Assembly: GCA_002733575.1 (NCBI GenBank)
Contig: NVWB01000003.1
Coordinates: forward strand, 39,197-103,196
Length of the DNA stretch: 64,000 nt
Direction: 5' to 3'
Source of the DNA: Blastopirellula sp.
Lineage (GTDB): Bacteria; Planctomycetota; Planctomycetia; Pirellulales; Pirellulaceae
In this document: in pieces, positions 1 through 64,000 of the stretch
How the letters are laid out: each line of letters starts with the position of its first letter
Position numbering within the stretch: the stretch's first letter is position 1
Position numbers and translations under genes: made by a program
The notes under the pieces: model-generated
Told to the model about the DNA's origin: nothing
The model's database searches: none
Seen by the model: the letters and a program-made list of their open reading frames with translations, nothing else

Positions 1-534
1 TTCCGTGATGAGAATAAAAAATTCGATGCCTATTGGCGAGATGTCGGCACGTTAGACGCATATTACGAGGCCAACATGGATTTGGTTTCTGTTGATCCGA
101 TGCTCAACATGTACGATGAAGCCTGGCCACTTAGAAGCCATCAACCGAATGTTCCGCCACCTAAGTTTGTCTTCTCTGGCCAAACCGATGACAAGCGTCG
201 TGGAGTCGCCTTGGACAGTATCGTGTGTGGCGGATCGATTGTTTCCGGTGGCGAAGTCGAGCACAGCATCCTAGGCCCTCGCGTTCGGGTCAATAGCTTC
301 TCGCAAGTCAAAGATTCGATCTTATTTGAAGGGGTCGATATTGGAAGAAATTCCAGGGTCTGTAATGCGATTATCGATAAAGGGGTAAAAATTCCGGCTG
401 ATACAGAAATTGGAGTTGATCTGGAATTAGATCGCCGACGTGGTTTTACCATTAGCCCTGGCGGAATTGTCGTGATTGCCAAAGGCGATGCGGTCGAAAG
501 CATGGTCCGTGCAGAGCGAGAGCAGGTGGCTTAA
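1..534 (+). CDS. glgC: Glucose-1-phosphate adenylyltransferase, C-terminal part (5' end outside window)
   Basis: The reading frame is open from base 1 and encodes about 177 residues of the C-terminal half of ADP-glucose pyrophosphorylase, which makes ADP-glucose from glucose-1-phosphate and ATP for glycogen synthesis. The first residues ([18 protein letters not shown]) match the family segment that closes the catalytic domain. They are followed by the left-handed beta-helix repeats ([19 protein letters not shown], then [15 protein letters not shown] and [11 protein letters not shown]) that carry allosteric and oligomer contacts. The C-terminal '[16 protein letters not shown]' is also typical. 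The N-terminal nucleotide-binding domain lies upstream of the window. An internal ATG at 76 is not the true start. Confidence 0.93.
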
Positions 535-808
535 TTGAATTAAGAGGCTTGCTTTTGCTTGGCTTTGTCATAGTAATGGCGCCATCGTTATGACGGTTTG
601 AAGATTTTTCTACAAAGTAGACTACGTTTTCACCATCAAGCCAAGTATGATAGTGGGGGTACGACTCCCTGATTTGATCAGGGGTATATGTCCGGTTGTT
701 TTCGTTCAGGTGAAGACGGGAAGGTTTTCACCTGTTCCGATTTATTGAAATCGACCTCGAATTTTAACTGCCACTATCAATCCTAGAAAATAGCTCTCCT
801 CGATAATT
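535..808. other. Structured intergenic stretch with three hairpins
   Basis: No gene is seen between glgC and the next plus-strand gene. Three inverted repeats follow one another: 567-594 (GTCATA/TATGAC flanking ATGGCGCCAT), 667-683 (CCCTGAT-TTG-ATCAGGG) and 707-734 (CAGGTGAA/TTCACCTG). None has a good U-tract, so they are not classic terminators. They could be a structured leader of the 809 gene, or the glgC 3' end. No known riboswitch class was recognised. Confidence 0.4.
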
Positions 809-2095
809 ATGAATTTTGGATTAGGCACATACGGAATGGATCACGGGAACTCGTCTCAGTGGCCTCAGGGAGTTCCACAGTTTTACGATATCTCTGACCG
901 TGATGCACTCTGTTTCTTTATGAACAAGCGGCAGTTTGAAACGATCAAGGGCTTCCCAATTATCACGGTGCTGCCATTGGTGTCACGCACGATGGATGCT
1001 GATCAGGCATGCTTTGGGGCAGGGTTCTCTCAGCTACTAATGCGTAACTTGATGCTGCTGCCCAATGTCAGTGTACTAGGACCTAGAGACACACCCCGTG
1101 TTCATTTCGAAGATTCCGAAATGGTGGTTGGGGACCATGATCGACGGATTGTCATTACAGGCAAGGTCCGCACCAACGGCAAACAGTGTCGTGCCAAATT
1201 CTATATTCACAGTACGCTGTTTGAATCAGAGAGCATCACCGCCGGGGGAGATACGCCTGAAGAATTCTATATCGATTCGATGAAAGTCTTAACCGAAAAG
1301 TTAGGCGGAAAATATAATGATCGCATCGAACAGCAACTTCAAATAGGCCAGCCCCGCCGGATCGAAAGCTTATTTCATCTGGGGAAATTGTTGCTCGAAG
1401 TGCAGCCCAAGGACATGAAAAAGGCCGCACCTAATTTTTTAAACCTTTATCAGTATGACCCTAGTTTCACAGTTCCGTTATGGAACTATGTTGCTCCGGC
1501 AACAGATCAGACAAGGCAAACGTTTCTGACCGCCATTAAGCGTGACCCTTCCAATGCATTAATGTACTGGATCATGTTTAATCAACTTTGGAAGATTGAC
1601 TCTCAAGCCGATCCCGTGGCCTTTCAGTTTTGTCGAAAAGCGGTTGAAATTTCACCCGGCCTAGCGAGAGCCCATCTCTGCATGTCACATGCGGCTCCGG
1701 TTGATCGACGCATGCTGGCACATGCGATTTTGAGTTATACACTCATTCCACGAAGCACCGAGGCAATCTGCAATTACATTTCGGTATTAAGAAACACCAA
1801 TGGGCCGATTGATCTTCAATACACCTTGGGTGAGGAAGGGATGCGGATTGACTCGAAGAACCCGATCTTGTTTGACCATATGATCGATATCAGTTGCAAA
1901 CAAAATCATTTCAAAGTGGCCATGGAATTTGCCCAAAAAGCATTGGCCCTGTTTTCGCCTGCACCCAATCCTCATGCGATGACCTGTTTAAAACAGAACC
2001 CAGAGCGAGGTAAAGCATTATCGCTCGGAAAATTTAAACCGGTTGATTACTATCAGGCCACCATTCGTAATCTCAAAAAGAAAATCAAACGCTAG
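809..2095 (+). CDS. Unknown protein with TPR-like helical C-terminal half
   Basis: The 428-aa product has no signal peptide and no membrane segment. Residues 1-190 look like a mixed alpha/beta domain with the hydrophobic strands 'FPIITVLPLV' and 'MLLPNVSVLGP'. The rest is helical, with TPR-like helix pairs such as 'DPSNALMYWIMFNQLWKI', 'FCRKAVEISPGLARAHLCMS' and 'MEFAQKALALF'. The tail is very basic (NLKKKIKR). The ATG at 809 has no clear Shine-Dalgarno sequence; an ATG at 836 is a possible alternative. I do not recognise the family. A scaffold or adaptor role is only a guess from the repeats. Confidence 0.75.
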   Translation: MNFGLGTYGMDHGNSSQWPQGVPQFYDISDRDALCFFMNKRQFETIKGFPIITVLPLVSRTMDADQACFGAGFSQLLMRNLMLLPNVSVLGPRDTPRVHFEDSEMVVGDHDRRIVITGKVRTNGKQCRAKFYIHSTLFESESITAGGDTPEEFYIDSMKVLTEKLGGKYNDRIEQQLQIGQPRRIESLFHLGKLLLEVQPKDMKKAAPNFLNLYQYDPSFTVPLWNYVAPATDQTRQTFLTAIKRDPSNALMYWIMFNQLWKIDSQADPVAFQFCRKAVEISPGLARAHLCMSHAAPVDRRMLAHAILSYTLIPRSTEAICNYISVLRNTNGPIDLQYTLGEEGMRIDSKNPILFDHMIDISCKQNHFKVAMEFAQKALALFSPAPNPHAMTCLKQNPERGKALSLGKFKPVDYYQATIRNLKKKIKR

Positions 2096-2102
2096 ACTGA
2101 CA

Positions 2103-2306
2103 TCATACGTTCATTCTACTAGGAATGGTGAATGAATAGAGAATCACCACGGAACCGGTAGAGATCATGCTCCAAGGTGCCCATTCTGGTGGGGTTAATT
2201 TCTGAGAACCTGATTCCAGCAAGATATTCGCTGTATCGACAACTAAACATTCTGCACCCAGAATGATTAGAATAATCCCAAACGCCAAAAACATTGATCG
2301 CCACAT
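2103..2306 (-). CDS. Small two-TM membrane protein
   Basis: The 67-aa product has two hydrophobic segments, residues about 4-24 (SMFLAFGIILIILGAECLVV) and 44-62 (APWSMISTGSVVILYSFTIP), joined by a short polar loop. The start is supported by AAGGAG ten bases upstream of the ATG. It lies tail-to-tail with the 809 gene, only 7 bases from its stop. The overlapping frame at 2119-2304 is a shadow. Function is unknown; I would expect it to sit in the cytoplasmic membrane. Confidence 0.7.
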   Translation of the reverse strand: MWRSMFLAFGIILIILGAECLVVDTANILLESGSQKLTPPEWAPWSMISTGSVVILYSFTIPSRMNV

Positions 2307-2584
2307 AGCTAAGTTACTCCTTCATGTCTCAATTAAATATCTGAGACCTTAACTTACTCTTAGTATCGGCTGTTCTGTGATAGCAGTCTGATTGAATTCT
2401 AAGTGCCTGTTGAATCAAGCATATCACTAGTTATCGATTCAATCGGAACAACCTGCATGATGGGTTGACCAAAACTAATCACGGGACTCTACAGATTCGG
2501 TATTGCATGATTTGGCCGCTCTAGGTATTTATTGCCCCTTGATTATTGACTGAGCGACAATCACCACTTGGGTGCCATATATAA

Positions 2585-2842
2585 ATGACCAATATTCGTA
2601 AACATGCTCTCGTATTGCCCGACTTAGGCTTAGAAGACACCACCTTGCGCGCCATCATCTGGTTAGTGCCCAAAGGGCACACGGTTCGCCAAGGAGATCG
2701 CTTGCTAGAAGTGCTGGCAGGTGAAGTCACCTTTGACGTAGTGGCACCTGCTGCTGGCGTGCTATCAACGAAACTCGTCAATGAAGATGACCGGATTGAA
2801 GTCGGTCAAGATCTCGGTTTTGTAACCAGCCGCGCTGCGTAA
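2585..2842 (+). CDS. Single lipoyl/biotinyl-like domain without the modified lysine
   Basis: The 85-aa product is a lone beta-sandwich of the biotinyl/lipoyl type. It has the family's 'KGHTVRQGDRLLEV' approach strand and the 'VVAPAAGVLSTKLVNEDDRIEVGQDLGFV' second half. In canonical domains the beta-turn is (E)TDKA with a lipoylated lysine. Here the matching positions read LAGEVT, so Glu stands where Lys is expected. The domain therefore probably cannot be lipoylated or biotinylated and may act as a structural or protein-binding module. No 2-oxoacid dehydrogenase or carboxylase gene is nearby. It stands alone on the plus strand, tail-to-tail with rpiB. Confidence 0.8.
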   Translation: MTNIRKHALVLPDLGLEDTTLRAIIWLVPKGHTVRQGDRLLEVLAGEVTFDVVAPAAGVLSTKLVNEDDRIEVGQDLGFVTSRAA

Positions 2843-2876
2843 GTTTACAATCTTGGAACGAGAGAGATCTTCTTTC

Positions 2877-3305
2877 TCAAGCATCAATCTTCGTAATTCG
2901 GCGAAGATGCCGGCCCGCTTCAAAATCTGTATTGAGCCAAGCATCGGTAATAGCAATCGCGGTGGCTTCATCGACCATGCGTTCGCCGATGGAGATCATA
3001 TTGGCATTGTTATGCTGGCGGCACAATTGGGCCGTTTCTTCGTTCCAGCATAAGGCACAGCGGACCCCTGCAATTCGATTCGCGGCCATTGCCTCTCCGT
3101 TGCCTGAGCCACCTAAGACGATTCCTCGCTCGAATTTACCTTCGGCAACTGCTTTGGCGGCAGGAAGAATGAAATCAGGGTAATCACAGGCTTCGTCTGA
3201 ATTGGTCCCAAAATCGGTGACTTGGTGCCCTAGCCCTTGTAGATGCTCAATTAACTTCTGCTTGTAGACAAATCCAGCGTGATCAGAAGCAATAACAATG
3301 TTCAT
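2877..3305 (-). CDS. rpiB: Ribose-5-phosphate isomerase B
   Basis: The 142-aa product interconverts ribose-5-phosphate and ribulose-5-phosphate in the pentose phosphate pathway. The N-terminus MNIVIASDHAGF (substrate-binding DHAG), 'YPDF', 'GGSGNGEAMAANRIAGVRCAL' and 'RQHNNANMISIGERM' are all RpiB signatures. E. coli-type enzymes have a catalytic Cys in the IC-G-T-G-IG loop. Here the loop is LGGSGNGE, as in the mycobacterial type, where a Glu acts as the base. I chose the ATG at 3305 because it begins at the conserved MNIVIASDHAG; a TTG five codons upstream is possible. It ends the minus-strand run that starts at 7327. Confidence 0.93.
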   Translation of the reverse strand: MNIVIASDHAGFVYKQKLIEHLQGLGHQVTDFGTNSDEACDYPDFILPAAKAVAEGKFERGIVLGGSGNGEAMAANRIAGVRCALCWNEETAQLCRQHNNANMISIGERMVDEATAIAITDAWLNTDFEAGRHLRRITKIDA

Positions 3306-3445
3306 TCCGAAGCAACCCAAAGCGAAAATAGATAGAAGCTTAATCCCAGTAGGACCTGTGACTGGGAAAATCCAAACGATACATTTTACTCAAGCCAACC
3401 GGGTTTGACACTGGGGCATCCAGCTTGAGCTAATTAGCCATCGTG

Positions 3446-4822
3446 CTACCGATTGGCCAGATCGTCCCATTGGGTGAACCAAATCGGTTTTTTAGTGGGC
3501 ATTTTTAATGCCAAATTCGTCGCAACTTGGGTTGAAGCAAAGACTTGTCCACTTTCGATTGCGGATGAAAAATCGAGATCTCCCAATAATATCCGCATCA
3601 GAGTCATCGAGGAGAGACGTAGAAAACTTCTACCAAGTTTGTCATCGGTCAAAGAAATTTTGTTCTTTTCGAAATAAAGGCAGTATTTCTCTCCATCTAT
3701 TTCAAGCCCCAATTCACAGGGAAAATCGGCCAAGTTTTGGGCCGCTAATTGGTGAAGCGTGGGAGCCATTTCAGCAAGATACTGAATCGGATCACCGGCC
3801 CTAACAAGTAAATAGTTCCGGTTTATATAACCCCGATTTGTACTCAACACAGAAGAATCGACTTGGCAATCTCGTAATATCTGGTGTAATTCATGCTCCG
3901 GTTCAGCTTGAAATTGAATATGGGTCTGATCATTTTCTAACGCATCAGAGCAGATTCGAGACATCAATATCTCTGCTGGCCGCCGGTCATCGCTGACGGT
4001 CATCATCTCTAGAATAGTGGTTCCAGAGACGACTGCATAGCCAAGAATACGACTGATATCGCCATCGAGTGCGAGTTTATTTCCACCATCGATAGCGATG
4101 TAAATTCTGTCGTAAGCTCGTCGATTGAGTAGCCACTGCCAATGCTCATCGGTGCGAACTGTTGCCCCATACGAGTGCTCAACGCACCTTTCGTAGAGAT
4201 TTCTTAGTGCATCGGTTTCTACTTGACGCCAAAGCCGGACCGAGATCTTTCGCGGTTTGGATGGAGTCAACGATACAATCGGACCTTTATCAACAGGTGC
4301 ATTGAAGGCCGTAAGTAGATCAATCACCGGTGCTTGCGATACATACGACTCGCCTAAAACCGTCCAGCCTTGCTTCAAAAATTGTTGAGGGTGATTTGTG
4401 CGGGTAATCGCAAAACTTGCATTCGATCTTTCAATACGATTATCAATCGCTGCAAACAGAGATTGTGGGATCTCTAAGTCGGAATACTCAGAGGCGGTCA
4501 CAAAATGTTCCACATAAAAAGCATCGACATTCGTGGCCCCCCAGTGAATTTTCCGAGGAACTAAATGTGCATGTCCAACCAGATGTTGCCCAGAACGACA
4601 AATCAAGTGCTCAGCAGGCGAATACCCAGGGCGTTCCAATTGCCAAAGTAAATCGGCCTCGCTCGGCTTCATCAAGGCCCGCTGCATTAATTGGAAGATG
4701 GCAAACCGATCACCCTGTGAAGCTGGTGATATCCGCAGATTTTTCGCGGAAGAGAAAGTCGAGACTTGCTCTGACTTACAAGGACGCGACTTCACAGTTT
4801 GGTAAGAAGCTACGGGACGCAT
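3446..4822 (-). CDS. GNAT-type N-acetyltransferase with C-terminal SCP2-like domain (Eis-like layout)
   Basis: The 458-aa product starts with a GNAT-like domain at about residues 29-160 (LRISPASQGDRFAIFQLMQRAL, AFYVEHFVTASEYSDLEIPQSLFAAIDNRI). A second GNAT-like half follows at about 195-340 (RLWRQVETDALRNLYERC, ILGYAVVSGTTILEMM). The last 100 residues resemble a sterol-carrier-like domain (LGLEIDGEKYCLYFEKNKISLT, FLRLSSMTLMRILLGDLD). This GNAT-GNAT-SCP2 order is the layout of Eis-type acetyltransferases. The acceptor substrate cannot be told from sequence. It sits on the same strand as and about 100 bases downstream of the BshC-like gene. Confidence 0.7.
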   Translation of the reverse strand: MRPVASYQTVKSRPCKSEQVSTFSSAKNLRISPASQGDRFAIFQLMQRALMKPSEADLLWQLERPGYSPAEHLICRSGQHLVGHAHLVPRKIHWGATNVDAFYVEHFVTASEYSDLEIPQSLFAAIDNRIERSNASFAITRTNHPQQFLKQGWTVLGESYVSQAPVIDLLTAFNAPVDKGPIVSLTPSKPRKISVRLWRQVETDALRNLYERCVEHSYGATVRTDEHWQWLLNRRAYDRIYIAIDGGNKLALDGDISRILGYAVVSGTTILEMMTVSDDRRPAEILMSRICSDALENDQTHIQFQAEPEHELHQILRDCQVDSSVLSTNRGYINRNYLLVRAGDPIQYLAEMAPTLHQLAAQNLADFPCELGLEIDGEKYCLYFEKNKISLTDDKLGRSFLRLSSMTLMRILLGDLDFSSAIESGQVFASTQVATNLALKMPTKKPIWFTQWDDLANR

Positions 4823-4925
4823 TAGCTCCGACTCCCTTCAATGATATCGTCAAAATCCCTTTTCAAACAAAGACCTTTTGGTTGTCTTATTCTATCTCTG
4901 TTTGAACTGACAGTACACCATTAAC

Positions 4926-6575
4926 TTAGGGTCGATTTGAAGCCAAGTCCAGTAGTAAAATCGGTAAAGTTTGTATTGGGAACAAACTAAACGAATATTC
5001 TCGAGAGAATGCGATCCGATCAATCCGAGTCTCGAACTGGACTTTATCCAGTTTACCAAGTAGTTTGTCCCGAGTTGATTGGACATACGCCTGCAAAGCA
5101 TGGTTGGCTTGTTCGATTGCCCGATGCCGCTCTGACAGCCGGTTACCCGCAACTTCGGCTTTAATCCAGTGCTGTTTATCTGAAATGATCTGGAGAATTA
5201 TTTCCTGCTCATCAAGTGAGAGGCCATCCATTGTAAGAGAACGATCTGGATTAAATCGCAAATCTCGCAACTGTCTTTTTAGGCTCGCAATCTTTCCAGC
5301 ATCCATTCGCTGCTTCATAAGTGGCAGATAGACGGAAGCGGTTGCGGTCGCAAACTGAGGAGCAGAAAACCCAAAAAATCGTTCGATGATCGAGTCAGTT
5401 AGTTGGTCGTACTTGGCTCCGCCGATGCCATGCACAAACAAATCAGATATAAACATCCGAGCAAACATCGTTGTCATTAAGGCCCGAGGACGTATCGAGA
5501 TCCCTTTCTCTACCAACTCTAAGAACTGTTTCTGGAATTGATCACGATCTTTTGAAATAATTGCGGACCATGAATGGTTATCACTTAGTTTCAATCCGGT
5601 CGTTGTTTGCTCAACAAACAATCGCTGCCGCTGTGGACGCTCGGTAGACCAAACCCAAAATGGGAGTTCATACTGGTTGCCGCTCTGTTCCAACTCTGGC
5701 ACGGGATGTGAACTGCTTCGGATTTTATGAACCGAACGATACTCGCGAATGGCCGAGTTATAGATTTCCTGAAAAGTCTCAATCTGGGACGCGATGTGCA
5801 GGAAGAAATGATGAAATGCAGATGAACTATCAACCAACTGGCCCAAGGGTATTTCTAGCGTTTGCAGATTCGCTTGAGCCTCAAGCGTATGTCGTGCTTG
5901 TGCGAAAGCTCGACCGATATTTCCGTGTGATTTAACGGCTTCCGTTACCAGCGGCCAAAGAGTCTCAATCAGTGGGTCTTGCACCTTCGACGAAAGCTGC
6001 TCACGCACACGCTCTCCGAAGGATTCAAACTTTGCATCATCTACCACTTGACGCATTTGCCACGGGATTTGTGCGGTTGCCTGATCGTAAGCAACAGTGG
6101 ATTGAGACAACTGTGATGGCAAACCATTTACCGATTCAACATCCACAGGCACCGTAATCGAAGGGGCAGAAATCGTATCATTATCAATAATCAGATTAAT
6201 CGCAGTTCCACCCGCTAACTTTGCCATACGGTCAATCACAAAGTTTTTGAACCAGACCCCTGGATGAAACAAGGCAGGCTGATGGCCCGATAGGATTAGC
6301 GGAGTAGATGGGTTAGTATCGCTGGGAACATCAAACGATTCTCTGTAAGCAAACGTGTATTTCTTTGCTTCACATAATAAGTGCTGGCGAGCCTGAGTCT
6401 GCAATTCAAGAAACGGAGTGCCGGTAATTTCTATGTGCTGGAACTTTGAAAGTCGGTGTTGATTTGTCGCGATAGTCTTAGGCAGTAGATCGAGTCCCGG
6501 TTCAAGCAACACGCCAGCGTGCTGCTGTGGGGCACGCAATTTACGATATTGTACTGCTCCGCCAGTTTGGGACAT
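4926..6575 (-). CDS. BshC-like protein (possible cysteine-adding enzyme of low-molecular-weight thiol synthesis)
   Basis: The 549-aa product has the length and layout of BshC, the enzyme proposed to attach cysteine to glucosamine-malate in bacillithiol synthesis. 'ILSGHQPALFHPGVWFKNF' (about residue 95) stands where BshC has its TGQQAGLFGGPLYT-like motif, followed by a 'LIIDNDT' segment. A later 'RPRALMTTMFARMFISDLFVHGIGGAKYD' resembles the BshC 'LRPVVQD...GGPGEIAYW' block. A long helical region follows. Similarity is distant, so orthology is uncertain. The ATG at 6575 follows the stop of the glycosyltransferase gene by 17 bases; a TTG one codon earlier is possible. BshA and BshB are not in the window. 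Confidence 0.55.
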   Translation of the reverse strand: MSQTGGAVQYRKLRAPQQHAGVLLEPGLDLLPKTIATNQHRLSKFQHIEITGTPFLELQTQARQHLLCEAKKYTFAYRESFDVPSDTNPSTPLILSGHQPALFHPGVWFKNFVIDRMAKLAGGTAINLIIDNDTISAPSITVPVDVESVNGLPSQLSQSTVAYDQATAQIPWQMRQVVDDAKFESFGERVREQLSSKVQDPLIETLWPLVTEAVKSHGNIGRAFAQARHTLEAQANLQTLEIPLGQLVDSSSAFHHFFLHIASQIETFQEIYNSAIREYRSVHKIRSSSHPVPELEQSGNQYELPFWVWSTERPQRQRLFVEQTTTGLKLSDNHSWSAIISKDRDQFQKQFLELVEKGISIRPRALMTTMFARMFISDLFVHGIGGAKYDQLTDSIIERFFGFSAPQFATATASVYLPLMKQRMDAGKIASLKRQLRDLRFNPDRSLTMDGLSLDEQEIILQIISDKQHWIKAEVAGNRLSERHRAIEQANHALQAYVQSTRDKLLGKLDKVQFETRIDRIAFSREYSFSLFPIQTLPILLLDLASNRP

Positions 6576-6592
6576 CAATAGACAACTTTACA

Positions 6593-7327
6593 CTAAACAG
6601 AAGCGGCAGCAGGAACTTGAGAAAAGTCTGTGCCTACTCTGGCAATGGAACGATCAATGACTAAGTGATAATAATTCAGGCGGGTCGATCCATCGTCTAA
6701 CACACCGCCGAAAGAACGGTTCTCATCTAAGTAGATCAGTGGAACAGGTAGCTCGATAATCTTCAACTGTTGTGCGGCAGATTCGACCCAAAGCTCCAGC
6801 GGCATCGCGTATCCGAGTTCGGTGATGTTTAATTCCCGAATGGCACTAACTCGATACGCTTTAAATCCACAAAAGGCATCGGTCAACTGATAGCCCAACA
6901 ACCGATTTAATTCAGCGGTGACAATTTTATTAATTCGTCGACGTTGCTCTGGCGGTAAGCTATCGCCTTCGTACTGTTTGAGATAACGACTTCCCGAGAC
7001 GATATCAACATTTTTACAAGCTGCCACAAATCGTGGAATCCGCTGAGGTTCATGCTGGCCATCACAATCAATTGTGACAACGATCTCATAGTCCTCTTGC
7101 TCGGCATATTCAAATGCGGTTTTCAGTGCGGCCCCATAGCCCAAGTTCTTTTCGTGAGTCACGACTTGAATATCGGTTCGCTGTTTTAACAACTCAGACG
7201 TGTTATCGCTGGAACCATCGTCGACTACTAGCACATGCTCGCTGTAGCGCAGAACTTCATCCAACACTTCATTAACTGTGTCTTGTTCGTTAAATACAGG
7301 TAAAGCGGTGAGTGCCCGTTTCTTCAT
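6593..7327 (-). CDS. Family 2 glycosyltransferase (dolichyl/polyprenyl-phosphate sugar synthase type)
   Basis: The 244-aa product is a cytoplasmic GT-A glycosyltransferase. It begins KKRALTALPVFNEQDTV and has the nucleotide-binding 'HVLVVDDGSSDNT', the metal-binding DxD in 'TIDCDGQHEP', 'GSRY', and 'DAFCGFKAYR'. There is no C-terminal membrane segment. These features fit DPM1-like enzymes that load a sugar onto a lipid or glycan acceptor; the acceptor is unknown. I chose the ATG at 7327 because it begins right before the conserved strand; a TTG at 7387 would add 20 residues of low quality. It is the first gene of a minus-strand run down to rpiB. Confidence 0.88.
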   Translation of the reverse strand: MKKRALTALPVFNEQDTVNEVLDEVLRYSEHVLVVDDGSSDNTSELLKQRTDIQVVTHEKNLGYGAALKTAFEYAEQEDYEIVVTIDCDGQHEPQRIPRFVAACKNVDIVSGSRYLKQYEGDSLPPEQRRRINKIVTAELNRLLGYQLTDAFCGFKAYRVSAIRELNITELGYAMPLELWVESAAQQLKIIELPVPLIYLDENRSFGGVLDDGSTRLNYYHLVIDRSIARVGTDFSQVPAAASV

Positions 7328-7820
7328 GTAATCTCGCAAATTCAATCCTGGGAACAGTCTTGCTTGAGGCAATGCAGAGCCAAGCAACCCATTCTACGGG
7401 GGAGATGATAGTATCGTCAACTTGCTGGTGGCAATAAGTGAATGTATTAAAGTAGTGTAAACCATGTGCTTATAACTACTTAAACAAAACAGAAAAACGT
7501 GGAATGAAATCTAAGATGCCGCTCGACTCGACAAAGTTGCAGGGTTTTATAAATAAAACGTAAGAGAACAGCCCCAATTGGCACATCTGGCTGAGAGTAT
7601 CTAACCCTTGAGATCGTGGAGATGATTTTTTTGAGGCATTTTTGCAGGGGCGAAAACAATCATCTGGTATGTTGAATGTGAAACAACTTTGGATTTGAAA
7701 ATCTGTAGGTCAGTGCTGTGCCTGACGGAGATTGAGAACCGACACCACTTCATAGTCAGGCACAGCACTGACCTACGTCAAATACAATTGGAGCCTATTT
7801 TATTCTAGGCTCACCGCAAC
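7328..7820. other. Intergenic region between divergent genes, containing a REPIN-like element
   Basis: No gene is seen. The AT-rich stretch presumably holds promoters for the flanking divergent genes, but no convincing -35/-10 pair was picked. The only clear structure is the 72-base inverted-repeat element at 7705-7776, described separately. Confidence 0.5.
7705..7776 (+). repeat. REPIN-like palindromic element, copy 1
   Basis: Two perfect 22-base inverted arms (7705-7726 and 7755-7776) flank a 28-base centre. Each arm starts with the outward-facing tetranucleotide GTAG followed by an imperfect hairpin (GTCAG, a bulged T, GC-TGT-GC, CTGAC). This is the layout of REP sequences mobilised by RAYT transposases and of REP doublets (REPINs). 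The same element occurs at 20166-20237 in inverted orientation, with 16 identical bases at one side of the centre. No RAYT gene is in the window. Confidence 0.85.
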
Positions 7821-8402
7821 GTGTACCCTCTTGTTGACGTAGTCAACCCAGTTTGCGAGCAAACTTGGCTACCCGATTTCGGTGATAGAATCAAAGGAGC
7901 GAGTTACTTGGAATACGAAGAGTTTTGCAGTAACACAAATGCGGAACGCACTGTTTGGCAATTAAAAAAATGGCCCACCGTTGTGTGGATAGCCTTGGGC
8001 TTGAAAGAGACGCTCATCTATTGCGGTGCATTATCAGTAGTGCTCGCCCCATGTTTGATACTTGCCGCCTATGCTCTGAGCACACAAAGATTTGGGTTGT
8101 TAGTTTGGGTGGCATTTGCTTTATGGGGATTTTGGTCAAGCAGCACCGGCCCCACGGGTATCGGGTGCGTCGCGTCGATGATACTAGCCATCATCGGCGT
8201 AAGCAGTTCAGTGATTCTTCAAGACCGTGTTTTGTTTGCTGCCGGGATCATTCCAGGTGCAACATGGGTTTGTTCATGTGCAGTCATGGGAACAACCGCT
8301 TCTTACTTGATCGATGCGTTATGTGCTTCAAAGGAAACATTCGACGAACTTAGGGCTCGTGGACTTTTGTTTAAAGGATGGGAGACGGAGAATTTGTCTT
8401 GA
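7821..8402 (+). CDS. Membrane protein of unknown function
   Basis: The 193-aa frame has about four hydrophobic segments between residues 52 and 165 (VVWIALGLKETLIYCGALSV, VLAPCLILAAYAL, FGLLVWVAFALWGFW, ASMILAIIGVSSSVIL, AAGIIPGATWVCSCAVMGT). A soluble tail follows (SKETFDELRARGLLFKGWE). The GTG at 7821 is the first possible start; a TTG before LEYEEFCSNTNAERTVW (about 7909) is equally possible, since no in-frame ATG lies near the N-terminus. A plus-strand frame at 7955-8353 is a shadow. The family is not recognised. Confidence 0.55.
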   Translation: MYPLVDVVNPVCEQTWLPDFGDRIKGASYLEYEEFCSNTNAERTVWQLKKWPTVVWIALGLKETLIYCGALSVVLAPCLILAAYALSTQRFGLLVWVAFALWGFWSSSTGPTGIGCVASMILAIIGVSSSVILQDRVLFAAGIIPGATWVCSCAVMGTTASYLIDALCASKETFDELRARGLLFKGWETENLS

Positions 8403-8418
8403 AGAGCAACTGGGTTTC

Positions 8419-9231
8419 TCAAGAAATCCAACGAACCGGATCGGACTCTTCTCGGCTGGCCCAGCAGGTGACTTCAGAATACTGCTGGCTTAACCAGTGG
8501 GCCAGTTTCTCGACAGCAAAACGTTCGCTGGCATAGTGACCGGTTAATATCAGAGCGAGGCCGTTGGATCGGGCTTCTAAGCACGTGTGAAAATTCGTTT
8601 CCCCAAGTAGCAGGCAGTCGCACCCTTTTTCTAACGCGGTTGACATAAACTCACCGGCCGCTCCACAAGCGACTGCGATTCGATGAATCGATTTGAGCCC
8701 GTCTCCGACGATATGGAGAGAATTAATCCCTAGAAATTGCTTCACTGTCTCAACGACACGTGCCAACTCCATTGGGCCCTCCGTTATTTCTCCGAATCGT
8801 CCAGAACCGATTCCAATTTCAGCACTTGATTCACTCCGCTGAATCAGAGGAGCAATGCGTGTGAGTTTCAAGCCTTCAGCCAATTGCTGGTTGATGCCTT
8901 CTCTGGCGGAGTCAAACGCCGTGTGAGGACTATACACTGCGATGCCGGATTGAATTAAACGGAGGATCATTTCTCCTGCGATGGTTTGGGTGGTAATTTT
9001 CTTCATCGCACGAAAAGGCAAAGGGTGATGCGTGACCACCAACTGAGCTTGGCTTTTGATTGCCTCGTCTACGATATCAGGAGAAATCGTTAAACAGGTC
9101 ATCACTCTTTGAATTTCTTGCTGAGGATCGCCCAGCAAGAGTCCGACATTGTCCCAGTCTTCTGCTAAACAGACCGGCGCAAAGGATTCGAGACGATCAC
9201 AGATATCTAAAAGTAGAAGTGGCTGACCCAT
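8419..9231 (-). CDS. Nif3-like dinuclear metal centre protein (YbgI/DUF34 family)
   Basis: The 270-aa product has the family's N-terminal 'FAPVCLAEDWDNVGLLLGDP', the metal-binding 'LVVTHHPLPFRAMKKI', 'VYSPHTAFDSAREGINQQLAEGL', 'AVACGAAGEF' and the C-terminal 'LILTGHYASERFAVEKLAHWL' with metal-ligand His and Glu. These proteins form hexameric toroids with a two-metal site and are often labelled GTP cyclohydrolase I type 2 or Nif3-like. The true reaction is unsettled. It follows the large exported protein gene on the same strand by about 75 bases. Confidence 0.93.
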   Translation of the reverse strand: MGQPLLLLDICDRLESFAPVCLAEDWDNVGLLLGDPQQEIQRVMTCLTISPDIVDEAIKSQAQLVVTHHPLPFRAMKKITTQTIAGEMILRLIQSGIAVYSPHTAFDSAREGINQQLAEGLKLTRIAPLIQRSESSAEIGIGSGRFGEITEGPMELARVVETVKQFLGINSLHIVGDGLKSIHRIAVACGAAGEFMSTALEKGCDCLLLGETNFHTCLEARSNGLALILTGHYASERFAVEKLAHWLSQQYSEVTCWASREESDPVRWIS

Positions 9232-9306
9232 GAAACTTCATCCTGAAGGCTTGAATACGAAATCATCGTTTGATACGACCAAGTCTACCAGAATAGCGTT
9301 GTCACG

Positions 9307-12150
9307 TTACGATGGCAACAAAGCGGGTTTCAATTTCAGGACTTTCCATTCCAATAGTTTCGATTCCAGAGGACTCCAATCCACTTGTTTCCAATCCAAG
9401 AGATTTGATTCCAGAGTTTCCCAGTCCCCAAGCTTCCAACCGTAGAGTTTCCAATCCCGGCGTTTCAGTTTTGGAGTCTCCACTCGGTAATTCAGCACTC
9501 TCTTACCGCCAATTTCTTTACAGCGTAACAAGAGAGAAGAGTTTGCTAGTCCTTTTGCATCCCTTACTTGGAAAACAATTTTCTTGCTGCCACGCCCTAA
9601 TCGCAGAACACGCTGCCTTAACTCTCTTTTTCCAGGTATATTCAACGCACAATCGAAGGTCACCTGGTCACTACCACGATTTATCAACGTGATTTCAACG
9701 ACTAGATTTCCTGTAAGTTTATCAAAATGCGAAGATGCGGTATCGATGCTGACCTGACCTGAGCCTACCTGAAATTCACGGTGAACACTAAATTTGTAAT
9801 TGCTATCGGATGAGATATCAAAATCGATACGCGCTGGCTGTACTCCACTCGATGCATCACTCCCCAACACGAGATTGGACCACGCGTCAAATTTTCCACC
9901 ACGGGGTAATTTTATTTTTGATGTTTTGGGAGTCACTTCCCAATTCTTCTTGGGTCCGACCAAAGTAACCGTTCCATTCATGCCTTGAGAAAATGGATTA
10001 TCAAATGCGAGCTTGAGCTTCTGCGAGGTTCCAAAGTCACTTCGTAACTTGGTGGTATTAAATTTAAAACTCATACGGACCCGAGCGACTCCTTCGTTCA
10101 AACCTGAAACAAAGGAAGGGATCGGCCCGACTTTAATAATTTGTCGATGCTCAGAGCCCTCCTCTTTCGATCTTGCTGGAACTTTATGTCGGCCCCAAAG
10201 ATCGACTTGAGCTACATCATCTCCGAGGTAGATCACTTCTTCGGTCTCACGTTGATTCCAGACCACCATCACCGTCTTACCATCCCTTGAAAAGATATAA
10301 TTCTGAGAACCATTAGGTAATTGGATGCTACCCAGAAACTCACTACCTGAAATCATCATCGCTGTGGTTCGCCAGGGGAGCAATAGTTCCGAGGGTGAAC
10401 CATCTTCATTCATCAAACCATATTCACGATCAAATGGTTTGGGAATAAAGACTGCTTCCGCATTGTGAATCTTGGCAGCGAGCATTTTTTCTAGCAAATC
10501 CCTCGCACGCTCGTTCGTATTGTATCTAGATCGAGGCAACGGGTAGATTGTTACAAAGCGATTTCCTTTACCCTGGTTATGATCTAGATAAGTACCTAAC
10601 TCGTCCTTAGACAAGGGAATCATTTCAGCAAGGTTGCCAGACTGAGGCAAAATGGAATAAGACAGAAAATTCCACGGTTGACCTGTTCCAGAAGGATCGT
10701 CAGACATCCATCGCCAAGAAATACCCAATCTTACATCATGACCAGAGGATTTTAATTCTTTTTTAATTTGAGCCAGTTTGGCGACTAAATTCCTGTAGCC
10801 CACAAAACTAATGTCGTTATCGGCCCCCAGTTGCCAGTACTTGATTTTGAGAGAGAGTCGTGTCAAAACCGGTTCTAAGTAGGGTTTCCAAAGCAATGGG
10901 TCAGCAAACACACTCGCTGCGACCAAACTTTCTCCCTCTCCAAAGAGTGGTCGTATCTTCTCCGGCGGCTTATCAACAATAGCAACCATTTCAATATGGT
11001 TTTTTTTTAATCGCTCTATAAATTTAGCCACGTCAGTCGCTCGCTTTTCGTCTGCTTCATCAAACCAAACCGGAAATTTAACCCAGTTCACGCCCACATT
11101 CGTTAAGAGATGAGTCATGGTTTGCAGATCAAGTGGGGCTTCTCCATCGGGTAGGCTCCAACCAAATATACCCCCTTGAGGCGGCGTCTCTTCAGGTACG
11201 ACCGCCAATGACATAGTACGCTTGGCCATGACCCCTTTAGCTCCCCTCATTGTCGTAACGACTTCATAGAATCCGTATTTTGTAATTTCAGGATCCCAAC
11301 TTATGGTTCCCGCATAACCAACATCGACCCCATCGGAAGTGTGAATCGATTTGCCAAAAAGCTCAGATGCACGATTCGACTTTCGGGCCACAATTTGGCC
11401 TTCTAGCTTTTCTGCAGTTTCATCAATCATTTTGAGAGTTACATCCCTGAGTTCAAATCGCATTTCTGGATCACGTTCAAGAATACCAGAGACATTACAC
11501 AAGATCTTGATATCATTAGGATCAGTGAATACATTCTTATTGCCCACGGTTTGCAGAGTCATTTTAGGTAACCGGGCTAACCAAATATCATCAAACCAAG
11601 CTCTGCCAGTCAGGTCTTCATCTTGTTCATCCACCGGTATCAGATGCATCCCAATCACAGCCAAGTTGATATCTGGGGATTTAGGAACGATTGGACCAAG
11701 GCGAATTTTTGTCCATCCATCGCTATCTCGAAAATGTCGAGACTCAATTGTTTCAATTAACTGTTCTTTGTTGTCGTAGAACGATACCGTATAGTAGGCT
11801 CGATTTTTATCGAGCCCTTCGGTTTTCAGCCGACCTTCCAGCACATAACTAAAGATGTCTCGTACTTCTATCGGTTGACTATAAACGGTTGCCGCGCCAC
11901 CATCTAATTCAAGTTTGAGACTTTTTTTGCCAGCGAAGGCTTCTTTTTCATCTAACTCAATATCGAGGTATCGAGGATAGCCAGGCCCAGTCTGGCGTGT
12001 CCACTCATCTGGCCAAAGGTCGTAATTTTGATCAAACTGCTCGCTGAAATCACAATAATACAATTCAATCGCGTCAGGGTGCCTCTTCTCCAGCGAAGAC
12101 TCAGATTCGACACTGGCCAGCATAAGAGGGATCAAGATGAATGAGAGCAT
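9307..12150 (-). CDS. Large exported protein with TIM-barrel-like middle and Trp-rich repeat tail
   Basis: The 947-aa product begins with a short hydrophobic segment (MLSFILIPLMLASVES) that is probably a signal peptide. Residues about 30-195 look like a carbohydrate-binding-type jelly roll (YCDFSEQFDQNYDLWPDEW, GRAWFDDIWLARLPK). The middle (about 320-640) resembles a glycoside-hydrolase-like barrel (GGIFGWSLPDGEAPLDLQ, NVGVNWVKFPVW, YWQLGADNDISF). Beta-sandwich-like stretches follow. The last 54 residues are a Trp/Leu-rich repeat tail with paired units DWETLESNLLDWKQ and DWSPLESKLLEWKV. The substrate is unknown and active-site residues were not identified with confidence. It lies upstream of the Nif3-like gene on the same strand. 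Confidence 0.75.
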   Translation of the reverse strand: MLSFILIPLMLASVESESSLEKRHPDAIELYYCDFSEQFDQNYDLWPDEWTRQTGPGYPRYLDIELDEKEAFAGKKSLKLELDGGAATVYSQPIEVRDIFSYVLEGRLKTEGLDKNRAYYTVSFYDNKEQLIETIESRHFRDSDGWTKIRLGPIVPKSPDINLAVIGMHLIPVDEQDEDLTGRAWFDDIWLARLPKMTLQTVGNKNVFTDPNDIKILCNVSGILERDPEMRFELRDVTLKMIDETAEKLEGQIVARKSNRASELFGKSIHTSDGVDVGYAGTISWDPEITKYGFYEVVTTMRGAKGVMAKRTMSLAVVPEETPPQGGIFGWSLPDGEAPLDLQTMTHLLTNVGVNWVKFPVWFDEADEKRATDVAKFIERLKKNHIEMVAIVDKPPEKIRPLFGEGESLVAASVFADPLLWKPYLEPVLTRLSLKIKYWQLGADNDISFVGYRNLVAKLAQIKKELKSSGHDVRLGISWRWMSDDPSGTGQPWNFLSYSILPQSGNLAEMIPLSKDELGTYLDHNQGKGNRFVTIYPLPRSRYNTNERARDLLEKMLAAKIHNAEAVFIPKPFDREYGLMNEDGSPSELLLPWRTTAMMISGSEFLGSIQLPNGSQNYIFSRDGKTVMVVWNQRETEEVIYLGDDVAQVDLWGRHKVPARSKEEGSEHRQIIKVGPIPSFVSGLNEGVARVRMSFKFNTTKLRSDFGTSQKLKLAFDNPFSQGMNGTVTLVGPKKNWEVTPKTSKIKLPRGGKFDAWSNLVLGSDASSGVQPARIDFDISSDSNYKFSVHREFQVGSGQVSIDTASSHFDKLTGNLVVEITLINRGSDQVTFDCALNIPGKRELRQRVLRLGRGSKKIVFQVRDAKGLANSSLLLRCKEIGGKRVLNYRVETPKLKRRDWKLYGWKLGDWETLESNLLDWKQVDWSPLESKLLEWKVLKLKPALLPS
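9309..9470 (-). repeat. Degenerate tandem repeat coding the Trp-rich tail
   Basis: On the plus strand this stretch contains many variants of TTTCCAATCC/GATTCCAGAG at roughly 15-base or multiple-of-15 spacing. Translated on the minus strand it gives repeated W-K-L and D-W-x-x-L-E-S-x-L-L-(D/E)-W units. The spacing stays in frame, so the repeat is tolerated as protein. Confidence 0.6.
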
Positions 12151-12368
12151 CTTACAGATTCCGGTAGGAGTCAGTTTACCCTGTTTGCAGATTTGATATC
12201 GAACAATAAATAAGGGTTCTGTACTTGAAAATCTTGCTTATTCTCGGGATAAAGCCAACAATACTTTGCTTCATCGACATGAAATCCTAATGTAATGTAA
12301 ACTGTCTATTCCTCATAATCATTACAGCTCGTTCATCTCGCATTTTACAAATACTAAAAGGCAGACCT

Positions 12369-13160
12369 TTGGCACAGATTCAACTAGCAGTTCAACTCCG
12401 AACACTCCGCTTGCCACTACGCAATGCACTTAAAAAAGCATCCGAATTAGGTGCCGCTGGTATTGAAATTGATTTGCGGAATGAAATTCGACCAGCCGAA
12501 CTCTCTCAGACCGGCGTTCGTCAGTTTCGCAAGATGCTAACCGATTTGAACTTGAAAATTTGTTCCGCAAGTTTTCCGACACGTCGAGGATACCAAGTTC
12601 TAGAAGATCTGGACCAACGAATTGCGGCAACCAAAAAAGCAATGGATGCCGCTTATCAACTAGGGGCTCCGATTCTGGTCAATCAAATCGGGAAGATCCC
12701 TGACGACCCCGAGAGCGAATCGTGGAACCTGTTGACTCAGGCAATGATTGACCTGGGCACTTATGGGCACAAGCATGGGGTCGTGATGACGGCCAAAACA
12801 GGCTCCGAAGATGCGGAAACACTCGCAGGCTTCATTAAATCTTTGCCAGATGGCCATCTGGCGGTCGACTTTGATCCTGGAGCCCTGGTGATTAACGGAG
12901 TTTCTACCGAAGATTCATTTCGCTGCTTGGCTCCCATGATTCGTCACGTGCGTGCCAAAGACGGAGTGCAAGATTTAGCACGCGGACGAGGAATCGAAGT
13001 GCCACTAGGACGCGGCTCCGTTGACTTCCCACTGTTAATGGCAATGCTCGACGACATTCGCTATCAAGGTTATTTGACCATCGAACGAGAGAACCCCGAG
13101 AACCCTGTGCTAGAAGTGGAACAGGCCCTACAGTATTGCCGAAGTCTCTTGCCTGAGTAA
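12369..13160 (+). CDS. Sugar phosphate isomerase/epimerase-like TIM barrel protein
   Basis: The 263-aa product resembles the xylose-isomerase-like AP endonuclease 2 superfamily. It has 'ALKKASELGAAGIEIDLRNEI', 'KKAMDAAYQLGAPILVNQIG', 'GHLAVDFDPGALVINGVS', 'IRHVRAKDGVQ' and 'VPLGRGSVDFPLLMAMLDDIRYQGYLTIERE', which together give the barrel strands and likely metal-binding Asp, His and Glu residues. The TTG at 12369 is the likely start, since AAGGCAG lies about 7 bases upstream and the first strand begins directly after it. The substrate is unknown. The gene stands alone between oppositely directed neighbours. Confidence 0.88.
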   Translation: MAQIQLAVQLRTLRLPLRNALKKASELGAAGIEIDLRNEIRPAELSQTGVRQFRKMLTDLNLKICSASFPTRRGYQVLEDLDQRIAATKKAMDAAYQLGAPILVNQIGKIPDDPESESWNLLTQAMIDLGTYGHKHGVVMTAKTGSEDAETLAGFIKSLPDGHLAVDFDPGALVINGVSTEDSFRCLAPMIRHVRAKDGVQDLARGRGIEVPLGRGSVDFPLLMAMLDDIRYQGYLTIERENPENPVLEVEQALQYCRSLLPE

Positions 13161-13178
13161 TTTTCATCTTTACTTGAT

Positions 13179-14546
13179 TCACGCAAAGATCGGCTTTACT
13201 TTCTCCACCGCATCAGCGCCGACCAGAACATTCTGATCCACATCGGGAATGTAGGTTGCAACGATATCAAAGTTTTGGCTTGCTAGACCCATGCGGGCCA
13301 ATTCTTCTGCCGCCAACGTCAGTCGCCCAGTTCGCATCTTGAGGGGAAGCTCCATTGTGCCCACACCATCAAAAGATCGATACACTACCTCAGTACACAC
13401 GAGTCGGTCGGCCCTTGAGAAATCAAAATTGAAATCGTAATCTTTGCCTTCATGATGCAAGCTGCGACCGATAGCTTCTGTGATCTCATTCGCAGAGATC
13501 CGAGGCCGTAACACCAGAAGCGAATCGCACTGATACGGCGATTGTAGTGTGCGGATATGAACGCCGTCCTTCATAGATTCAAGCACACGCGAAGTGTCGT
13601 CCGCATCACACTCCATCAGCTTTCCCCACCGCTTTTGCACATGCGGCAGACTTTCAAGGCCGCTTTTCTGAAGCGTCTCGGTGTCTCCCAGATACAGGGC
13701 TGCATGCGGCCAGTAACCGGGCAACAGATAATTGGTGATAGCATATTCCTTTCGAGTCAAAAGCACATCACCGGGAGAGAGGAGAGCTTTTAATTCATTC
13801 TGAATTTTATCCGGCATCTGCGGCTTGTGATTCGGCTTGACATAAAAACCAGCCATCAGATCACCTGCCAGCTTCTGCATGCGGTACATGGCGGAAAAGC
13901 AGAGATCTCGCTCGAACATCATCCACCACTGACGAAACTGAAATCGTATACGAGCTTTTGCGTAGTCAGAAAACCGGACGTGAAGTCGCTCGGAAAGAGA
14001 CTCAACAATTCCAAACATCTCAGCTGCCCTCTCATCGTCACGCCCGAAACTCTTGAGCTTGTCCTGGTTCAGTGCAAAGTAGCGTGCCGCGTGATACAGT
14101 TTCCAAGCGGTTCGCACTTTGACAAGTGATCCTTGAACCGTGTTATACACATCAGCCGGGATGTTAAAGTTGGGTTCCGGCTCATTCAACTTTTTCCGAA
14201 TTAACGGCTCGTGATGAAATTTTTCTCTCAAAAAACGGGCGGAGTCTACAAGAATTAAAGCCCCCGCATAGCCAGGTAGAAATAGATGAGGATTGGAGAC
14301 CCGACTTCGCCCGACATCTTCATAGAGTTGATAAATGGTTTCCAGCAAAGCTGTCCGAAGTTGCCAGTAAGTCACCAGGGTTTGCCGAATTGCTTCATCT
14401 TCTTTCGGCGTGAAATGTCCTCGCTCCCGACCCGAACGTGATTTAAGCATCTCCGTGACAACCGTTTTCAGTTCCCCAAATTGCTGATAAGCGGCTGAGA
14501 CAGTTCTCGATGCTTCAAGGATTATCTGTTCCGAGTTTTTCTTCAT
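13179..14546 (-). CDS. YiiX/YebB-like permuted NlpC/P60 (papain-like) protein
   Basis: The 455-aa product has a helical N-terminal part (about residues 1-245). This is followed by a permuted papain-fold domain with 'LLSPGDVLLTRKEYAITNYLLPGYWPHAALYLGD' and, near the end, 'DYDFNFDFSRADRLVCTEVVYRSF'. His of WPHAALYLG and Cys of LVCTEVVY are the likely catalytic pair of the YiiX-type (DUF830) hydrolases, which act on amide or acyl bonds. The helical N-terminal extension is unusual compared with the roughly 200-aa bacterial YiiX. I preferred the ATG at 14546 over a GTG four codons upstream; neither has a good Shine-Dalgarno sequence. Confidence 0.82.
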   Translation of the reverse strand: MKKNSEQIILEASRTVSAAYQQFGELKTVVTEMLKSRSGRERGHFTPKEDEAIRQTLVTYWQLRTALLETIYQLYEDVGRSRVSNPHLFLPGYAGALILVDSARFLREKFHHEPLIRKKLNEPEPNFNIPADVYNTVQGSLVKVRTAWKLYHAARYFALNQDKLKSFGRDDERAAEMFGIVESLSERLHVRFSDYAKARIRFQFRQWWMMFERDLCFSAMYRMQKLAGDLMAGFYVKPNHKPQMPDKIQNELKALLSPGDVLLTRKEYAITNYLLPGYWPHAALYLGDTETLQKSGLESLPHVQKRWGKLMECDADDTSRVLESMKDGVHIRTLQSPYQCDSLLVLRPRISANEITEAIGRSLHHEGKDYDFNFDFSRADRLVCTEVVYRSFDGVGTMELPLKMRTGRLTLAAEELARMGLASQNFDIVATYIPDVDQNVLVGADAVEKVKPIFA

Positions 14547-14735
14547 GGGAGGATTCACTACGATAGGAAGTGTTGACCCAATTTCAATAATGGAATTGAG
14601 GCGTCACGAACACGAGGATCAGTTGAGGATAAGACGAGGATCGAGTGCGGAGTCCAAAATGATAGTTCTGGACTATTTAATAGATAGCAGCTATTGAACT
14701 CAATAGCAACAACAACACGAATTCTTCACTCGTTT

Positions 14736-16361
14736 CTAGAAGTCACGCAATATCTCAGTTGCGGCATTTTTACCGCAGGCGCCCATCACGCCGCCACCGG
14801 GATGACTGGCCGCTCCACACAAGTAAAGCCCTTTGACAGGCGTGCGGTGATCGGCCCAACCTGGGATCGGCCGCATCATGAACAATTGGTTGAAGTTCAT
14901 GGCACCCTGCATGATGTTACCGCCGGTTAGCCCAAAGGTTCGCTCTAGATCAAGGGGCGATAATATCTGGCGATGCAAAACTGCATTCGGAACATTCGGC
15001 GCGTATTCGGCCAACACTTCCACGCAGCGATCCGCAAACTTTTCCTTGATGTCGTCCCAGTTGCCTTCTCGCAGCTTATACGGGGCATATTGCACGAACA
15101 TCGACAGAATATGCTTTCCATCAGGGGCAATCGTGCTATCGACTGATGTCGGCATCGTTATTTCTAAGATTGGGTTCTGGCTAGGTCGACCATACTTTGC
15201 GTCGTCATAAGCAAGTTCCAGGTAATCCATATCAGGCGAAATGTGCATGGTACCGTGATGATGCCGGGCCACACCAGTGGAAGGTAAGCAAGTGAAGTTT
15301 GGTGGTTCAGACAACGCCAAGTTCACTTTGGCCGAAGCCGATGCATAGTCAATCAACGAAACGGCTTTGCGGAATGTTTCTGGCAAATGCTGTGGCTCGA
15401 TAAATTTCTCGAACGTCAAATGAGCATCCACGCTCGAAGCAACCACTTCTGCTTCAAGGATCGTTCCATCCAACAATTGAACACCTTGCGATTTGCCATT
15501 CTCGATCAAGATTCTGGCCACTGGTGATTCGCGGCGGATTTCTACCTTGAGTTGTTCGCATGATTTTTCAAGTGCATCGGCCAAGCCACCCATGCCTCCT
15601 TGAACAAATCCCCAAACGCCACGTTTGCCACCTGCTTCGCCCATCACATGATGCAGTAACACGTAAGCTGTGCCAGGAGCCGAGATCGAAGCAAACGCAC
15701 CAATGATTGCGTCGGTGGCCAAAGTTGCCCGAAGTGGTTCGCTTTCAAACCAGCGTTCCAAAATAGGTTTGGCCGCACCGCTTAAAATCTCAATCGCCTC
15801 AGGCATGTCATTCCCAAGTTCGCCCAATTCCTGAAACGAATCCCAAAGTCTCGACGAATCTCGCAAGCGTTTGCCCATCGAGATCTTACGCCACGACTTG
15901 GGCAGCGGCAAAGGATCAGGCGCACTCTTCATCAACAGCGGTTCAATCACTTTGGCAATGCGTTCTAACAGTGAATTGTATTCACCATATTTCTGCGCAT
16001 CACGTTGACTGAACTTGGAAATCTCACGAGCATTTTCTGCTTCGTCGTGGCCCAGTAACAACGATTGCCCGCTAGGCGTGGGTGTAAACGAAGAAGGATC
16101 ACGCGGCAAAATCTTGAGCCCATGATTCTTTAGTCGCAAGTCACGAATAATCTCTGGCAAAAACAGGCTGATCACATAAGCGGCTGTTGAGACCTTGTAG
16201 CCTGGCCAAAGTTCTTCGGTCGTGCTGCAACCACCTAGCACATGACGACGCTCCAAAACGCAAACTTTCTTTCCAGCACGCGCCAAATAAGCGGCAGTCA
16301 CTAAACCATTGTGACCGCCACCAATAATAATGCTGTCGTAAAATTTTCGCTGTATCGCCAT
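14736..16361 (-). CDS. FAD-dependent oxidoreductase, phytoene desaturase/PYROXD2-like
   Basis: The 541-aa product opens with a Rossmann FAD-binding motif (YDSIIIGGGHNGLVTAAYLARAGKKVCVLERR) and 'GGCSTTEELWPGYKVSTAAYV'. It continues through 'GGMGGLADALEKSCEQLKVEI' and ends with the second FAD-contact motif 'GLYLCGAASHPGGGVMGACGKNAA'. This pattern fits the NAD(P)/FAD-dependent oxidoreductases related to carotenoid desaturases and animal PYROXD2. No carotenoid synthesis genes are adjacent, so the substrate is open. The ATG at 16361 starts just before the nucleotide-binding strand; a TTG at 16424 would add 21 unsupported residues. Confidence 0.9.
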   Translation of the reverse strand: MAIQRKFYDSIIIGGGHNGLVTAAYLARAGKKVCVLERRHVLGGCSTTEELWPGYKVSTAAYVISLFLPEIIRDLRLKNHGLKILPRDPSSFTPTPSGQSLLLGHDEAENAREISKFSQRDAQKYGEYNSLLERIAKVIEPLLMKSAPDPLPLPKSWRKISMGKRLRDSSRLWDSFQELGELGNDMPEAIEILSGAAKPILERWFESEPLRATLATDAIIGAFASISAPGTAYVLLHHVMGEAGGKRGVWGFVQGGMGGLADALEKSCEQLKVEIRRESPVARILIENGKSQGVQLLDGTILEAEVVASSVDAHLTFEKFIEPQHLPETFRKAVSLIDYASASAKVNLALSEPPNFTCLPSTGVARHHHGTMHISPDMDYLELAYDDAKYGRPSQNPILEITMPTSVDSTIAPDGKHILSMFVQYAPYKLREGNWDDIKEKFADRCVEVLAEYAPNVPNAVLHRQILSPLDLERTFGLTGGNIMQGAMNFNQLFMMRPIPGWADHRTPVKGLYLCGAASHPGGGVMGACGKNAATEILRDF

Positions 16362-16728
16362 TAAGCAATAACCACCGGGGGAGATGGGGAGTTCGGTTGA
16401 AACTGATAAGTAAACTATCGCCAACGAGGGGATCGAAAATCTACCTTCGCTTTGCGGGGTTGCGTAATCGGAATAAGTTGAATGATGGGTAATAATTATT
16501 CATTTGTAGATTTTGATTGAATTCTAATGCAAAGTTCTTCCAACCAATCTTAGAGTTGAAAGATAAATCCACATTTCTGAAGAAAACGCTAGATCAGGGG
16601 GTGATTGCGTGTTAGAATCATGCTGAAATAGCTAGGTTAATAATCGGATTCATCTGGTTTGCATTAATTACATATCAGGTAATTCCCTGGCTTCAAAAAA
16701 TCAATGCAGGCTCATCAAGGTCTTATCG
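16362..16728. other. Intergenic region between divergent genes
   Basis: This AT-rich stretch of about 370 bases separates the divergent oxidoreductase and TPR genes. No gene, RNA or strong hairpin was seen. It must contain both promoters, but none could be picked with confidence. Confidence 0.4.
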
Positions 16729-18609
16729 ATGGTTCAACAAACACAATGGAAATACGTTTTTGGTGGGACAGTAATAGCTGTCTTGTGCTCTTTGTATTTA
16801 TCCACTCATTGTTTTGCACAAGAAAAGGCTGATGACAAAGAGGCAAAGCCGGACTCCAAAGACATGGAGGGGTATATAGTCTCTGGGAGAAAATCGTTCA
16901 GTGCCGGACACTACCTCAAAATAATTGAGAGTACTACCAAAGCAATAGAAACTGATTCAAAAGATAAAAGCCTCTATATTCTTCGAGGCTCAGCTTGGGA
17001 GAATCTCAAGGAGCATGACAAAGCAATAGAAGATTTTTCTAAAGCAATAAGCATTGAGCCTGAAGATTCTGAATTATACTTCCTGCGTGCGAACTCATGG
17101 GAGTCGATGAAACAATATCAAAAAGCAATAGAAGATTATTCTGAGATATTGAAACTCGACCGGTTTAATGAGAAAGCCTACTATGCACGAGGAAATACAT
17201 GGCAAGCCCTAAAAAGGTATGATCTTGCCATCAAGGATTATAGTATTGCGATAAAGATCAATCCCCAAGAATCGAAGTATTACAACAATCGTGGTACTGT
17301 GTACAGTGCCATAAAAGAGCACGCAAAAGCATTGCAAGACCATAACAAATCTCTTCAAATCGATCCAAGTCTTGCCATGGGATACTACAATCGTGGAAAT
17401 GCGATGCGAGACCTAGGAAAACAACTGGAAGCGATCAAAGAATTCAGTAGAGCAATTGAACTCAAACCAGATTTTTTCGGTGCATTTCATAATCGGGGCA
17501 ATGCATGGCAAGCTCTTGGTGAGTATGGCAAAGCTCTTAAGGACTGCACAAGAGCTATTGAAATTAACCCCAGGCTATTCTTATTGTATAATACTAGAGC
17601 AGGTGTTTACAAAGAATTACAGGAATTTGAGAAGTCGCTTGATGACTATAATAAAGCGATTAATCTTAATTCAAAAGATAGCTCTAATTTTATTAATCGA
17701 GCCTTGCTGTTAATCCAGATGGGTGAGTATGAAAAAAGTATAAATGACCTCACTCTCGCGATCCAGATCGATCCGAGTTCAGCCCTCGCCTATCACACGC
17801 GTGGGATTGCATGGGTTAATCAAAATGAACCCGATAAAGCAATTCCTGATTTCACCAATTCGATTCATCTTTTTCGCAACGATCCTCTGGTGTATACAAA
17901 TCGAGGCATATCGTACTATGGCAAGGCGATGTACAAAGATGCAATAAGGGATTTCAATGAAGCGATCCTTCTTGATCCCAATTTCTTTTATGCACATCAA
18001 TACCTTGCAATGTCTTGGAGAAATCAAGGGCATTACGAAAAAGCGATTAAAGAAATAACTACATTAATTCAACTCGATCCAGACAACACTGTAGCCTACC
18101 ATCTAGAGAGTGGAAAATACTGGAAAATATTAGGGGAGCATGAGAAAGCCATTCAAGATTTTACGAAAGCCATCGAGATCGATCCAAGATATAAATCGGC
18201 CTATACAAATCGAGCGAGTACTTTAGACGATGTTGCAAAGTACAAAGAATCAATCTCGGATTATGAAAAAGCAATTGAAATTGACCCGGATTACACCAAT
18301 GCAAAAAATGGATTAGCATGGTTTTTAGCTACCTGCCCACAAGCCAAGTACCGTAATGGTACACGCGCAGTTCGATTGTCGACCGAAGTATGTGAGCAAG
18401 ATCAATGGAAGGTTGCTTCACACCTAGATACTTTATCTGCGGCTTATGCCGAAACTGGAAACTTCGAGCAAGCCATCAAATTTCAGGAAAAAGGAATCAG
18501 TCTATTGAAGGCCCCCGAGAAGATCAAAGATTATAATACACGGTTGAAGCTCTACCAAGAAGAAAAACCCTATCATCAAGAGAAAATTGAGCCAGCCTTG
18601 GAAGAATAG
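16729..18609 (+). CDS. Exported TPR-repeat protein
   Basis: The 626-aa product has an N-terminal signal peptide (hydrophobic core about residues 10-29, likely cleavage after CFA). About fourteen tandem TPR units follow between residues 48 and 535. Typical ones are 'DKAIEDFSKAISIEPEDSELYFLRANSWE', 'YEKAIKEITTLIQLDPD' and 'HEKAIQDFTKAIEIDPRYKSAYTNR'. The C-terminal module 'LAWFLATCPQAKYRNGTRAV...SHLDTLSAAYAETGNFEQAIKFQEKGISLL' is familiar from planctomycete TPR proteins. It is likely a periplasmic protein-binding scaffold. Partners are unknown. It is codirectional with the beta-helix gene 84 bases downstream. Confidence 0.9.
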   Translation: MVQQTQWKYVFGGTVIAVLCSLYLSTHCFAQEKADDKEAKPDSKDMEGYIVSGRKSFSAGHYLKIIESTTKAIETDSKDKSLYILRGSAWENLKEHDKAIEDFSKAISIEPEDSELYFLRANSWESMKQYQKAIEDYSEILKLDRFNEKAYYARGNTWQALKRYDLAIKDYSIAIKINPQESKYYNNRGTVYSAIKEHAKALQDHNKSLQIDPSLAMGYYNRGNAMRDLGKQLEAIKEFSRAIELKPDFFGAFHNRGNAWQALGEYGKALKDCTRAIEINPRLFLLYNTRAGVYKELQEFEKSLDDYNKAINLNSKDSSNFINRALLLIQMGEYEKSINDLTLAIQIDPSSALAYHTRGIAWVNQNEPDKAIPDFTNSIHLFRNDPLVYTNRGISYYGKAMYKDAIRDFNEAILLDPNFFYAHQYLAMSWRNQGHYEKAIKEITTLIQLDPDNTVAYHLESGKYWKILGEHEKAIQDFTKAIEIDPRYKSAYTNRASTLDDVAKYKESISDYEKAIEIDPDYTNAKNGLAWFLATCPQAKYRNGTRAVRLSTEVCEQDQWKVASHLDTLSAAYAETGNFEQAIKFQEKGISLLKAPEKIKDYNTRLKLYQEEKPYHQEKIEPALEE

Positions 18610-18693
18610 CCTGTCACGCTGTTTTGAGCATGTGAATCAACTACAATAAAGAGACCCCCCATTCCCGGCCCTCTCTTTTAACAGGTTCCTTCC

Positions 18694-20094
18694 ATGCGTT
18701 GCAGTATTTCATTGAGATTCATCCCGCTCTGTTTATTATTACTCGCAGGTTTTTCTACCGAGATCCTGGCAAAAGAAACCCCGCCAAAAACCATCGCCAG
18801 CTTCGGCGTTATCGGCGATGGCATGGCAGATGATACTGAGGCCATCCAACGGGCCGTCGATTCCAAGCTGGGTGATATCTGTTTCCCACGGGGTGTTTAT
18901 AAGCTCACCAAGACGATTGTCATTGACTTAGATCAGCTAGGGCCAACTTCTCTGATCGGCACAGGCACCGCCACCATCGAGATGCACGGCAGTGGGCCGG
19001 CGTTTCATTTTATTGGTACGCATCTCAAAGGCACCGCTGCACCTCACACGTTTGAAGAAAAAGTATGGAAAAACCAACGGACGCCGATAGTGCGAGGGAT
19101 AGAGATTGTCGGCCATCATGCAGACGCCAATGGAATTGAAGCCACTGGAACGATGCAACTAACAATTAGCGAAGTCGTCATCCGCCACACGCTGCATTCT
19201 ATTCACTTAACCCAGCGTAATCGCAATGTGATCGTCAGCAATTGTCATCTATATGAAAATCGTGGCGTAGGGCTCTACCTTGATGACTTGAGCTTGCACC
19301 AAATCAACGTCATCGGCAGCCATATTAGTTATAACAACGCTGGTGGAATTGTGGTGCGAGCTGGAGATGTTCGCAACTTGCATATCACCGGCTGTGATCT
19401 CGAAGGCAACATGGGCGACGCTGATGCACCGTCGACTGCCAACGTGTTGATTGACTGCACCGATGGTTCAATCGGCGAAGTTGCCATTACTGGCTGTACG
19501 ATTCAGCATACCTACAAGGGCAAAGATTCGGCCAACATTCGATTCATTGGCCCTAGCAATAAGCGAAGCTTCACTGACGAACAACGCGATGGGAACATCA
19601 CCATCAGCAGCAATATCTTGAGCGACACCCAGTGCAATATCGACATCCACAAAATGCGGGGCGTGGCCATTACGGGCAACACCATCTGGAAAGGATTTCA
19701 GCACAACGTGAAACTGACGGGCTGTACGAGTGTCGTGATGACAGGAAATACCATGGACCGGAATCCAAGATATGGCTATGGAGACGGAAAGAAATTTGCC
19801 AACGCGATTCTCTTAAACTCATGCACCGATTGTATTTTTGCCAACAACTTGATCTCAGGCGTTCGATCCCCAGAAGGTGGCGTTCGCATTAAGAACTGCA
19901 AACGACTCAATCTCAATCACTGTACGATCGTGAACTGCGATGTGGCCAGCATTTGGGCCACTAATGTTTCAAACAGCATTATCTCTGGCTGCATTCTCGG
20001 GCAAGACGATGTCGAAAAAACAGACTGGAAACCACTGGTCCTTGATAAAGCCAGCGCGAACCAGAAGAGCAAAAACCAGATTCAATCGAACTAA
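18694..20094 (+). CDS. Exported right-handed beta-helix protein (pectate-lyase-superfamily type)
   Basis: The 466-aa product has a signal peptide (SLRFIPLCLLLLAGFSTEILA). The family's opening block 'KTIASFGVIGDGMADDTEAIQRAVDS...GDICFPRGVYKLTKTI' follows, as in pectate_lyase_3/polygalacturonase-like proteins. Residues about 150-450 are short repeated rungs rich in G-N and I-x-G-C patterns (ITGCDLEGNMGD, ITISSNILSD, VVMTGNTMDRN), which make the helical solenoid. Acidic catalytic residues of GH28 are not clearly conserved, so the enzymatic role is uncertain. A polysaccharide substrate outside the cytoplasm is likely. Confidence 0.87.
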   Translation: MRCSISLRFIPLCLLLLAGFSTEILAKETPPKTIASFGVIGDGMADDTEAIQRAVDSKLGDICFPRGVYKLTKTIVIDLDQLGPTSLIGTGTATIEMHGSGPAFHFIGTHLKGTAAPHTFEEKVWKNQRTPIVRGIEIVGHHADANGIEATGTMQLTISEVVIRHTLHSIHLTQRNRNVIVSNCHLYENRGVGLYLDDLSLHQINVIGSHISYNNAGGIVVRAGDVRNLHITGCDLEGNMGDADAPSTANVLIDCTDGSIGEVAITGCTIQHTYKGKDSANIRFIGPSNKRSFTDEQRDGNITISSNILSDTQCNIDIHKMRGVAITGNTIWKGFQHNVKLTGCTSVVMTGNTMDRNPRYGYGDGKKFANAILLNSCTDCIFANNLISGVRSPEGGVRIKNCKRLNLNHCTIVNCDVASIWATNVSNSIISGCILGQDDVEKTDWKPLVLDKASANQKSKNQIQSN

Positions 20095-20165
20095 AGCATT
20101 TTCAATTTCACTGTGCCAAGTGGTTTTGCATCGGGTAGCACCGCCGACGACTGTATCCAATACCC

Positions 20166-20237
20166 GTAGGTCAGTGCTGTGCCTGACGATGAAGCACTAT
20201 CGGTTCTCAATCTCCGTCAGGCACAGCACTGACCTAC
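20166..20237 (-). repeat. REPIN-like palindromic element, copy 2 (inverted relative to copy 1)
   Basis: The arms at 20166-20187 and 20216-20237 are identical to those at 7705-7776 and again flank a 28-base centre. The reverse complement of this centre begins GGAGATTGAGAACCGA, the same 16 bases that begin the centre of copy 1, and both continue with TTCAT after 6 variable bases. The element therefore has a direction and the two copies point opposite ways. It lies 71 bases after the beta-helix gene. Confidence 0.85.
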
Positions 20238-20279
20238 GGAGAAAAATAGAGACCGGTCTAACTTGATTCCGTGTGAACT

Positions 20280-20534
20280 CTAGTCTGCCTTAAACAAAGT
20301 CGTAATCACCGAAAGCGGAGTAGAGACCGAGTGGTCGGCCTCGGTCATTACTTCCAAATGTGCAATGAGTTGCGGCAGTTGATCGCCGATAATCGGAATG
20401 CCGAGAACCGTGCCGAGGACCAGTATCCCGGCCCCTTCGACAACGATCATTCTCATGAATTGAAGATAAATACTGTCTCTTCGTTTTTTACGTTTTGGTT
20501 TAGTTTGGGTTTGTATTTTTCGTCGTGTTGTCAT
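20280..20534 (-). CDS. Small single-TM protein with a basic N-terminus
   Basis: The 84-aa product starts MTTRRKIQTQTKPKRKKRRD, a very basic segment, followed by a hydrophobic stretch at about 28-50 (MRMIVVEGAGILVLGTVLGIPIIG) and a polar tail. I chose the ATG at 20534 because GGAGG lies eight bases upstream; the ATG at 20549 overlaps that site. Function is unknown. The positive N-terminus suggests a cytoplasmic, possibly nucleic-acid-contacting, side. Confidence 0.65.
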   Translation of the reverse strand: MTTRRKIQTQTKPKRKKRRDSIYLQFMRMIVVEGAGILVLGTVLGIPIIGDQLPQLIAHLEVMTEADHSVSTPLSVITTLFKAD

Positions 20535-20793
20535 TTCACGATCCTCCATGTTTTAAAGGCAAAGCACAGCGTTGTGTGTTCCCTTGTGTGATGGAGATTG
20601 ATACGTCTAACGATTCGATTGGTTCGGCCAATTCGCAAAAGTAATCGGCTAGCAGAAGCAACAACTTTCCTTCTATTTCATTGCTAGCAACAGGTCCGCC
20701 CTGGCAACCGTTGAGCGGCATCGTTTGCTATCTGCGTTGCCATCATGCTAAACTAATCATTCATGGTTCCATTACTATCAAAGGCAGCCCCTC

Positions 20794-21888
20794 ATGAATC
20801 CTCGCTTGCATTGTTTCACTTCGCTTCTAATGCTGTTACTTGCGTACTCATCAAACACCGACCGGCAACTTTGGGCCGACGATGTCACCTGGCTGAAAGA
20901 CGTGACTTCGCCCAAGATAGAAATCGTATCCGATCTGTCATCGGTTCTAAAAGCAACTGACGGGTCGAACATTACTTCTAAGAAGCAGTGGCATAAACAA
21001 AGAGCGACCATTGATAACTATTGGCGAATGTTTCTCGGCCCGTTGCCTCAGCCAACGAAGGACTTGAACGTTCAGCGCCTGAAAACAGAGCAACTAGAGA
21101 AATGCACCCGAACTTTAATTCAATACACCGCAGAGTCAGGCAGAACCGTGAAAGCGTATCTGCTGGAGCCCAAGGGTGCAAAGCAAAAAAAGTGCCCTGC
21201 GGTGGTTGTGTTTCATGGAACCAATGCCCAGACCTTTCAAAAAGTGGCCGGGCTGATTGGCGAGCCAGAGCGTCACATCGGTCTTCGTTTGGCCCAGCGA
21301 GGCTATGTGGCGATTTGCCCGGAGAATTTTCTCTGGGAAGAAAAATCGTATCTAGCTTCAACCGCAGCTGCCAAACAGCGGCACCCCAACAGCAAAGGCA
21401 TGGCAACCATGCTGGCCGATGGCATCAGAGCCGTAGATGTTCTTGAAACTTTGCCGCAAGTCGATGAAACACGGATCGGGGCAATCGGTCATTCTCTAGG
21501 CGGAAAAGAAACCTTGTATCTCGCGGCATTTGATTCTCGGATCAAAGCGGCAGTCGCCAGCGAAGGAGGAATCGGGCTCGCATTTACGAATTGGGACGCC
21601 CCTTGGTATTTAGGCCCTGAAATCAAACAGGCCAATTTTTCTCACGACCATCATGAACTTCTGGCCTTGATCGCACCCCGCCCGTTCTTAGTGCTCGGCG
21701 GAGAAACTGGCCGCGGCTGTTCCGACGGACAGAGAACCTGGCCCTACGTTCAACAGGCGCAATTGGTTTGCGAACTACTTAACGCACCAGTACGCATGGG
21801 CCTCCTAAATCATCATCAAGGCCACTCGCTGTCGTGGGAAATCGGAGAAAAAGCAATCCAGTGGCTCGATGTCTATCTCGACGAGTGA
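20794..21888 (+). CDS. Exported alpha/beta hydrolase (dienelactone hydrolase/acetyl-esterase-like)
   Basis: The 364-aa product carries a signal peptide (hydrophobic core within residues 5-19). It has an alpha/beta hydrolase fold with 'CPAVVVFHGTN' (oxyanion region), the nucleophile elbow 'IGAIGHSLGGKETLYLAAFDSRI', an acid region around 'APRPFLVLGGETG' and the catalytic His in 'NHHQGHSLSWEIGEKAIQWLDVYL'. It likely removes acyl groups from polysaccharides or similar esters in the periplasm. It is divergent from the small gene at 20280. Confidence 0.88.
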   Translation: MNPRLHCFTSLLMLLLAYSSNTDRQLWADDVTWLKDVTSPKIEIVSDLSSVLKATDGSNITSKKQWHKQRATIDNYWRMFLGPLPQPTKDLNVQRLKTEQLEKCTRTLIQYTAESGRTVKAYLLEPKGAKQKKCPAVVVFHGTNAQTFQKVAGLIGEPERHIGLRLAQRGYVAICPENFLWEEKSYLASTAAAKQRHPNSKGMATMLADGIRAVDVLETLPQVDETRIGAIGHSLGGKETLYLAAFDSRIKAAVASEGGIGLAFTNWDAPWYLGPEIKQANFSHDHHELLALIAPRPFLVLGGETGRGCSDGQRTWPYVQQAQLVCELLNAPVRMGLLNHHQGHSLSWEIGEKAIQWLDVYLDE

Positions 21889-22035
21889 CACCGACAAATT
21901 TCAGGATAAACTTTGCCAACACTATAGGGTTGAAGTGCCGCCGTTCGATGTTGGTTTTGGATAACGCTGGCCAATTTTATCACAGTTGCTACGTTGCGAG
22001 GGTTTGATCTCATAGTTAAAGCTGGAGATATCAAA

Positions 22036-22539
22036 TTAATTGTTGTGTCCTGCCAACGAGACTTCAATCCCTTTACTCTTAAGATGAATAGTGAGTTCCT
22101 CAATCATATCTTTGTCCATTATAGCGACATGATTTATAACTACTTGCTTTACATCCTGAATAATGAATTCAAAGGAAGCATATTTCTCATCAAGCTTTGA
22201 AATGCTTACCTTTTGAATGTCAGACAACAACCAACTCTTCCTGCCTCTCATGTAATTTACATAGATAAAAGATCTCTCATCAAGCATGATATACTTGGGA
22301 TTTATATCGTCTATCCAATAAATAATAGAAAAGAATGGATATAAATACCAGCAAATTAAATATCCTGATTCAAAACGATTATCAATTAGGCTTAACAACC
22401 ATAAAGCTAATGATAGCAAGGCAAAGAAAATCATACGTTGGAACAGTGAATAGCAAAAAGACTTGAGAATAAAGCCAATGCCATCGTGTTTTACCCGCCC
22501 TATAAAAGAGCCAAGGGAATATAAACTTAAGTCGTTCAT
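22036..22539 (-). CDS. AT-rich orphan membrane protein, PH-like C-terminal half
   Basis: The 167-aa product has two hydrophobic segments (about 36-50 FFALLSLALWLLSL and 59-75 YLICWYLYPFFSIIYW). A soluble part of alternating strands follows (YIMLDERSFIYVNYMRGRKSWLLSDIQKVSISKL...FEFIIQDVKQVVINH...IEELTIHLKSKGIEVS) and resembles the bacterial PH-like fold found after two TM helices. Its DNA is clearly more AT-rich than the neighbours and its codon use leans to A/T-ending codons, which suggests horizontal transfer. Function is unknown. Confidence 0.6.
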   Translation of the reverse strand: MNDLSLYSLGSFIGRVKHDGIGFILKSFCYSLFQRMIFFALLSLALWLLSLIDNRFESGYLICWYLYPFFSIIYWIDDINPKYIMLDERSFIYVNYMRGRKSWLLSDIQKVSISKLDEKYASFEFIIQDVKQVVINHVAIMDKDMIEELTIHLKSKGIEVSLAGHNN

Positions 22540-22568
22540 AGCTATTCAGCACACCCTACCTTTTTGAT

Positions 22569-24029
22569 CTACGCCAACAGCGGCTTTACCACTTTTCCAT
22601 GCACATCGGTCAAGCGAAAACTGCGGCCCTGGTACGGGTAGGTCAACCGTTTATGGTTGATGCCTAGCAGGTGCAAGATCGTGGCATGTAAGTCATGGAT
22701 GTGGACTCCGTCTTCGGCGACGTTGACGCTGTAGTCATCGGTCTTGCCGTAGGTCATGCCGCCTTGGGCGCCGCCGCCGGCCATCCACATGCTGAAGCAG
22801 CTAGGGTGATGATCGCGGCCATAGCTTTTTTCGGTTAGCTTGCCTTGCGAATAAATGGTGCGGCCAAATTCGCCGCCCCAGATGATGAGCGTGTCATCAA
22901 GCATGCCACGCTGTTTCAAATCGGCAATCAATGCAGCGGTAGGTTGATCGGTGTCTTTACATTGCTTCGGCAGAAGATTGACCACGTTGCCGTGATGGTC
23001 CCAGCCTTGGTGGAACAGTTGGATGAACCGCACGCCACGTTCGGCCAAACGCCGGGCAGTTAAACAGTTGTACGCGTAACTGCCTTGCCGGTTCACATCC
23101 GGCCCATACATTTCAAGCGACTGTTTGGTCTCTTGCGTGAAATCAAGTAGCTCTGGTACGGAAGTTTGCATGCGATAGGCTAGTTCGTACTGGGCAATGC
23201 GTGTTTGAATCTCGGGGTCGCCAGTTTCTTCGTACTTCAACTGGTTCAGTTTTGCTAAATGGTCAAGCATGGCCCGGCGTGTTTCGCGATCAACTCCTGC
23301 GGGATCGTAAATATCGAGAACAGGATTGCCCTGGTTGCGAAACTTGACGCCTTGATGTTTGGCTGGCAGAAAGCCGGAACCCCAGAGTCGGTCGTAAAGC
23401 GGTTGTCCTTGTTTAGAGCTTCCTTTGGAACTCATCGCTACGAAGGTGGGCAAATCTTCGTTCATCGAACCGAGCCCGTAGCTTAGCCAAGCCCCGATAC
23501 TTGGCCGGCCAGGAACAATGGCTCCGGTTTGCAGAAAGGTAATCGCCGGGTCATGGTTGATCGCTTCGCTATAGATCGAGTTGATCATGCAAATGTCATC
23601 GGCATGTTTGGCCAGATGCGGCATGATCTCGGTGAACCAAGTTCCTCCTTCGCCATGTTGCGAGAACTTGAATTTACTCGGGGCCACAGGGAAAGAAGCT
23701 TGAGCCGAAGACATGGTGGTTTTACGATCATCCGGGTAGACCGACTTCGGCACTTCTTTACCGAATTGATCTTTCAGATGCGGCTTGTAATCGTACAAAT
23801 CCATCTGGGCCGGTCCGCCTGACTGGAACAAGTAGATCACACGTTTCGCCTTGGCAGCAAAATGAGGCACGCCCGGCAATCCGCCAATACGTTCCGGTTC
23901 CTGCTTTTTCTCCGCAAACAAATCAGTATTCATCAGCGAGGCCAGACCGAGTGTGCCGAGCCCTGTAGCCGACTTACCGAAAAAGTATCGCCGATTGATA
24001 TTCAACGCATGTTCTTGATTGGGTGTCAT
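22569..24029 (-). CDS. DUF1501 protein with Tat-type signal (first copy)
   Basis: The 486-aa product belongs to the planctomycete-expanded DUF1501 family, distantly related to sulfatases and phosphatases. The N-terminus 'NRRYFFGKSATGLGTLGLASL' is a twin-arginine signal. 'KRVIYLFQSGGPAQMDLYDYKP', 'AIVPGRPSIGAWLSYGLGS', 'IIWGGEFGRTIYSQG' and 'GRDHHPSCFSMWMAGGGAQGG' are family blocks. It is exported folded, and its substrate is unknown. It lies downstream of the DUF1549/DUF1553 gene on the same strand. That pairing is typical of planctomycetes and suggests the two act together, perhaps on sulfated polysaccharides (inference). Confidence 0.93.
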   Translation of the reverse strand: MTPNQEHALNINRRYFFGKSATGLGTLGLASLMNTDLFAEKKQEPERIGGLPGVPHFAAKAKRVIYLFQSGGPAQMDLYDYKPHLKDQFGKEVPKSVYPDDRKTTMSSAQASFPVAPSKFKFSQHGEGGTWFTEIMPHLAKHADDICMINSIYSEAINHDPAITFLQTGAIVPGRPSIGAWLSYGLGSMNEDLPTFVAMSSKGSSKQGQPLYDRLWGSGFLPAKHQGVKFRNQGNPVLDIYDPAGVDRETRRAMLDHLAKLNQLKYEETGDPEIQTRIAQYELAYRMQTSVPELLDFTQETKQSLEMYGPDVNRQGSYAYNCLTARRLAERGVRFIQLFHQGWDHHGNVVNLLPKQCKDTDQPTAALIADLKQRGMLDDTLIIWGGEFGRTIYSQGKLTEKSYGRDHHPSCFSMWMAGGGAQGGMTYGKTDDYSVNVAEDGVHIHDLHATILHLLGINHKRLTYPYQGRSFRLTDVHGKVVKPLLA

Positions 24030-24105
24030 TTGAATTTCAACTTGTTAAAAAAATGCTACGAACCAGCATTGCTTGCTCTGAGCTTGTATTGTGGACAAAG
24101 CTTCT

Positions 24106-24294
24106 GGGTGCCACTGGCTTCGCCAGTGTGAAGTGCAAATAATCTGTTTGTGTATATAAGTTCTCGAAAGACATGGACCCAAATCAACAGACTCAGACTC
24201 AGTTTCTGTTTTTTGATAATACTGCTCTCATGCTCAACGAATAGTTGTTTTTGTGCCTCACTCGGATTCTGCACTGGCGGAGCCAGTGGCACCC
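24106..24294. repeat. Inverted pair of REP-like hairpins
   Basis: A 23-base unit at 24106-24128 (GGGTGC then CACTGGC-TTC-GCCAGTG) recurs in inverted orientation at 24272-24294 with one mismatch in the hairpin loop. The two enclose 143 bases without a credible gene. Each unit is a short 5' tag plus a perfect 7-bp hairpin, the layout of REP sequences. The tags point outward as in the 72-base REPIN-like elements, but the hairpin sequence is a different class. Confidence 0.75.
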
Positions 24295-24329
24295 GAAAAT
24301 ATAATGTTAGGCAGACCGTAATTCAGCCA

Positions 24330-26648
24330 CTAATTCTTATTGATGGTTTCGTCTAAGTTTAACAACAGCGAAGCCAGCATGGTGTAGGCCGCGTGTTGGG
24401 TTAGGTTGATCGATTGATTGCGTGGTTTTTCGCCTGTTTTCAATAACTTCTCGGCATCTACGTCGTTGTTTTCGTATTTCTTTGAGAAGGAATCGAGCGA
24501 GCTGATCAGCAGCTTTAATTCTGCGGCTGTTGGTTGTCGGGCTGTGACCAATTGAAACCCGTACGTTAGTCGTTCGGTCTCGGTCTTGCCCCCTTCGTTT
24601 AAAATACGTTCTGCCAAAAAGCGGGCCGCTTCGACAAATGTTTTGTTGTTCATCAAAGTTAATGCTTGCAGCGGCGTGTTGGTCAATTCAGTTCGAGTCA
24701 CACACACTTCGCGTGCCGCTGCGTTGAAGTTCATCATGGATGGCGGTGGAATGGTGCGGCGCCAGTAGGTGTATAAACTGCGGCGATACAGGTTTTCGCC
24801 TTTGTCTTGCACATACTTGTTGTTGGAAATTGCTTTCCAGATATTCGGCGGCATATAGGGCTTGGCCGATTCACCATACATGGTGTCTGACAGGGTGCCA
24901 CTTACGGCCAACGCTTGATCGCGTAACATAAAGGCCGACATGCGGAAACGAGGGCCACGGGCCAATAGGCGATTCTCAGGATCGAGTTGGCTCATCTTTT
25001 TTGAAACATTTGAAGATTGCCGATACGTGGCACTCATCAAGATTTCTTTGTGAATCGCTTTCACATCCCAGTTCAGTTCGATGAAGTGGGTTGCCAAATA
25101 ATCGAGTAATTTTGGATGACTGGGCATCTCTCCTTGCGAGCCAAAATTCTCGCTGGTTTTGACAATTCCAACGCCAAAGAACTGCTGCCAATATCGGTTG
25201 ACGGCCACTCGGGCAGTTAATGGGTTTGCAGGATCGGTAAGCCAATGCCCAAGTTCCAAACGATTGCTTGGCTGCTTGGCCATTGCTGAGTTCAAGGAAT
25301 TGGGTACGCCGGGAGATAGTTTTTCTGACTTGTCAGGCATGTTGTACTGACCACGCTGAAGGACATAGGTGTCGCGTGGTTCGTCCATCTCTTTCATCAC
25401 CATCAATGTAGTTTTGCTACCGGCTTGAGGACGCTGGAGCCCGTTGCCAGCTTCTTTGCGTGCGTTCGTTAAGACGAGCGGATCTGGCTCTATCAGCTTG
25501 TCTTCTTCAGGCGAGATGTTGGGCCAGCTTTTCGGCACATCGATGAACGGTGGACTATTGCCATTGTTCGGGCCAACTCCCCATTCCGGCACATTATTAA
25601 AATAAGCGTATAGGCTGTAATAATCTTTTTGCGTAATCGGATCGTATTTGTGATCGTGACAACGGGCACATCCAATCGTGAGGCCTAAGATGGCGGTGCC
25701 TAGTGTGTCGACACGGTCAACAATGTTTTCGACATGCCACTCTGCTGCGATCGAACCATCTTCTGAGTTAATGCGATGATTACGACAGAAGCCGGTGGCG
25801 ATCTGTTGTTTGAGCGAAGCACTAGGCAGCATGTCACCGGCCAGTTGTTCAATCAGAAATTCATCATACGGTTTGTTTTCGTTCAGAGACATGATGACCC
25901 AATCTCGCCAAACGTGCATGTAGCGATAGCGGTCGTTTTGGTAGCCATCGGTATCGGCATAGCGCGAGACTTCTAACCACGAAGTGGCTTGGTGCTCGCC
26001 ATATTGATTCGAGGCCAACAGCCGGTCGATTAGTTTTTCATAAGCGTTGTCAGAATCATCGGCCAGGAATTGTTGGATCTCGGTAGTAGTTGGCGGCAAC
26101 CCGGTTAAATCGAATGTGGCTCGTCGAATTAATATAGTGCGATCTGCTGCGGCAGATGGCGAGATCTTTTTTGATTCCAACTGGCTTAGTACCAAGTGGT
26201 CAATCGGGTTTCTGATCCAAGCCTTGTTTTTGACAACCGGTAGCTTCGGTTTTACTGGCGGAACGAAGGCCCAGTGTTGTTGGTAGTCGGCACCTTGGGC
26301 GACCCATTGTTTGATCAGTTGTCGTTGTTCGTCGTTCAGATGTTTTTCAGAATCCTCAGGCGGCATACGTTCGTCGGGATCTTCGGCGAACAGCCGTTTG
26401 ATCAATTCGCTTTCAGCCGAATTGCCCGGTTGAATGACCGACAGGGTTGACTCGGCAGTATCGAGCCGCAAGTCGGCTTCGCGGGTCGCTTCATCGGGCC
26501 CATGGCAGTGAAAACAGTTTTCGGAAAGTAGAGGCCGAATATCTTTGCCAAAATCTACCTTTGCGTCTTCGGCAGCATTTAAGAGAGAGGCAGAAGCCAG
26601 GAGTGCGAAAGATAATAAGAGCCTAACAGCCATGATGGGTTTCATCAT
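24330..26648 (-). CDS. Planctomycete cytochrome c (PSD1), DUF1549 and DUF1553 protein
   Basis: The 772-aa product has a signal peptide (LLLSFALLASASLLNAA). An N-terminal planctomycete cytochrome c domain with a CxxCH haem motif at residues 45-49 (CFHCH) and 'DPDERMPPEDSEKHLNDEQRQLIKQWV' follows. Next come DUF1549 (IDHLVLSQLESKKISPSAAADRTILIRRATFDLTGLPPT) with a second CxxCH (CARCHDH) and a C-terminal DUF1553 (NPLTARVAVNRYWQQFFGVGIV). It is probably a periplasmic haem protein linked to the DUF1501 product encoded just downstream. Redox partners and substrate are unknown. The two ATG codons at 26648 and 26645 cannot be separated by eye. Confidence 0.93.
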   Translation of the reverse strand: MMKPIMAVRLLLSFALLASASLLNAAEDAKVDFGKDIRPLLSENCFHCHGPDEATREADLRLDTAESTLSVIQPGNSAESELIKRLFAEDPDERMPPEDSEKHLNDEQRQLIKQWVAQGADYQQHWAFVPPVKPKLPVVKNKAWIRNPIDHLVLSQLESKKISPSAAADRTILIRRATFDLTGLPPTTTEIQQFLADDSDNAYEKLIDRLLASNQYGEHQATSWLEVSRYADTDGYQNDRYRYMHVWRDWVIMSLNENKPYDEFLIEQLAGDMLPSASLKQQIATGFCRNHRINSEDGSIAAEWHVENIVDRVDTLGTAILGLTIGCARCHDHKYDPITQKDYYSLYAYFNNVPEWGVGPNNGNSPPFIDVPKSWPNISPEEDKLIEPDPLVLTNARKEAGNGLQRPQAGSKTTLMVMKEMDEPRDTYVLQRGQYNMPDKSEKLSPGVPNSLNSAMAKQPSNRLELGHWLTDPANPLTARVAVNRYWQQFFGVGIVKTSENFGSQGEMPSHPKLLDYLATHFIELNWDVKAIHKEILMSATYRQSSNVSKKMSQLDPENRLLARGPRFRMSAFMLRDQALAVSGTLSDTMYGESAKPYMPPNIWKAISNNKYVQDKGENLYRRSLYTYWRRTIPPPSMMNFNAAAREVCVTRTELTNTPLQALTLMNNKTFVEAARFLAERILNEGGKTETERLTYGFQLVTARQPTAAELKLLISSLDSFSKKYENNDVDAEKLLKTGEKPRNQSINLTQHAAYTMLASLLLNLDETINKN

Positions 26649-26800
26649 TATGAATACGATTCTTCAATGAAGGCGGGATAATACCAAGGGAAGGAACGAA
26701 ATGGACGCAAAAATGCGTCAACATTCATTCTAATCCATAAGATGAATTTGCCAGACCATTTCATCGGTAAAAATTGGGCCAAATTGCAGGAAACCGCGAA

Positions 26801-27502
26801 TTAACTGCTTTTTTGGGCAACCCAAGTCCAATGACGGTCGCTGGTGGCTGTCACGGTATCTCGGGCAAAACCGAGCTCTTCTACCAAATCTTGGATTTCA
26901 TCCAATGTGAGTGCGGCATGCAGCGATTCAGCGAACATCTTCTGCTGGTTTTCATTCTCCTCGCTAGTATAAGTTTTGACCAACTGATCTAGCTGTTCTT
27001 TACTCTCGGGTCGCATTAAATCTCGGAAGAACAGATGCCCGCCTTCGCTGGTGACACGGATCGCATTTTCGAGCACAATCTTTGGCTCGGGGATGTGATG
27101 CACAATGCTGTTAGACATCACGAGATGAAACATGCCCTCTTCAAACGGCAGGTCTTTCGCATCACTGTGGTTCAATTGAACCCGATGGGTAATGCAGGCA
27201 ACTTCGATGCGAAAGTTGGCAATTTCTAGCATAGATACGGCCGCGTCACATGCCATGATGCGTGCTTGAGGAATGCGTTCGCAAAGTTCAATCGGAATTA
27301 GCGCAGTGCCTGTGCCTAAGTCGATCACATCGTAGGGCGTGTCATCTTCTTCGTCCTCTTCTGGCGTGCGAGGCGTCAGGTTGATCGCAGCACAAAGATC
27401 GTCCACAAAAACTCGGTTGACTTCTTTGTGATCCATCGCATCGTAGTCTTGGGACTCTATATCGGTGTCCATTAACTCCGGTTCTAAAATTCGTTCAATC
27501 AT
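26801..27502 (-). CDS. Class I SAM-dependent methyltransferase
   Basis: The 233-aa product has motif I 'VIDLGTGTALIPIELCER', the acidic end of strand 2 in 'IMACDAAVSMLEIA', 'NHSDAKDLPFEEGMFHLVMSNSIVHHI' (motifs II-III) and 'GGHLFFRDLMRP'. These define a Rossmann-like methyltransferase of the methyltransferase_11/25 type. The substrate is not evident. It begins 3 bases after the stop of the permease gene, so the two are very likely cotranscribed and translationally coupled. Confidence 0.9.
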   Translation of the reverse strand: MIERILEPELMDTDIESQDYDAMDHKEVNRVFVDDLCAAINLTPRTPEEDEEDDTPYDVIDLGTGTALIPIELCERIPQARIMACDAAVSMLEIANFRIEVACITHRVQLNHSDAKDLPFEEGMFHLVMSNSIVHHIPEPKIVLENAIRVTSEGGHLFFRDLMRPESKEQLDQLVKTYTSEENENQQKMFAESLHAALTLDEIQDLVEELGFARDTVTATSDRHWTWVAQKSS

Positions 27503-27505
27503 CGG

Positions 27506-29353
27506 TTATTCTTTTTCTTGCAAAGGTTGATCTTTGATCCAGTTATTTTTAAGCATCCAGTATATCACAAGCATCACCGCTGCCATCGATAGATAGGCAA
27601 TTGCCAGGTAAATCGGTGTTTGCCCCGCTGAAGCCGCCGGAAAGACCGGGGGCTGCCATTGGTACTGATATTTCGTGAAAAGATAATCTTTGAACGAATC
27701 GGGCATCCAGATTAACAAGGCAGGGCTGCCGGGAAGCGGTGAGTGAATGATCCCGAATAAACTAAAGAACCCGCACAACGCCAAACTACCAGCTGCCGCC
27801 AGCATTCGCCGATCAATAATAAAGGCCAATGCCGAAGCCCAAAGTAAGCTGGTGAGAATGAATCCGCCAGATAGCATGTGTAATGTTTGCAGTTTAATTG
27901 CTGTTTGAGTGTTGTGTTGGTGGCCTTGTTTGTCTTGCTCCATAATTTGTCCTTGACTGTAATCAAGAACTTTGCCGGTTGATTGTTTTAGATCGGCCAG
28001 CGCTTTTTGGGCTTCAGGGTTGTCTTGAATATGCTCTTCGATAGCAGCCACATTTCCGGAAACTTCAAACGAAAGCCCTGTGTATTGGCCCTGTAAGTCA
28101 CCAACAAATGCCATCACAAGCGCCGCCAATGCGGGAATACAGGCCAGAGACACCGCCGCATAATGACGCTTGGGTGTCGCTCTGAAACTTTGAGCTGTGA
28201 TTTCTAAGCCGATGAAGACCAAGATCGGAAATACGGTAGGCTTGGGAATCAGCCAATAGAGATAGCCAAAGTAACCCAACAGCCCGGCTCCACCGACAAA
28301 CAACGCGGTTGCCAGCGTGTAAGCCGCACGACCACCCATCGCTTTATAAGCCGGATGACCAATGTAAGGCGTGGTTTGAATGACCCCGCCACACAGCCCG
28401 GCGATTAACGTAGCAAACGCTTCGACCCCGATCACTGACTTGGTATCGTACTCATCGCCGGAAGCGGCCGCACTTTCAACGCAATCAATTCCGCCAATTA
28501 CCGTGCCTAAGGCAAACGGAATAACTATCGGTAGATATTGGAGCGTATCGCCCATGCGTCCGATCCACTCGAATCTAAACACGGCCAGCCAATCGGTTGG
28601 CAGCAAACCTTCGCGAGGATTAAAGCCCATCGACTCTGGTTCTGCCCCGAGAATCCCCAGCCCAGCCATGATGTAATAGATAGTTCCCGAGACCACCAAG
28701 GCAGCTAACGCACCAGGGATTTGCTTGGGTAAAGGAATCCTTGCGACAAGTGTTGTCAGAATGATAGCAAGGGCCGTCATTCCGACGATGGGGTAATGCA
28801 AAGCTTCGACAAACGGTATGAAGCTGATCAGAACCAGCGCGATTGCGGCCAGTGAACCCAAGAGCCCGGCCCTGGGGACCATCTTCCTGACCCAGCCTGA
28901 ACCGATAGCACAAACAAATTTGAAGATGCCACTAATCACGATGGCACAAATGCCAATATGCCAGGTGTAAGTGGCTGCTAGATGTTCTAGAACAGCCGGG
29001 TCCATGGCTTCGGAGGTCTGAAATATTTTCAATCCGTGCATATAAGCTGGTCCCAAAACGAAAAACACCATGCCAAAGGTGCTGGGAGTATCAAGCCCTA
29101 AAGGCATAGCAGTTATATCGTTACGGCCTGTTCTCTTTGCTAATCTGAAGGCCATATAGAAGAAGAGCAAATCGCCAATCAGGACGCCAATTGCAGTGCC
29201 TGGCACCATATGACTAATTGCAAACTTTGTAGGAAAGTGAAAAACCGTTGCTAGCAGTCCAATCGTTAAAAGCAGATCGGCGATATTGTCTAACATCAAG
29301 CCAAAGAAGGCGTTAACGTCTCCGAGAGCCGCCCATTTGTATTTATTTTTCAT
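27506..29353 (-). CDS. NCS2-like (xanthine/uracil-type) membrane permease
   Basis: The 615-aa product has about twelve or more hydrophobic segments. It opens with 'GDVNAFFGLMLDNIADLLLTIGLLATVF' and contains 'NDITAMPLGLDTPSTFGMVFFVLGPAYMHGL', 'LPIVIPFALGTVIGGIDCVESAAASGDEYDTKSVI' and 'AGLCGGVIQTTPYIGHPAYKAMGGRAAYTLATALF', which resemble the nucleobase-ascorbate/AzgA transporter fold. The cargo is unknown. A soluble loop at about 430-490 is unusual. I chose the ATG at 29353; the longer frame would overlap the promoter region of the divergent sigma gene. It forms an operon with the methyltransferase. Confidence 0.8.
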   Translation of the reverse strand: MKNKYKWAALGDVNAFFGLMLDNIADLLLTIGLLATVFHFPTKFAISHMVPGTAIGVLIGDLLFFYMAFRLAKRTGRNDITAMPLGLDTPSTFGMVFFVLGPAYMHGLKIFQTSEAMDPAVLEHLAATYTWHIGICAIVISGIFKFVCAIGSGWVRKMVPRAGLLGSLAAIALVLISFIPFVEALHYPIVGMTALAIILTTLVARIPLPKQIPGALAALVVSGTIYYIMAGLGILGAEPESMGFNPREGLLPTDWLAVFRFEWIGRMGDTLQYLPIVIPFALGTVIGGIDCVESAAASGDEYDTKSVIGVEAFATLIAGLCGGVIQTTPYIGHPAYKAMGGRAAYTLATALFVGGAGLLGYFGYLYWLIPKPTVFPILVFIGLEITAQSFRATPKRHYAAVSLACIPALAALVMAFVGDLQGQYTGLSFEVSGNVAAIEEHIQDNPEAQKALADLKQSTGKVLDYSQGQIMEQDKQGHQHNTQTAIKLQTLHMLSGGFILTSLLWASALAFIIDRRMLAAAGSLALCGFFSLFGIIHSPLPGSPALLIWMPDSFKDYLFTKYQYQWQPPVFPAASAGQTPIYLAIAYLSMAAVMLVIYWMLKNNWIKDQPLQEKE

Positions 29354-29599
29354 GTTGTTTTGACTTTCGGCACACTGTTTGCAATTTATCTCTCTCGTGA
29401 GTTTAGGAAGCCTTGTGGCGCCTGTCAAATCGGCGGAGACTCTTACCCAATAGATTCTGCATTATTGCGAAATCATGGTAGGATACCCGTTAGTGCGACG
29501 TGGACAGATGCCCGAATTTCTGGATGTTTGCAAAAACATGGCAGAAATAGGCTGTTTTTCAGGAAGATTCTCGAACCGTCGCTGGAATGTCACGTAGAA

Positions 29600-30259
29600 A
29601 TGATGACTGCAACGCTAGATATGACGCAAAGCACCTCCGAATTTCCCGTAGTTCAACCGCAAACCGATGAGCAATTGCTGATCGGATATCGGCAATCGGG
29701 AGACCGCGATCTGTTTACGCAGTTAGTTGAACGTTACGAACGTGAGTTGTTTAACTACTTACGTCGTTATTTGAATGACACCGAAATGGCGGAAGACGTA
29801 TTTCAATCGACTTTTTTGCAAGTCCATTTGAAATGCGAATCCTTTGAGGAAGGTCGACGTTTTCGCCCTTGGTTGTATACCGTTGCAACCAATCAAGCGA
29901 TTGATGCTCAACGACGCAACAAGCGTCATAAGATCGTGAGCCTAGATCGTGGCGGATCGAGTCAAGACTCTGACGATATTGGAACCATGGTTGATCTATT
30001 GGTCAGCAGTGATCCAACTCCGTTGAGCTTGGTAGACCAAGATGAGCGACAAACGATTATTCGTGATGCCGTGAATCAACTGCCTGAAAACCTAAAACAA
30101 GTCGTAGTTCTCGTGTACTATCAAGGACTGAAGTATCGAGAAGCTGCTGATGTGTTAGGGATTCCGGTAGGTACCGTAAAGAGCCGGTTGCATTCAGCCG
30201 TGCTCAAATTAACCGAATCCTGGAACTCTGCTTACGCAAGTGAAGACAACGATGCGTGA
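29600..30259 (+). CDS. ECF-type RNA polymerase sigma factor
   Basis: The 219-aa product has sigma-70 region 2 (LFTQLVERYERELFNYLRRYLNDTEMAEDVFQSTFLQVH, then FRPWLYTVATNQAIDAQRR). It also has region 4 (INDAV-like 'IRDAVNQLPENLKQVVVLVYYQGLKYREAADVLGIPVGTVKSRLHSAV') and no region 1 or 3. The frame is open back to 29360, but the upstream 80 residues look non-coding, so I chose the ATG at 29600; 29603 and 29621 are alternatives. Its stop overlaps the start of the next gene by 8 bases, and that gene codes a putative membrane anti-sigma partner. Confidence 0.93.
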   Translation: MMTATLDMTQSTSEFPVVQPQTDEQLLIGYRQSGDRDLFTQLVERYERELFNYLRRYLNDTEMAEDVFQSTFLQVHLKCESFEEGRRFRPWLYTVATNQAIDAQRRNKRHKIVSLDRGGSSQDSDDIGTMVDLLVSSDPTPLSLVDQDERQTIIRDAVNQLPENLKQVVVLVYYQGLKYREAADVLGIPVGTVKSRLHSAVLKLTESWNSAYASEDNDA

Positions 30260-31262
30260 TCAAATGCTTGGGTACCTATTGGGTGCCTTAGATGAAGACG
30301 AAACTCGTGAAGTTCGTCAACTCATTGAAAGCCAACCTGAAATTCAAGATGAATTCAATCGGCTCAAAAAACATATCGACAACCTGGAAAACAGTTGGGA
30401 CGATGTCCCTGCTCCATCAGGTTTAGCCGCAAAAACCTGCGGATTACTTGATGATCCAATCGCTGCACAAGCGATGCTGTTGGAAAAGGGCTCTCCCCCA
30501 GAAGAGTCTATCGATGACCGCCCAACGCCTAAAAGCACTGGTTTTTTCGATTCCATCACCAGCGGGCGTTCTCAGTTCACGCTGCTTGATTCGTTAGTGG
30601 CCCTGGGTGCCTGCTTGGCAGCGGCTGCCATTTTCTTTCCTGCGTTGGCTGGTTCACGCATGCTGGCAAATCGCTTGCAGTGCGAAAATCAATTGAGACA
30701 GGTTGGAGTTGCATTGCAAAAATATGCCTACAGTTCACCACTTAATGAATATCCATCCATCACAGCAAAGGGACCGTTTTCTGCTGCTGTTACCTTTGGA
30801 CCGAAATTAATTGCCAATGGCTATCTACAAAACGAAAACGTCCTTTCATGTATGCCTTCACAGAGAAATAATGATCTAAAGCCATTCCCTTCGATGGAAC
30901 AACTCAGGTCAGCAGACCTCAAAGATCTGCCGGAGCTTCATGCGAGATTAGACCCTGTTTATAACTACAATCTTGGCATGCAAAAGTCCGGTAAAATCTC
31001 TCCACCACAATTTAAAGGGCGATCTCACTACCCACTGGCCTCGGATGTTGTGTTTATCAGTGATGCTCGTGCATCAGATGATTCGATTTCAACGCTCAAG
31101 CATGGTGGCCAGGGCGTTAATGTCCTCTTTGACGATGGTACCGTTCGCTTCTTCAAGCTTAACACCAAAGATGCACCTAAGATGATTCCCCAATACTTCA
31201 TCAACGATGATGGCGTGATGGGGCCAGGGCTCTCGGAAGAAGATCCTGTACTAGGTCATTGA
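30252..31262 (+). CDS. Anti-sigma-like membrane protein fused to an H-X9-DG (DUF1559/pseudopilin-like) domain
   Basis: The 336-aa product starts with an anti-sigma-like helical domain (LGYLLGALDEDETREVRQLIESQPEIQDEFNRLKKHI). A TM helix at about 113-137 (LLDSLVALGACLAAAAIFFPALAG) follows, then a pseudopilin-like helix 'NRLQCENQLRQVGVALQKYAY' and near the end 'HGGQGVNVLFDDGTVRFF', an H-X9/10-DG motif of planctomycete DUF1559 proteins. The start overlaps the sigma gene stop, so expression is coupled. The cytoplasmic part probably holds the sigma factor. The outer domain may sense something at the envelope (inference). Confidence 0.82.
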   Translation: MRDQMLGYLLGALDEDETREVRQLIESQPEIQDEFNRLKKHIDNLENSWDDVPAPSGLAAKTCGLLDDPIAAQAMLLEKGSPPEESIDDRPTPKSTGFFDSITSGRSQFTLLDSLVALGACLAAAAIFFPALAGSRMLANRLQCENQLRQVGVALQKYAYSSPLNEYPSITAKGPFSAAVTFGPKLIANGYLQNENVLSCMPSQRNNDLKPFPSMEQLRSADLKDLPELHARLDPVYNYNLGMQKSGKISPPQFKGRSHYPLASDVVFISDARASDDSISTLKHGGQGVNVLFDDGTVRFFKLNTKDAPKMIPQYFINDDGVMGPGLSEEDPVLGH

Positions 31263-31468
31263 AGTTCTCATCCCTTCCGCTTAATTCAATAATCTACCTA
31301 AATTATGCATCAAGTTGCTGTTTGAGTGGAAAATTCAAAAAAATAGGGTTTCTTTGCGAAAAGTAACGAAAACTGACTATCAGGATCAGAAATATCTGAT
31401 AAATTGCGTAAAAGCTATGTAATAGCTCTCTTTCCCCCCTCGCAAGATTTACAAAGGATTGGCCGCAA

Positions 31469-31714
31469 ATGAGCAGCCTTTCAACCCAAATATCAGAAGC
31501 TGACCGCAAAATCCTCATCAAGGATTCTGTGCGAGTAGGCTTTTTTCTTGTATCGGGCTTAGGTCTCTTACTCGGGACCACCGTTGGCTTGGTTTCTGGT
31601 GACAACCTGCTCTGGCAAGCAGCAGGAATTAGCTTTGGTGGTGTATTGGGCATGTTTGGCGGGCTGTTTTATGGCCTTCGTCAGTACGGACTACGATATT
31701 TCGGGCAACGATAA
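31469..31714 (+). CDS. Small two-TM membrane protein
   Basis: The 81-aa product has a polar N-terminus (MSSLSTQISEADRKILIKDSVR), two glycine-rich hydrophobic helices (VGFFLVSGLGLLLGTTVGLV and AGISFGGVLGMFGGLFYGL) and a basic aromatic tail (RQYGLRYFGQR). The reverse-strand frame at 31303-31653 is its shadow. Gly-x-x-x-Gly spacing suggests tight helix packing or oligomer formation. The family is not recognised. Confidence 0.65.
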   Translation: MSSLSTQISEADRKILIKDSVRVGFFLVSGLGLLLGTTVGLVSGDNLLWQAAGISFGGVLGMFGGLFYGLRQYGLRYFGQR

Positions 31715-31958
31715 TTCGGGCAACGATCAGTTCAGCAACTTGTCACCGAACCAGTTTCTGTAAATCATCGCTAGTTTCTCTGCCTGATTCATGCTCTATC
31801 GATTCACCAAGAACAGCATTTGATTCTTTTCTGATTCATCCATGTTGTCTATCTGCCACGCTGCATGAAATTCTGTTTGTGTAAGTATTCTCTCTTGATT
31901 TCCATAACCTGCTGAACATCCATAGGTTAGGTGTTTTCAGTGAAATCAGTTTCCTCTT

Positions 31959-31973
31959 TGGCACGGTCGTTGC
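31959..31973 (+). promoter_or_regulatory. Sigma-54 (RpoN) -24/-12 promoter
   Basis: TGGCAC-N5-TTGC is followed by TTTT. The invariant GG (31960-31961) and GC (31972-31973) are separated by exactly ten bases, matching the RpoN consensus at every key position. Transcription should begin near 31985, about 160 bases before the 288-aa gene. Confidence 0.75.
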
Positions 31974-32038
31974 TTTTATCTGTTTCACCAATTCGTTGGA
32001 TCTACTTCTCCTCAGCGAATTGTCTCTCCGATGGTTGG

Positions 32039-32076
32039 ATGCAGGAGAGCCTTTGTCCCCTCAGGCTCTCCTGCAT
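32039..32076 (+). promoter_or_regulatory. Perfect 14-bp hairpin in the leader of the 288-aa gene
   Basis: ATGCAGGAGAGCCT at 32039-32052 pairs perfectly with 32063-32076 across a 10-base loop. Only a weak U-run follows, so it may be an attenuator, an mRNA-stability element or the end of a small RNA rather than a simple terminator. It sits between the sigma-54 promoter and the start codon. Confidence 0.6.
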
Positions 32077-32147
32077 TTCCATGGAAACGAGACCTCTAAA
32101 TCAGCTTAATACTTTTCGTCTTATCTCTAACAGAAATTATCATCCTG

Positions 32148-33014
32148 ATGCACGCACGTGAACAAGTCCAACTGGCGGCCCTTCTTGCAACTCACGCCCC
32201 GATTCAACTTCGTACCATGCAGCAAGTCTCTTCTAATGGGTTAGAGCAATACTGGACCTCGTCAAAATGTCGCTTAGATCGATGGGGATTGCAACTCAAG
32301 GCCCATCGCAATGTGATTCAATCAGCCAGTGCTGATCAGTTGAGCGAACCCTGGAAGTTGATCACGCCTGTGTTAGAGGAGATTATGATCAGCGATATTT
32401 TGACGCGTGTTTGGACTTCGCTTTGCATTACCTTTGATCATATTCATCAAACTGAAAGTGCGGAGCCAGTGGCTCGCAGTGTTTATATTGGTCACCTCGA
32501 AGCCAGAAATCGGGCACTCAATATGATGGTCTATGGACGGGGGCTAGATGCAGAATCGGCTGTAAAATTAAATCGACTACGCCGCCGCACTGAGCGTTGG
32601 ACTGACATGCTGCTAGGGTACATTGCGGTTGAGTCAGATATCGAAAACTTGGGGCACGATACAGAACGTGTTGAAGAGTTCTCCAAAGATATCCGTGAAC
32701 AAAAGCAACATAATTTTGCCGATGCTGCTTGGCCGTTGTTGCTATCGTCGGCCATGGATGCCTTTAGTTCAAGTGCAACAAACGCAGTGGCCCATGGAGA
32801 TTTGAACCGAAAGATTGCAGCGTCTATTATGAGCTGCTTTGGGCCAGAGATGTTCGATTCGACCGGCGTAATTCGATCTTTGTGGGAAGTGCGGATCTCG
32901 AATGTAGCGGACGATGCACAAGGCATGGTCGAGGAACTTCTTTCGTTTGAAGACCCTGCCTCGGTTCAGCGTGATATTGGTATCTCACTACCCCAACCAC
33001 AGCAACGCTTCTAG
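32148..33014 (+). CDS. Unknown helical protein behind a sigma-54 promoter
   Basis: The 288-aa product is predicted soluble and mostly helical, with no signal peptide. Conspicuous stretches are 'LLATHAPIQLRTMQQVSSNGLEQYWTSSKCRLDRWG', 'RSVYIGHLEARNRALNMM' and 'LNRLRRRTERWTDMLLGYI'. I do not recognise the family. The ATG at 32148 lacks a clear Shine-Dalgarno sequence; the ATG 23 codons further in is possible. A sigma-54 promoter and a strong hairpin lie upstream. The gene ends 4 bases past the stop of the oppositely directed DUF1501 gene, a tail-to-tail overlap. Confidence 0.75.
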   Translation: MHAREQVQLAALLATHAPIQLRTMQQVSSNGLEQYWTSSKCRLDRWGLQLKAHRNVIQSASADQLSEPWKLITPVLEEIMISDILTRVWTSLCITFDHIHQTESAEPVARSVYIGHLEARNRALNMMVYGRGLDAESAVKLNRLRRRTERWTDMLLGYIAVESDIENLGHDTERVEEFSKDIREQKQHNFADAAWPLLLSSAMDAFSSSATNAVAHGDLNRKIAASIMSCFGPEMFDSTGVIRSLWEVRISNVADDAQGMVEELLSFEDPASVQRDIGISLPQPQQRF

Positions 33015-34327
33015 AATAGTTCCTTGATCAGCTCGCCACCTTTGACCAAGGCCAGCGGCTGGTCTTTGTCGGTCACGTATTCTTCATGAGGATCAAGCCC
33101 TAGAATATGACAGAAACTGACGTACAAATCTTGAACGCCCACCGGTCGGTCTGAAACCGAAACGCCTTCCTTGTCTGTTGCCCCGATCACTTGCCCGGTT
33201 TTGACCCCGCCGCCTGAAAGGCAAGTGATCCATCCATCCGAGTAATGTTCTCGACCGCCATCGGGTTTGAATTTTGGCGTGCGTCCGAATTCGCCCATCC
33301 AAACGACAAGCGTATTCTCTAACATGCCCCGTTGCTCAAGGTCTTTCAACAAAGCCGCATAGCCAGGATCGCTTTCGCCGGCCAGTAAGGGGTTTTCGAC
33401 GTGTCCTTTTTTGTGCGTGTCCCAACCGGCATCTCCAACCGAGCCAGTGCTGAAGACCTCGACAAAGCTAATACCTGTTTCCACCAGACGCCGTGCTAAC
33501 AAGCAACCTTGCCCAAATGTGGTCCGGCCATATTCGTCTCGCAACGCACTCGGTTCTTTATCAAGCCGAAATGCATCTAGCTTAGGACTCAACATAAATC
33601 GGCTGGTTTGATCATAAATTTCCGACTTTTCATTGACCCTGTCTGACCCGCCAGACGCGGCAAACTGTTTATCAAGCCGCGCTGAAAGTGCCAGCCGGCG
33701 TTGAAGTCTTTCGGCGGAAATGTTGGTGAGCACATCTTCTGGGAGTTTACCTGGTGTATTGATTTTGAAGGACTCATAGCGAGGGCCTAATACGCCTGAG
33801 TTGACATCGCGGGGGGTAATTCGTGGTTTGCCAATTCTTACAAATGCTGGTAAATCAAAAGTTGGATCCCAACGATCCCGCGCAACCACCGAGCCCCAAG
33901 TAGGGTACTGAATGGAAGGATTTATAGGATAGCCAGTACGAACCAACTTGATCGCACGAAAATGGTCTCGTTCTTCACTTTTCATCGAGCGAATCAGGGC
34001 AATCTTGTCCATCACCTCGGCAGTCTTCGGAAAATTTTCCGAAATCTGCACGCCGGGCAAATTGGTCGGGATAGCACCTGTCGGGCCTTGGTACTGGGAA
34101 CCAACTTTAGGATTGAATGTTTCAAACTGGCTAGGGCCACCATCCATCCATAGCAAGATCATCGACTTGCCTGACTTACGCAATTCGTCTGCGCGGGCAA
34201 TCATCATGTCTCGCCATGAGAGAGTCATGGCTGTTGCGGCCGACCCGGCCATTAACTGACGCATAAAACCACGACGACTTGTGACGCCGGAACGGTCGTT
34301 TTGAAGATTCCAAAATGGTTGAATCAT
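33011..34327 (-). CDS. DUF1501 protein with Tat-type signal (second copy)
   Basis: The 438-aa product starts with a twin-arginine signal (TSRRGFMRQLMAGSAATAMTL). It carries the DUF1501 blocks 'KSMILLWMDGGPSQFETFNPK', 'HFRAIKLVRTGYPINPSIQYPTWGSVVA', 'ARRLVETGISFVEVFSTGSVGDAGWDTHKKG', 'VVWMGEFGRTPKFKPDGGREHYSDGWITCLSGGGV' and 'VQDLYVSFCHILGLDPHEEY'. It is related to but well diverged from the copy at 22569. It lies 46 bases downstream of its DUF1549/DUF1553 partner. Exported; substrate unknown. Confidence 0.93.
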   Translation of the reverse strand: MIQPFWNLQNDRSGVTSRRGFMRQLMAGSAATAMTLSWRDMMIARADELRKSGKSMILLWMDGGPSQFETFNPKVGSQYQGPTGAIPTNLPGVQISENFPKTAEVMDKIALIRSMKSEERDHFRAIKLVRTGYPINPSIQYPTWGSVVARDRWDPTFDLPAFVRIGKPRITPRDVNSGVLGPRYESFKINTPGKLPEDVLTNISAERLQRRLALSARLDKQFAASGGSDRVNEKSEIYDQTSRFMLSPKLDAFRLDKEPSALRDEYGRTTFGQGCLLARRLVETGISFVEVFSTGSVGDAGWDTHKKGHVENPLLAGESDPGYAALLKDLEQRGMLENTLVVWMGEFGRTPKFKPDGGREHYSDGWITCLSGGGVKTGQVIGATDKEGVSVSDRPVGVQDLYVSFCHILGLDPHEEYVTDKDQPLALVKGGELIKELF

Positions 34328-34373
34328 AATAGTTCTGATCTCAATTGAAATGCGTAAAGGGATCGTCAGTAAG

Positions 34374-36527
34374 TCAGCGACGTGTTGTAAATTCGGCAGA
34401 GTTCAACAGGCTCCAAAGTAAGTCTTCATAGGCTTCATTGCGGTTTTCTGTTGAAGCGATGAAATCAAGAGAAACTCGCATGTCACTCTCGGTTGGTTTG
34501 CGGGCCAGAATGTTGACAAACAATCGTTCAATGGCATGGCGATCATCCTTTGAGTTCTTCAGGATTTCAGCCAGTTTGGTATCTGAGTTTTTCTTCGCAT
34601 TCACTTCGGCCTGTAGCTGTTTATTGTTCATCATGTACATTGCTTGCTGCATCGTTTGCGGCCGAAAATCTTTGCCCAAGGAAGGATCGTATCCAAAGGC
34701 CTCGTTGATAAGATCTCGAGTGCTTTTGGCAGGGGGCGGAAAGCGAACAGTCTCAGTTTCCTTCCCTCGTTCTCCCTTGACGTTTTGCAGTTGAATGGAG
34801 ACCGCCAGCGAATCAAAGATCTCATCGCCACGAAGCTTTTTAGGCGTAGCTGCCGACAACAGCCCTAGGGTACTGCCATCTCGATTAAGATCTCGCTGAT
34901 ACGTTTTGGTGTTCATCATCAATCGAATCAGAGACTTGGCATCGTAATCAACCGAGATGAAATAATCGCCCACTGCGTTGTGCAATTCTGGAAAGCTGGA
35001 ATAGCCAGACTCATCAGAGATGTCATCAATTGGATCGCACAAGGCTTCATCCATCAAACGGTCCCAGACTCGGTTCACAAATGCCTTGGCGAACATTTTG
35101 TTATCACGCGAGGTGATCCAGCGAGACAAATTGGTTCGACGTTCAATATCCGAAATCCCTTTGGTTAGTTCATCTCCTTCAAAGACCGCAGGCATCATTT
35201 CTTTTCCGGTCTCCGGCATTTTATGTTCACCGGAAGTCTTACTCGAAACCTTGATTTGATTGCTGTCATTCCAGGGTAACTCGGCCTTGGTTCTGACAAA
35301 GAAGGCCGCCATTTGATGAAAGCGTTCTTGCGGGATGTCAACAAAAGGATGGTCGTGACATTCGGCACATTCGATTTGAGTTCCGAGGAATATGCGTGTT
35401 GTTTCTGATGCTAGGCGAGATGTGTCGGCCTGATGAAACCCGACAAAGAAAGCGGCCGGCACATCGGCAACTTTGCCGCTGCCTGTTAGTATCTGGTACG
35501 CGATATCATCCCAACCTGTGCCGGCGTTTAACTCTTCGCCAATCCATTTCTTGGGTGTATCATAATTCAAAAAGGTAAGCTGAGGCTGTGGAATGCGGTA
35601 GCTGAAAACATCGCTCCAATAATTGGCCCAGTTGTTTCCATAGCTGGGGGAATCGAGCAAACGATCAATCAACTTCGAGCGTTTATCAGGCGAGTGGTCT
35701 TGAGCGAACTCCATCGTTTCTGCTTCCGAAGGCATCCGGCCAATGACATCTAAAGTGGCCCGACGAAGAAACTGTTCGTCATCGATGATATCGGTCGTTT
35801 TTTCGATTCGAGCTTCCTTTTCGATCAGTTGATCTAGCTGATTCGAAGTGAATGAGACTCGGTCTGTATCGGACAGTGCCCCTCGAACAAAAGCTGGTGC
35901 TTTTTCAAGAATACTGGCCGGTTTCTTTTTTGCCGCAGGCTTTTTTACTGCGTTCGCCGCAATGGCCACTGGTTTAAACTTGGCCAGTTGTTGTTCCTCC
36001 TCTTTTGAAACAATCAGCAGGGCATCAATAATCACAATGCCTTTGGCATCTTGGTTGCTGATGGTAACTTCTAGTTTTTGATCGGCTGAGAAGGAGAACT
36101 CGCCTAGTAAATGAAAGGAAGCAGGCCCTTCTGGTTTCTTTCGCTGATCAAGCCGTATCTCTTCAATTCCATCGACATGCTTAATAGAAATCGGCACTGC
36201 TGCCGCACGACTCGATGCGCTGTTGTACGATAAATAAATTGAGTAATAGCCTGATGCGGGAAGCTCGGTTTCAAACAGAACCGATTTGCTTTCTTTACTT
36301 GTGGGATCAGAAAGTTGCCCACTATGAATATATCCCTGTCCGACATACGGCTTCGCGTGTGTCGAATCATGCCACTTGCCAGTCTTTTTAGCTTCTTGGT
36401 CATCAAGCAAAATCCCAGGCAGTTTGCTGGTATCAAGCCGGTCCTTGGCCCAAAGAAGTGACGGGGCACTCGTTGAGAGTAAGGCGACCGATAATGTGAG
36501 GACAAAGACCCGCATTAATCTTTTCAT
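34374..36527 (-). CDS. DUF1549/DUF1553 protein with N-terminal golvesin-like domain
   Basis: The 717-aa product has a signal peptide (VFVLTLSVALLSTSAPSLLWA). Instead of the cytochrome c domain of the 24330 gene it has a beta-sandwich at about residues 35-178 (LPGILLDDQEAKKTGKWHDS, VLFETELPASGYYSIYLSY, IIDALLIVS) that resembles the golvesin/xanthan-lyase C-terminal module. DUF1549 follows (IIDDEQFLRRATLDVIGRMPSEAE) with one CxxCH (CAECHDHPFVDI), then DUF1553 (NRVWDRLMDEAL, MYMMNNKQLQAEV, FVNILARKPTESDM). It is probably periplasmic and is paired with the downstream DUF1501 gene. Confidence 0.9.
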   Translation of the reverse strand: MKRLMRVFVLTLSVALLSTSAPSLLWAKDRLDTSKLPGILLDDQEAKKTGKWHDSTHAKPYVGQGYIHSGQLSDPTSKESKSVLFETELPASGYYSIYLSYNSASSRAAAVPISIKHVDGIEEIRLDQRKKPEGPASFHLLGEFSFSADQKLEVTISNQDAKGIVIIDALLIVSKEEEQQLAKFKPVAIAANAVKKPAAKKKPASILEKAPAFVRGALSDTDRVSFTSNQLDQLIEKEARIEKTTDIIDDEQFLRRATLDVIGRMPSEAETMEFAQDHSPDKRSKLIDRLLDSPSYGNNWANYWSDVFSYRIPQPQLTFLNYDTPKKWIGEELNAGTGWDDIAYQILTGSGKVADVPAAFFVGFHQADTSRLASETTRIFLGTQIECAECHDHPFVDIPQERFHQMAAFFVRTKAELPWNDSNQIKVSSKTSGEHKMPETGKEMMPAVFEGDELTKGISDIERRTNLSRWITSRDNKMFAKAFVNRVWDRLMDEALCDPIDDISDESGYSSFPELHNAVGDYFISVDYDAKSLIRLMMNTKTYQRDLNRDGSTLGLLSAATPKKLRGDEIFDSLAVSIQLQNVKGERGKETETVRFPPPAKSTRDLINEAFGYDPSLGKDFRPQTMQQAMYMMNNKQLQAEVNAKKNSDTKLAEILKNSKDDRHAIERLFVNILARKPTESDMRVSLDFIASTENRNEAYEDLLWSLLNSAEFTTRR

Positions 36528-36748
36528 AACGGCAAGACATCCTTAAGGAGCACCCTCGGTAAGGTAGGGACATATCGTGGCCCGAGAGTAAAGAATCTAA
36601 GTCTGTAGTCTACTCGATTTATGACCCCAAAGTCAATAAAACAAAGGACTTACTGTTGATATACTCGGCAAACGGCGGGCATAAGGGAAAGAAATCTTCC
36701 GCTGAGAGATTGAATTATCGAAATTCATAGCCTAAATTCGCTAACTGA

Positions 36749-37156
36749 TCATTCTGTTCGCAACTGGCCAATGCTCGATTGAAAATATTTCTTCCTGCGA
36801 ACAGTAACATCATCCGCAGAATCTTCCTGCTGGGCCTTTAAGTCAAACAAGTTGGCCTGGCAGAGCCGGCAGCCGACTTCATTCAGATGAAACTGGATAT
36901 ACTGCGTATGATCATCCTCAAGTATCTCTAACAGAAAACTGCCCAGTTCATCGCGTGACGGGCAAGAGATTCGATGACGCCGCCAGATCTCACCCACGGT
37001 ATGCACTCCAGCATCACGACGACTATTGATTTGAATTAACTGGGCACTTAGCTCCGAATTATTTCGCAGCGCATCTTCGATTGCACTCATCTCAGCGGCC
37101 GGTAAGGCTTCGTCGAGATAGGCTTCTAAATCAGATTGTCGAATACTGTTGGTCAT
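36749..37156 (-). CDS. Small anti-sigma-like protein with His/Cys cluster
   Basis: The 135-aa product has an N-terminal helical unit 'RQSDLEAYLDEALPAAEMSAIEDALRNNSELSAQL', as seen in planctomycete anti-sigma factors. A later 'FHLNEVGCRLCQANL' has the spacing of a zinc-binding HxxxCxxC (zf-HC2-type) motif. No membrane segment is evident. It is the last gene of the minus-strand signalling island and follows the AIM24-like gene by 96 bases. I infer that it controls the ECF sigma factor encoded at 38045, but this is not proven by sequence. Confidence 0.65.
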   Translation of the reverse strand: MTNSIRQSDLEAYLDEALPAAEMSAIEDALRNNSELSAQLIQINSRRDAGVHTVGEIWRRHRISCPSRDELGSFLLEILEDDHTQYIQFHLNEVGCRLCQANLFDLKAQQEDSADDVTVRRKKYFQSSIGQLRTE

Positions 37157-37252
37157 AAAAGATGAGTCCGGTATCTAAAGAATCAAACTGTGTGAGAAAA
37201 ATAGAATCGATGGTCAGAGAGAACTCCAACCATCGATTGCGGTGTACTTAGT

Positions 37253-37954
37253 TTAACCTTCTACGCCATAGAATTCTTCATAAGGTTGAATCACCACAAA
37301 CCCTTGTCCGATGAATTCCATTTGGAAAGATTCTCCACTTCCACGACCAAACAGCGATTTCAGAGAAGCGTCGATCTTCAAGTTCGGTTCAAGAGATCCG
37401 CTCCAAGCAACCGTAGCATTCGGATCGGTGTAGATTGGCTGGTCAGGCGTGACAACCAAAGTCATGGGTTCATAATGCGTGGTAATTGCCACCATGCCTG
37501 TTCCACGTAGTTTCACTTGGAACAACCCTCCGGCCATCATTGAAGAGACCTTCTTCATCATCTTGATTTCCCATTCGACACACATCTCGAAAGCTAAGAT
37601 ATCGTTGCCGTTGACAACAAGTTCTTCATTCTCCAGTTTCAAGATTTGGATTTTCTTGCCGTAATCTGCCAAGTAGACTTTGCCATTGCCGGTGGCTTTG
37701 GTCAATTTGGCCCCTTCCCCGGTAACTGCTTTTTTCAGGAAATTGCCAATTCCTTTTTCAAGTATCCCTTCGCGAATAAATTTTATATTCCCGACATACG
37801 AGATCATTGACCCCATCTTTGTCCAGACTTCTCCGTTCAGGTTGACCTCTAGAATTCGAGGGCTTTCCATCTCAAAGAAACCTTGGCCATGATCGCGCTC
37901 GGCTGTTTTTTCGACGAATTCTCTTAATGAATAACGATTGTCAGTAGTCGACAT
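37253..37954 (-). CDS. AIM24 family protein
   Basis: The 233-aa product has the AIM24/TrpRAP-like beta-barrel features 'PRILEVNLNGEVWTKMGSMISYVGNIKF', 'GKVYLADYGKKIQILKLENEELVVNGNDILAFE', 'GLFQVKLRGTGMVAITTHYEPMTLVVTPDQPIYTDPNATVAWSGSLEP' and 'SGESFQMEFIGQGFVVIQPYEE'. Bacterial members are of unknown function and are often in stress-related operons. The start is well supported by AGAGGTG before the ATG. It sits between the ECF sigma gene and the small anti-sigma-like gene. Confidence 0.9.
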   Translation of the reverse strand: MSTTDNRYSLREFVEKTAERDHGQGFFEMESPRILEVNLNGEVWTKMGSMISYVGNIKFIREGILEKGIGNFLKKAVTGEGAKLTKATGNGKVYLADYGKKIQILKLENEELVVNGNDILAFEMCVEWEIKMMKKVSSMMAGGLFQVKLRGTGMVAITTHYEPMTLVVTPDQPIYTDPNATVAWSGSLEPNLKIDASLKSLFGRGSGESFQMEFIGQGFVVIQPYEEFYGVEG

Positions 37955-38044
37955 GTTTCACCTCTTGTGAAAAGAATAAATGAGGATAATTGAACGAAAA
38001 TGAGACAAGTAAATAAGTTCTGCTACTTCAATATTCCAATTCGA

Positions 38045-38692
38045 TTAATTAGTAACATACAACTCGGGAAAGACTTCTTCACTGAGCCCTTGCTTCCGAA
38101 TAGCATTACGCAGTTTGGCCAAGAAGTCAAATTTATAATTGGCCACATGCTGTTCTGAGATTTCCAACTTGATCGCTACATCTTTATTGGCCCAACCTCG
38201 CACGACTAACAGTTCCAAGCATTTTACCTTGATCCAATCGCCCCGATCTCGCCAATGCTTGAGTTGATCTTCCACCGCTTGTACCAGCGCGGTCTCTTCA
38301 AGCTTCTTGCGCTCCCCACTTCTGGCTATGCTCGAAGCAGCACGAAAATTGCCATCCAACTGCCAGTCTTCTCCTGAAGATTTGCTGCCAGCGTTCAGGG
38401 GCAAAGTAGGCCGGCGGCCTTCACGGCGCAGATGATCGGTTAATTTATACGCACAGATAGCGAACAGGTAACTCTCAAGCGAGCGTTTGCCATCGTAGTT
38501 GGGTAAGCTGTTGAGGAACCCGATAAAGGCTTCTTGCACCACGTCTTCACTTGCCGCTCGTCTACCGATTCGACTTTCGGCGAAGGCCAATAAACGCCCT
38601 TCGTAGCGAGAAATCAAATCGCCCCAGGCATCTTGTTCTCCAGCACGAATTCGCTTGATAAGCAGAGCATCAGTTTCCGAAACTTCAGACAT
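38045..38692 (-). CDS. ECF-type sigma factor in the signalling island
   Basis: The 215-aa product contains sigma-70 region 2 (WGDLISRYEGRLLAFAESRIGRRAASEDVVQEAFIGFLNSL, then SLESYLFAICAYKLTDHLRR) and a region-4-like helix-turn-helix (RDRGDWIKVKCLELLVVRGWANKDVAIKLEISEQHVANYKFDFLAKL). The linker between the two is long and polar. The region-4 sequence departs from the usual GxSxxEIA pattern. It lies downstream of the kinase, mini-protein and membrane-protein genes on the same strand, so kinase signalling may control it (inference). Confidence 0.88.
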   Translation of the reverse strand: MSEVSETDALLIKRIRAGEQDAWGDLISRYEGRLLAFAESRIGRRAASEDVVQEAFIGFLNSLPNYDGKRSLESYLFAICAYKLTDHLRREGRRPTLPLNAGSKSSGEDWQLDGNFRAASSIARSGERKKLEETALVQAVEDQLKHWRDRGDWIKVKCLELLVVRGWANKDVAIKLEISEQHVANYKFDFLAKLRNAIRKQGLSEEVFPELYVTN

Positions 38693-38774
38693 AGATCGCC
38701 TGTCAAAAATGAGAAGAGTTGAAAGGAATCTGGTGAATTAGGACAGCAGCAAACAGGTTGTTGAATGCTGCATT

Positions 38775-39815
38775 TTAACCCATTCCTAACCGAAGAGTTA
38801 GCAAAACACCACCAGCTACGAACCCTAGTATTGCGACTATTGTAACAAACTGCAACCTTCCAGGGTATTTGCCATCGGTAGCTTGGTGAGTTTTTAAGAT
38901 TCCATACGCAAAACCAAGCACTAGAAGTACGGAGCCAAAAATAGCTGCGACCGCGTAGAGCCGGTTGGTACGCTGGACATCGTTCCAAAATGCGGCCATG
39001 TCGACATCAAATTGATCATTAAACTGCAAATGGGCATGCCACTGGTTCATAGGGCCAATTTCTAACTGTAATTTTTCCTTGTATGTGTCAATGATGATAT
39101 TATCTTCTAAGTATTGCTTGTCGAGTCGAAACTTTTTACTCGCAAAGGAAATACCTATCGACTCATCGATCATGTCATTCACAACTTTATCGATCTCCTC
39201 TGCCAGAAATCGTTTGCAATCACTCTCTCGATCATAAGGGCCTGAGCTCACCGATACATATTGGCCCCCATTTTCTTCATAGTATCCGCGGTCTACCCAA
39301 CTTGGCCTGCCACGCGGAATGATCTTTGAAATCGGCTCTTCCGCCGATTCTTCTTCCGTTGTATCGGTCTCTGACGTATCCACTTCCGTTAATTCAGTTG
39401 AATCAATGCCTGGACCTTCAGCAAGACTCTCGTTAGTTCCCGTAGCAGTAGCGTCTGCGGTTTTGGCAGAAGAATCCCTAGTCACTTTACCCTCAATGGT
39501 CACTCCTGAATGAGAGATTTCATCAAAAGCTTCACGTGGAATCACCCCAATTTGTTGATCACGTGAAAGCATTTCGCGCTGCACCGCTCTTGATTCACTG
39601 AACTCCATTTGTACTCTGGTGGTTTTCACCAAAAAGAGACTGGCAAATATGAGGACAATAGGAACTACGATTACCCCCATGCCAGAAAGAATCAGCAATA
39701 GCCACCATTTCTTGGTCAGGACCAATCCAACTATGGCAAGTACAGAAACAATTCCGATCAAACCAACTACCAATAGGCTGATGATTGCAAAATCCATTTG
39801 AGGTTGGGCATTCAT
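38775..39815 (-). CDS. Membrane protein with acidic Thr/Ser/Glu-rich loop
   Basis: The 346-aa product has two N-terminal TM helices (about 9-30 and 36-63: IISLLVVGLIGIVSVLAIVGLVL and WWLLLILSGMGVIVVPIVLIFASLFLV). A low-complexity acidic stretch follows at about 118-165 (STELTEVDTSETDTTEEESAEE), then a mixed soluble domain (about 175-285), then two C-terminal TM helices (AVAAIFGSVLLVLGFAYGIL, FVTIVAILGFVAGGVLLTL). Downstream of the kinase and mini-protein genes, it could be a kinase target; the Thr/Ser-rich acidic loop offers many phospho-acceptor sites (inference). Family not recognised. Confidence 0.75.
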   Translation of the reverse strand: MNAQPQMDFAIISLLVVGLIGIVSVLAIVGLVLTKKWWLLLILSGMGVIVVPIVLIFASLFLVKTTRVQMEFSESRAVQREMLSRDQQIGVIPREAFDEISHSGVTIEGKVTRDSSAKTADATATGTNESLAEGPGIDSTELTEVDTSETDTTEEESAEEPISKIIPRGRPSWVDRGYYEENGGQYVSVSSGPYDRESDCKRFLAEEIDKVVNDMIDESIGISFASKKFRLDKQYLEDNIIIDTYKEKLQLEIGPMNQWHAHLQFNDQFDVDMAAFWNDVQRTNRLYAVAAIFGSVLLVLGFAYGILKTHQATDGKYPGRLQFVTIVAILGFVAGGVLLTLRLGMG

Positions 39816-40023
39816 GATTTTAATTAAACCTAGCGGAATCGTATATATTGAGTAAAAGATAAAACAGCACCGCTGCTTAATAGATCATTCGCTCTGACTC
39901 TGACGTTCTTAGGGACGTGAAACGAATTTACTTCAGAATACTCAAATTATTCTCTATTTGCGAGCCACAAAGAAAGTTGGACTCGATTATTGGCAAATCA
40001 ATGAGACAGGAATCCGAGAGGAT

Positions 40024-40155
40024 TTATGAGGATTTCTTGCGAAACACTAAGGCCAGAAGAGCGACCACAAAAAAGAAAAGGAAAAAACCAAAGGCTCCGA
40101 TGGCGAACACAACCGACCAAGGCGTCATCATTACGGTTTCTGCGAATAAAATCAT
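40024..40155 (-). CDS. Mini membrane protein A (43 aa), sixth and last of the array
   Basis: The frame encodes one TM helix rich in Phe (VVFAIGAFGFFLFFFVVALL) followed by the basic end FRKKSS. The ATG at 40155 follows the stop of mini protein B by 4 bases, and GGGGTG overlapping that stop serves as its Shine-Dalgarno sequence. It shares the 'one helix plus KK tail' plan with the five genes upstream. Function unknown. Confidence 0.6.
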   Translation of the reverse strand: MILFAETVMMTPWSVVFAIGAFGFFLFFFVVALLALVFRKKSS

Positions 40156-40159
40156 TGTT

Positions 40160-40348
40160 TCACCCCTGCTTTTTAGTGGCAACCACTGCGATAACAGCCA
40201 CTACTACAATTGCTGCAACTAAACCGAATATCACCAAAAGACCAAGACCGAGTAAACCAATCATCGTTCGACCACCTGAAAATACGCTCGCTTGTCCGAT
40301 TAGACTTAGAGCAGAGGATGAATAAATAAATTGAGAAAGGACGCTCAT
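40160..40348 (-). CDS. Mini membrane protein B (62 aa)
   Basis: The product begins MSVLSQFIYSSSALSLIGQ and has one long hydrophobic segment (MIGLLGLGLLVIFGLVAAIV, continuing VVAVIAVVA) and the tail TKKQG. It is a paralogue of mini protein C, with which it shares the MSVLSQ start, the LxGQxS motif, the length and the helix. Its ATG overlaps the TGA of gene C as ATGA, so translation is coupled. Confidence 0.7.
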   Translation of the reverse strand: MSVLSQFIYSSSALSLIGQASVFSGGRTMIGLLGLGLLVIFGLVAAIVVVAVIAVVATKKQG

Positions 40349-40533
40349 GATTTTTTCTTGGAAACAACAGCGACGACTGCAATTAAAACAACGATACCTA
40401 GTAGACCAAGTACTCCAAGCCCGACCAGTATGATTAACAATCTGCTGTAATGTGCCACTGGGGCAGCAGCTGATATTTGGCCAACTAGGCAAATGTCTGT
40501 CAATGAAGGAATTGCTTGAGAAAGAACACTCAT
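40345..40533 (-). CDS. Mini membrane protein C (62 aa)
   Basis: The product begins MSVLSQAIPSLTDICLVGQ, followed by a helix with LGVLGLLGIVVLIAVVAVV and the tail SKKKS. A strong AGAGG lies six bases before the ATG and overlaps the end of mini gene D. It is the clearest paralogue of B (N-terminus and length) and of D (helix and SKKK tail), which shows that these genes arose by tandem duplication. Confidence 0.75.
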   Translation of the reverse strand: MSVLSQAIPSLTDICLVGQISAAAPVAHYSRLLIILVGLGVLGLLGIVVLIAVVAVVSKKKS

Positions 40534-40542
40534 CTAAGGCCT

Positions 40543-40650
40543 CTATTTCTTCTTGGAAACAACTGCCACGACTGTGATGAAGACCACGATACCTAGCAGC
40601 CCCAGCACCGCGAGCCCGGCTAAAATTACCACCAACCAACTAAGCATCAT
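40543..40650 (-). CDS. Mini membrane protein D (35 aa)
   Basis: The product is almost only a TM helix: LSWLVVILAGLAVLGLLGIV followed by VFITVVAVVSKKK. The segment from GLLGIVV to SKKK matches mini protein C nearly residue for residue, but D lacks C's 25-residue N-terminal extension. AAGGGA lies upstream of the ATG. The gene ends 9 bases before the ATG of gene C. Confidence 0.65.
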   Translation of the reverse strand: MMLSWLVVILAGLAVLGLLGIVVFITVVAVVSKKK

Positions 40651-40682
40651 GATGATTTCCCTTGAATGGGTTTAGTTTCAAA

Positions 40683-40790
40683 TTATTGTTTACGTTTGGT
40701 CAACAAGACAACACCGGCAATTGCTCCGAGAACAACGGCACCGACCAATGCTAAAATCCCAACAATGATTACAAGCTCTAAGACACCCAT
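40683..40790 (-). CDS. Mini membrane protein E (35 aa)
   Basis: The product begins MGVLELVIIVGILALVGAVV, continues as one TM helix, and ends LLTKRKQ. A strong AGGAG lies seven bases before the ATG, which makes translation likely. It resembles mini protein F (MG start, an ELxI block, basic KR(R)K end). Together with the kinase-tail relic at 40822-40878 this points to one duplicated unit. Confidence 0.65.
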   Translation of the reverse strand: MGVLELVIIVGILALVGAVVLGAIAGVVLLTKRKQ

Positions 40791-40821
40791 GATAATTCTC
40801 CTGTAAAAAGTTCTTGTTTAA

Positions 40822-40878
40822 TTAATCTTCATACGGTGCTGACAGTTGATCGTCGATTGCAATCGTCGCAACCATCAT
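40822..40878 (-). pseudogene. Relic of the kinase 3' end (reads as an 18-aa frame)
   Basis: The frame reads MMVATIAIDDQLSAPYED. The kinase encoded upstream contains MMAGSIAIAVQLSAPW and ends in TSAPYDE, so 10 of 16 aligned positions are identical, and the DNA can be aligned too. The piece therefore looks like the shrunken copy of the kinase C-terminus left by a tandem duplication. AGGGA lies shortly before the ATG, so it might still be translated as a micropeptide. Confidence 0.6.
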
Positions 40879-40904
40879 CTTTCCCTAATCCAAATTCGCT
40901 TAAA

Positions 40905-41015
40905 CTACTTTCGACGTTTGGCCAGTATGATTGCCACTATTACTGCTATTCCTCCGAGCAGAAAAACTGAACACGGACAACCAAGTATTAATAATTCCTG
41001 CCAACCTAATCCCAT
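40905..41015 (-). CDS. Mini membrane protein F (36 aa), first of the array
   Basis: The product begins MGLGWQELLILGCPCSVFLL, continues as one TM helix with a CPC motif, and ends AIILAKRRK. It starts 31 bases after the kinase stop on the same strand. The paired cysteines inside the membrane part are unique in the array. Its resemblance to mini protein E and the kinase-tail relic between the two suggest that it is the parent or sister copy of E. Confidence 0.6.
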   Translation of the reverse strand: MGLGWQELLILGCPCSVFLLGGIAVIVAIILAKRRK

Positions 41016-41045
41016 CTACTGATTTCCAAAATGAATTTCAATTTA

Positions 41046-43274
41046 TTACTCATCATACGGTGCAGATGTTTTCGTATCTGCCAACAACATTCGTTTACGT
41101 CGTTCGTCTCGCAACCTGGGGCTAACCCATGGTGCTGAGAGTTGTACCGCAATCGCAATTGAACCGGCCATCATCACGCCCCATGGCTGTGCAAATGGCC
41201 AAACAGCGTTCAGCACTACGGCCCAGAGTACGCAGACAATCGTTGCCCAAATACTAAGTCGGGTGGTTCGCAGAGGATCGGCCAATTTCCACCAGCGTAA
41301 TACTAAAAACAAGCCAGCAAAGTAAACCAGGAATGAACCAACGGTGAGTTGTCCATCGGGCGTACTCAATTCTTCAAAATAATTATTAAGAGCGCGAATC
41401 CTGTGATCAGGTGTAATCGCTAAATGTTCACTAAGCAGTGAGCTTGATGCAAGGGCAATTGCACCCAGTATTAGCCCAAGCCCCAACATCCAAAACCGAT
41501 GGAACACAGCTTCCCCTTCGCTTGACTCCAATTTTTTCGAGACGATTAATATCATCCACGAACCGCTTGTGACTACAATGGTCATCCAAGCAAGCCAAGG
41601 CCCCCAAGTTGTCACTGAGCCCTCGTAGGAAATTTTGGCAACTGGCAGCAGAACAATCGACAACACAATAGCCACAATCGCACTCATTAATAGAGAGCCA
41701 GTTAGCTCTGTGGCTGAATCAATCAGCGGCTTTTTCGCCAGCACTTTGCGGTCCAGTTCCATCCGGCTTGGCTTTTTTGTTCGCGGCTCTTTGACCTTGT
41801 TTTTCCGTGCCATCGCGGTCGGGTGATATTGTTTCTGTTCGGCCACAGTAGTGTTCTTTCTGGAATCAACGGTACTTCGGCTCCCAGTCTGAATCGCTAC
41901 AGTCCGAATTAACAGGTAGGCACAATAGGCCCCGCCTAATACAAAACTAAGTGGCAATAGCCATGCGGAATTTAGGACAAAGAACATCCCCAGCAAAACT
42001 AGCACAATGATCTTGGGGAACATGCTGGTGTTGTCATTGTTCCACCAAGTGCTAAATGATTCGAAAAAACCCCCAACTGCTTTTGCAATCGGCTCTTCAT
42101 CTTGACCTGAGTTCAATTCGGCATGCGGAATCGCCAGCGGTGCAACAAAATCGTTGGCTGGATGATCAACCGGTACCGCATGATTTCCATTCACGCCGTG
42201 CTGATTAACACGAGAGTTTTTCTTCGCAACTAAATCAGCTTCGCTGAGCTGGGGTGATTGTTCGCCTGTAGTGAAGTGTTGTGGCAATATGTGTGAGTCT
42301 TCATTCGTAATTCCTATCCGTTGCAGCAACTCTTCTGCGGTATGAATTCGATGGTCAGGGTCTTTGACTAAACAGGCTTCGATGGCCGAATAATAGGGCT
42401 CTTCGATGCCTGTTAAATCAGGGTCTGCCATGAGATGCTTCATCATAATCTCTTGGCCACTCTCTCCTTCAAATGGAACGCGGCCGGTTAGCATCTCGCA
42501 CAAGATAATACCGAGAGCATAAATGTCGATCTCTCGACCGTAATTTCCTCGGCCAATCTCAGGGGCCATATAGTGGAAGGTGCCGACACTTTCGGTCTGA
42601 CCACTGCGGCGACTTACGGAGATAAACTTCGAGAGACCATAGTCTCCGATTTTGATAATATCAGCATCACTAAAGATATTGCCTGGCTTTAAATCTCGAT
42701 GGACAATTCCATGGTCATGCAAGTAACCAACGCCGGCAGCTAATGGACGGAACCAATGCAGCACTTCTTTCAAAGGCATGCCGTTAGGGTTGGATTCAAT
42801 TGCATCTTGCAGCGATTCGCCCGAGACGTATTCCATCACGACCCAGCCTTCGCCTGACTCATCGTATTTGATGTCGTACAACGAAACTAAGTTCGGATGC
42901 TTTAAGTTTAAGCACTGACGGACTCCACGCATTTCGATATCAAGGTGGCGTTGAATATGCTTGAGCGCAACTTCTTTACCACCTTCACTGGTTGCGTAGT
43001 AAACTTCACCAAATCCACCAGCGCCTACACCGCGTTTAATTGTGTAGCCCTCTAATGGACTCGATCCGCTTGTGTAGGTAAATTTCATTTTCTGTCCTCG
43101 CGATCCTCTTGCCGCGTCTGCACCATGCAGGCCTGCTTCTTTGTTATGCAGGCCATTGTCAGCACTGTGAAGCGCTGTCTGCCGATTGGTTCCGCTGCTA
43201 GGGTCTAACGTAGCGGCCTGGTCGTGCATTTGTCTAGTTCCCATTATAAAAGGTTTCTTCCAGTTCTGAGTCAT
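41046..43274 (-). CDS. Transmembrane Ser/Thr protein kinase (Hanks type)
   Basis: The 742-aa product has a 65-residue polar N-terminus and a kinase domain at about 73-335. The domain has the glycine loop (GVGAGGFGEVYYA, 82-94), VALK lysine (Lys105), HRDLKPGN catalytic loop (Asp194), DYG instead of DFG (211-213), and APE (YMAPEIGRG). A long polar linker follows, then about eight hydrophobic helices from about residue 425 to 715. The C-terminus is basic (RLRDERRKRMLL) and ends TSAPYDE. Multiple C-terminal TM helices are unlike the single-TM PASTA kinases. It lies 25 bases downstream of the FHA gene and just upstream of the mini-protein array. Confidence 0.93.
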   Translation of the reverse strand: MTQNWKKPFIMGTRQMHDQAATLDPSSGTNRQTALHSADNGLHNKEAGLHGADAARGSRGQKMKFTYTSGSSPLEGYTIKRGVGAGGFGEVYYATSEGGKEVALKHIQRHLDIEMRGVRQCLNLKHPNLVSLYDIKYDESGEGWVVMEYVSGESLQDAIESNPNGMPLKEVLHWFRPLAAGVGYLHDHGIVHRDLKPGNIFSDADIIKIGDYGLSKFISVSRRSGQTESVGTFHYMAPEIGRGNYGREIDIYALGIILCEMLTGRVPFEGESGQEIMMKHLMADPDLTGIEEPYYSAIEACLVKDPDHRIHTAEELLQRIGITNEDSHILPQHFTTGEQSPQLSEADLVAKKNSRVNQHGVNGNHAVPVDHPANDFVAPLAIPHAELNSGQDEEPIAKAVGGFFESFSTWWNNDNTSMFPKIIVLVLLGMFFVLNSAWLLPLSFVLGGAYCAYLLIRTVAIQTGSRSTVDSRKNTTVAEQKQYHPTAMARKNKVKEPRTKKPSRMELDRKVLAKKPLIDSATELTGSLLMSAIVAIVLSIVLLPVAKISYEGSVTTWGPWLAWMTIVVTSGSWMILIVSKKLESSEGEAVFHRFWMLGLGLILGAIALASSSLLSEHLAITPDHRIRALNNYFEELSTPDGQLTVGSFLVYFAGLFLVLRWWKLADPLRTTRLSIWATIVCVLWAVVLNAVWPFAQPWGVMMAGSIAIAVQLSAPWVSPRLRDERRKRMLLADTKTSAPYDE

Positions 43275-43299
43275 TCTTTTGCCTCAAAAACTGAAAACT

Positions 43300-44073
43300 T
43301 TAGGAAGTCTCCACTCGTTCCAGGAAAAACGAAAAGTCTTCTCCCTGAACCGAGGTACTCTCTTTGATCTCTTGAATCCCTGTGACAGGGCGTCCTTGGA
43401 TCAAATAGTTCTGCTTGACCTTGACTTGGAGAATGCCATTTTTCTTAAACAGCACCACATCCTCTTGCCATTTGGGGCAAACAATATGATTTCTCGTGTT
43501 AGGGCCCAGTATGCAAGACTCACCCATTAACACCACTGCATCACAGGCTGGTTCCATGCGTTGACGACTAATCATCGTCAAAACCGCACTTGAACTGAGT
43601 GGGTGCTGTTTACGAAAGCGAAGCCCCACATTTCTGCCCAGCCCAATCGTATTGTTGTCTCGCAATACAGTGGGTTGCGTGGCAACCTGTTTTCCAATCG
43701 ATGTTGGCGATAGTGGGTCCAACACATAGTCGGAACCGACACGTCTGATCCAAGCATGTCTTCTACTGAGATCTGCCAAGATCGGGACATCGACACCTGA
43801 ATGCGGCACTGCTTGGCCGATCATCACTTGATCCGCTAGTAGTAACCGGTATCCTCCGACACCATCAATCCAAATTTGAAAGCTCTCAGCCACGGACATG
43901 CTTACTCTCGATGAGAAGTAGGTGGTTTCACGGTCGTTCGATTCTAATCCACGAGACGTATCGTGTTTTGAATCCTTGTTATTTATATGACTGCCTGTCT
44001 CAGATTGATTCATGACTTTATCCAATTGGATGCCAGGCTTCGTATCACTATATTTTGTATCACTTAGACTCAT
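43300..44073 (-). CDS. FHA-domain protein
   Basis: The 257-aa product has a polar N-terminus rich in Ser/Thr/Asp (about 1-58). A forkhead-associated domain follows: 'YRLLLADQVMIGQAVPHSGVDVPILADLSRRHAWIRRVGSDYVLDPLSPTSIGKQVATQPTVLRDNNTIGLGRNVGLRFRK'. The LSRRHAWI stretch holds the conserved Ser-Arg-His that read phosphothreonine. The C-terminal half is a second beta-rich part (ESCILGPNTRNHIVC). As the first gene before the kinase, it is likely the phospho-reader or substrate of that kinase. Confidence 0.88.
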   Translation of the reverse strand: MSLSDTKYSDTKPGIQLDKVMNQSETGSHINNKDSKHDTSRGLESNDRETTYFSSRVSMSVAESFQIWIDGVGGYRLLLADQVMIGQAVPHSGVDVPILADLSRRHAWIRRVGSDYVLDPLSPTSIGKQVATQPTVLRDNNTIGLGRNVGLRFRKQHPLSSSAVLTMISRQRMEPACDAVVLMGESCILGPNTRNHIVCPKWQEDVVLFKKNGILQVKVKQNYLIQGRPVTGIQEIKESTSVQGEDFSFFLERVETS

Positions 44074-44272
44074 TATGAATCGTTTACTCGATTTGTGCGA
44101 CTTGTGAACTATTAGTAATTCGCCAGATGTCGAGCTTTATTAGTTTTTTTCTGGAAAAACTGAGAAAATCCCTTCTCTACCAAACGATAGGAAAGCCGTG
44201 GCCCAATTGACCACGACTCTCGCTTCGCTGTTTGTTCAGGAAGTTTTCTCGGATGCCTTTGCAAGCATCATC

Positions 44273-45124
44273 TTAGTTGATGCTTGGTTCCAGACTAATT
44301 TTCGCCAAGACTTCAACCGTTTCGTCAAGTTGGGTTTCTGCAACCAACTCTTCGGTTCCGGCCATGCCAAAATAGGCTGCTACTTCGTCAGATACATCTG
44401 CAACTTCTGGCTGATTTAGTTGAATCTCTTCGGCAAAGTAACCTTCAGAATCAACAAGACGTTCGGCCACTTCGATGCGGGTTTGAATGTCTCGTAACAA
44501 GCTTTTGGTGCGTGCCAGATGACTATCATCAAACTGGAAGTCACTCGTGGTTTGAGCCACTTCGACCATTTTCATACGAGCTTCTAAGTTCTCGACATTG
44601 ACTTCTAACTGACGTTTTGAAGACAACATTCCGTCAAGCTTCGCACGAGCTGCCGAAAGTCCTTTTTCTCGGGCTCGCAAGATGCTTTCGAGCTTCACCC
44701 GAGTTGCATCTTGGGTCTTATACCGGGTAAATCGACTCGAAAGATCGGTTTGCACCTGATCTCGTGAGTAGCTATGACTGGCATAAACGTAAGTCGTTTT
44801 TCCTTCATCCAGATCGGTCTTAAGCCGCAGTAAATCGGCCTGGTCTCCATTGAGTCCATTTTGAAGCTTGGAAACCTGAAGCTGCATCCGTTCGACTTCT
44901 ACTTCTTCTTTCGCAATCAAGTGCATGTTGCGACGAATTTCGGGTGTCAGATTTTTAATCATCTGACGGGCTCGGTCTAATTCAAATTCAACCGGCACGC
45001 TGCCTTTTACCTGTTCCTGCAAGCGACTAGCGGTCGTTGAGACATAACTCGCTGCTCCGGTGCCAAACACTAATCCTAGAACCAGTGTTGAGCCTGTTCC
45101 AACTAATAATAATTTCTTAAACAT
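44273..45124 (-). CDS. Membrane-anchored coiled-coil protein (possible second start at 45199)
   Basis: The 283-aa product starts MFKKLLLVGTGSTLVLGLVFG, a single N-terminal TM helix. A long coiled coil follows at about 28-230 (VPVEFELDRARQMIKNLTPEIRRNMHLIAKEEVEVERMQLQVSKL, RVKLESILRAREKGLSAARAKLDGMLSSKRQLEVNVENLEARMKM), then a disordered acidic tail. The ATG at 45124 has GGAGG eight bases upstream. In the same frame, an ATG at 45199 has AAGGAG seven bases upstream and would add MCNHENECGMRHQAQRLHKK-type residues with two Cys and three His. Both could be used. It is divergent from a sigma-54-driven small gene. The planctomycete family has no known function. Confidence 0.82.
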   Translation of the reverse strand: MFKKLLLVGTGSTLVLGLVFGTGAASYVSTTASRLQEQVKGSVPVEFELDRARQMIKNLTPEIRRNMHLIAKEEVEVERMQLQVSKLQNGLNGDQADLLRLKTDLDEGKTTYVYASHSYSRDQVQTDLSSRFTRYKTQDATRVKLESILRAREKGLSAARAKLDGMLSSKRQLEVNVENLEARMKMVEVAQTTSDFQFDDSHLARTKSLLRDIQTRIEVAERLVDSEGYFAEEIQLNQPEVADVSDEVAAYFGMAGTEELVAETQLDETVEVLAKISLEPSIN

Positions 45125-45199
45125 GGTCAAATCCTCCATCTTTTTGTGGAGCCTTTGTGCTTGGTGACGCATGCCACATTCGTTTTCGTGATTGCACAT

Positions 45200-45624
45200 A
45201 AGGTAACTCCTTGTAGTAAAAACTGCCTGATACATGGGGGATTTCGCCAGCAAGCAGTCGATATTGGTAAATCTCCAAAAAACTTTTCAATGTTCTTGAA
45301 ATAAGGTCATTTTTCTTGTTTTGACCCAAAATAGGAGGCGGTCAAACCAAAGATGCCTCTAAATGATGCTTTTAGTCCGTGCAATGCTGTCAGAATGAGA
45401 TTGCCGTCGCAAAATGACAACAAGTTTTGAGAAACTTTTGAGAGAACCAATTAATTACAGATTGCGTAACAATAGAAGGAACAAGAGCTTACGAGTTATT
45501 TTCGCTAAAATTTGACAAAACAAGCGAACATGGCACCTCACTTGCACTGTCTTGATAGTAGCAACAACTCCTGTCAATGATGGAGTTCAGCCAATAGAGA
45601 AGAGAAGAGAAGAGGAGAGCTATC
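45200..45624. other. Divergent intergenic region with a sigma-54 promoter
   Basis: The 425 bases separate the coiled-coil gene (minus) from the 64-aa gene (plus). They contain a sigma-54 promoter at 45531-45545 and a small leader hairpin AACTCC/GGAGTT at 45566-45587. No other gene was seen. The space upstream of the promoter could hold enhancer-binding sites, but no clear inverted repeat was picked. Confidence 0.5.
45531..45545 (+). promoter_or_regulatory. Sigma-54 (RpoN) -24/-12 promoter
   Basis: TGGCAC-N5-TTGC is followed by AC. The GG (45532-45533) and GC (45544-45545) are ten bases apart, as sigma-54 requires. Transcription should start near 45557, giving a leader of about 68 bases to the ATG at 45625 with AGGAG in front. 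Confidence 0.72.
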
Positions 45625-45819
45625 ATGAATTACGAATCAGAATTGCCGACTTCACCGAAAAACTCCGGCATCACCTTAGAATCGCCTGTCGAGACCCAAT
45701 CTTGCCAGACCATCGCTGAGTTCTCTACCTGGCTCGACGCCGAACTTCAAAATCTAGAAGACAAATACGCGGATCAGATTACGCGTAAATCTCTGGCAGT
45801 TAGTCTTAAACGAAATTAA
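45625..45819 (+). CDS. Small soluble protein driven by a sigma-54 promoter
   Basis: The 64-aa product has a polar, disordered N-terminal half (SELPTSPKNSGITLESPVETQ). A C-terminal amphipathic helix follows (FSTWLDAELQNLEDKYADQI) with a basic end (TRKSLAVSLKRN). AGGAG eight bases before the ATG supports the start. It is divergent from the coiled-coil gene, so the two may be coregulated. The family is not recognised; the helix could mediate binding to a partner. Confidence 0.7.
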   Translation: MNYESELPTSPKNSGITLESPVETQSCQTIAEFSTWLDAELQNLEDKYADQITRKSLAVSLKRN

Positions 45820-45857
45820 TGCGGGTGGTGCCCTGGGATCAATAGCTAAAGAGTTGG

Positions 45858-46286
45858 CTAGATTGAACTCTCATCTTCCGAGTTCATCTCACGCTTTATT
45901 CTGCGATATTTTAATATCGAGTCGATGATATAAAAAATAGATGCTAGAAATATCGCCGCAAAAACGCACTTGTGTATCATTTTGGTGGTTAACACCGCTA
46001 CTGCCAAGAATAAAAGTGAATTGAGAAAACCAAAACCAGCGCACGCCAAGTAACGAAAGGCTAAGGCTCTATCAGTATATAATTCACCACGTTTTTGTAG
46101 ACGAACGAAAAAAAGCTCTGCGATACCCGCGTAAATAAAAACGAGTGAGATGAGGGAACCTATAACGTAGTCACTGATCGTTGCTTGAAACAAAAAGATC
46201 ACTGGTACAATGGCAAGAAAAAAACAAACAACAGCTCTCAGTGAACTGGCGTTGGTTTGATTATGATCGCTTTGTTGTTCTGACAC
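45858..46286 (-). CDS. Four-TM membrane protein, paralogue 1
   Basis: The 142-aa product has four hydrophobic helices (AVVCFFLAIVPVIFLFQ, VIGSLISLVFIYAGIAELFF, FGFLNSLLFLAVAVL, CVFAAIFLASIFYIIDSIL) and a charged tail (KYRRIKREMNSEDESSI). It starts with GTG, preceded by GAGG. It shares length, helix order, the QSD near the start and an acidic end with the next gene, 50 bases upstream on the same strand. AT-rich relative to the heptose genes next door. Function unknown. Confidence 0.7.
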   Translation of the reverse strand: MSEQQSDHNQTNASSLRAVVCFFLAIVPVIFLFQATISDYVIGSLISLVFIYAGIAELFFVRLQKRGELYTDRALAFRYLACAGFGFLNSLLFLAVAVLTTKMIHKCVFAAIFLASIFYIIDSILKYRRIKREMNSEDESSI

Positions 46287-46336
46287 GTTTCACTTGCCCT
46301 CAGTCAATATCTAAAAAAACATACCAGGCTTTGCTT

Positions 46337-46771
46337 CTAAGGTTCAGAATCACTCTTCAGTAATTCCACTCTCCGCTTCAATTCGCAAGATTTTCTATAT
46401 CTCTCAATAACGAGAAAGACTTGAGAGAGTGATAAAGCTGAGAAGAGAACGATTATCACCATGCTGGTTGATGTCATTGCTAGAACCATCGAGAGTATCA
46501 CAAGAATAAAAAAGAAGACCGCTTGTTCCTTGCACTGGATAATTCGAGTGCTGTCACTGTGTAAGACCCCATGCTTTACACGTTGGTAATTCCTATATGC
46601 GATGAAGGCTCCCATGATAAACCAGAGCGAATAGAGAGTAAAGACAACTACTCCCTGCACGTTGGTTGATGTAATTGCAAATGCCAAGCACATAATCACA
46701 AACAGAAAACAACCAACGGCAGAAAGAATAAACCCTGTGGCAGATTCTCGGTCACTTTGCAAGTTCGACAT
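46337..46771 (-). CDS. Four-TM membrane protein, paralogue 2
   Basis: The 144-aa product has four helices (ILSAVGCFLFVIMCLAFAI, VVVFTLYSLWFIMGAFIAY, AVFFFILVILSMVLAM, MVIIVLFSALSLSQVFLVI) and a basic-then-acidic tail (RYRKSCELKRRVELLKSDSEP). It is a tandem paralogue of the 45858 gene. The TST repeats at the helix 1 and helix 3 ends suggest an internal two-helix duplication. Function unknown. Confidence 0.7.
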   Translation of the reverse strand: MSNLQSDRESATGFILSAVGCFLFVIMCLAFAITSTNVQGVVVFTLYSLWFIMGAFIAYRNYQRVKHGVLHSDSTRIIQCKEQAVFFFILVILSMVLAMTSTSMVIIVLFSALSLSQVFLVIERYRKSCELKRRVELLKSDSEP

Positions 46772-46922
46772 AGCTCAGTCTCTCTACAACGTACACATGC
46801 CTAACAATATAACATTGTCTACCAACGCCCCCCCGGCATTGTTTAGAATAAGTGTAACCCATTGGCCGGCGTTCTCCAAAAAAACACGGCTACCCAGAAA
46901 TTCATTGAGCTACTGCAACCAA

Positions 46923-47972
46923 TTAAGCCGCGATGATCAGACCAGTTTCAAGATGTTGCAGCACCGCTGCGAGAACTTGGTCGACGCCCAGCTCTTTCAT
47001 ACATTGATGCGTTTTCAGCGGGCAACTGCGTTTGGCACAAGGGCCACAATCGAGTTTGTTGAATAAGACGGTTTCGGCGGTGTTGTAATTGTTGGCCCAA
47101 CGTGGGTCAGTCGGGCCAAACATGGTGACCGTAGGGACTTGAAACGCCGCAGCAAAATGACGCGGGCCACTATCGGTGGTCACCAAAACCGATGCCCGTT
47201 GGATACACGCCTTGCTGATTCCAATGCTGACTTGTTCCGTCGCCAAACTATGGGCGGCCGGGTGATTGATTTGTTGTTGAATTTCGGCCACGGTTTCACG
47301 TTCGCCAGGACCACAAATCAGCAGCACCGCATTTTGTGGATCGGCCAAAAGGCGTTTTCCCAGTTCGACATAATGCTCTGCCGGCCAGTGTTTGGCCACG
47401 CCATAGGCACCGCCAGAGTTCATCGCGATCACACGTTTGCCGTGGAGTTTAAATCGGTTCCAATACTCGTTGACCGTTTTATCATTCTCGGGCAAAGTGC
47501 CGGCCACGGTTTGCCGGTCCACGGTTTTGAACCCGGCCAGTTCAGTCAACTTCAAATAAGAATCAACCGCCGATATTGGAACATACTTGCCGTTTTCTTT
47601 TAGCGGAGGCAGGTGATGCGTCAACATCGGGCCACGCCAGTTGCGGGCATAACCAACACGTTTGGTAATCCCAGCAAACCAAGCCAACGCGGCGGTTCGT
47701 AGAGAGTTCGACAGAAGCACAATGGAATCAAATTGCTCGGCCTTCACCTGTTGAACCACTGGCCAGAATTTATGCGAGCGGTCTTTGGTTTTCTTCTCTA
47801 AGAAGATTTCACCATCAAGCAAGTCCGAACCTGCCAGAACCTCACGAACATACGGTTTCATAATGCCGACAAGTTCGTCACCTGGCGAAAGACTTTCACG
47901 AATCGCCTTGAGCGCAGGTGTGGCCATCACAACATCGCCAATCCAGTTGGGCAAAACGACTGCAACTTTCAT
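46923..47972 (-). CDS. waaF: Lipopolysaccharide heptosyltransferase II (family 9 glycosyltransferase)
   Basis: The 349-aa product transfers heptose from ADP-L-glycero-beta-D-manno-heptose to the LPS inner core at the inner face of the cytoplasmic membrane. 'MKVAVVLPNWIGDVVMATPALKAIRE' is the N-terminal signature. 'VIAMNSGGAYGVAKHWPAEHYVELGKRL' and 'VLVTTDSGPRHFAAAFQVPTVTMFGPTDPRW' form the donor-binding half, and 'LDCGPCAKRSCPLKTHQCMKEL' is the WaaF C-terminal Cys block. It starts 26 bases after hldE on the same strand and is surely cotranscribed. Confidence 0.93.
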   Translation of the reverse strand: MKVAVVLPNWIGDVVMATPALKAIRESLSPGDELVGIMKPYVREVLAGSDLLDGEIFLEKKTKDRSHKFWPVVQQVKAEQFDSIVLLSNSLRTAALAWFAGITKRVGYARNWRGPMLTHHLPPLKENGKYVPISAVDSYLKLTELAGFKTVDRQTVAGTLPENDKTVNEYWNRFKLHGKRVIAMNSGGAYGVAKHWPAEHYVELGKRLLADPQNAVLLICGPGERETVAEIQQQINHPAAHSLATEQVSIGISKACIQRASVLVTTDSGPRHFAAAFQVPTVTMFGPTDPRWANNYNTAETVLFNKLDCGPCAKRSCPLKTHQCMKELGVDQVLAAVLQHLETGLIIAA

Positions 47973-47998
47973 CTAACTTCGTTTCCTTCAATCTATAC

Positions 47999-49501
47999 TT
48001 ACGCGATTTTAAGACGAATCGGTTCCGAAACTGAAACCTTGTTGATGATTTCAGTGGTTGAGAAACCGTCCACGATATCGACCAAGCGAACTTCTCCGCC
48101 GTATGATTGCAAAATATCGTAGCCGGGAATTTCTTCTTTCACGTAATGTCCGCCTTTGACCAAAATATCAGGTCGTACCGCGGCAATTAAATCGTAAGGC
48201 GTCTCTTCATCAAAAATCACCACATACGCCACGCAAGACAAAGCGGCCAACATCGCGGCGCGTTCGTTTTCGCTAATGATCGGACGCTGGGGCCCTTTCA
48301 AGTCGGAAACCGACCGGTCACTATTCAGCCCGATGACCAACAAGTCTCCCATCTGTGAAGACTGGTTCAAGTTGGTCACGTGCCCAAAGTGCAGCAAGTC
48401 AAAACAGCCGTTGGTGAACACAATTTTTTGTCCACGCCGGCGGTGTTCTTCGGCAATTCGCGTTATCTGATCTTGGGTAACAATCTTCTTGTTGCCTGGC
48501 TGATGTTTATTGGTCAGTTCGGCTTCGATTTCTGCCAGTGGAATCACGACCACACCGGATTTCTCCACTTCCAAACCAGCCGCCACGTTGGCAAGTCGCA
48601 CTGCGTTTTCTTTCGAGAGCCCTGAGCCTAAGCAAGCACCCAACATCGCCAGTACCATATCGCCAGCGCCGGTGATATCGTAAACCGATCGGGCTTCGGT
48701 CGGGAAATGGCTGGTGGTGCCAGACGAATTCACCAACGCCATGCCGTCGCTATCAAGCGTCACGATCACCGACTCAACATCCAACTGTTCGCACAATGCC
48801 AGACCTGCTGCCGTGGCATCTTCAGGCGAATTCAATTTCAGCCCTGTCGCCATTTCGGTTTCAATGCGGTTGGCCTTAATCAGAGAGGCCCCACGATAAC
48901 GCTCGTAGTCGTGACCACGCATTGGATCAACCAGCACAGGCAGCCCGGCGGTTTTGGCGGCTCTTAAAATGATTCGCAAAAAATTCGGAGTACAAACCCC
49001 TTTGGCATAATCGGACACCAATACCACATCGCATTGATCGAGCATGCTGAGCGTTTTATAAGTGAGCTCGCGTTCGATTTCCGCCGAAAGCAAATCGGTC
49101 TTCTCGTGATCGACTCGCAGAATTTGACTCGGGTGCCTGGCCCCGGCTCGACCAACAAACCGTTCTTTGACGGTGGTCGGGCGGCTGTCATCGGTCATCA
49201 CCAATCGGGTCTCGATTCCCGATTCTTGCAGAAGCTCAACCGTTTCGGTTCCGGCAGCGTCATCGCCGACCACACCAACCGCAACCACATCGCAATCTAG
49301 TCCGCGTAGCATGTTACAAACATTGGCCGCGCCGCCCAGTCGAGATTCTTGTTTATCGGCCCGCAGGACAATCACCGGAGACTCTTGGCTAACGCGCTCG
49401 GCATCTCCATACGTATATTTATCAAGGATTAGATCCCCGATGACTAACACTTTTGCTTTTTTAAGCTGCTGCAACGACGCAAGCAATTGTTCGTGATTCA
49501 T
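47999..49501 (-). CDS. hldE: Bifunctional heptose 7-phosphate kinase / heptose 1-phosphate adenylyltransferase
   Basis: The 500-aa product carries two domains. Residues 1-330 are a PfkB/ribokinase-type kinase (KVLVIGDLILDKYTYGDAERVSQESP, RLGGAANVCNMLRGLDCDVVAVGVVGDD, DITGAGDMVLAMLGA with the catalytic Asp). Residues about 355-490 are a nucleotidyltransferase (KIVFTNGCFDLLHFGHVTNL, GDLLVIGLNSDRSVSDLKGPQRPI, DILVKGGHY). It makes ADP-heptose for the LPS core in two steps. GmhA and GmhB are not in the window. First gene of the heptose operon, with waaF behind it. Confidence 0.95.
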   Translation of the reverse strand: MNHEQLLASLQQLKKAKVLVIGDLILDKYTYGDAERVSQESPVIVLRADKQESRLGGAANVCNMLRGLDCDVVAVGVVGDDAAGTETVELLQESGIETRLVMTDDSRPTTVKERFVGRAGARHPSQILRVDHEKTDLLSAEIERELTYKTLSMLDQCDVVLVSDYAKGVCTPNFLRIILRAAKTAGLPVLVDPMRGHDYERYRGASLIKANRIETEMATGLKLNSPEDATAAGLALCEQLDVESVIVTLDSDGMALVNSSGTTSHFPTEARSVYDITGAGDMVLAMLGACLGSGLSKENAVRLANVAAGLEVEKSGVVVIPLAEIEAELTNKHQPGNKKIVTQDQITRIAEEHRRRGQKIVFTNGCFDLLHFGHVTNLNQSSQMGDLLVIGLNSDRSVSDLKGPQRPIISENERAAMLAALSCVAYVVIFDEETPYDLIAAVRPDILVKGGHYVKEEIPGYDILQSYGGEVRLVDIVDGFSTTEIINKVSVSEPIRLKIA

Positions 49502-49723
49502 GACGTCTTCCTTGACGTATCGAGTTTAGCGGATCTGTCTCTACAGACCAAAGTCCTGTATTTATACCCGGTTTAGCAGTTACGACAAATACTGTTTTGT
49601 GCGAATTCCCAGACGGTCTATCCGTTTATTATCTTTGCTCAATCGCCTATTCTTACATTGACATTTGCCGGGTAAAATAGTCGCTTACCCACTGTTTTTA
49701 CTTAGAAAGAACGACCAACGCTC

Positions 49724-50362
49724 ATGTCTGACTCCAGTGCTAGCACTAGCTGTATCATGTATTTAATTCGCCATGGTGCCACAGAAAATAACTTGAAAAA
49801 ACCGGCCGTTTTGCAAGGAAAAGGGCTCAATGGCCCGCTCTCGCCCACCGGAATCGAACAAGCCCAACAAACGGCCCTGTTCCTGGCCGACCATCCAATC
49901 TCGGCCATCTACAGCAGCCCAATGCTGCGGGCCATGCAAACCGCCGCAGCGATTGCGAGCCAACACACCGGAATGAAGATTGCTCAAGTGCCGTCGATTA
50001 TCGAAGTCGACGTCGGCCACTGGGAAGGCCGCGACTGGGGCGATATCCAAACCAATGACCCTGAAGAATATGCCCAACACATGAGCGACCCGTCAAAGTT
50101 CCCGTACCCCGGCGGAGAAAGCATGCAGCAAGTCCAACAGCGGTGCGTGCCAGAACTACTACGCATCCTCAACGAAAACACCGGCCACATTGTGGTAACC
50201 GCCCACAACGTAGTCAACCGCTCCATGGTCGCCCACCTACTCAACAGCCCCTTGAAACAAGCCCGCCAAATCCGCCAAGACAACTGCGGTATTAATGTGA
50301 TACGCCGCAAAGGCGATAGAGTGGAATTGATGACAGTGAATTCGGTTTTTCACTTGGGGTGA
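49724..50362 (+). CDS. Histidine phosphatase family protein (phosphoglycerate-mutase-like)
   Basis: The 212-aa product has the catalytic RHG motif in 'CIMYLIRHGATENNLKKP' and 'AIYSSPMLRAMQTAAAIA'. It also has the acid 'IIEVDVGHWEGRDWGDI', 'YPGGESMQQVQQR' and the second His in 'HIVVTAHNVVNRSMVAHLL'. The usual VSHGG is replaced by VTAHN, which still provides the histidine. Substrates in this family range from phosphoglycerates to cobalamin or sugar phosphates and cannot be told here. It is divergent from hldE. Confidence 0.9.
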   Translation: MSDSSASTSCIMYLIRHGATENNLKKPAVLQGKGLNGPLSPTGIEQAQQTALFLADHPISAIYSSPMLRAMQTAAAIASQHTGMKIAQVPSIIEVDVGHWEGRDWGDIQTNDPEEYAQHMSDPSKFPYPGGESMQQVQQRCVPELLRILNENTGHIVVTAHNVVNRSMVAHLLNSPLKQARQIRQDNCGINVIRRKGDRVELMTVNSVFHLG

Positions 50363-50590
50363 TGGGTGAATTTGTCCTGGGTGGCACCGATGATGATTCC
50401 GGCGTTGGCTTGGCTTCAGGTACAAACGTATTCGGAACATCGTCGGTGTGGCCGTTAGGCCATCAGAGGTTACAGGGGTCAAGTATATTCTCTCACGATG
50501 GATGGCGGCCAAGCGTATGCGTTTCGATGGAATCCATTTTTCGTGGTCGTTGTATTCGGCTGGAGAATTTATTGTTCGAGACCATCCATC

Positions 50591-51259
50591 CTATGGGACT
50601 TCGGCTTTCTCCAAGAAATCTGACAGCCGCTGCTTTATCGATTTCACACCACGCTTAAGCAATTCGCCGCCAACCTCTTTGGCAGATGCCTGGGCCATGC
50701 GGGTTGCCTGTAGATCATCTTCGGTCCCGAATTCTCGATCTGGCCCAGAAGAGCGAACGGTAATCTTTGTGCCGAGTAGTTGTTCATCTACTTGTAGCTC
50801 AAGTGGCTGACTCCAAACATCTTTCTTACGCGGCCAGCCGTTGGTCGAAATATAGGCTTCATCATTTTTAATCTGCTCGAATAATTCGTCGGCGATCTTG
50901 GCTATTTGTTGTTCAGTTTGTTCGATTCTTTTTATCTGAATTTGTTCTTGGTAAGAAACAGCAGCAGTCATACCTAAGATCATTAATACTACCGTGCCAA
51001 AAATGTAGAACTTGACATTCCAGTCGTCTAACTTTGACTCCATGTTATTCTGATTACTCTGTGAACCGTCTTCCGTAGTCTTGCGTTCTTCTTTCCGCTG
51101 TTGATATTGATTTCTTGCAGCTTCTTTACCTTTGGTGAACCATAAGACAATAAACTCCAGAATCATAAACACGGTCATAAAGACAAGCTGAACAAGAAGA
51201 ATTACGAACTCGAAGAGTAGCGAAATCAATCCTATTATTAGTTCTGCAATTGCTTCCAT
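50591..51259 (-). CDS. Membrane protein with GspG-like C-terminal segment
   Basis: The 222-aa product has a long N-terminal hydrophobic stretch (about 5-43, probably two helices). A polar linker, a second TM helix (KFYIFGTVVLMILGMTAAVSY, about 84-104) and a coiled segment follow. The ending 'WPRKKDVWSQPLELQV' and 'SSGPDREFGTEDDLQATRM' resembles the Ca-binding C-terminus of type II secretion pseudopilin GspG (SSGPDG..GTEDDI). The N-terminal pilin cleavage motif is absent, so this is a membrane protein that borrowed the pseudopilin head rather than a true GspG. Function unknown. Confidence 0.7.
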   Translation of the reverse strand: MEAIAELIIGLISLLFEFVILLVQLVFMTVFMILEFIVLWFTKGKEAARNQYQQRKEERKTTEDGSQSNQNNMESKLDDWNVKFYIFGTVVLMILGMTAAVSYQEQIQIKRIEQTEQQIAKIADELFEQIKNDEAYISTNGWPRKKDVWSQPLELQVDEQLLGTKITVRSSGPDREFGTEDDLQATRMAQASAKEVGGELLKRGVKSIKQRLSDFLEKAEVP

Positions 51260-51351
51260 ATTACGGCGTCTTCTTCGTCGGGCTCAATTGAATTATTTAA
51301 CCTGTTTATCATAACAGGAGCAGATAGCTAATGCACCTGAAATGATGGAGG

Positions 51352-51957
51352 TTACAGAACCGATTTTAGGTCATTGAGAGACCGGAGTGTCAATGAATCG
51401 GATGCGTGTGCACTTCGATCTAATAATATACTACGAATCCCATAACTTGCCGGGCCTTCCACATCGCAACGTAAACTATCACCAACCATTAATGTTGTTG
51501 AAGGATCTGCGTTGAGGCGAGCTAACGCTATTTGATAAATTTTTGGATCGGGCTTTGCAACGCCTTCATCGCAAGAAAACACCGTTGCATCGAAGAATTG
51601 ATTGAGACCTAGTGTATCGCAAGGTTGCCGATAAGGAGATGCCAAGTTAGAGATGAGCCCTAGCTGGATGTTCTTCCCTTTCAAGTACTCAAGCGTACTC
51701 ATCGTGTCATCGTAAGTTGTGGCAGATGCTATATCCCTTTGTAAATCAAATTCAATTTCTTCGATCTCTTCTGGAATTGGAATCTCCAATACGTGACAAA
51801 ATTCTGTAGCAGAATTTGCATCAACAACCAGAGACTCACGCAGCCGTGAACGTGTAGGTTTTGAATCACACAGCCTCATGTACGGTCGTCGATTTTCTTT
51901 CAAATAGATTAGTGTTCCATATAAGTCAAACAGAACTGTAGATTTCACTTCTGGCAT
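51352..51957 (-). CDS. HAD-superfamily hydrolase
   Basis: The 201-aa product has HAD motif I 'TVLFDLYGTLIYL' (nucleophile Asp11; DxYGT rather than DxDGT), motif II 'LGLISNLASPY', motif III Lys in 'DEGVAKPDPKIYQIAL' and motif IV 'TLMVGDSLRCDVEGPASYGIRSILLDR'. The second Asp of motif I is replaced by Tyr, as in some haloacid-dehalogenase-type members; this may change the reaction from phosphatase to another hydrolysis. Its ATG lies 13 bases inside the upstream gene, so the two are translationally coupled. Confidence 0.88.
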   Translation of the reverse strand: MPEVKSTVLFDLYGTLIYLKENRRPYMRLCDSKPTRSRLRESLVVDANSATEFCHVLEIPIPEEIEEIEFDLQRDIASATTYDDTMSTLEYLKGKNIQLGLISNLASPYRQPCDTLGLNQFFDATVFSCDEGVAKPDPKIYQIALARLNADPSTTLMVGDSLRCDVEGPASYGIRSILLDRSAHASDSLTLRSLNDLKSVL

Positions 51958-52334
51958 AACATTACTGTTCCTTCATGGAAGAAGTAGACAGCTAGTTTTC
52001 CCGCAGCTATTGAAAACACCGCATCGTGATCCATTCCTAATTCAATTGCTCGGGCTGTGGTAATTGAAACTGGCTCCGAGGATTCGTGAAAATCAATAAA
52101 GACCCCAGTGGTTGACTCAGAGATATCAGCCAGATACGGCAATTCAGTACAGTATTGTTTATCAAGATGTTGGTAGAGCTTTGAAGAATTTTTGAGCAAC
52201 TGCTTTGGACGATTTACTAATAAGTGCAACCACCGTTCTTGGCGGTGAGATTGCACGAAAGAATGAACAAACGCGGTCATATGATCACGATAGGTTTCGA
52301 TTTCACACAGTTGATCGATTGATTTATCGGCCAT
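51945..52334 (-). CDS. Unknown protein, middle gene of an overlapping cassette
   Basis: The 129-aa product is soluble with a helical N-terminal half (IDQLCEIETYRDHMTAFVHSFVQSHRQERWLHLLV) and a beta-rich C-terminal half (TGVFIDFHESSEPVSITTARAIELGMDHDAVFSIAAGKLAVYFFHEGTVMLCQK). It overlaps the preceding gene by 11 bases and the HAD gene by 13. I do not recognise the family; the size and setting resemble small immunity or antitoxin-like proteins, but no motif proves this. Confidence 0.7.
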   Translation of the reverse strand: MADKSIDQLCEIETYRDHMTAFVHSFVQSHRQERWLHLLVNRPKQLLKNSSKLYQHLDKQYCTELPYLADISESTTGVFIDFHESSEPVSITTARAIELGMDHDAVFSIAAGKLAVYFFHEGTVMLCQK

Positions 52335-52803
52335 TAGATTGCTTTATGGAATTAATAATCGTTGGTACAAGCTGGTCTATATCAGCAAGATGGTGTTCGC
52401 AATCTTCAATCTCGGGAGAGTCGATAAACAAGCCGAGAATATGTCCTTCATCACTTAAGTTATCAGGATACAACTCGATTTTAAAGCATGACGAAGCAAT
52501 ACTCACATAGACGGTAAAATCATCAAGGATAAACAATTCATGCTTCGTCTTACCGAACTCACGTTCGATAGCTGCACATGATTCAATTAAATTCTCTATA
52601 TCTCGCTTGGCAAATTTTGCTTGATGCTCTGTAGGTAACTGGGGGTCTATATGGACATACCAGTCGACCAGAAATGTAGAGTACGATTCCGGTCTATCAT
52701 ACATGGCAGGATCGGAGGACCAATCACTGACGGAATATTTTTTATCCGTAAAAATTGGATGGTCGTCAAACTTAGTCCATGTTTTGTAGTTACGGGGATT
52801 CAT
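52324..52803 (-). CDS. Unknown protein, first gene of an overlapping cassette
   Basis: The 159-aa product is soluble and acidic. It begins MNPRNYKTWTKFDDHPIFT and includes 'STFLVDWYVHIDPQLPTEHQAKFAKRDIENLIESCAAIEREF', then beta strands 'HELFILDDFTVYVSIASSCFKIELYP'. I chose the ATG at 52803; a TTG four codons earlier is possible. The DNA is AT-rich compared with rplU and rng. The tight overlap with the next two genes argues for a functional unit. Family not recognised. Confidence 0.68.
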   Translation of the reverse strand: MNPRNYKTWTKFDDHPIFTDKKYSVSDWSSDPAMYDRPESYSTFLVDWYVHIDPQLPTEHQAKFAKRDIENLIESCAAIEREFGKTKHELFILDDFTVYVSIASSCFKIELYPDNLSDEGHILGLFIDSPEIEDCEHHLADIDQLVPTIINSIKQSNGR

Positions 52804-52885
52804 GATGCAATGCAAAGAGTTATTGAAAATTCAATTTTAAAAAGGCGTCCTCTTCTTAGACAAGAAATCACAGCTAAGGTGCGCA

Positions 52886-52923
52886 TAAAAATAGAGCAGC
52901 ACATTTGCGTACTACTCTATTTT
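52886..52923 (-). terminator. Rho-independent terminator after rplU
   Basis: Read on the minus strand, AAAATAGAG-T-AGTAC, loop GCAAAT, GTGCT-G-CTCTATTTTT forms a 15-bp stem with two G-U pairs ending in a run of five T. It lies about 30 bases after the rplU stop and closes the rng-rplU transcript. Confidence 0.8.
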
Positions 52924-52954
52924 GTGTCTCTATCTTCAACTAAGCCAAAATCGC

Positions 52955-53269
52955 TTAGACGGCGATTTTGCCGATTCTTACTCGAGTGTAGAACTGGCGA
53001 TGTCCGTTGCGTCGTTTTGAGTTTTTGCGGCGGCGGAACTTTTGGACAACCAATTTGTCGCCTCGCTCAACACCGATCACTTCGGCAGTTACGCTGGCAC
53101 CTTCGACAGTGGGTTTGCCTAGTGTGATTCCGTCATCACCTGAGACTGCCAATACTTGGGTAAAGTTCAGTTCATCGCCAGCAGAGGCATCTTCTCGATA
53201 GTCCATGCGGACTTCTTGGCCTTCTTCGACTTTGATCTGTTTTCCGTCTTCTTGGATGATGGCGTACAT
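52955..53269 (-). CDS. rplU: 50S ribosomal protein L21
   Basis: The 104-aa product has the L21 pattern 'MYAIIQEDGKQIKVEEGQEVRMDY', 'VLAVSGDDGITLGKPTVEGASVTAEVI' and the RNA-binding end 'LVVQKFRRRKNSKRRNGHRQFYTRVRIGKI'. It binds 23S rRNA in the large subunit. In most bacteria rpmA (L27) follows; here a terminator comes directly after rplU and the next genes are unrelated, so rpmA must be elsewhere. It lies downstream of the RNase E/G gene on the same strand. Confidence 0.96.
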   Translation of the reverse strand: MYAIIQEDGKQIKVEEGQEVRMDYREDASAGDELNFTQVLAVSGDDGITLGKPTVEGASVTAEVIGVERGDKLVVQKFRRRKNSKRRNGHRQFYTRVRIGKIAV

Positions 53270-53432
53270 CGGAAATGCCTGCGGTGCAATAACTTAGGGT
53301 TTTGATTTACTACTGTTGGCCCCATTCGATGAGGACCAAACGACTCATTTTAGGAAAATACGTGCCGATTGTCGAGGGCTCAGGCCGGTTTCCTGACCAA
53401 ACTTTGGTGAGGAAACCGCCTAAACTGGTAAA

Positions 53433-55151
53433 TTAGACCGAAAACGGGATTCTTTTCCCCTCAGAATCTTTGCATTCGACCTCTAAATGCTCTGGGAAAA
53501 AGGACTCACTGCCCACGATATGGACAATAATTTCCTGTTCTTCTTCAATATGGGCAATTTCCCGGCGTTTTTTGTTATTCAGGTACGCGGCCACTTCGTC
53601 GTGGACTTTGATCGAGACGCTGGCTGACCCTTTTTGCTGAGCAGCGGCCAATAGCAGGCGAATGACGTCTAGCGACATGCTTTCGGCCGATTTGACGACG
53701 CCTTTGCCTTTACAGCACGGGCAGTCGTTGAATACGCTACGCTTCAAGCTCGGGCGAATACGTTGGCGTGTCATTTCGACCAAGCCAAAGGGGCTGGTAC
53801 GCAAAATTTTGGTTCTGGCACGATCTCGTTTGACCGCATCTTTCAAGGTGCGTTCGACATTACGGCGATTTTTCTCTTTTCGCATGTCGATGAAATCGTT
53901 GACGATCACGCCGCCAAGGTCTCGTAGACGTAGCTGACGTGCGATTTCTTTGGCTGCATAAATATTCAACTGATAGGCGGCCTCTTCAGCACCCCCTTCG
54001 GCGCGGAAGTTTCCGCTGTTGACATCAATGGCCACCAATGCTTCGGTTTGATCAATCACGATAGAGCCACCTCGTTTGAGTGGAACTTCGCGCTTGTTCA
54101 TCATCGCGATTTCTTCGTCCAGATTGTATTTCAGGAACAGCGGTTCTTTGCTGTCGTGTTTCTTCAATCGGGCAACATGGCGTGGCATGACCATTTGCAA
54201 GAACTCTTTGGCCCGTTCATACGCATCATCTTGATCGACATAAATCGCATCGACATCTGAGGTGAAGATATCTCGAATCGTGCGAATGATCATGTCGCTT
54301 TCTTCGTAGATATCACAAGGCCCTTCGGTCTTGCGAACCCGGCGAACAATCAATTTCCACAACCGCAACAGGTAAGCCATGTCACGCGAAAGTTCTAGTT
54401 TAGTTCGATCTTGGCCGGCTGTGCGAACAATAAACCCGAGCCCCTTGGGTGGGTTCAGTTCAAGCAAGGTAGAACGCAAGCGTCGACGAATTTGATCGTC
54501 TTCAATCTTGCGAGAAACCCCCACGCGACCCAGTGCAGGCATCAATACCAGGTAACGACCTGGGATGCTGATGTAGGTTGAGAGTGTTGGGCCTTTGCTG
54601 CCGATGCCTTCTTTGATGACTTGAACGAGGACTTCGTCGCCCCGTTTGAAGACTTCTTGGATCGGTGGTTTTATCCGAGGACGCATGCCAGGCCGACGAC
54701 GAGGTGGTGTACGTCGTTGATGCGTTTTTTTGGTGGCCGTTTTATGCCCATCATTGGCCGAAACAGGGCGATCTAGATCGTCATCATCATCGTCGTCGTC
54801 TTCTTCGTCCGAGACGTCTTCATCTTTCGCTTCTGGTTCCACTTCATCGGCATAGCGGCTGCCGGGGCCCCCGCCTGCTTCCATCATCTCTTCAGGGTCG
54901 TATCCCCCTTGGCGAAAATACTGGGGTTCGACATCACTGATATGGAGGAAACCATTTTTGCCCACACCAAAGTCAACAAAGGCGGCTTGAATGCTGGGCT
55001 CTAGATTGACGACCACACCTTTGTAGATGTTGCCAACATAGTTGTCTTGGTTGGTACGTTCTAGATAAAACTCTTCAAGAACTCCATCTTCAACGATCGC
55101 AATCCGACATTCTTCGGGCTGCGAGACGTTGATTAGCATCTCTTTTTTCAT
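53433..55151 (-). CDS. Ribonuclease E/G family endoribonuclease with acidic insertion in the S1 domain
   Basis: The 572-aa product starts MLINVSQPEECRIAIVEDGVLEEFYLER and an S1 domain (VGNIYKGVVVNLEPSIQAAFVDFGVGKNGFLHISDVEP). An insertion of about 90 residues follows, with an Asp/Glu run (DVSDEEDDDDDDDD) and a basic stretch (RRTPPRRRPGMRPR), before the domain resumes (VFKRGDEVLVQVIKEGIGSKGPTLSTYISIPGRYLVLMP). The catalytic region has 'IDVNSGNF' and 'GGVIVNDFIDMRKEKNRRNVE' with the metal-binding Asp residues, and the zinc-link 'CPCCKGKG'. It acts in mRNA turnover and rRNA processing. The ATG at 55151 starts at the conserved N-terminus. Whether it is Rne or Rng cannot be settled by length alone. 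Confidence 0.93.
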   Translation of the reverse strand: MKKEMLINVSQPEECRIAIVEDGVLEEFYLERTNQDNYVGNIYKGVVVNLEPSIQAAFVDFGVGKNGFLHISDVEPQYFRQGGYDPEEMMEAGGGPGSRYADEVEPEAKDEDVSDEEDDDDDDDDLDRPVSANDGHKTATKKTHQRRTPPRRRPGMRPRIKPPIQEVFKRGDEVLVQVIKEGIGSKGPTLSTYISIPGRYLVLMPALGRVGVSRKIEDDQIRRRLRSTLLELNPPKGLGFIVRTAGQDRTKLELSRDMAYLLRLWKLIVRRVRKTEGPCDIYEESDMIIRTIRDIFTSDVDAIYVDQDDAYERAKEFLQMVMPRHVARLKKHDSKEPLFLKYNLDEEIAMMNKREVPLKRGGSIVIDQTEALVAIDVNSGNFRAEGGAEEAAYQLNIYAAKEIARQLRLRDLGGVIVNDFIDMRKEKNRRNVERTLKDAVKRDRARTKILRTSPFGLVEMTRQRIRPSLKRSVFNDCPCCKGKGVVKSAESMSLDVIRLLLAAAQQKGSASVSIKVHDEVAAYLNNKKRREIAHIEEEQEIIVHIVGSESFFPEHLEVECKDSEGKRIPFSV

Positions 55152-55775
55152 CGATAGCTCATTTCGGTTTTTGCGTTCAACCGACAATCGAGCAAATAAT
55201 AAAACAACACAAGCAACGCAGTGCACTCGATTGATGATGCAAGCCACTAAAATGGGCCTGGTATCAATTCATGCAAGTTTGCCACCAGAAAAAGAGGTTC
55301 TGTGTGAACATTGGAATTGTAGGTAAGTAAAAAGTGTGTAGAGCGAGCCATCTACAGGCTCAACTAATTGACACACAAGCATCAACTCAAAGAACGGTGT
55401 GATTAAAAATCTCAAGCAATGTCGAACAGGTAACACCAGTTGCCGATCCACAATTTGGGCTCAGGCTGTTTCTGGCAGAATTGGTTCGATTGTATTCTTC
55501 TGACTAAGCAATTTGCTGTTGTATTTTTATAAGTTCCGCGATCAATTTTTCACGCAAGTAACTTATCAACAGGCAATTAAAGTCTTTTGTAGGCTTTGCT
55601 TCTCTAAAGGCACTGCCTTGGATTTTTCGTCTCAGGGACGGTCTCAATGGGTTAATATGCGTCTTACGACCACAAATCCAGTTCTCTTTTGGTGATTGGT
55701 TTCCTATTTACCGTTTGTCATTGAACTAGGTTTTTGAAAGTATATTTATTGATCACCTAACGGGTGACCGCTGAG
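55152..55775. other. Gene-free intergenic region
   Basis: No convincing gene or tRNA was seen in these 624 bases between ptsI and the RNase E/G gene, both minus strand. A small hairpin GAGCC/GGCTC at 55345-55361 is the only local structure of note, apart from a weak stem 15-30 bases after the ptsI stop (around 55755-55775). The promoter of the RNase gene must lie here. The long leader would suit RNase E-type autoregulation, which acts through the 5' UTR in enterobacteria (inference). Confidence 0.4.
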
Positions 55776-57518
55776 TTATAAAAGTAATTCTGGTACGACT
55801 TTACGCAATTCTTCGCGTAAAAATTGTTTGATTTCTCTGGCGTTTTCCATTTCTCTCACTCGACTGGCGATTTCTTCGCATTGAGCAATCGAAACGCTCC
55901 GGCAAACCTTCTTGACTTCGGGAATGGCGCTCGGAGTAATACTCAAGCTACGCAAACCGAGGCCAATTAGCAACATGGCATAGATAGGATTTCCCCCCAT
56001 TTGGCCACATAAAGTGACTTTTATGCCCGCTGCGGTCGCTTTACTGATCGACATTTCTATTAACCGAAGCACCGCAGGGTCCGAATTGTTGTACAATCCG
56101 GCCACTTCTTTGTTGCTGCGGTCAACCGCTAATGTATACTGCACCAGATCATTTGTGCCAATGCTAATAAAATCGACTTCTTTGGCAAATTGCTCCAACA
56201 TGATCACCGAAGATGGGACTTCAACCATCATACCGATCTTAATACCTCGGTCGAAGGGAACTCCCTCCTCCTCTAGGTCTTCCATGATATCGGAGAGCAA
56301 CATTTTTGCCTGTCGCAACTCTTGCAAGGTGCTGACTAAGGGGAACATCACATGAATTTCGCCCAACACGCTAGCACGTAAGATGGCCCGCAACTGGGTT
56401 CTAAACAGCGGGATATTACGCAGTGAAAGCCGGATACTACGCAGGCCGAGGAAAGGATTTTGCTCTGGATCTTCTGGATTCTCTCCCAGTAATTTATCGG
56501 CACCCAGGTCAAGGGTCCGAATCACCACAGGCGCTCCCTCCATGTCCTTCACCACTTGAGAATAGACCCGGTAATGATCTTCTTCCGATGGTTCTTCGTC
56601 TTGGCCTAGATAGAGGAATTCAGTTCGATAGAGGCCAATACCTTCGGCACCCCGGCGGACACAGGCTTCGGCTTCGTGAGGAAATTCGATATTAGCATAC
56701 AGGGCAATATGTTGTTTGTCGGTCGTTTCAGCCGGGAGACCGCTCAGTGCTTCTAAGCGTGTTGCCAGGCTTCGGTGTTCTTCGACCTCGTGCTGATAAC
56801 GTAAGATGGTTTCGTCGTCGGGCTGAACGATGACTCGGCCTTGATCGCCATCAATGATGATCAAGTCGCCTACGGTGACATCGCTTAAGAACTGACCTGT
56901 TCCTACTACGGCCGGAATTTCTAGTGCTTCGGCAACAATTGCCGTGTGCCCACCAGGTCCGCCGACTTCGGTGACAAACCCTAATACTTTCTCACGATCC
57001 AGGTTCGCAGTTTCGCTTGGCGTGAGATTATGTGCCAAGATAACGACCGGGGTTTCCAGGTTACTCAGTGCTTCGCGGCGGTTGCCCAGCAGTGTATTGA
57101 TTAATCGACGTTCGATGTCTCGAACATCATTGGCCCGTTCTCGCATGTAGACATTTGATAAGTTTTCAAACACCTTGATATATTTACTCAAGACTTGCGA
57201 GACAGAGTATTCGGCAGAATAGTGCCGCTGTTTGATCAGATGAACGATATCGGATTCGATCTTGGGATCTCGTAGCATCTGCAAATGGGCAGAAAATATG
57301 GCCCCGTATTGCTCTCCCAATTCTTCCGAGATTTCGTCGCGACTGTTTTCAATCTGGCGACCTACACTGACAAACGCTTTTGCCAATCGCTCTAACTCGG
57401 TGTCGATCGCACTTCGAGAAATAAAGCGGTGCGGGATTCGATACCCCTGGTTGTCAATGACGACCGCTTCGCCGATTGCGACCCCGGGAGAGACTGCGAT
57501 ACCTTGAAGAATACGCAT
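55776..57518 (-). CDS. ptsI: Phosphoenolpyruvate-protein phosphotransferase (PTS enzyme I)
   Basis: The 580-aa product takes phosphate from phosphoenolpyruvate and passes it to HPr. It has the N-terminal HPr-binding domain ([20 protein letters not shown]) and the swivel domain with the phosphorylated His in '[24 protein letters not shown]'. The PEP-binding barrel has '[13 protein letters not shown]', '[37 protein letters not shown]' and '[29 protein letters not shown]'. The usual GMVEVP/CGEMA residues are slightly varied. Length is normal for EI. It follows the HPr gene by about 70 bases. Confidence 0.95.
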   Translation of the reverse strand: [580 protein letters not shown]

Positions 57519-57591
57519 CGAAACTCGATATTGAGGAAGTGAATAAGGTAATCTCCGACAACGAATAATTCATACGTTGTGGCAGAGTAAC

Positions 57592-57909
57592 TTAGGAACT
57601 AGACTCGGATTCGGTGGTGTCGACAGCTTCCTCATCCTCGTCCGTAAAATTGATGATCAATTCAGCAATTGCCTCAACCGCTTTTTCCGCATCTGTGCCG
57701 GTCGCTGATAGTTTTAGTTCGGTGCCTGGTCCTGCACCAAGAGTCGCAAGGTCAATCACACTTTTGGCATTGACCGATAGTCCATCATTTTCGACTTCGA
57801 TATTGGATTCAAACTGATAAGCTAATCTCGCCAGCAAATCGGCAGGGCGCAAGTGCAAGCCCTGTTTGTTTTGAATGATGACCGTCCGAGTTGACTGCGA
57901 TTCACTCAT
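57592..57909 (-). CDS. ptsH: HPr-family phosphocarrier protein
   Basis: The 105-aa product relays phosphate from enzyme I to EIIA proteins. The active-site His lies in 'NKQGLHLRPADLLARLA', and the regulatory Ser region reads 'NAKSVIDLATLGAGPGTEL' as in Ser46-containing HPr. A 15-residue acidic tail (DEDEEAVDTTESESSS) extends beyond the normal 85-90 residues. It lies directly upstream of ptsI on the same strand. Confidence 0.93.
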   Translation of the reverse strand: MSESQSTRTVIIQNKQGLHLRPADLLARLAYQFESNIEVENDGLSVNAKSVIDLATLGAGPGTELKLSATGTDAEKAVEAIAELIINFTDEDEEAVDTTESESSS

Positions 57910-58052
57910 CGATATTGAAGTTCAAACCAAAAGAAGGATTTATTTCACACACGATTCGACGTATTCCAAGTAAACCGTGACCGTAGCGCGAGACATCAAA
58001 GCAAAATGCGATGCGTGTCAACATGCTTGCATCCGCCACTAATCGATAATGA

Positions 58053-58529
58053 TTAGGAAACGAACTGGTTATTGTCTGCCTCTTCTAGCAGTTGATTAAT
58101 GTCTTCAACTGTTTTTGACTGTTTAAGAAACTTACAGAACATGTCATCACGCAGCTGGCGCGAAATGTTCTCTAGTGCTCGTAAATGATCTCCAGGACGA
58201 TCTGGTGGAGAGATCAACAAGAAGAAGAGATTGACTTTATCGCCATCGAGGCTGTTAAAGTCGACACCTTCAACACTCACGCCCACGGTGCCAATTAGCT
58301 TGTCAACACTTGGGTGCTTGGTATGAGGGACAGCAATTCCACGTCCGATCCCGGTACTACCAAGTTCTTCGCGTTTTACAATTGCTTTGATAATGCCATC
58401 GGTGTTCTCTTCAGCAATTTGCCCCGAGGTGACGAGGCTTTGAACGAGTTCACGGATAACACTTTCTTTGTCAGCAGATGCTAGTTGAGGCTGAATGGCC
58501 CCGCTGCTGATGAAGTCGGCAAACTTCAT
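58053..58529 (-). CDS. PTS EIIA domain protein, PtsN-like
   Basis: The 158-aa product has the EIIA fructose/nitrogen-type fold with the phospho-acceptor His in 'GSTGIGRGIAVPHTKHPSVDKLIG', followed by 'DFNSLDGDKVNLFFLLISPPDRPGDHLRALENISRQLRDD'. No EIIB or EIIC gene is nearby, so the protein is probably regulatory (as EIIA-Ntr) and not part of a sugar importer. The ATG at 58529 has AAGGA eight bases upstream and begins the conserved MKFADFISSGAIQPQL. It lies between the HPF and HPr genes. Confidence 0.93.
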   Translation of the reverse strand: MKFADFISSGAIQPQLASADKESVIRELVQSLVTSGQIAEENTDGIIKAIVKREELGSTGIGRGIAVPHTKHPSVDKLIGTVGVSVEGVDFNSLDGDKVNLFFLLISPPDRPGDHLRALENISRQLRDDMFCKFLKQSKTVEDINQLLEEADNNQFVS

Positions 58530-58618
58530 AGATGTATTCCTTTTCTCAAAAAATACCAGCACAGCCAGATTAGGCTGCGATGGCCGGATGTCTGTCTTGA
58601 ATATCTGTTAAGGAAGAA

Positions 58619-58966
58619 CTACTCTTCCGAATCTGTGCTTGTGGGTATTTGCTGATCCTTCAACCCTGGTCCACGATGATCCTTCAGGCGTTCTTTATGT
58701 TTTCTTAGCTGTTGTTCCATCTTGTGAATGGAATTATCCAAAGCGCCCAAGAGACTACTACAACTATCAGTAGCCACAAAACCATCGGATTTCTCGGCAG
58801 AAACGCGAATTTCTACCTCAGGCTTATCGTCATGCTCTAGATCAACCGTCACATCGACGGCGGTAATCCGCTCAAAAAAACGAGTAAGCCGTAGAACCTT
58901 ATCTTTGATTTTCTCTTGAGACTCCGTGCCTAGATGCCCATGACGTGTCGAAATATTTACCTGCAC
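58619..58966 (-). CDS. hpf: Ribosome hibernation-promoting factor / YfiA family protein (short form)
   Basis: The 115-aa product binds the 30S decoding region in stationary phase. It shows the family pattern 'MQVNISTRHGHLGTESQEKIKDKVLRLTRFF', 'VDVTVDLEHDDKPEVEIRVSAEKSDGFVA' and 'LLGALDNSIHKMEQQLRKHKERLKDH'. It lacks the long-form C-terminal dimerisation domain and ends in a polar tail. The order hpf, EIIA, HPr, EI on one strand resembles the rpoN-linked hpf-ptsN layout of proteobacteria, but rpoN is not present here. Confidence 0.93.
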   Translation of the reverse strand: MQVNISTRHGHLGTESQEKIKDKVLRLTRFFERITAVDVTVDLEHDDKPEVEIRVSAEKSDGFVATDSCSSLLGALDNSIHKMEQQLRKHKERLKDHRGPGLKDQQIPTSTDSEE

Positions 58967-59280
58967 GGTCTAGATCTCCTTATGCTCTATATTAAATTAA
59001 GGCAACAAAACTTGCTGTTTGTTCCCATTTTCACTCGGTCTAGTACGTTATTCTACAATGGTATCAAATGTTAGACAAATACTAATGCGATAATAACTAA
59101 CCTTGTTTTATAACAATCTAGCTCACCAACAAGGGGCATCAAAGAGGCATTTGAGCCAATCCGTTAGTTCAAACCACGATATATTGCCTATTACATCAAT
59201 AATTACGGCAGTTAGAACGTCAATCATGCCTCAAAAGCACCAGAAAGGTGCATTTTTTTACTTGCGGCGGTTTGAACAGA
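58967..59280. other. Intergenic region with terminator, no gene
   Basis: These 314 bases separate the end of the 59281 gene from hpf, both minus strand. Apart from the terminator hairpin at 59237-59259 and presumably the hpf promoter, nothing was seen. A plus-strand frame crossing 59103-59363 is AT-rich and unsupported. Confidence 0.4.
59237..59259. terminator. Bidirectional rho-independent terminator
   Basis: GCACC-AGAAA-GGTGC is followed by A and seven T on the plus strand. Read on the minus strand the same hairpin ends in TTTTG, 22 bases after the stop of the 59281 gene. It probably ends that transcript. The better U-tract faces the plus strand, where no upstream gene is known. Confidence 0.7.
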
Positions 59281-61260
59281 TTATCGATGATTCTGAAAAC
59301 TTTGCCCCACAACTTCTCCATTTCTCCATCGCTCCCACCATTTACGAACCGCATGAGCTCTGACAGCAGAGGAATGTTCTGGCTGATATCCCAATGTATA
59401 GCCAGTGAACTCTTTTAATGTGTGAAATGCTAAAACGCGAACTTCTAACTCCGAGTGATCCAGCATATCGATCAATCTGGCCGATTCGCCCAACTCATAT
59501 TGTTTTTTTGAATAACCCCACAAAATGCGTGAAACCACAGGCCCCGAGTCCTCGTAGGTGCTGTGGATCAATTGATGCAGCTCTTCTACTTCACTACCAG
59601 ACGTGAGAGAGGGGTTCATTAATATTTGGTACTGACCATTCCAATAAGCCCGCTGACCCTTGTCTTTCAGTGCTTGAAGCAGTGAAGTGTAGTCTCCCAA
59701 ATAGGCCAAGGTTCGGCTTGCCGCATCTCGCACTTCCGCCGATGAGGTGCCCGAAAGCGAGTGTAGTTTCTGCGAAGGAGCCGACGAGGCCAATAATTGA
59801 TTGGTGAGCTGCGAGAAGGCCGCTTGCTCTATCGCATTGTGTTCGACTCCACTGGTCCAGTCAGGCACTTTCTGATTCCGCAACATTTGACCAGCAAATC
59901 GCCCGGTCGATTTCCAAGAAAGTCCTGGTCGCAAACTCACACTTGCCTGACTCTCTTCGTCTATTGTAACGGAACCTGACAGACACCAGATTTCGACTTC
60001 GGGAACCGCTGGTGATTCCGTTGGGTTGTACCCAGGCAATCGCAGATGACGGACCGAAATGGCAAGCAAACATTGCGGACTGCTGGCTTTTATTGTCAAA
60101 CGCTTGCTACGAGCGATCTCCAGTTCATACGGATTGTTGAAACTCGGCTTGAGTAAAAAGCGACCATAACTTGCCGACAAATTTTGCGAAGATTGAATCT
60201 GAAATCGAGAGGGGCCCAAGGCAACTAGCCGCGATAAATCACCCAAGTCAAAGATTCCTGTGCCTGATGGCGCAACAAACAACTGACGATCTGGGTGAAC
60301 CATCATCTGAGGTGTCATCACCTGTAACTGTTTCCGCTCAATAGGAACTTCAAGCACGAGACCATTTTGCGAGGCGAGCTGTATTCCTGAATGATTCTCA
60401 TTCCGCAAACTCGCGTCGGAGATCTTCTCTAGATAGGTAATGGGCGAAATCGTTGGGCTTGTTGATTCACCTTGCTTGAGTTGCCCTTGATTCGTTACTC
60501 CACTGAGAGCACGAGACTCTTGGGCAACGAATGTCTGAGGAGGTAACCCTTCAACCTGTTTCGGAGTCTTATTCTCAGGCTCGCTACTATCACGATTTCG
60601 GTTTGTTTGTTGGTGTTTTTCGAGTTGGGCTTTGCCGAAGTAGAATCCCGTTGCAATCAACAGGCAAATCGCAATCAACAGCATCACCTTTTGGAGCGAG
60701 CCAGAGCGACTTCGCTTCAGAACATCTCGGCTGTCGGCTACCGCTTGTTCAATGGAGTGCGGCTGCGGAATGTTTTGCGTGTCGCTTGCAGCAGGCAATT
60801 CGCTGGGCCTGATAGACTCGTCATTGAGGTTCGAATCACTGTTAGTTATTAATGGTTGCATTGCAGAGTTCGAATCCTCTGGTGCAATCAGGTAGATGCG
60901 GTCACGAAGCTGGCTCGATACCTGAGCCGGTTTATCTAGAACCAAATTGATAATCTGATGACAAGCGGCCACTTCGGCCAGATGGCGATCTGACTCAAAG
61001 CAAAGTTGCTCGACTCCCGGCACTTCATCACTAGAGAGTTCGTGATCCAAATACTCGGCAATCACATTCGGATCACGTGTATTTCCGATTCCCTCAGTCG
61101 GCAGCGGCGAAAGCTCCCGGCGTGTTACGCGGTCTCTGATATGACCAACCAGTTGCTGGGCAAAAGGGCTCTGATCAATCTTCTCACGGAGCCGCTCTTC
61201 CTCATCGGGTGACAGCAGACCGTGCATCGAAGCCAATAGTGCTCGCAAAGTTAAACGCAT
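59281..61260 (-). CDS. Membrane protein: anti-sigma-like N-terminus, TM, FecR-like and HEAT-like parts
   Basis: The 659-aa product begins with helical anti-sigma-like units (LRALLASMHGLLSPDEEERLREKI, VIAEYLDHELSSDEVPGVEQLCFESDRHLAEVAACHQII). One TM helix follows at about 196-215 (VMLLIAICLLIATGFYFG). The outside part has a FecR-like beta region with 'GTGIFDLGDLSRLVALGPSRFQIQSSQNLSASYGRFLL' and 'EVEIWCLSGSVTIDEESQASVSLRPGLSW', then a helical HEAT-like end (EVRDAASRTLAYLGDY, ELEVRVLAFHTLKEFTGYTLGY). The ATG at 61260 has AGG upstream. Its sigma partner is not adjacent. It may link an envelope signal to transcription (inference). Confidence 0.75.
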   Translation of the reverse strand: MRLTLRALLASMHGLLSPDEEERLREKIDQSPFAQQLVGHIRDRVTRRELSPLPTEGIGNTRDPNVIAEYLDHELSSDEVPGVEQLCFESDRHLAEVAACHQIINLVLDKPAQVSSQLRDRIYLIAPEDSNSAMQPLITNSDSNLNDESIRPSELPAASDTQNIPQPHSIEQAVADSRDVLKRSRSGSLQKVMLLIAICLLIATGFYFGKAQLEKHQQTNRNRDSSEPENKTPKQVEGLPPQTFVAQESRALSGVTNQGQLKQGESTSPTISPITYLEKISDASLRNENHSGIQLASQNGLVLEVPIERKQLQVMTPQMMVHPDRQLFVAPSGTGIFDLGDLSRLVALGPSRFQIQSSQNLSASYGRFLLKPSFNNPYELEIARSKRLTIKASSPQCLLAISVRHLRLPGYNPTESPAVPEVEIWCLSGSVTIDEESQASVSLRPGLSWKSTGRFAGQMLRNQKVPDWTSGVEHNAIEQAAFSQLTNQLLASSAPSQKLHSLSGTSSAEVRDAASRTLAYLGDYTSLLQALKDKGQRAYWNGQYQILMNPSLTSGSEVEELHQLIHSTYEDSGPVVSRILWGYSKKQYELGESARLIDMLDHSELEVRVLAFHTLKEFTGYTLGYQPEHSSAVRAHAVRKWWERWRNGEVVGQSFQNHR

Positions 61261-61829
61261 ATCAGAAGCCTGAAAGTTGGCACAGCCAACCATTGGATAA
61301 GAGAGAAAATGGAAAGGGGTTTGTTATTCGCTCTCATATCGTACAAAAAACTAGTCGATTCCTCCAAGCTCGTTCTGGCAACAATCGATAAAAAAGGAAC
61401 GATTCCTTTTTTTGACAAAGCCCGTTTTGTGACCTACAGTGCCTCGCTAGGGACTGTGGGTAAATTGAAGCCCCTTTTATCGGGTTAAATCGATTATTCC
61501 TCTCTTGGACTCTCGAACAAGGTACACCCGGTGTTCGCATGATAGTAGTTATAACGGTGGCACCTTGTGTTGATCCCCAGTCTTGGGGTTTCTTTGCGTT
61601 TCTTCGCAATTCTCTCCGCTAGCAGAGTCGATTTTGAATTATGTCGTACAAGATCAACCGATATTTTTCAGGACATTAAAAGTCGTGAACAAATACTCGT
61701 TGAAATTAGACAGGGGCAGTGGCAGCCTGACCGCCCCTATACCTACGAGATGAGCAGGAACTTTCATCTCCTCCCCAAAATCACATTGGTCTATTTAGGC
61801 CGCACATGGAAAACGAAGGAGTTTTTACC
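61261..61829. other. Divergent intergenic region with an AT-rich hairpin
   Basis: No gene is supported in these 569 bases. A perfect AT-rich hairpin with a following T-run (AAAAAAGGAA-CGA-TTCCTTTTTT, 61390-61412) lies in the middle. It could end a short plus-strand RNA or act as an attenuator. Weak pairs such as ACAGT/GACTGT follow. The plus-strand frame 61567-61833 is not supported. Confidence 0.4.
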
Positions 61830-63578
61830 ATGAAATCTTATATCCTGGGCTCGATAGCCCTTGCTTGTATTAGCTCTCAATTATGTGCGCAAGGATACAA
61901 TTATCAGAATGGTGCTCCTCGTTATGCAGGTTCACAATCTGAGGCACCTCTGTTTCAGCCTCAACCAACCCAGGCACCCCAATTTCAGCAACCACAAAAC
62001 CAACCGGTGCCGAACTACTATAACTCTCAGCAAACGACTGACCAGTTATGGCAATCAGACAGATACCCTGTGAATCAACCGGTTCAACAAGCTCCGGTAA
62101 ACCAGAACCAACAGCCTGTTGCAGCTCCCATACAACAACCTGTATTGCACTCCTTCCAACAACCTGTTGCTGCACAAATTCTACCACCGGCGGCCAGCAA
62201 TTATTCGCAGCCCAATGTTGCTCCTTACTCACAACCTAATCTAAGACCACATCAGTTTCCGGTTTCCTATCGAAACCAACAACCAGTTGCCAATCAATAT
62301 CGCCAGCCTGTTCAAGGAAATCTACAACAGGCCAACACGAGACCGCAACAGTTTCCGGTCTCGCATCGGTCACAACAGCCAATCTTGCCTCCGCAACTTG
62401 ATTCGGTTCCTCAACAGAGTTTAGAGCCATTGCCCCGGAATAACCCCGCTCCAGGATACTCGAACAACAATAATTACTCGAACGAAATTGGCAGCCTTAA
62501 TTCATACGACAACAACGCCTATAACTCAGGCTCTTGCAGCGACTGCGGAGATTTCGATTGTTCCTGCAACTGTTACTGCCCAACTTGGTTCGGCTATGCT
62601 GGTGTATTGACCATGGATCGCAATCCTGGATCCGAAGTCTGGCTGAGTAACGATGCTGGCGATCTTGGGGCACAGATTATAGGTACTCATGATGCAGGTC
62701 TGGATTGGTCTAGTGGCTATGAAATTCGGTTAGGAAGACATTTTGGCTGTAACAATTGGGCTTGGGAACTCGTCTACTGGGGAGTTCAAAAGGACTCTGA
62801 GTTCTCCGTCATTGATGATGCACTGACCGGAAGCCTTGACACGCCGTTAGACGCGAACTTCCAAGGGCTCTCTTACAATGACGGTGGTGGAGTTCAAAAC
62901 TTGACCGCTTATTTCAACGATGCTGAAATTCATCGTCTACGACGAAGTTATGAGTTCTATAATGCCGAATTAAACTTTTTCCAAGACCCTAATTTTTATA
63001 ACAGCTATGGTAGCGGATGCAACTTTCGTTTAGGAATGGTAGCCGGTTTGCGGCACATCAAGTTCAAGGATGGCATGATTTTCTCGACCGATATAACCGA
63101 CCAAGTGTTCGATGGAGATCCAACTGAATTGCACTATGATGTGGATGCCGAAAACAACTTATATGGTGCTCAGCTTGGGTTCATTGGGCAAGTCGATCAC
63201 AGACGCATTGGATTCTACGGTGGAACGAAGTTTGGTCTGTATGGCAATAATATTAATCATCGCTCGCGAATCTTTGGAACTCAAGGAAATGCCTTTATTA
63301 ACAATGGTTCCAGCCCAAACAATGGCGAAGATTTTAATATCAGCTCAAGCAAGACAGACATCTCCTTTGTTGGCGAATTAGATTTTGGAGCACGTGTTCG
63401 AGTTTCTCGCTGCTTCTCCTTCAAAGGGGGTTATCGGGCAGTGGCCATTACTGGCGTGGCTCTATCAACCGATCAAGTTCCGCAAAACTTTGAAGATTTA
63501 CAACTTGTATCTTCGATTCAATCGAGTGGGCAAGTCGTGCTTCACGGTGCCTACTTTGGTGGTGAGTTCATCTGGTAG
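61830..63578 (+). CDS. BBP7-family outer-membrane beta-barrel protein with Gln/Pro-rich linker
   Basis: The 582-aa product has a signal peptide (MKSYILGSIALACISSQLCA), cleaved likely before QGYNYQNG. A Gln/Pro/Asn-rich low-complexity region of about 200 residues with repeats like QQPV and RPHQFPVS follows, then a Cys-rich turn (CSDCGDFDCSCNCYCP). The beta-barrel of the planctomycete BBP7 type comes next (WFGYAGVLTMDRNPG, CNFRLGMVAGLRHIKFKDG, RVSRCFSFKGGYRAVAITGVALS). AAGGAG eight bases before the ATG at 61830 decides the start. It is expected in the outer membrane. Confidence 0.88.
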   Translation: MKSYILGSIALACISSQLCAQGYNYQNGAPRYAGSQSEAPLFQPQPTQAPQFQQPQNQPVPNYYNSQQTTDQLWQSDRYPVNQPVQQAPVNQNQQPVAAPIQQPVLHSFQQPVAAQILPPAASNYSQPNVAPYSQPNLRPHQFPVSYRNQQPVANQYRQPVQGNLQQANTRPQQFPVSHRSQQPILPPQLDSVPQQSLEPLPRNNPAPGYSNNNNYSNEIGSLNSYDNNAYNSGSCSDCGDFDCSCNCYCPTWFGYAGVLTMDRNPGSEVWLSNDAGDLGAQIIGTHDAGLDWSSGYEIRLGRHFGCNNWAWELVYWGVQKDSEFSVIDDALTGSLDTPLDANFQGLSYNDGGGVQNLTAYFNDAEIHRLRRSYEFYNAELNFFQDPNFYNSYGSGCNFRLGMVAGLRHIKFKDGMIFSTDITDQVFDGDPTELHYDVDAENNLYGAQLGFIGQVDHRRIGFYGGTKFGLYGNNINHRSRIFGTQGNAFINNGSSPNNGEDFNISSSKTDISFVGELDFGARVRVSRCFSFKGGYRAVAITGVALSTDQVPQNFEDLQLVSSIQSSGQVVLHGAYFGGEFIW

Positions 63579-63615
63579 CAAGCAGATATCGCACTATCAA
63601 AGCCTAGTCAATAGG

Positions 63616-63649
63616 AAAAGCATCCTCTCAAATCGAGAGGATGCTTTTT
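63616..63649. terminator. Strong bidirectional terminator
   Basis: A perfect 14-bp stem (AAAAGCATCCTCTC / GAGAGGATGCTTTT) with a 5-base loop is followed by further T residues on the plus strand and preceded by A residues, so it also works on the minus strand. It lies between the convergent BBP7 gene (ends 63578) and the chemotaxis receptor gene (ends 63679). Confidence 0.92.
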
Positions 63650-63678
63650 TTGTTTTGACAGAAGTGGTTGTTCGAGAC

Positions 63679-64000
63679 TTACGCAGGTTGTTCTTCCGCT
63701 AGAACACCTGAGGTCTTGAACTGGCCAACCAAAGATTTCAGTTCGCCAGCGACTTCCAACAACTGAGTTCCATACTCTTTCGTCGCATTAGCCGCATTGG
63801 CAGTTTCATTCAGTACGGCATCAACATTGGTAATGTTGACACTCACTTCCTGGCTACCCGTTGCGGTCTCTTTGATTCCCATGGTCACATGTTCTGCGTC
63901 TTGAGACATCTGAGTCACACTTTCAGCAATTCCACGAGTGGCACTGCTCTGCTCTTCTACAGCAGAAGCAATCGTCTTCGCTTCACTGTTGACTTTTTGC
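63679..64000 (-). CDS. Methyl-accepting chemotaxis protein, C-terminal part (5' end outside window)
   Basis: The frame is open to the window edge and codes the last 106 residues of a chemoreceptor signalling domain: 'KVNSEAKTIASAVEEQSSATRGIAESV' is the coiled-coil N-terminal of 'TQMSQDAEHVTMGIKETATGSQEVS'. The tail ends 'ELKSLVGQFKTSGVLAEEQPA', a typical receptor C-terminus. The highly conserved hairpin tip lies outside the window. It relays signals to CheA/CheW; no che genes are visible. Confidence 0.9.
   Translation of the reverse strand, partial: QKVNSEAKTIASAVEEQSSATRGIAESVTQMSQDAEHVTMGIKETATGSQEVSVNITNVDAVLNETANAANATKEYGTQLLEVAGELKSLVGQFKTSGVLAEEQPA

Follow-up and report, generated by a model that had tools for sequence, protein, structure and literature searches.

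Three kinds of element already known resemble the repeats described here: REPINs, GTAG REPs and TIRtrons. In the available text of Bertels and Rainey (2011, PMC3116915), excision of REPINs in Pseudomonas fluorescens is inferred from reads. Planctomycetes are named among the hosts of GTAG REPs in the available sections of Di Nocera et al. (2013, PMC3733652), where it is also recorded that genes for RAYTs (REP-associated tyrosine transposases) can be absent from genomes in which REPs occur. We therefore do not take a cognate RAYT in the same genome to be strictly defining for a REPIN. In the parts available of PMC8266576, TnpAREP cleavage is placed at a CT 5′ or 3′ of the REP, and the Escherichia coli enzyme is described as binding single-stranded GTAG hairpins.

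The window analysed here, the whole 64,000-nucleotide stretch (C378:39197-103196), belongs to a 9.25 Mb genome in 438 contigs that is 88% complete. Within it lies an intergenic, hairpin-forming repeat of 72 bases, copy 2, together with a related repeat, copy 1 (Table 1). We read this element as a REPIN, with a probability of about 0.82: two inverted, GTAG-tagged REP hairpins on either side of a directional 28-nt spacer, forming a miniature non-autonomous element that was probably mobilised by a RAYT. Each arm carries a GTAG REP hairpin, the two REPs form an inverted doublet, many extragenic copies are present, and REPs of the same kind surround RAYT genes in other genomes.

Table 1. Coordinates of copies 1 and 2 and of neighbouring features, numbered within the window
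Feature	Position	Strand	Remarks
Second element, left inner remnant, 36 nt	7669..7704	+	94% identity to the contig C406 copy
Copy 1, arm 1	7705..7726	+	
Copy 1, directional centre	7727..7754	+	
Copy 1, arm 2	7755..7776	-	
Second element, right outer arm (GGGTAGC, two hairpins, AAGAGG)	7827..7874	-	60 bits; left outer arm missing
ORF, 466 aa, right-handed beta-helix or pectate-lyase-like (by eye)	18694..20094	+	Ends 71 nt before copy 2
Copy 2, arm 1	20166..20187	+	GTAG tag and bulged REP hairpin
Copy 2, directional 28-nt centre	20188..20215	-	Minus strand reads GGAGATTGAGAACCGA...CTTCATC
Copy 2, arm 2	20216..20237	-	Second REP, inverted
Small convergent ORF, 89 aa, putative gene	20280..20549	-	Ends 42 nt from copy 2

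The first-pass annotation had described the arms of copy 2 as identical to those of copy 1, and its centre as matching that of copy 1 only after reverse complementing. Both descriptions, and the coordinates, are correct. The arms of both copies are the 22-nt sequence GTAGGTCAGTGCTGTGCCTGAC, inverted and perfectly reverse complementary, and the 28-nt centres match only once one of them is reverse complemented. The centre of copy 2 then reads GGAGATTGAGAACCGA-TAGTGC-TTCAT-C and that of copy 1 GGAGATTGAGAACCGA-CACCAC-TTCAT-A, so that they differ at four of the six bases annotated as variable and at the last base. In copy 2 the perfect inverted repeat extends slightly beyond the annotated arms, to 25 nt on each side (20164-20188 and 20215-20239). 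On its left flank (20130-20165), copy 2 has GGGTAGCACCGCCGACGA, part of which, GTAGCACCGCCGACGA, recurs near the RAYT gene on contig C346 (L052); this is perhaps another repeat family.

Genome-wide counts ruled out a chance or local similarity between copies 1 and 2. Allowing up to three mismatches, the arm that they share (class I) was found at 62 places, 52 of them exact, and a reversed-pattern control gave none; the four such arms in the window compare with 0.01 expected by chance. Counted by site, class I comprises 23 doublets, whose centres measure 27-29 nt, together with 16 solo arms, among which the one on C137 is truncated by a contig end. A seventeenth solo, a chance arm with five mismatches (L043:8914), was dropped. 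A second arm class (class II, GTAGGTCAGGCTGTGCCTGAC) is one base shorter than class I and forms a hairpin without a bulge. It was found at 69 places at the same threshold, again with none in the control, and gave 27 doublets distinct in sequence (identical doublets collapsed) and 13 entries for solo arms, those on C178 and C43 being cut by contig ends. The 50 doublets of the two classes (class I by site, class II by distinct sequence) thus represent about fifty distinct copies, a count inflated by segment duplication or assembly redundancy, because some copies have flanks in common (C14 with C272, C72 with C328, and C15 with C43). On contig C65 (L043:4376-5647) two solo arms, each with a centre, lie around a single ORF. 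Both centres have the same strand orientation, and the arrangement is either a composite or a coincidence. A transposase gene between these arms was ruled out, the ORF encoding a 356-aa protein that is TPR-like by eye.

The centre is the asymmetric part of the element. Of the 15 bases of GAGATTGAGAACCGA, 13 or more are kept in 21 of the 23 class I doublets; the other two, C375 and C378a, are the only ones that lack the shared centre. When the 23 class I cores were given random starting orientations and aligned, the mean forward-minus-reverse score was 14.8, and none of 20 shuffled sets exceeded 1.74. For 22 distinct class II cores of 24-32 nt the corresponding values were 9.0 and at most 2.26. 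The score difference exceeded 3 for 21 of the 23 class I cores and 21 of the 22 distinct class II cores. The proposal that the elements are not plain palindromes, and have a conserved asymmetric core, is therefore borne out. The accompanying claim that they insert in either orientation is true and says little, because the arms are symmetric. By eye, the class II centre (about GGGAATTGCAAAACCAAnnTTGCTTCAnC) aligns with the class I centre, and one class II doublet (L201) bears a class I centre. CTTC occurs in the last 12 bases of the forward centre in 22 of 23 class I copies (0.4 in shuffled sequences) and in 16 of 23 class II copies (0.6 in shuffled sequences). That both arm classes retain it near the 3′ end of the forward centre suggests that the polarity of the centre may come from a nick site within it. 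This interpretation is weakened because all 23 class I centres also have CT on their reverse strand (14.4 in shuffled sequences); the class II figure is 8 of 23 (10.3 in shuffled sequences). When the ends of solo arms were compared with a C|T cut at the end of the core, no single position fitted.

Selection acts on the small hairpin of each arm. The class I arm consists of GTAG followed by a hairpin of 7 bp in which one T is bulged and the loop is 3 nt long, at -4 kcal/mol as DNA; 9 of 200 shuffled sequences fold equally well, and the hairpin is kept across all 62 arms. Counted as sequences and not as events, 8 of the 11 substitutions in these arms fall in the loop (binomial P 1.3e-5), and of the 48 substitutions in 67 class II arms 38 lie in the stem and 2 in the tag. 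The remaining 8 are in the loop, which shows no excess in this class (8 of 48, P 0.38). Compensatory changes, which the first-pass annotation had suggested looking for, were present inside the hairpin of the individual arm; none were seen between the two arms of a doublet. In class II there are 12 compensated cells within arms, 11 arms having changed from C-G to T-A and one from T-A to G-C. L191, L192 and L207 carry the double change in a single arm, which breaks the arm-to-arm duplex and keeps the small hairpin. In class II the arms of one doublet change independently, and in the two classes together the arms differ from each other in 16 of the 50 doublets.

The better conservation of arms than centre had been attributed to selection or recent spread. 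Among the five copies of the copy 1 subfamily, variable columns number 0 of 44 in the arms and 4 of 28 in the centre, compared with 50 of 140 in the flanks (left, 22 of 48 in four copies; right, 28 of 92). As the arms are invariant and the flanks variable, recent spread alone is insufficient, and selection or homogenisation is needed. A greater decay of solo arms, expected from P. fluorescens, was not clearly seen in either class: exact arms made up 12 of 16 in solos and 40 of 46 in doublets for class I, and 8 of 13 and 36 of 54, respectively, for class II.

The 147 genomes searched included none of the same genus. The exact or near class I arm was present in one of the 60 genomes of the first search of relatives, namely its own genome. 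Outside its own genome it was found in one, the Planctomycetota MAG Dive96_bin10.66 (G060), which has 17 such arms with other tails, none in doublets and none with the core described above. The looser pattern GTAGGTCAGN3-9CTGAC matched 41 of the 147 genomes, own included, where single matches may be due to chance; eight other genomes had 5 to 62 matches, compared with at most one for the reversed control. RAYT genes lie between inverted GTAGGTCAG arms in G060 (C252) and G121 (C165), and a broken gene is so placed in G103. The G060 case was one of 12 transposase loci scanned; the other two emerged when RAYT places in 11 genomes were compared by eye with the matches listed for the looser pattern, and were then checked. 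Most RAYTs of these 11 genomes were not paired in this way with a listed match. The two intact bracketed RAYTs each reach 187 bits against NF047646 (cut-off 80). A RAYT suspected between arms on contig C2 of G136 was ruled out, being absent there.

No cognate RAYT with such arms was found in the 88% complete assembly of the genome itself. Its two RAYTs above the cut-off were ruled out as partners: neither is flanked by such arms, and they have other ends (GGGTGCCATGC...). In the window, another repeat-like element, 189 bp long at 24106-24294, has inverted ends, GGGTGCCACTGGCTTCGCCAGTG, that are 96% identical; ends similar to these, GGGTGCCA, flank the two RAYT genes of the genome (C298 and C346). 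At L085, L089 (C106), L088, L093 (C433) and L081 (C89), fragments matching only the two ends of the C346 RAYT adjoin each other, an arrangement like that of copies with internal deletions. On contig C123 (L049:1402-2021) a 150-aa IS200-type transposase lies between inverted GTAG-CCAGGGAATTTATTCCCTGG hairpins and is a further GTAG system in the genome.

Copy 1 is nested in a decayed second element (7669-7874), the whole form of which is about 188 bp, with outer arms of the structure GGGTAGC-hairpin-hairpin-AAGAGG. The outer-arm pattern gave 69 matches in the genome, compared with 6 for the reversed pattern; four of the 69 (C150, C168 and two on C369) do not belong to the family by eye. In the 30 outer arms (26 distinct) given loci among these 69, the hairpins covary: both sides are changed in 38 cells compared with 12.6 in shuffles, and the covariation score is 0.273, compared with 0.109 for shuffled and at most 0.076 for slid versions. 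The 18 outer-arm pairs listed comprise ten without a REPIN (182-190 bp), four with one (215-256 bp), one of 141 bp, a 263-bp chimera and two L039 rows that are a false pairing. After subtraction of the REPIN (71 or 72 bp), the four filled elements measure 184, 179, 152 and 144 bp; divergence of the inner parts of the second element prevents an exact empty site from being defined. An outer-arm model matched 22 of the 147 genomes, own included, at E ≤0.001. Among 44 transposase loci, outer arms bracket RAYTs in L238 (G118 C19) and L098 (G060 C79), and G014 C140 (L253) carries a 643-bp element with one 170-aa RAYT (115 bits) between two outer arms. Inverted terminal repeats thus surround a RAYT-like gene in three other genomes. 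No RAYT bracketed by outer arms was found in the genome itself (G000). We read the second element as a RAYT transposon family with gene-less copies in this genome.

Of the 50 doublets, the 44 with enough flank were examined for placement; 43 of these lie outside ORFs of at least 150 aa, compared with 495 of 754 random positions that fall inside ORFs. By a crude ORF rule, the neighbouring ORFs are convergent in 16 cases, tandem in 17 and divergent in 2 of the 35 decided cases (9 undecided), and copy 2 itself lies between convergent ORFs. Such sites would suit an RNA element selected by the host, a hairpin at the 3′ ends of genes, readable on both strands, that terminates transcription or protects mRNA ends and is kept for the benefit of the host and not through mobility. 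The whole 72 nt of copy 2 can form one hairpin (about -29 kcal/mol with DNA parameters; z-score -9.8). However, neither end of copy 2 is followed by a run of T, the arms of a doublet show no compensation for each other, and related REPs are linked to RAYTs in other genomes. Conservation of the small GTAG hairpin arm by arm is more in keeping with each REP being recognised by itself than with a single long RNA hairpin. We consider the RNA element improbable.

We think it still less probable that the REPINs are passengers only, copied along with the larger double-hairpin element and without mobility of their own. Eleven class I elements (copy 1, nine other doublets and one solo) do adjoin an outer arm, four class I copies lie between two intact outer arms, and inner flanks are common to five copies. 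Nevertheless, the other class I copies have no outer arm, among them copy 2, at which none was found; ten outer elements of 182-190 bp lack a REPIN; and the arms are much better conserved than the flanks that would have moved together with them.

The REPIN interpretation leaves the RAYT to be accounted for: the copies were most likely spread by one that this genome has lost or that is missing from its assembly. As a Y1 HUH endonuclease, it would bind the folded GTAG hairpin in single-stranded DNA, cut near it and re-insert the doublet. The flanks of the copies show no target duplication, a repeat of at least 2 nt being present in 1 of 49 compared with 3.2 in shuffles. A palindromic target was ruled out, there being no excess. 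In the flanks of 67 class II arms the seventh base outward from CTAC is T in 75% (background 24%) and the first base outward is a purine in 92%; this bias is possibly a trace of target choice or of cutting. Class I flanks have T at the seventh base in 36%, and the class II pattern was not seen there. Known RNA families were excluded, with none in the window and one unrelated match in eight loci. L038:997-1043 matches the Acido-Lenti-1 RNA with 37.6 bits (gathering score 37).

A more specific proposal combines two ideas, that the centre is a nick-site module whose polarity picks the REP to be processed, and that REPINs use the double-hairpin RAYT element as landing place and vehicle. We regard this combination as rather unlikely. 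If true, the polarity of the centre, with CTTC on one strand between symmetric arms, would make REPIN transposition directional. The REPINs of this planctomycete-like genome now have a clear anatomy, with two sister arm classes, bulged and perfect, and a directional centre. With this conserved centre and a candidate nick site, it becomes testable how an asymmetric, single-strand mechanism remakes a symmetric doublet. The nesting of REPINs in a double-hairpin RAYT element represents a meeting of two such families in one genome.

Literature searches with 11-mers of the arm and the outer arm gave nothing related by title among the matches listed. A search for REPIN with 'planctomycet' as whole words, a form that misses 'Planctomycetes', gave no match, and a wider search brought up PMC3733652 and PMC6006769. 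The class I arm sequence was not found in the running text available of Di Nocera et al. (2013, PMC3733652).

As far as the available text of Bertels and Rainey (2011, PMC3116915) describes them, the REPINs of P. fluorescens SBW25 are, like those reported here, extragenic inverted REP doublets of about 70 bp that are linked to RAYTs, with arms better kept than the spacer and singlets beside doublets. They belong to another phylum and have a different REP sequence, and the well-kept directional spacer sequence distinguishes the present elements from them. Compensation between arms is described there and was not seen here, and a cognate RAYT was not found in our assembly. The GTAG tag, the small hairpin and the dimers with sometimes-conserved spacers agree with the GTAG REP families and REPtrons in the available sections of Di Nocera et al. 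(PMC3733652). In the TnpAREP systems of E. coli, S. maltophilia and Marinomonas, according to the parts available of PMC8266576, hairpins that are bulged (group 2) or perfect (group 3) likewise follow GTAG. Here the bulged form (class I) and the perfect form (class II) occur in one genome, and the CT-type nick site in the centre is putative. With its inverted two-hairpin ends around a RAYT-type gene in other genomes and its gene-less copies, the second element resembles the TIRtrons and their TIRYT transposases, and also the double inverted repeats that accompany some RAYT genes in P. putida and P. fluorescens, as described in the same sections of PMC3733652. It differs from the TIRtrons described there in its GGGTAGC- and AAGAGG-bounded ends with covarying stems, and in that some of its copies enclose a REPIN of another family.

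Follow-up and report, generated by a model that had tools for sequence, protein, structure and literature searches.

Introduction

KdpF, CydX and AcrZ are hydrophobic accessory subunits of about 30–50 aa with one helix, some of which are encoded in the operon of their complex, and a few model bacteria are known to control sensor kinases through mini membrane proteins. TatA is composed of a transmembrane helix, a hinge and an amphipathic helix, and the N-terminus of TatA/TatE is similar in general outline to MGxGxxELLIIG. The 47-aa membrane peptide MgrB inhibits PhoQ (PMC2789325). In the ECF43 kinase/sigma pairs EcfP/PknT and EcfK/PknS a membrane Ser/Thr kinase is encoded near an ECF sigma factor, and ECF43 members have mostly lost the acidic DxxD residues of sigma region 2.2 (PMC13147305).

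The window described here is the whole 64 kb stretch of DNA that was analysed. Its minus strand carries, over about 1.0 kb (40024–41015), an array of six tandem ORFs with one helix each, which is compared below with these systems.

Organization of the Array

Two types of mini-proteins are distinguished: type I (genus g65, and the first ORF of genus g19, Blastopirellula) opens with MS(W) and continues into a helix whose end reads AA..SRRxQ or SRGRQ, and type II (g19) reads MGxGxxELLIIG...K. ORF F (40905–41015, 36 aa, MGLGWQELLILGCPCS...AKRRK), which starts 30 bases past the kinase stop, and ORF E (40683–40790, 35 aa, MGVLELVIIV...TKRKQ) are of type II. ORF D (40543–40650, 35 aa, MMLSWLVVILAG...SKKK) is of type I, and ORFs C (40345–40533, 62 aa), a tandem copy of D, and B (40160–40348, 62 aa), a copy in the D-C-B series, have an N-terminal extension ahead of a type I core. 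ORF A (40024–40155, 43 aa) has a single helix and an RKKSS tail. All are encoded on the minus strand.

As reported in the preliminary description of this DNA, each of the six frames has a hydrophobic helix and a basic end, all six C-termini carrying basic residues in the sequence. The shared motifs that it listed were recovered as well, namely GLLGIVVxIxVVAVVSKKK in C and D, the MSVLSQ start of B and C, and the MG start and basic end of E and F. C and B were said to overlap, and B and A to be coupled; the start of B lies within the stop of C (ATGA, overlap of 4 bases) and only 4 bases separate B from A, the gap between D and C being 9 bases. Good Shine-Dalgarno sites, claimed for several frames, were seen in E (AGGAG) and A (AGGGG), while that of D is moderate (AAGG) and those of F, C and B are weak. 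The placement of the array between an FHA/kinase pair and an ECF sigma factor was correct on the kinase side, but on the sigma side the gene of a 346-aa membrane protein, p346 (38775–39815, minus strand), intervenes, beginning 208 bases beyond A.

Both strands of the whole 64 kb window were filtered for mini-ORFs (ATG, 30–65 aa, best 19-residue hydropathy of at least 2.5, and at least two Lys/Arg among the last eight residues), and only the six ORFs were obtained, all within the array and on one strand. Markov surrogates of the array interval gave one match in 4/2000 (order-1) and 3/2000 (order-2) cases and never two; since the criteria were fixed after the six ORFs had been seen, the finding is to be judged by the surrogate rate and not by the exact count. 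Scans for promoter and terminator consensus were uninformative, and promoters occurred at the shuffled rate.

Kinase and Sigma Factor Operon

Most of the genera sampled within the order share the same gene series (coiled coil, FHA, kinase, p346, sigma factor, small Cys/His protein), and p346 usually comes directly after the kinase in the loci of relatives. In the window all these genes are on the minus strand. The first gene of the conserved cluster encodes a coiled-coil protein (44273–45133) with an N-terminal hydrophobic segment and no Pfam family; against the PDB, its profile gave a phage tail needle alone (E 0.001), which was read as a coiled-coil artefact. The FHA-domain protein (43300–44073) matched PF00498 with E 0.0017, just under the cut-off, and the assignment is confirmed because relatives match the same family at 4e-7 and 7e-9. 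This protein is short in the clade of this genome, and in many other genera (L031, L045) it has an N-terminal TPR-like extension of at least 200 aa. The Ser/Thr protein kinase (41046–43274) is composed of a PknB-like catalytic domain (PF00069, 3e-50; PknB in the PDB, 2e-31) and a C-terminal multi-pass membrane domain, as judged from its hydrophobic segments.

For p346 the predicted architecture is two helices (TM1-TM2), a disordered linker, a confidently modelled alpha/beta domain (172–265) and two C-terminal helices (TM3-TM4). It had no match in Pfam, and no fold was found for its model in the PDB (best no better than E 0.06). A different expansion at the same spot was observed in locus L049, where the kinase is followed by a tandem pair of p346-like genes (466 and 332 aa).

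The ECF sigma factor (38045–38692; PF04542, 4.5e-14; PF07638, 3.8e-8) is followed by an AIM24-family protein (37253–37954, also minus strand; PF01987, 7e-39), an operon member in the mini-protein clade and a few other genera. Relatives sharing 61–79% identity with the latter (L147–L226) turn up in records from planctomycetes, Bacillus, Verrucomicrobia and Methanosarcinales. This scatter suggests that the protein evolves slowly, that its gene is widely transferred or that MAG contigs were mis-binned. Downstream of both the sigma factor and the AIM24 gene is encoded a syntenic 135-aa protein (36749–37156) with invariant C65, H90, C96 and C99 and a conserved RR.KYFQSS motif, matching zf-HC2 at E 0.14 only; it could be a soluble protein that regulates the sigma factor. 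Upstream of the operon, two genes in tandem (45858–46286 and 46337–46771) encode paralogous membrane proteins with several helices, which are 142 and 144 aa long and 27% identical and for which no family was found above cut-off.

Distribution and Phylogeny

Every locus of the relatives was scanned whole with a filter similar to that of the window. Mini-ORFs were present at the kinase-p346 junction of this genome (six), of all four sampled Blastopirellula genomes (g19; two to three each) and of all nine genomes of g65 (one each), and none was seen in the other 49 loci of the tree. Among the carriers there is a cultured strain, Blastopirellula marina DSM 3645 (G084, g19; NZ_AANZ01000002.1), with two mini-ORFs. 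In the kinase and sigma tree the 14 genomes with mini-ORFs formed one clade (support 1.0), in which this genome is sister to g19 + g65.

The family profile A3 matched 13/397 genomes and 3/146 genera of the order, always at the kinase-p346 locus; the rows of this profile come from those three genera, so matches in them are expected by construction and the result is the absence elsewhere. Profile searches gave no convincing copies elsewhere in the own genome. A class-wide sample added nothing convincing; one borderline segment in another genus (E 4e-4), within a 565-aa frame, was rejected. Loci surrounding AIM24 genes, 1.0 Mb in total, contained mini-ORF arrays in Blastopirellula and g65 only, and other matches were isolated single frames. 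Beside the two intact copies of locus L129 a weak third match was detected (G085:C3:142655-142717, E 0.09), possibly a decaying copy.

In most sampled genera this kinase operon lacks mini-proteins altogether, and the mini-proteins are thus not essential to the core circuit.

Subfamilies, Duplication and Selection

The mini-proteins gave nothing above cut-off against Pfam, NCBIfam, PHROGs and PADLOC, and no description of the array was found in the literature covered, which did not extend to the 2012 survey of planctomycete signal transduction. In size (about 30–65 aa), single helix, basic tail and location between kinase and p346 they agree with the mini-protein family of the Blastopirellula clade as defined here. 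Their relationship was assessed with a type I model derived solely from relatives and a type II model derived solely from Blastopirellula, using 1000 hydropathy-preserving shuffles. With the type II model, ORF F was equalled or beaten by 0/1000 shuffles, as was ORF E (27.7 bits); with the type I model, D was equalled by 1/1000 and both C and B were above nearly all shuffles. Five of the six ORFs therefore match models made without this genome, and ORF A matches neither. When the own genome was searched without restriction with relative-only models, the type I copies were not found and the type II copies were not significant (E-values 0.6 and 4.7), such weak scores being expected of 35-residue helices; the homology claim accordingly rests on position and the targeted shuffle test. 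The mini-proteins belong to a clade-specific family that probably has a single origin, at the kinase-p346 junction in the common ancestor of g65, Blastopirellula and this genome.

The D-C-B series consists of tandem DNA copies (self-match of 271 columns, E 6e-17). Between F and E lies a relic of the kinase 3' end (40818–40879, minus strand), with 71% identity over 45 bases (41175–41131) and 84% over 25 bases (41066–41042), which indicates that a unit of kinase tail and mini-ORF was duplicated in tandem. Growth to six copies is at least partly due to tandem duplication, directly visible for B/C/D and in the relic.

A deficit of amino-acid changes was found in the relatives L135/L138 (dN 0.03, dS 0.51, p 2e-5) and L132/L137 (dN 0.13, dS 0.80, p 8e-4) and in the type II pair L127/L128 (dN 0.05, dS 0.72, p 3e-5). 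The same was found for paralogues D and C (dN 0.11, dS 1.54, p 1.7e-5), the one pair of this genome to which dN/dS was applicable, since A, B, E and F lack a sufficiently close partner. Lack of conservation and a dN/dS near 1 had been named beforehand as outcomes contrary to the coding interpretation; the frames are instead conserved across the clade and dN/dS is far below 1. That chance or decay produced these frames is extremely improbable: part of the duplicated interval is indeed non-functional DNA, as the kinase-tail relic demonstrates, but the surrogate rates, the clade-wide presence and the dN/dS values all contradict it. On the sequence data, the six ORFs are confirmed as real genes under purifying selection and not as chance frames or pseudogenes. 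The preliminary view of genuine, expanded mini membrane proteins that are linked to a kinase operon and cannot be named is upheld by synteny, clade-wide presence, purifying selection and the lack of a family match.

Size, one helix and a basic tail would also suit hydrophobic toxin-like peptides of the type I toxin kind. Such a nature is very unlikely, given that the genes are co-directional within a conserved operon, occur at a single locus and are under protein-level selection in relatives; besides the lack of a family match, no Rfam family was found within 36000–46000 of the window, and so no known antisense RNA family.

Resemblance to p346 TM1

For the first helix of p346 in the window, 0/1000 hydropathy-preserving shuffles fitted the type II model as well as the helix itself, and for that of L127, 1/1000 fitted the type I model as well, whereas nine other p346 and kinase helices matched no model; about 50 model-helix pairs were tried in this comparison. 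With profile A1, TM1 was the best non-array match of the own genome (E 0.007), and it shares with the mini-proteins the predicted N-out/C-in layout and a KK at its end. From these likenesses the mini-proteins could be stand-alone descendants of TM1 that compete with it or replace it on the kinase membrane domain, as decoy or exchange helices, which is a narrower form of the accessory-helix role proposed below. This origin is doubtful, however: the link is mixed across genomes, TM1 of several relatives matching no model, profile A3 did not recover TM1, and the self-comparison of the DNA revealed no similarity between TM1 and the mini-ORFs. Exchangeable transmembrane helices taken from TM1 and multiplied in tandem would provide an adjustable set for tuning a Hanks-type membrane kinase that controls an ECF sigma factor, a scheme that is likewise put forward as an improbable one.

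The TM1 resemblance in the window also bears on a role in the envelope itself, in which the mini-proteins would be co-expressed through the operon and act in membrane stabilisation or stress, not binding the kinase. Two products of the operon, the AIM24 and coiled-coil proteins, could have envelope functions, and small membrane proteins are described as often up-regulated under unfavourable conditions (PMC12719787). Both the similarity of TM1 to the type II mini-proteins and the fact that a search of 397 genomes detected none outside the kinase-p346 junction argue against this role, which is retained as a tentative and rather unlikely possibility.

Proposed Role

By the positive-inside rule, the mini-proteins are predicted to be single-pass proteins with N-out/C-in orientation and a cytoplasmic basic tail. 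From their position and topology we propose, with middling confidence, that they are accessory helices of the kinase-p346 membrane complex. They would pack against membrane domains in the kinase, in p346 or in both, and in this way tune assembly or activity of the signalling complex; copy number could set dosage, and sequence differences could set partner preference. We infer that the mini-proteins are translated and associate physically with kinase and/or p346. Of the functions initially suggested, kinase subunit fits best by context and a sensor is inseparable from it, while the toxin-like peptide is disfavoured by operon context and selection. The series of one to six copies among relatives, which includes the two copies of the cultured B. 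marina DSM 3645, makes the role of the helices testable.

Comparison with Known Systems

The sigma factor operon resembles the ECF43 pairs in that a membrane Ser/Thr kinase gene lies near an ECF sigma gene, but this locus adds p346, FHA and the mini-proteins, and its sigma factor keeps the acidic ED..QE, reading AASEDVVQE by eye, with acidic residues before QE. Direct phospho-control of the sigma factor of the ECF43 type is not indicated, because these residues are kept.

The type II copies start with MGxGxxELLIIG, as in the TatA outline; they are only 35–40 aa long and have neither amphipathic helix nor hinge. Membership in TatA was rejected, the array proteins having 35–62 aa and a short basic tail, and no Pfam TatA match was obtained at E up to 5. 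KdpF, CydX and AcrZ are single-copy, whereas the array comprises up to six paralogues and its partner is putative.

MgrB and the array have in common a one-helix mini-protein tied to a membrane kinase. MgrB is N-in/C-out, its gene is under PhoP control as part of a feedback, and its target is a histidine kinase, while the array, for which the basic C-termini predict N-out/C-in, is multicopy within the operon of a Hanks-type kinase and has no sequence match to MgrB, nor to any described family of small regulators in Pfam and NCBIfam above cut-off. By analogy, the array may work like small regulatory helices such as MgrB, without being a member of its family. Small membrane proteins tied to membrane kinases are already known; what is new here is a small family without library match that is bound to one kinase/sigma operon.
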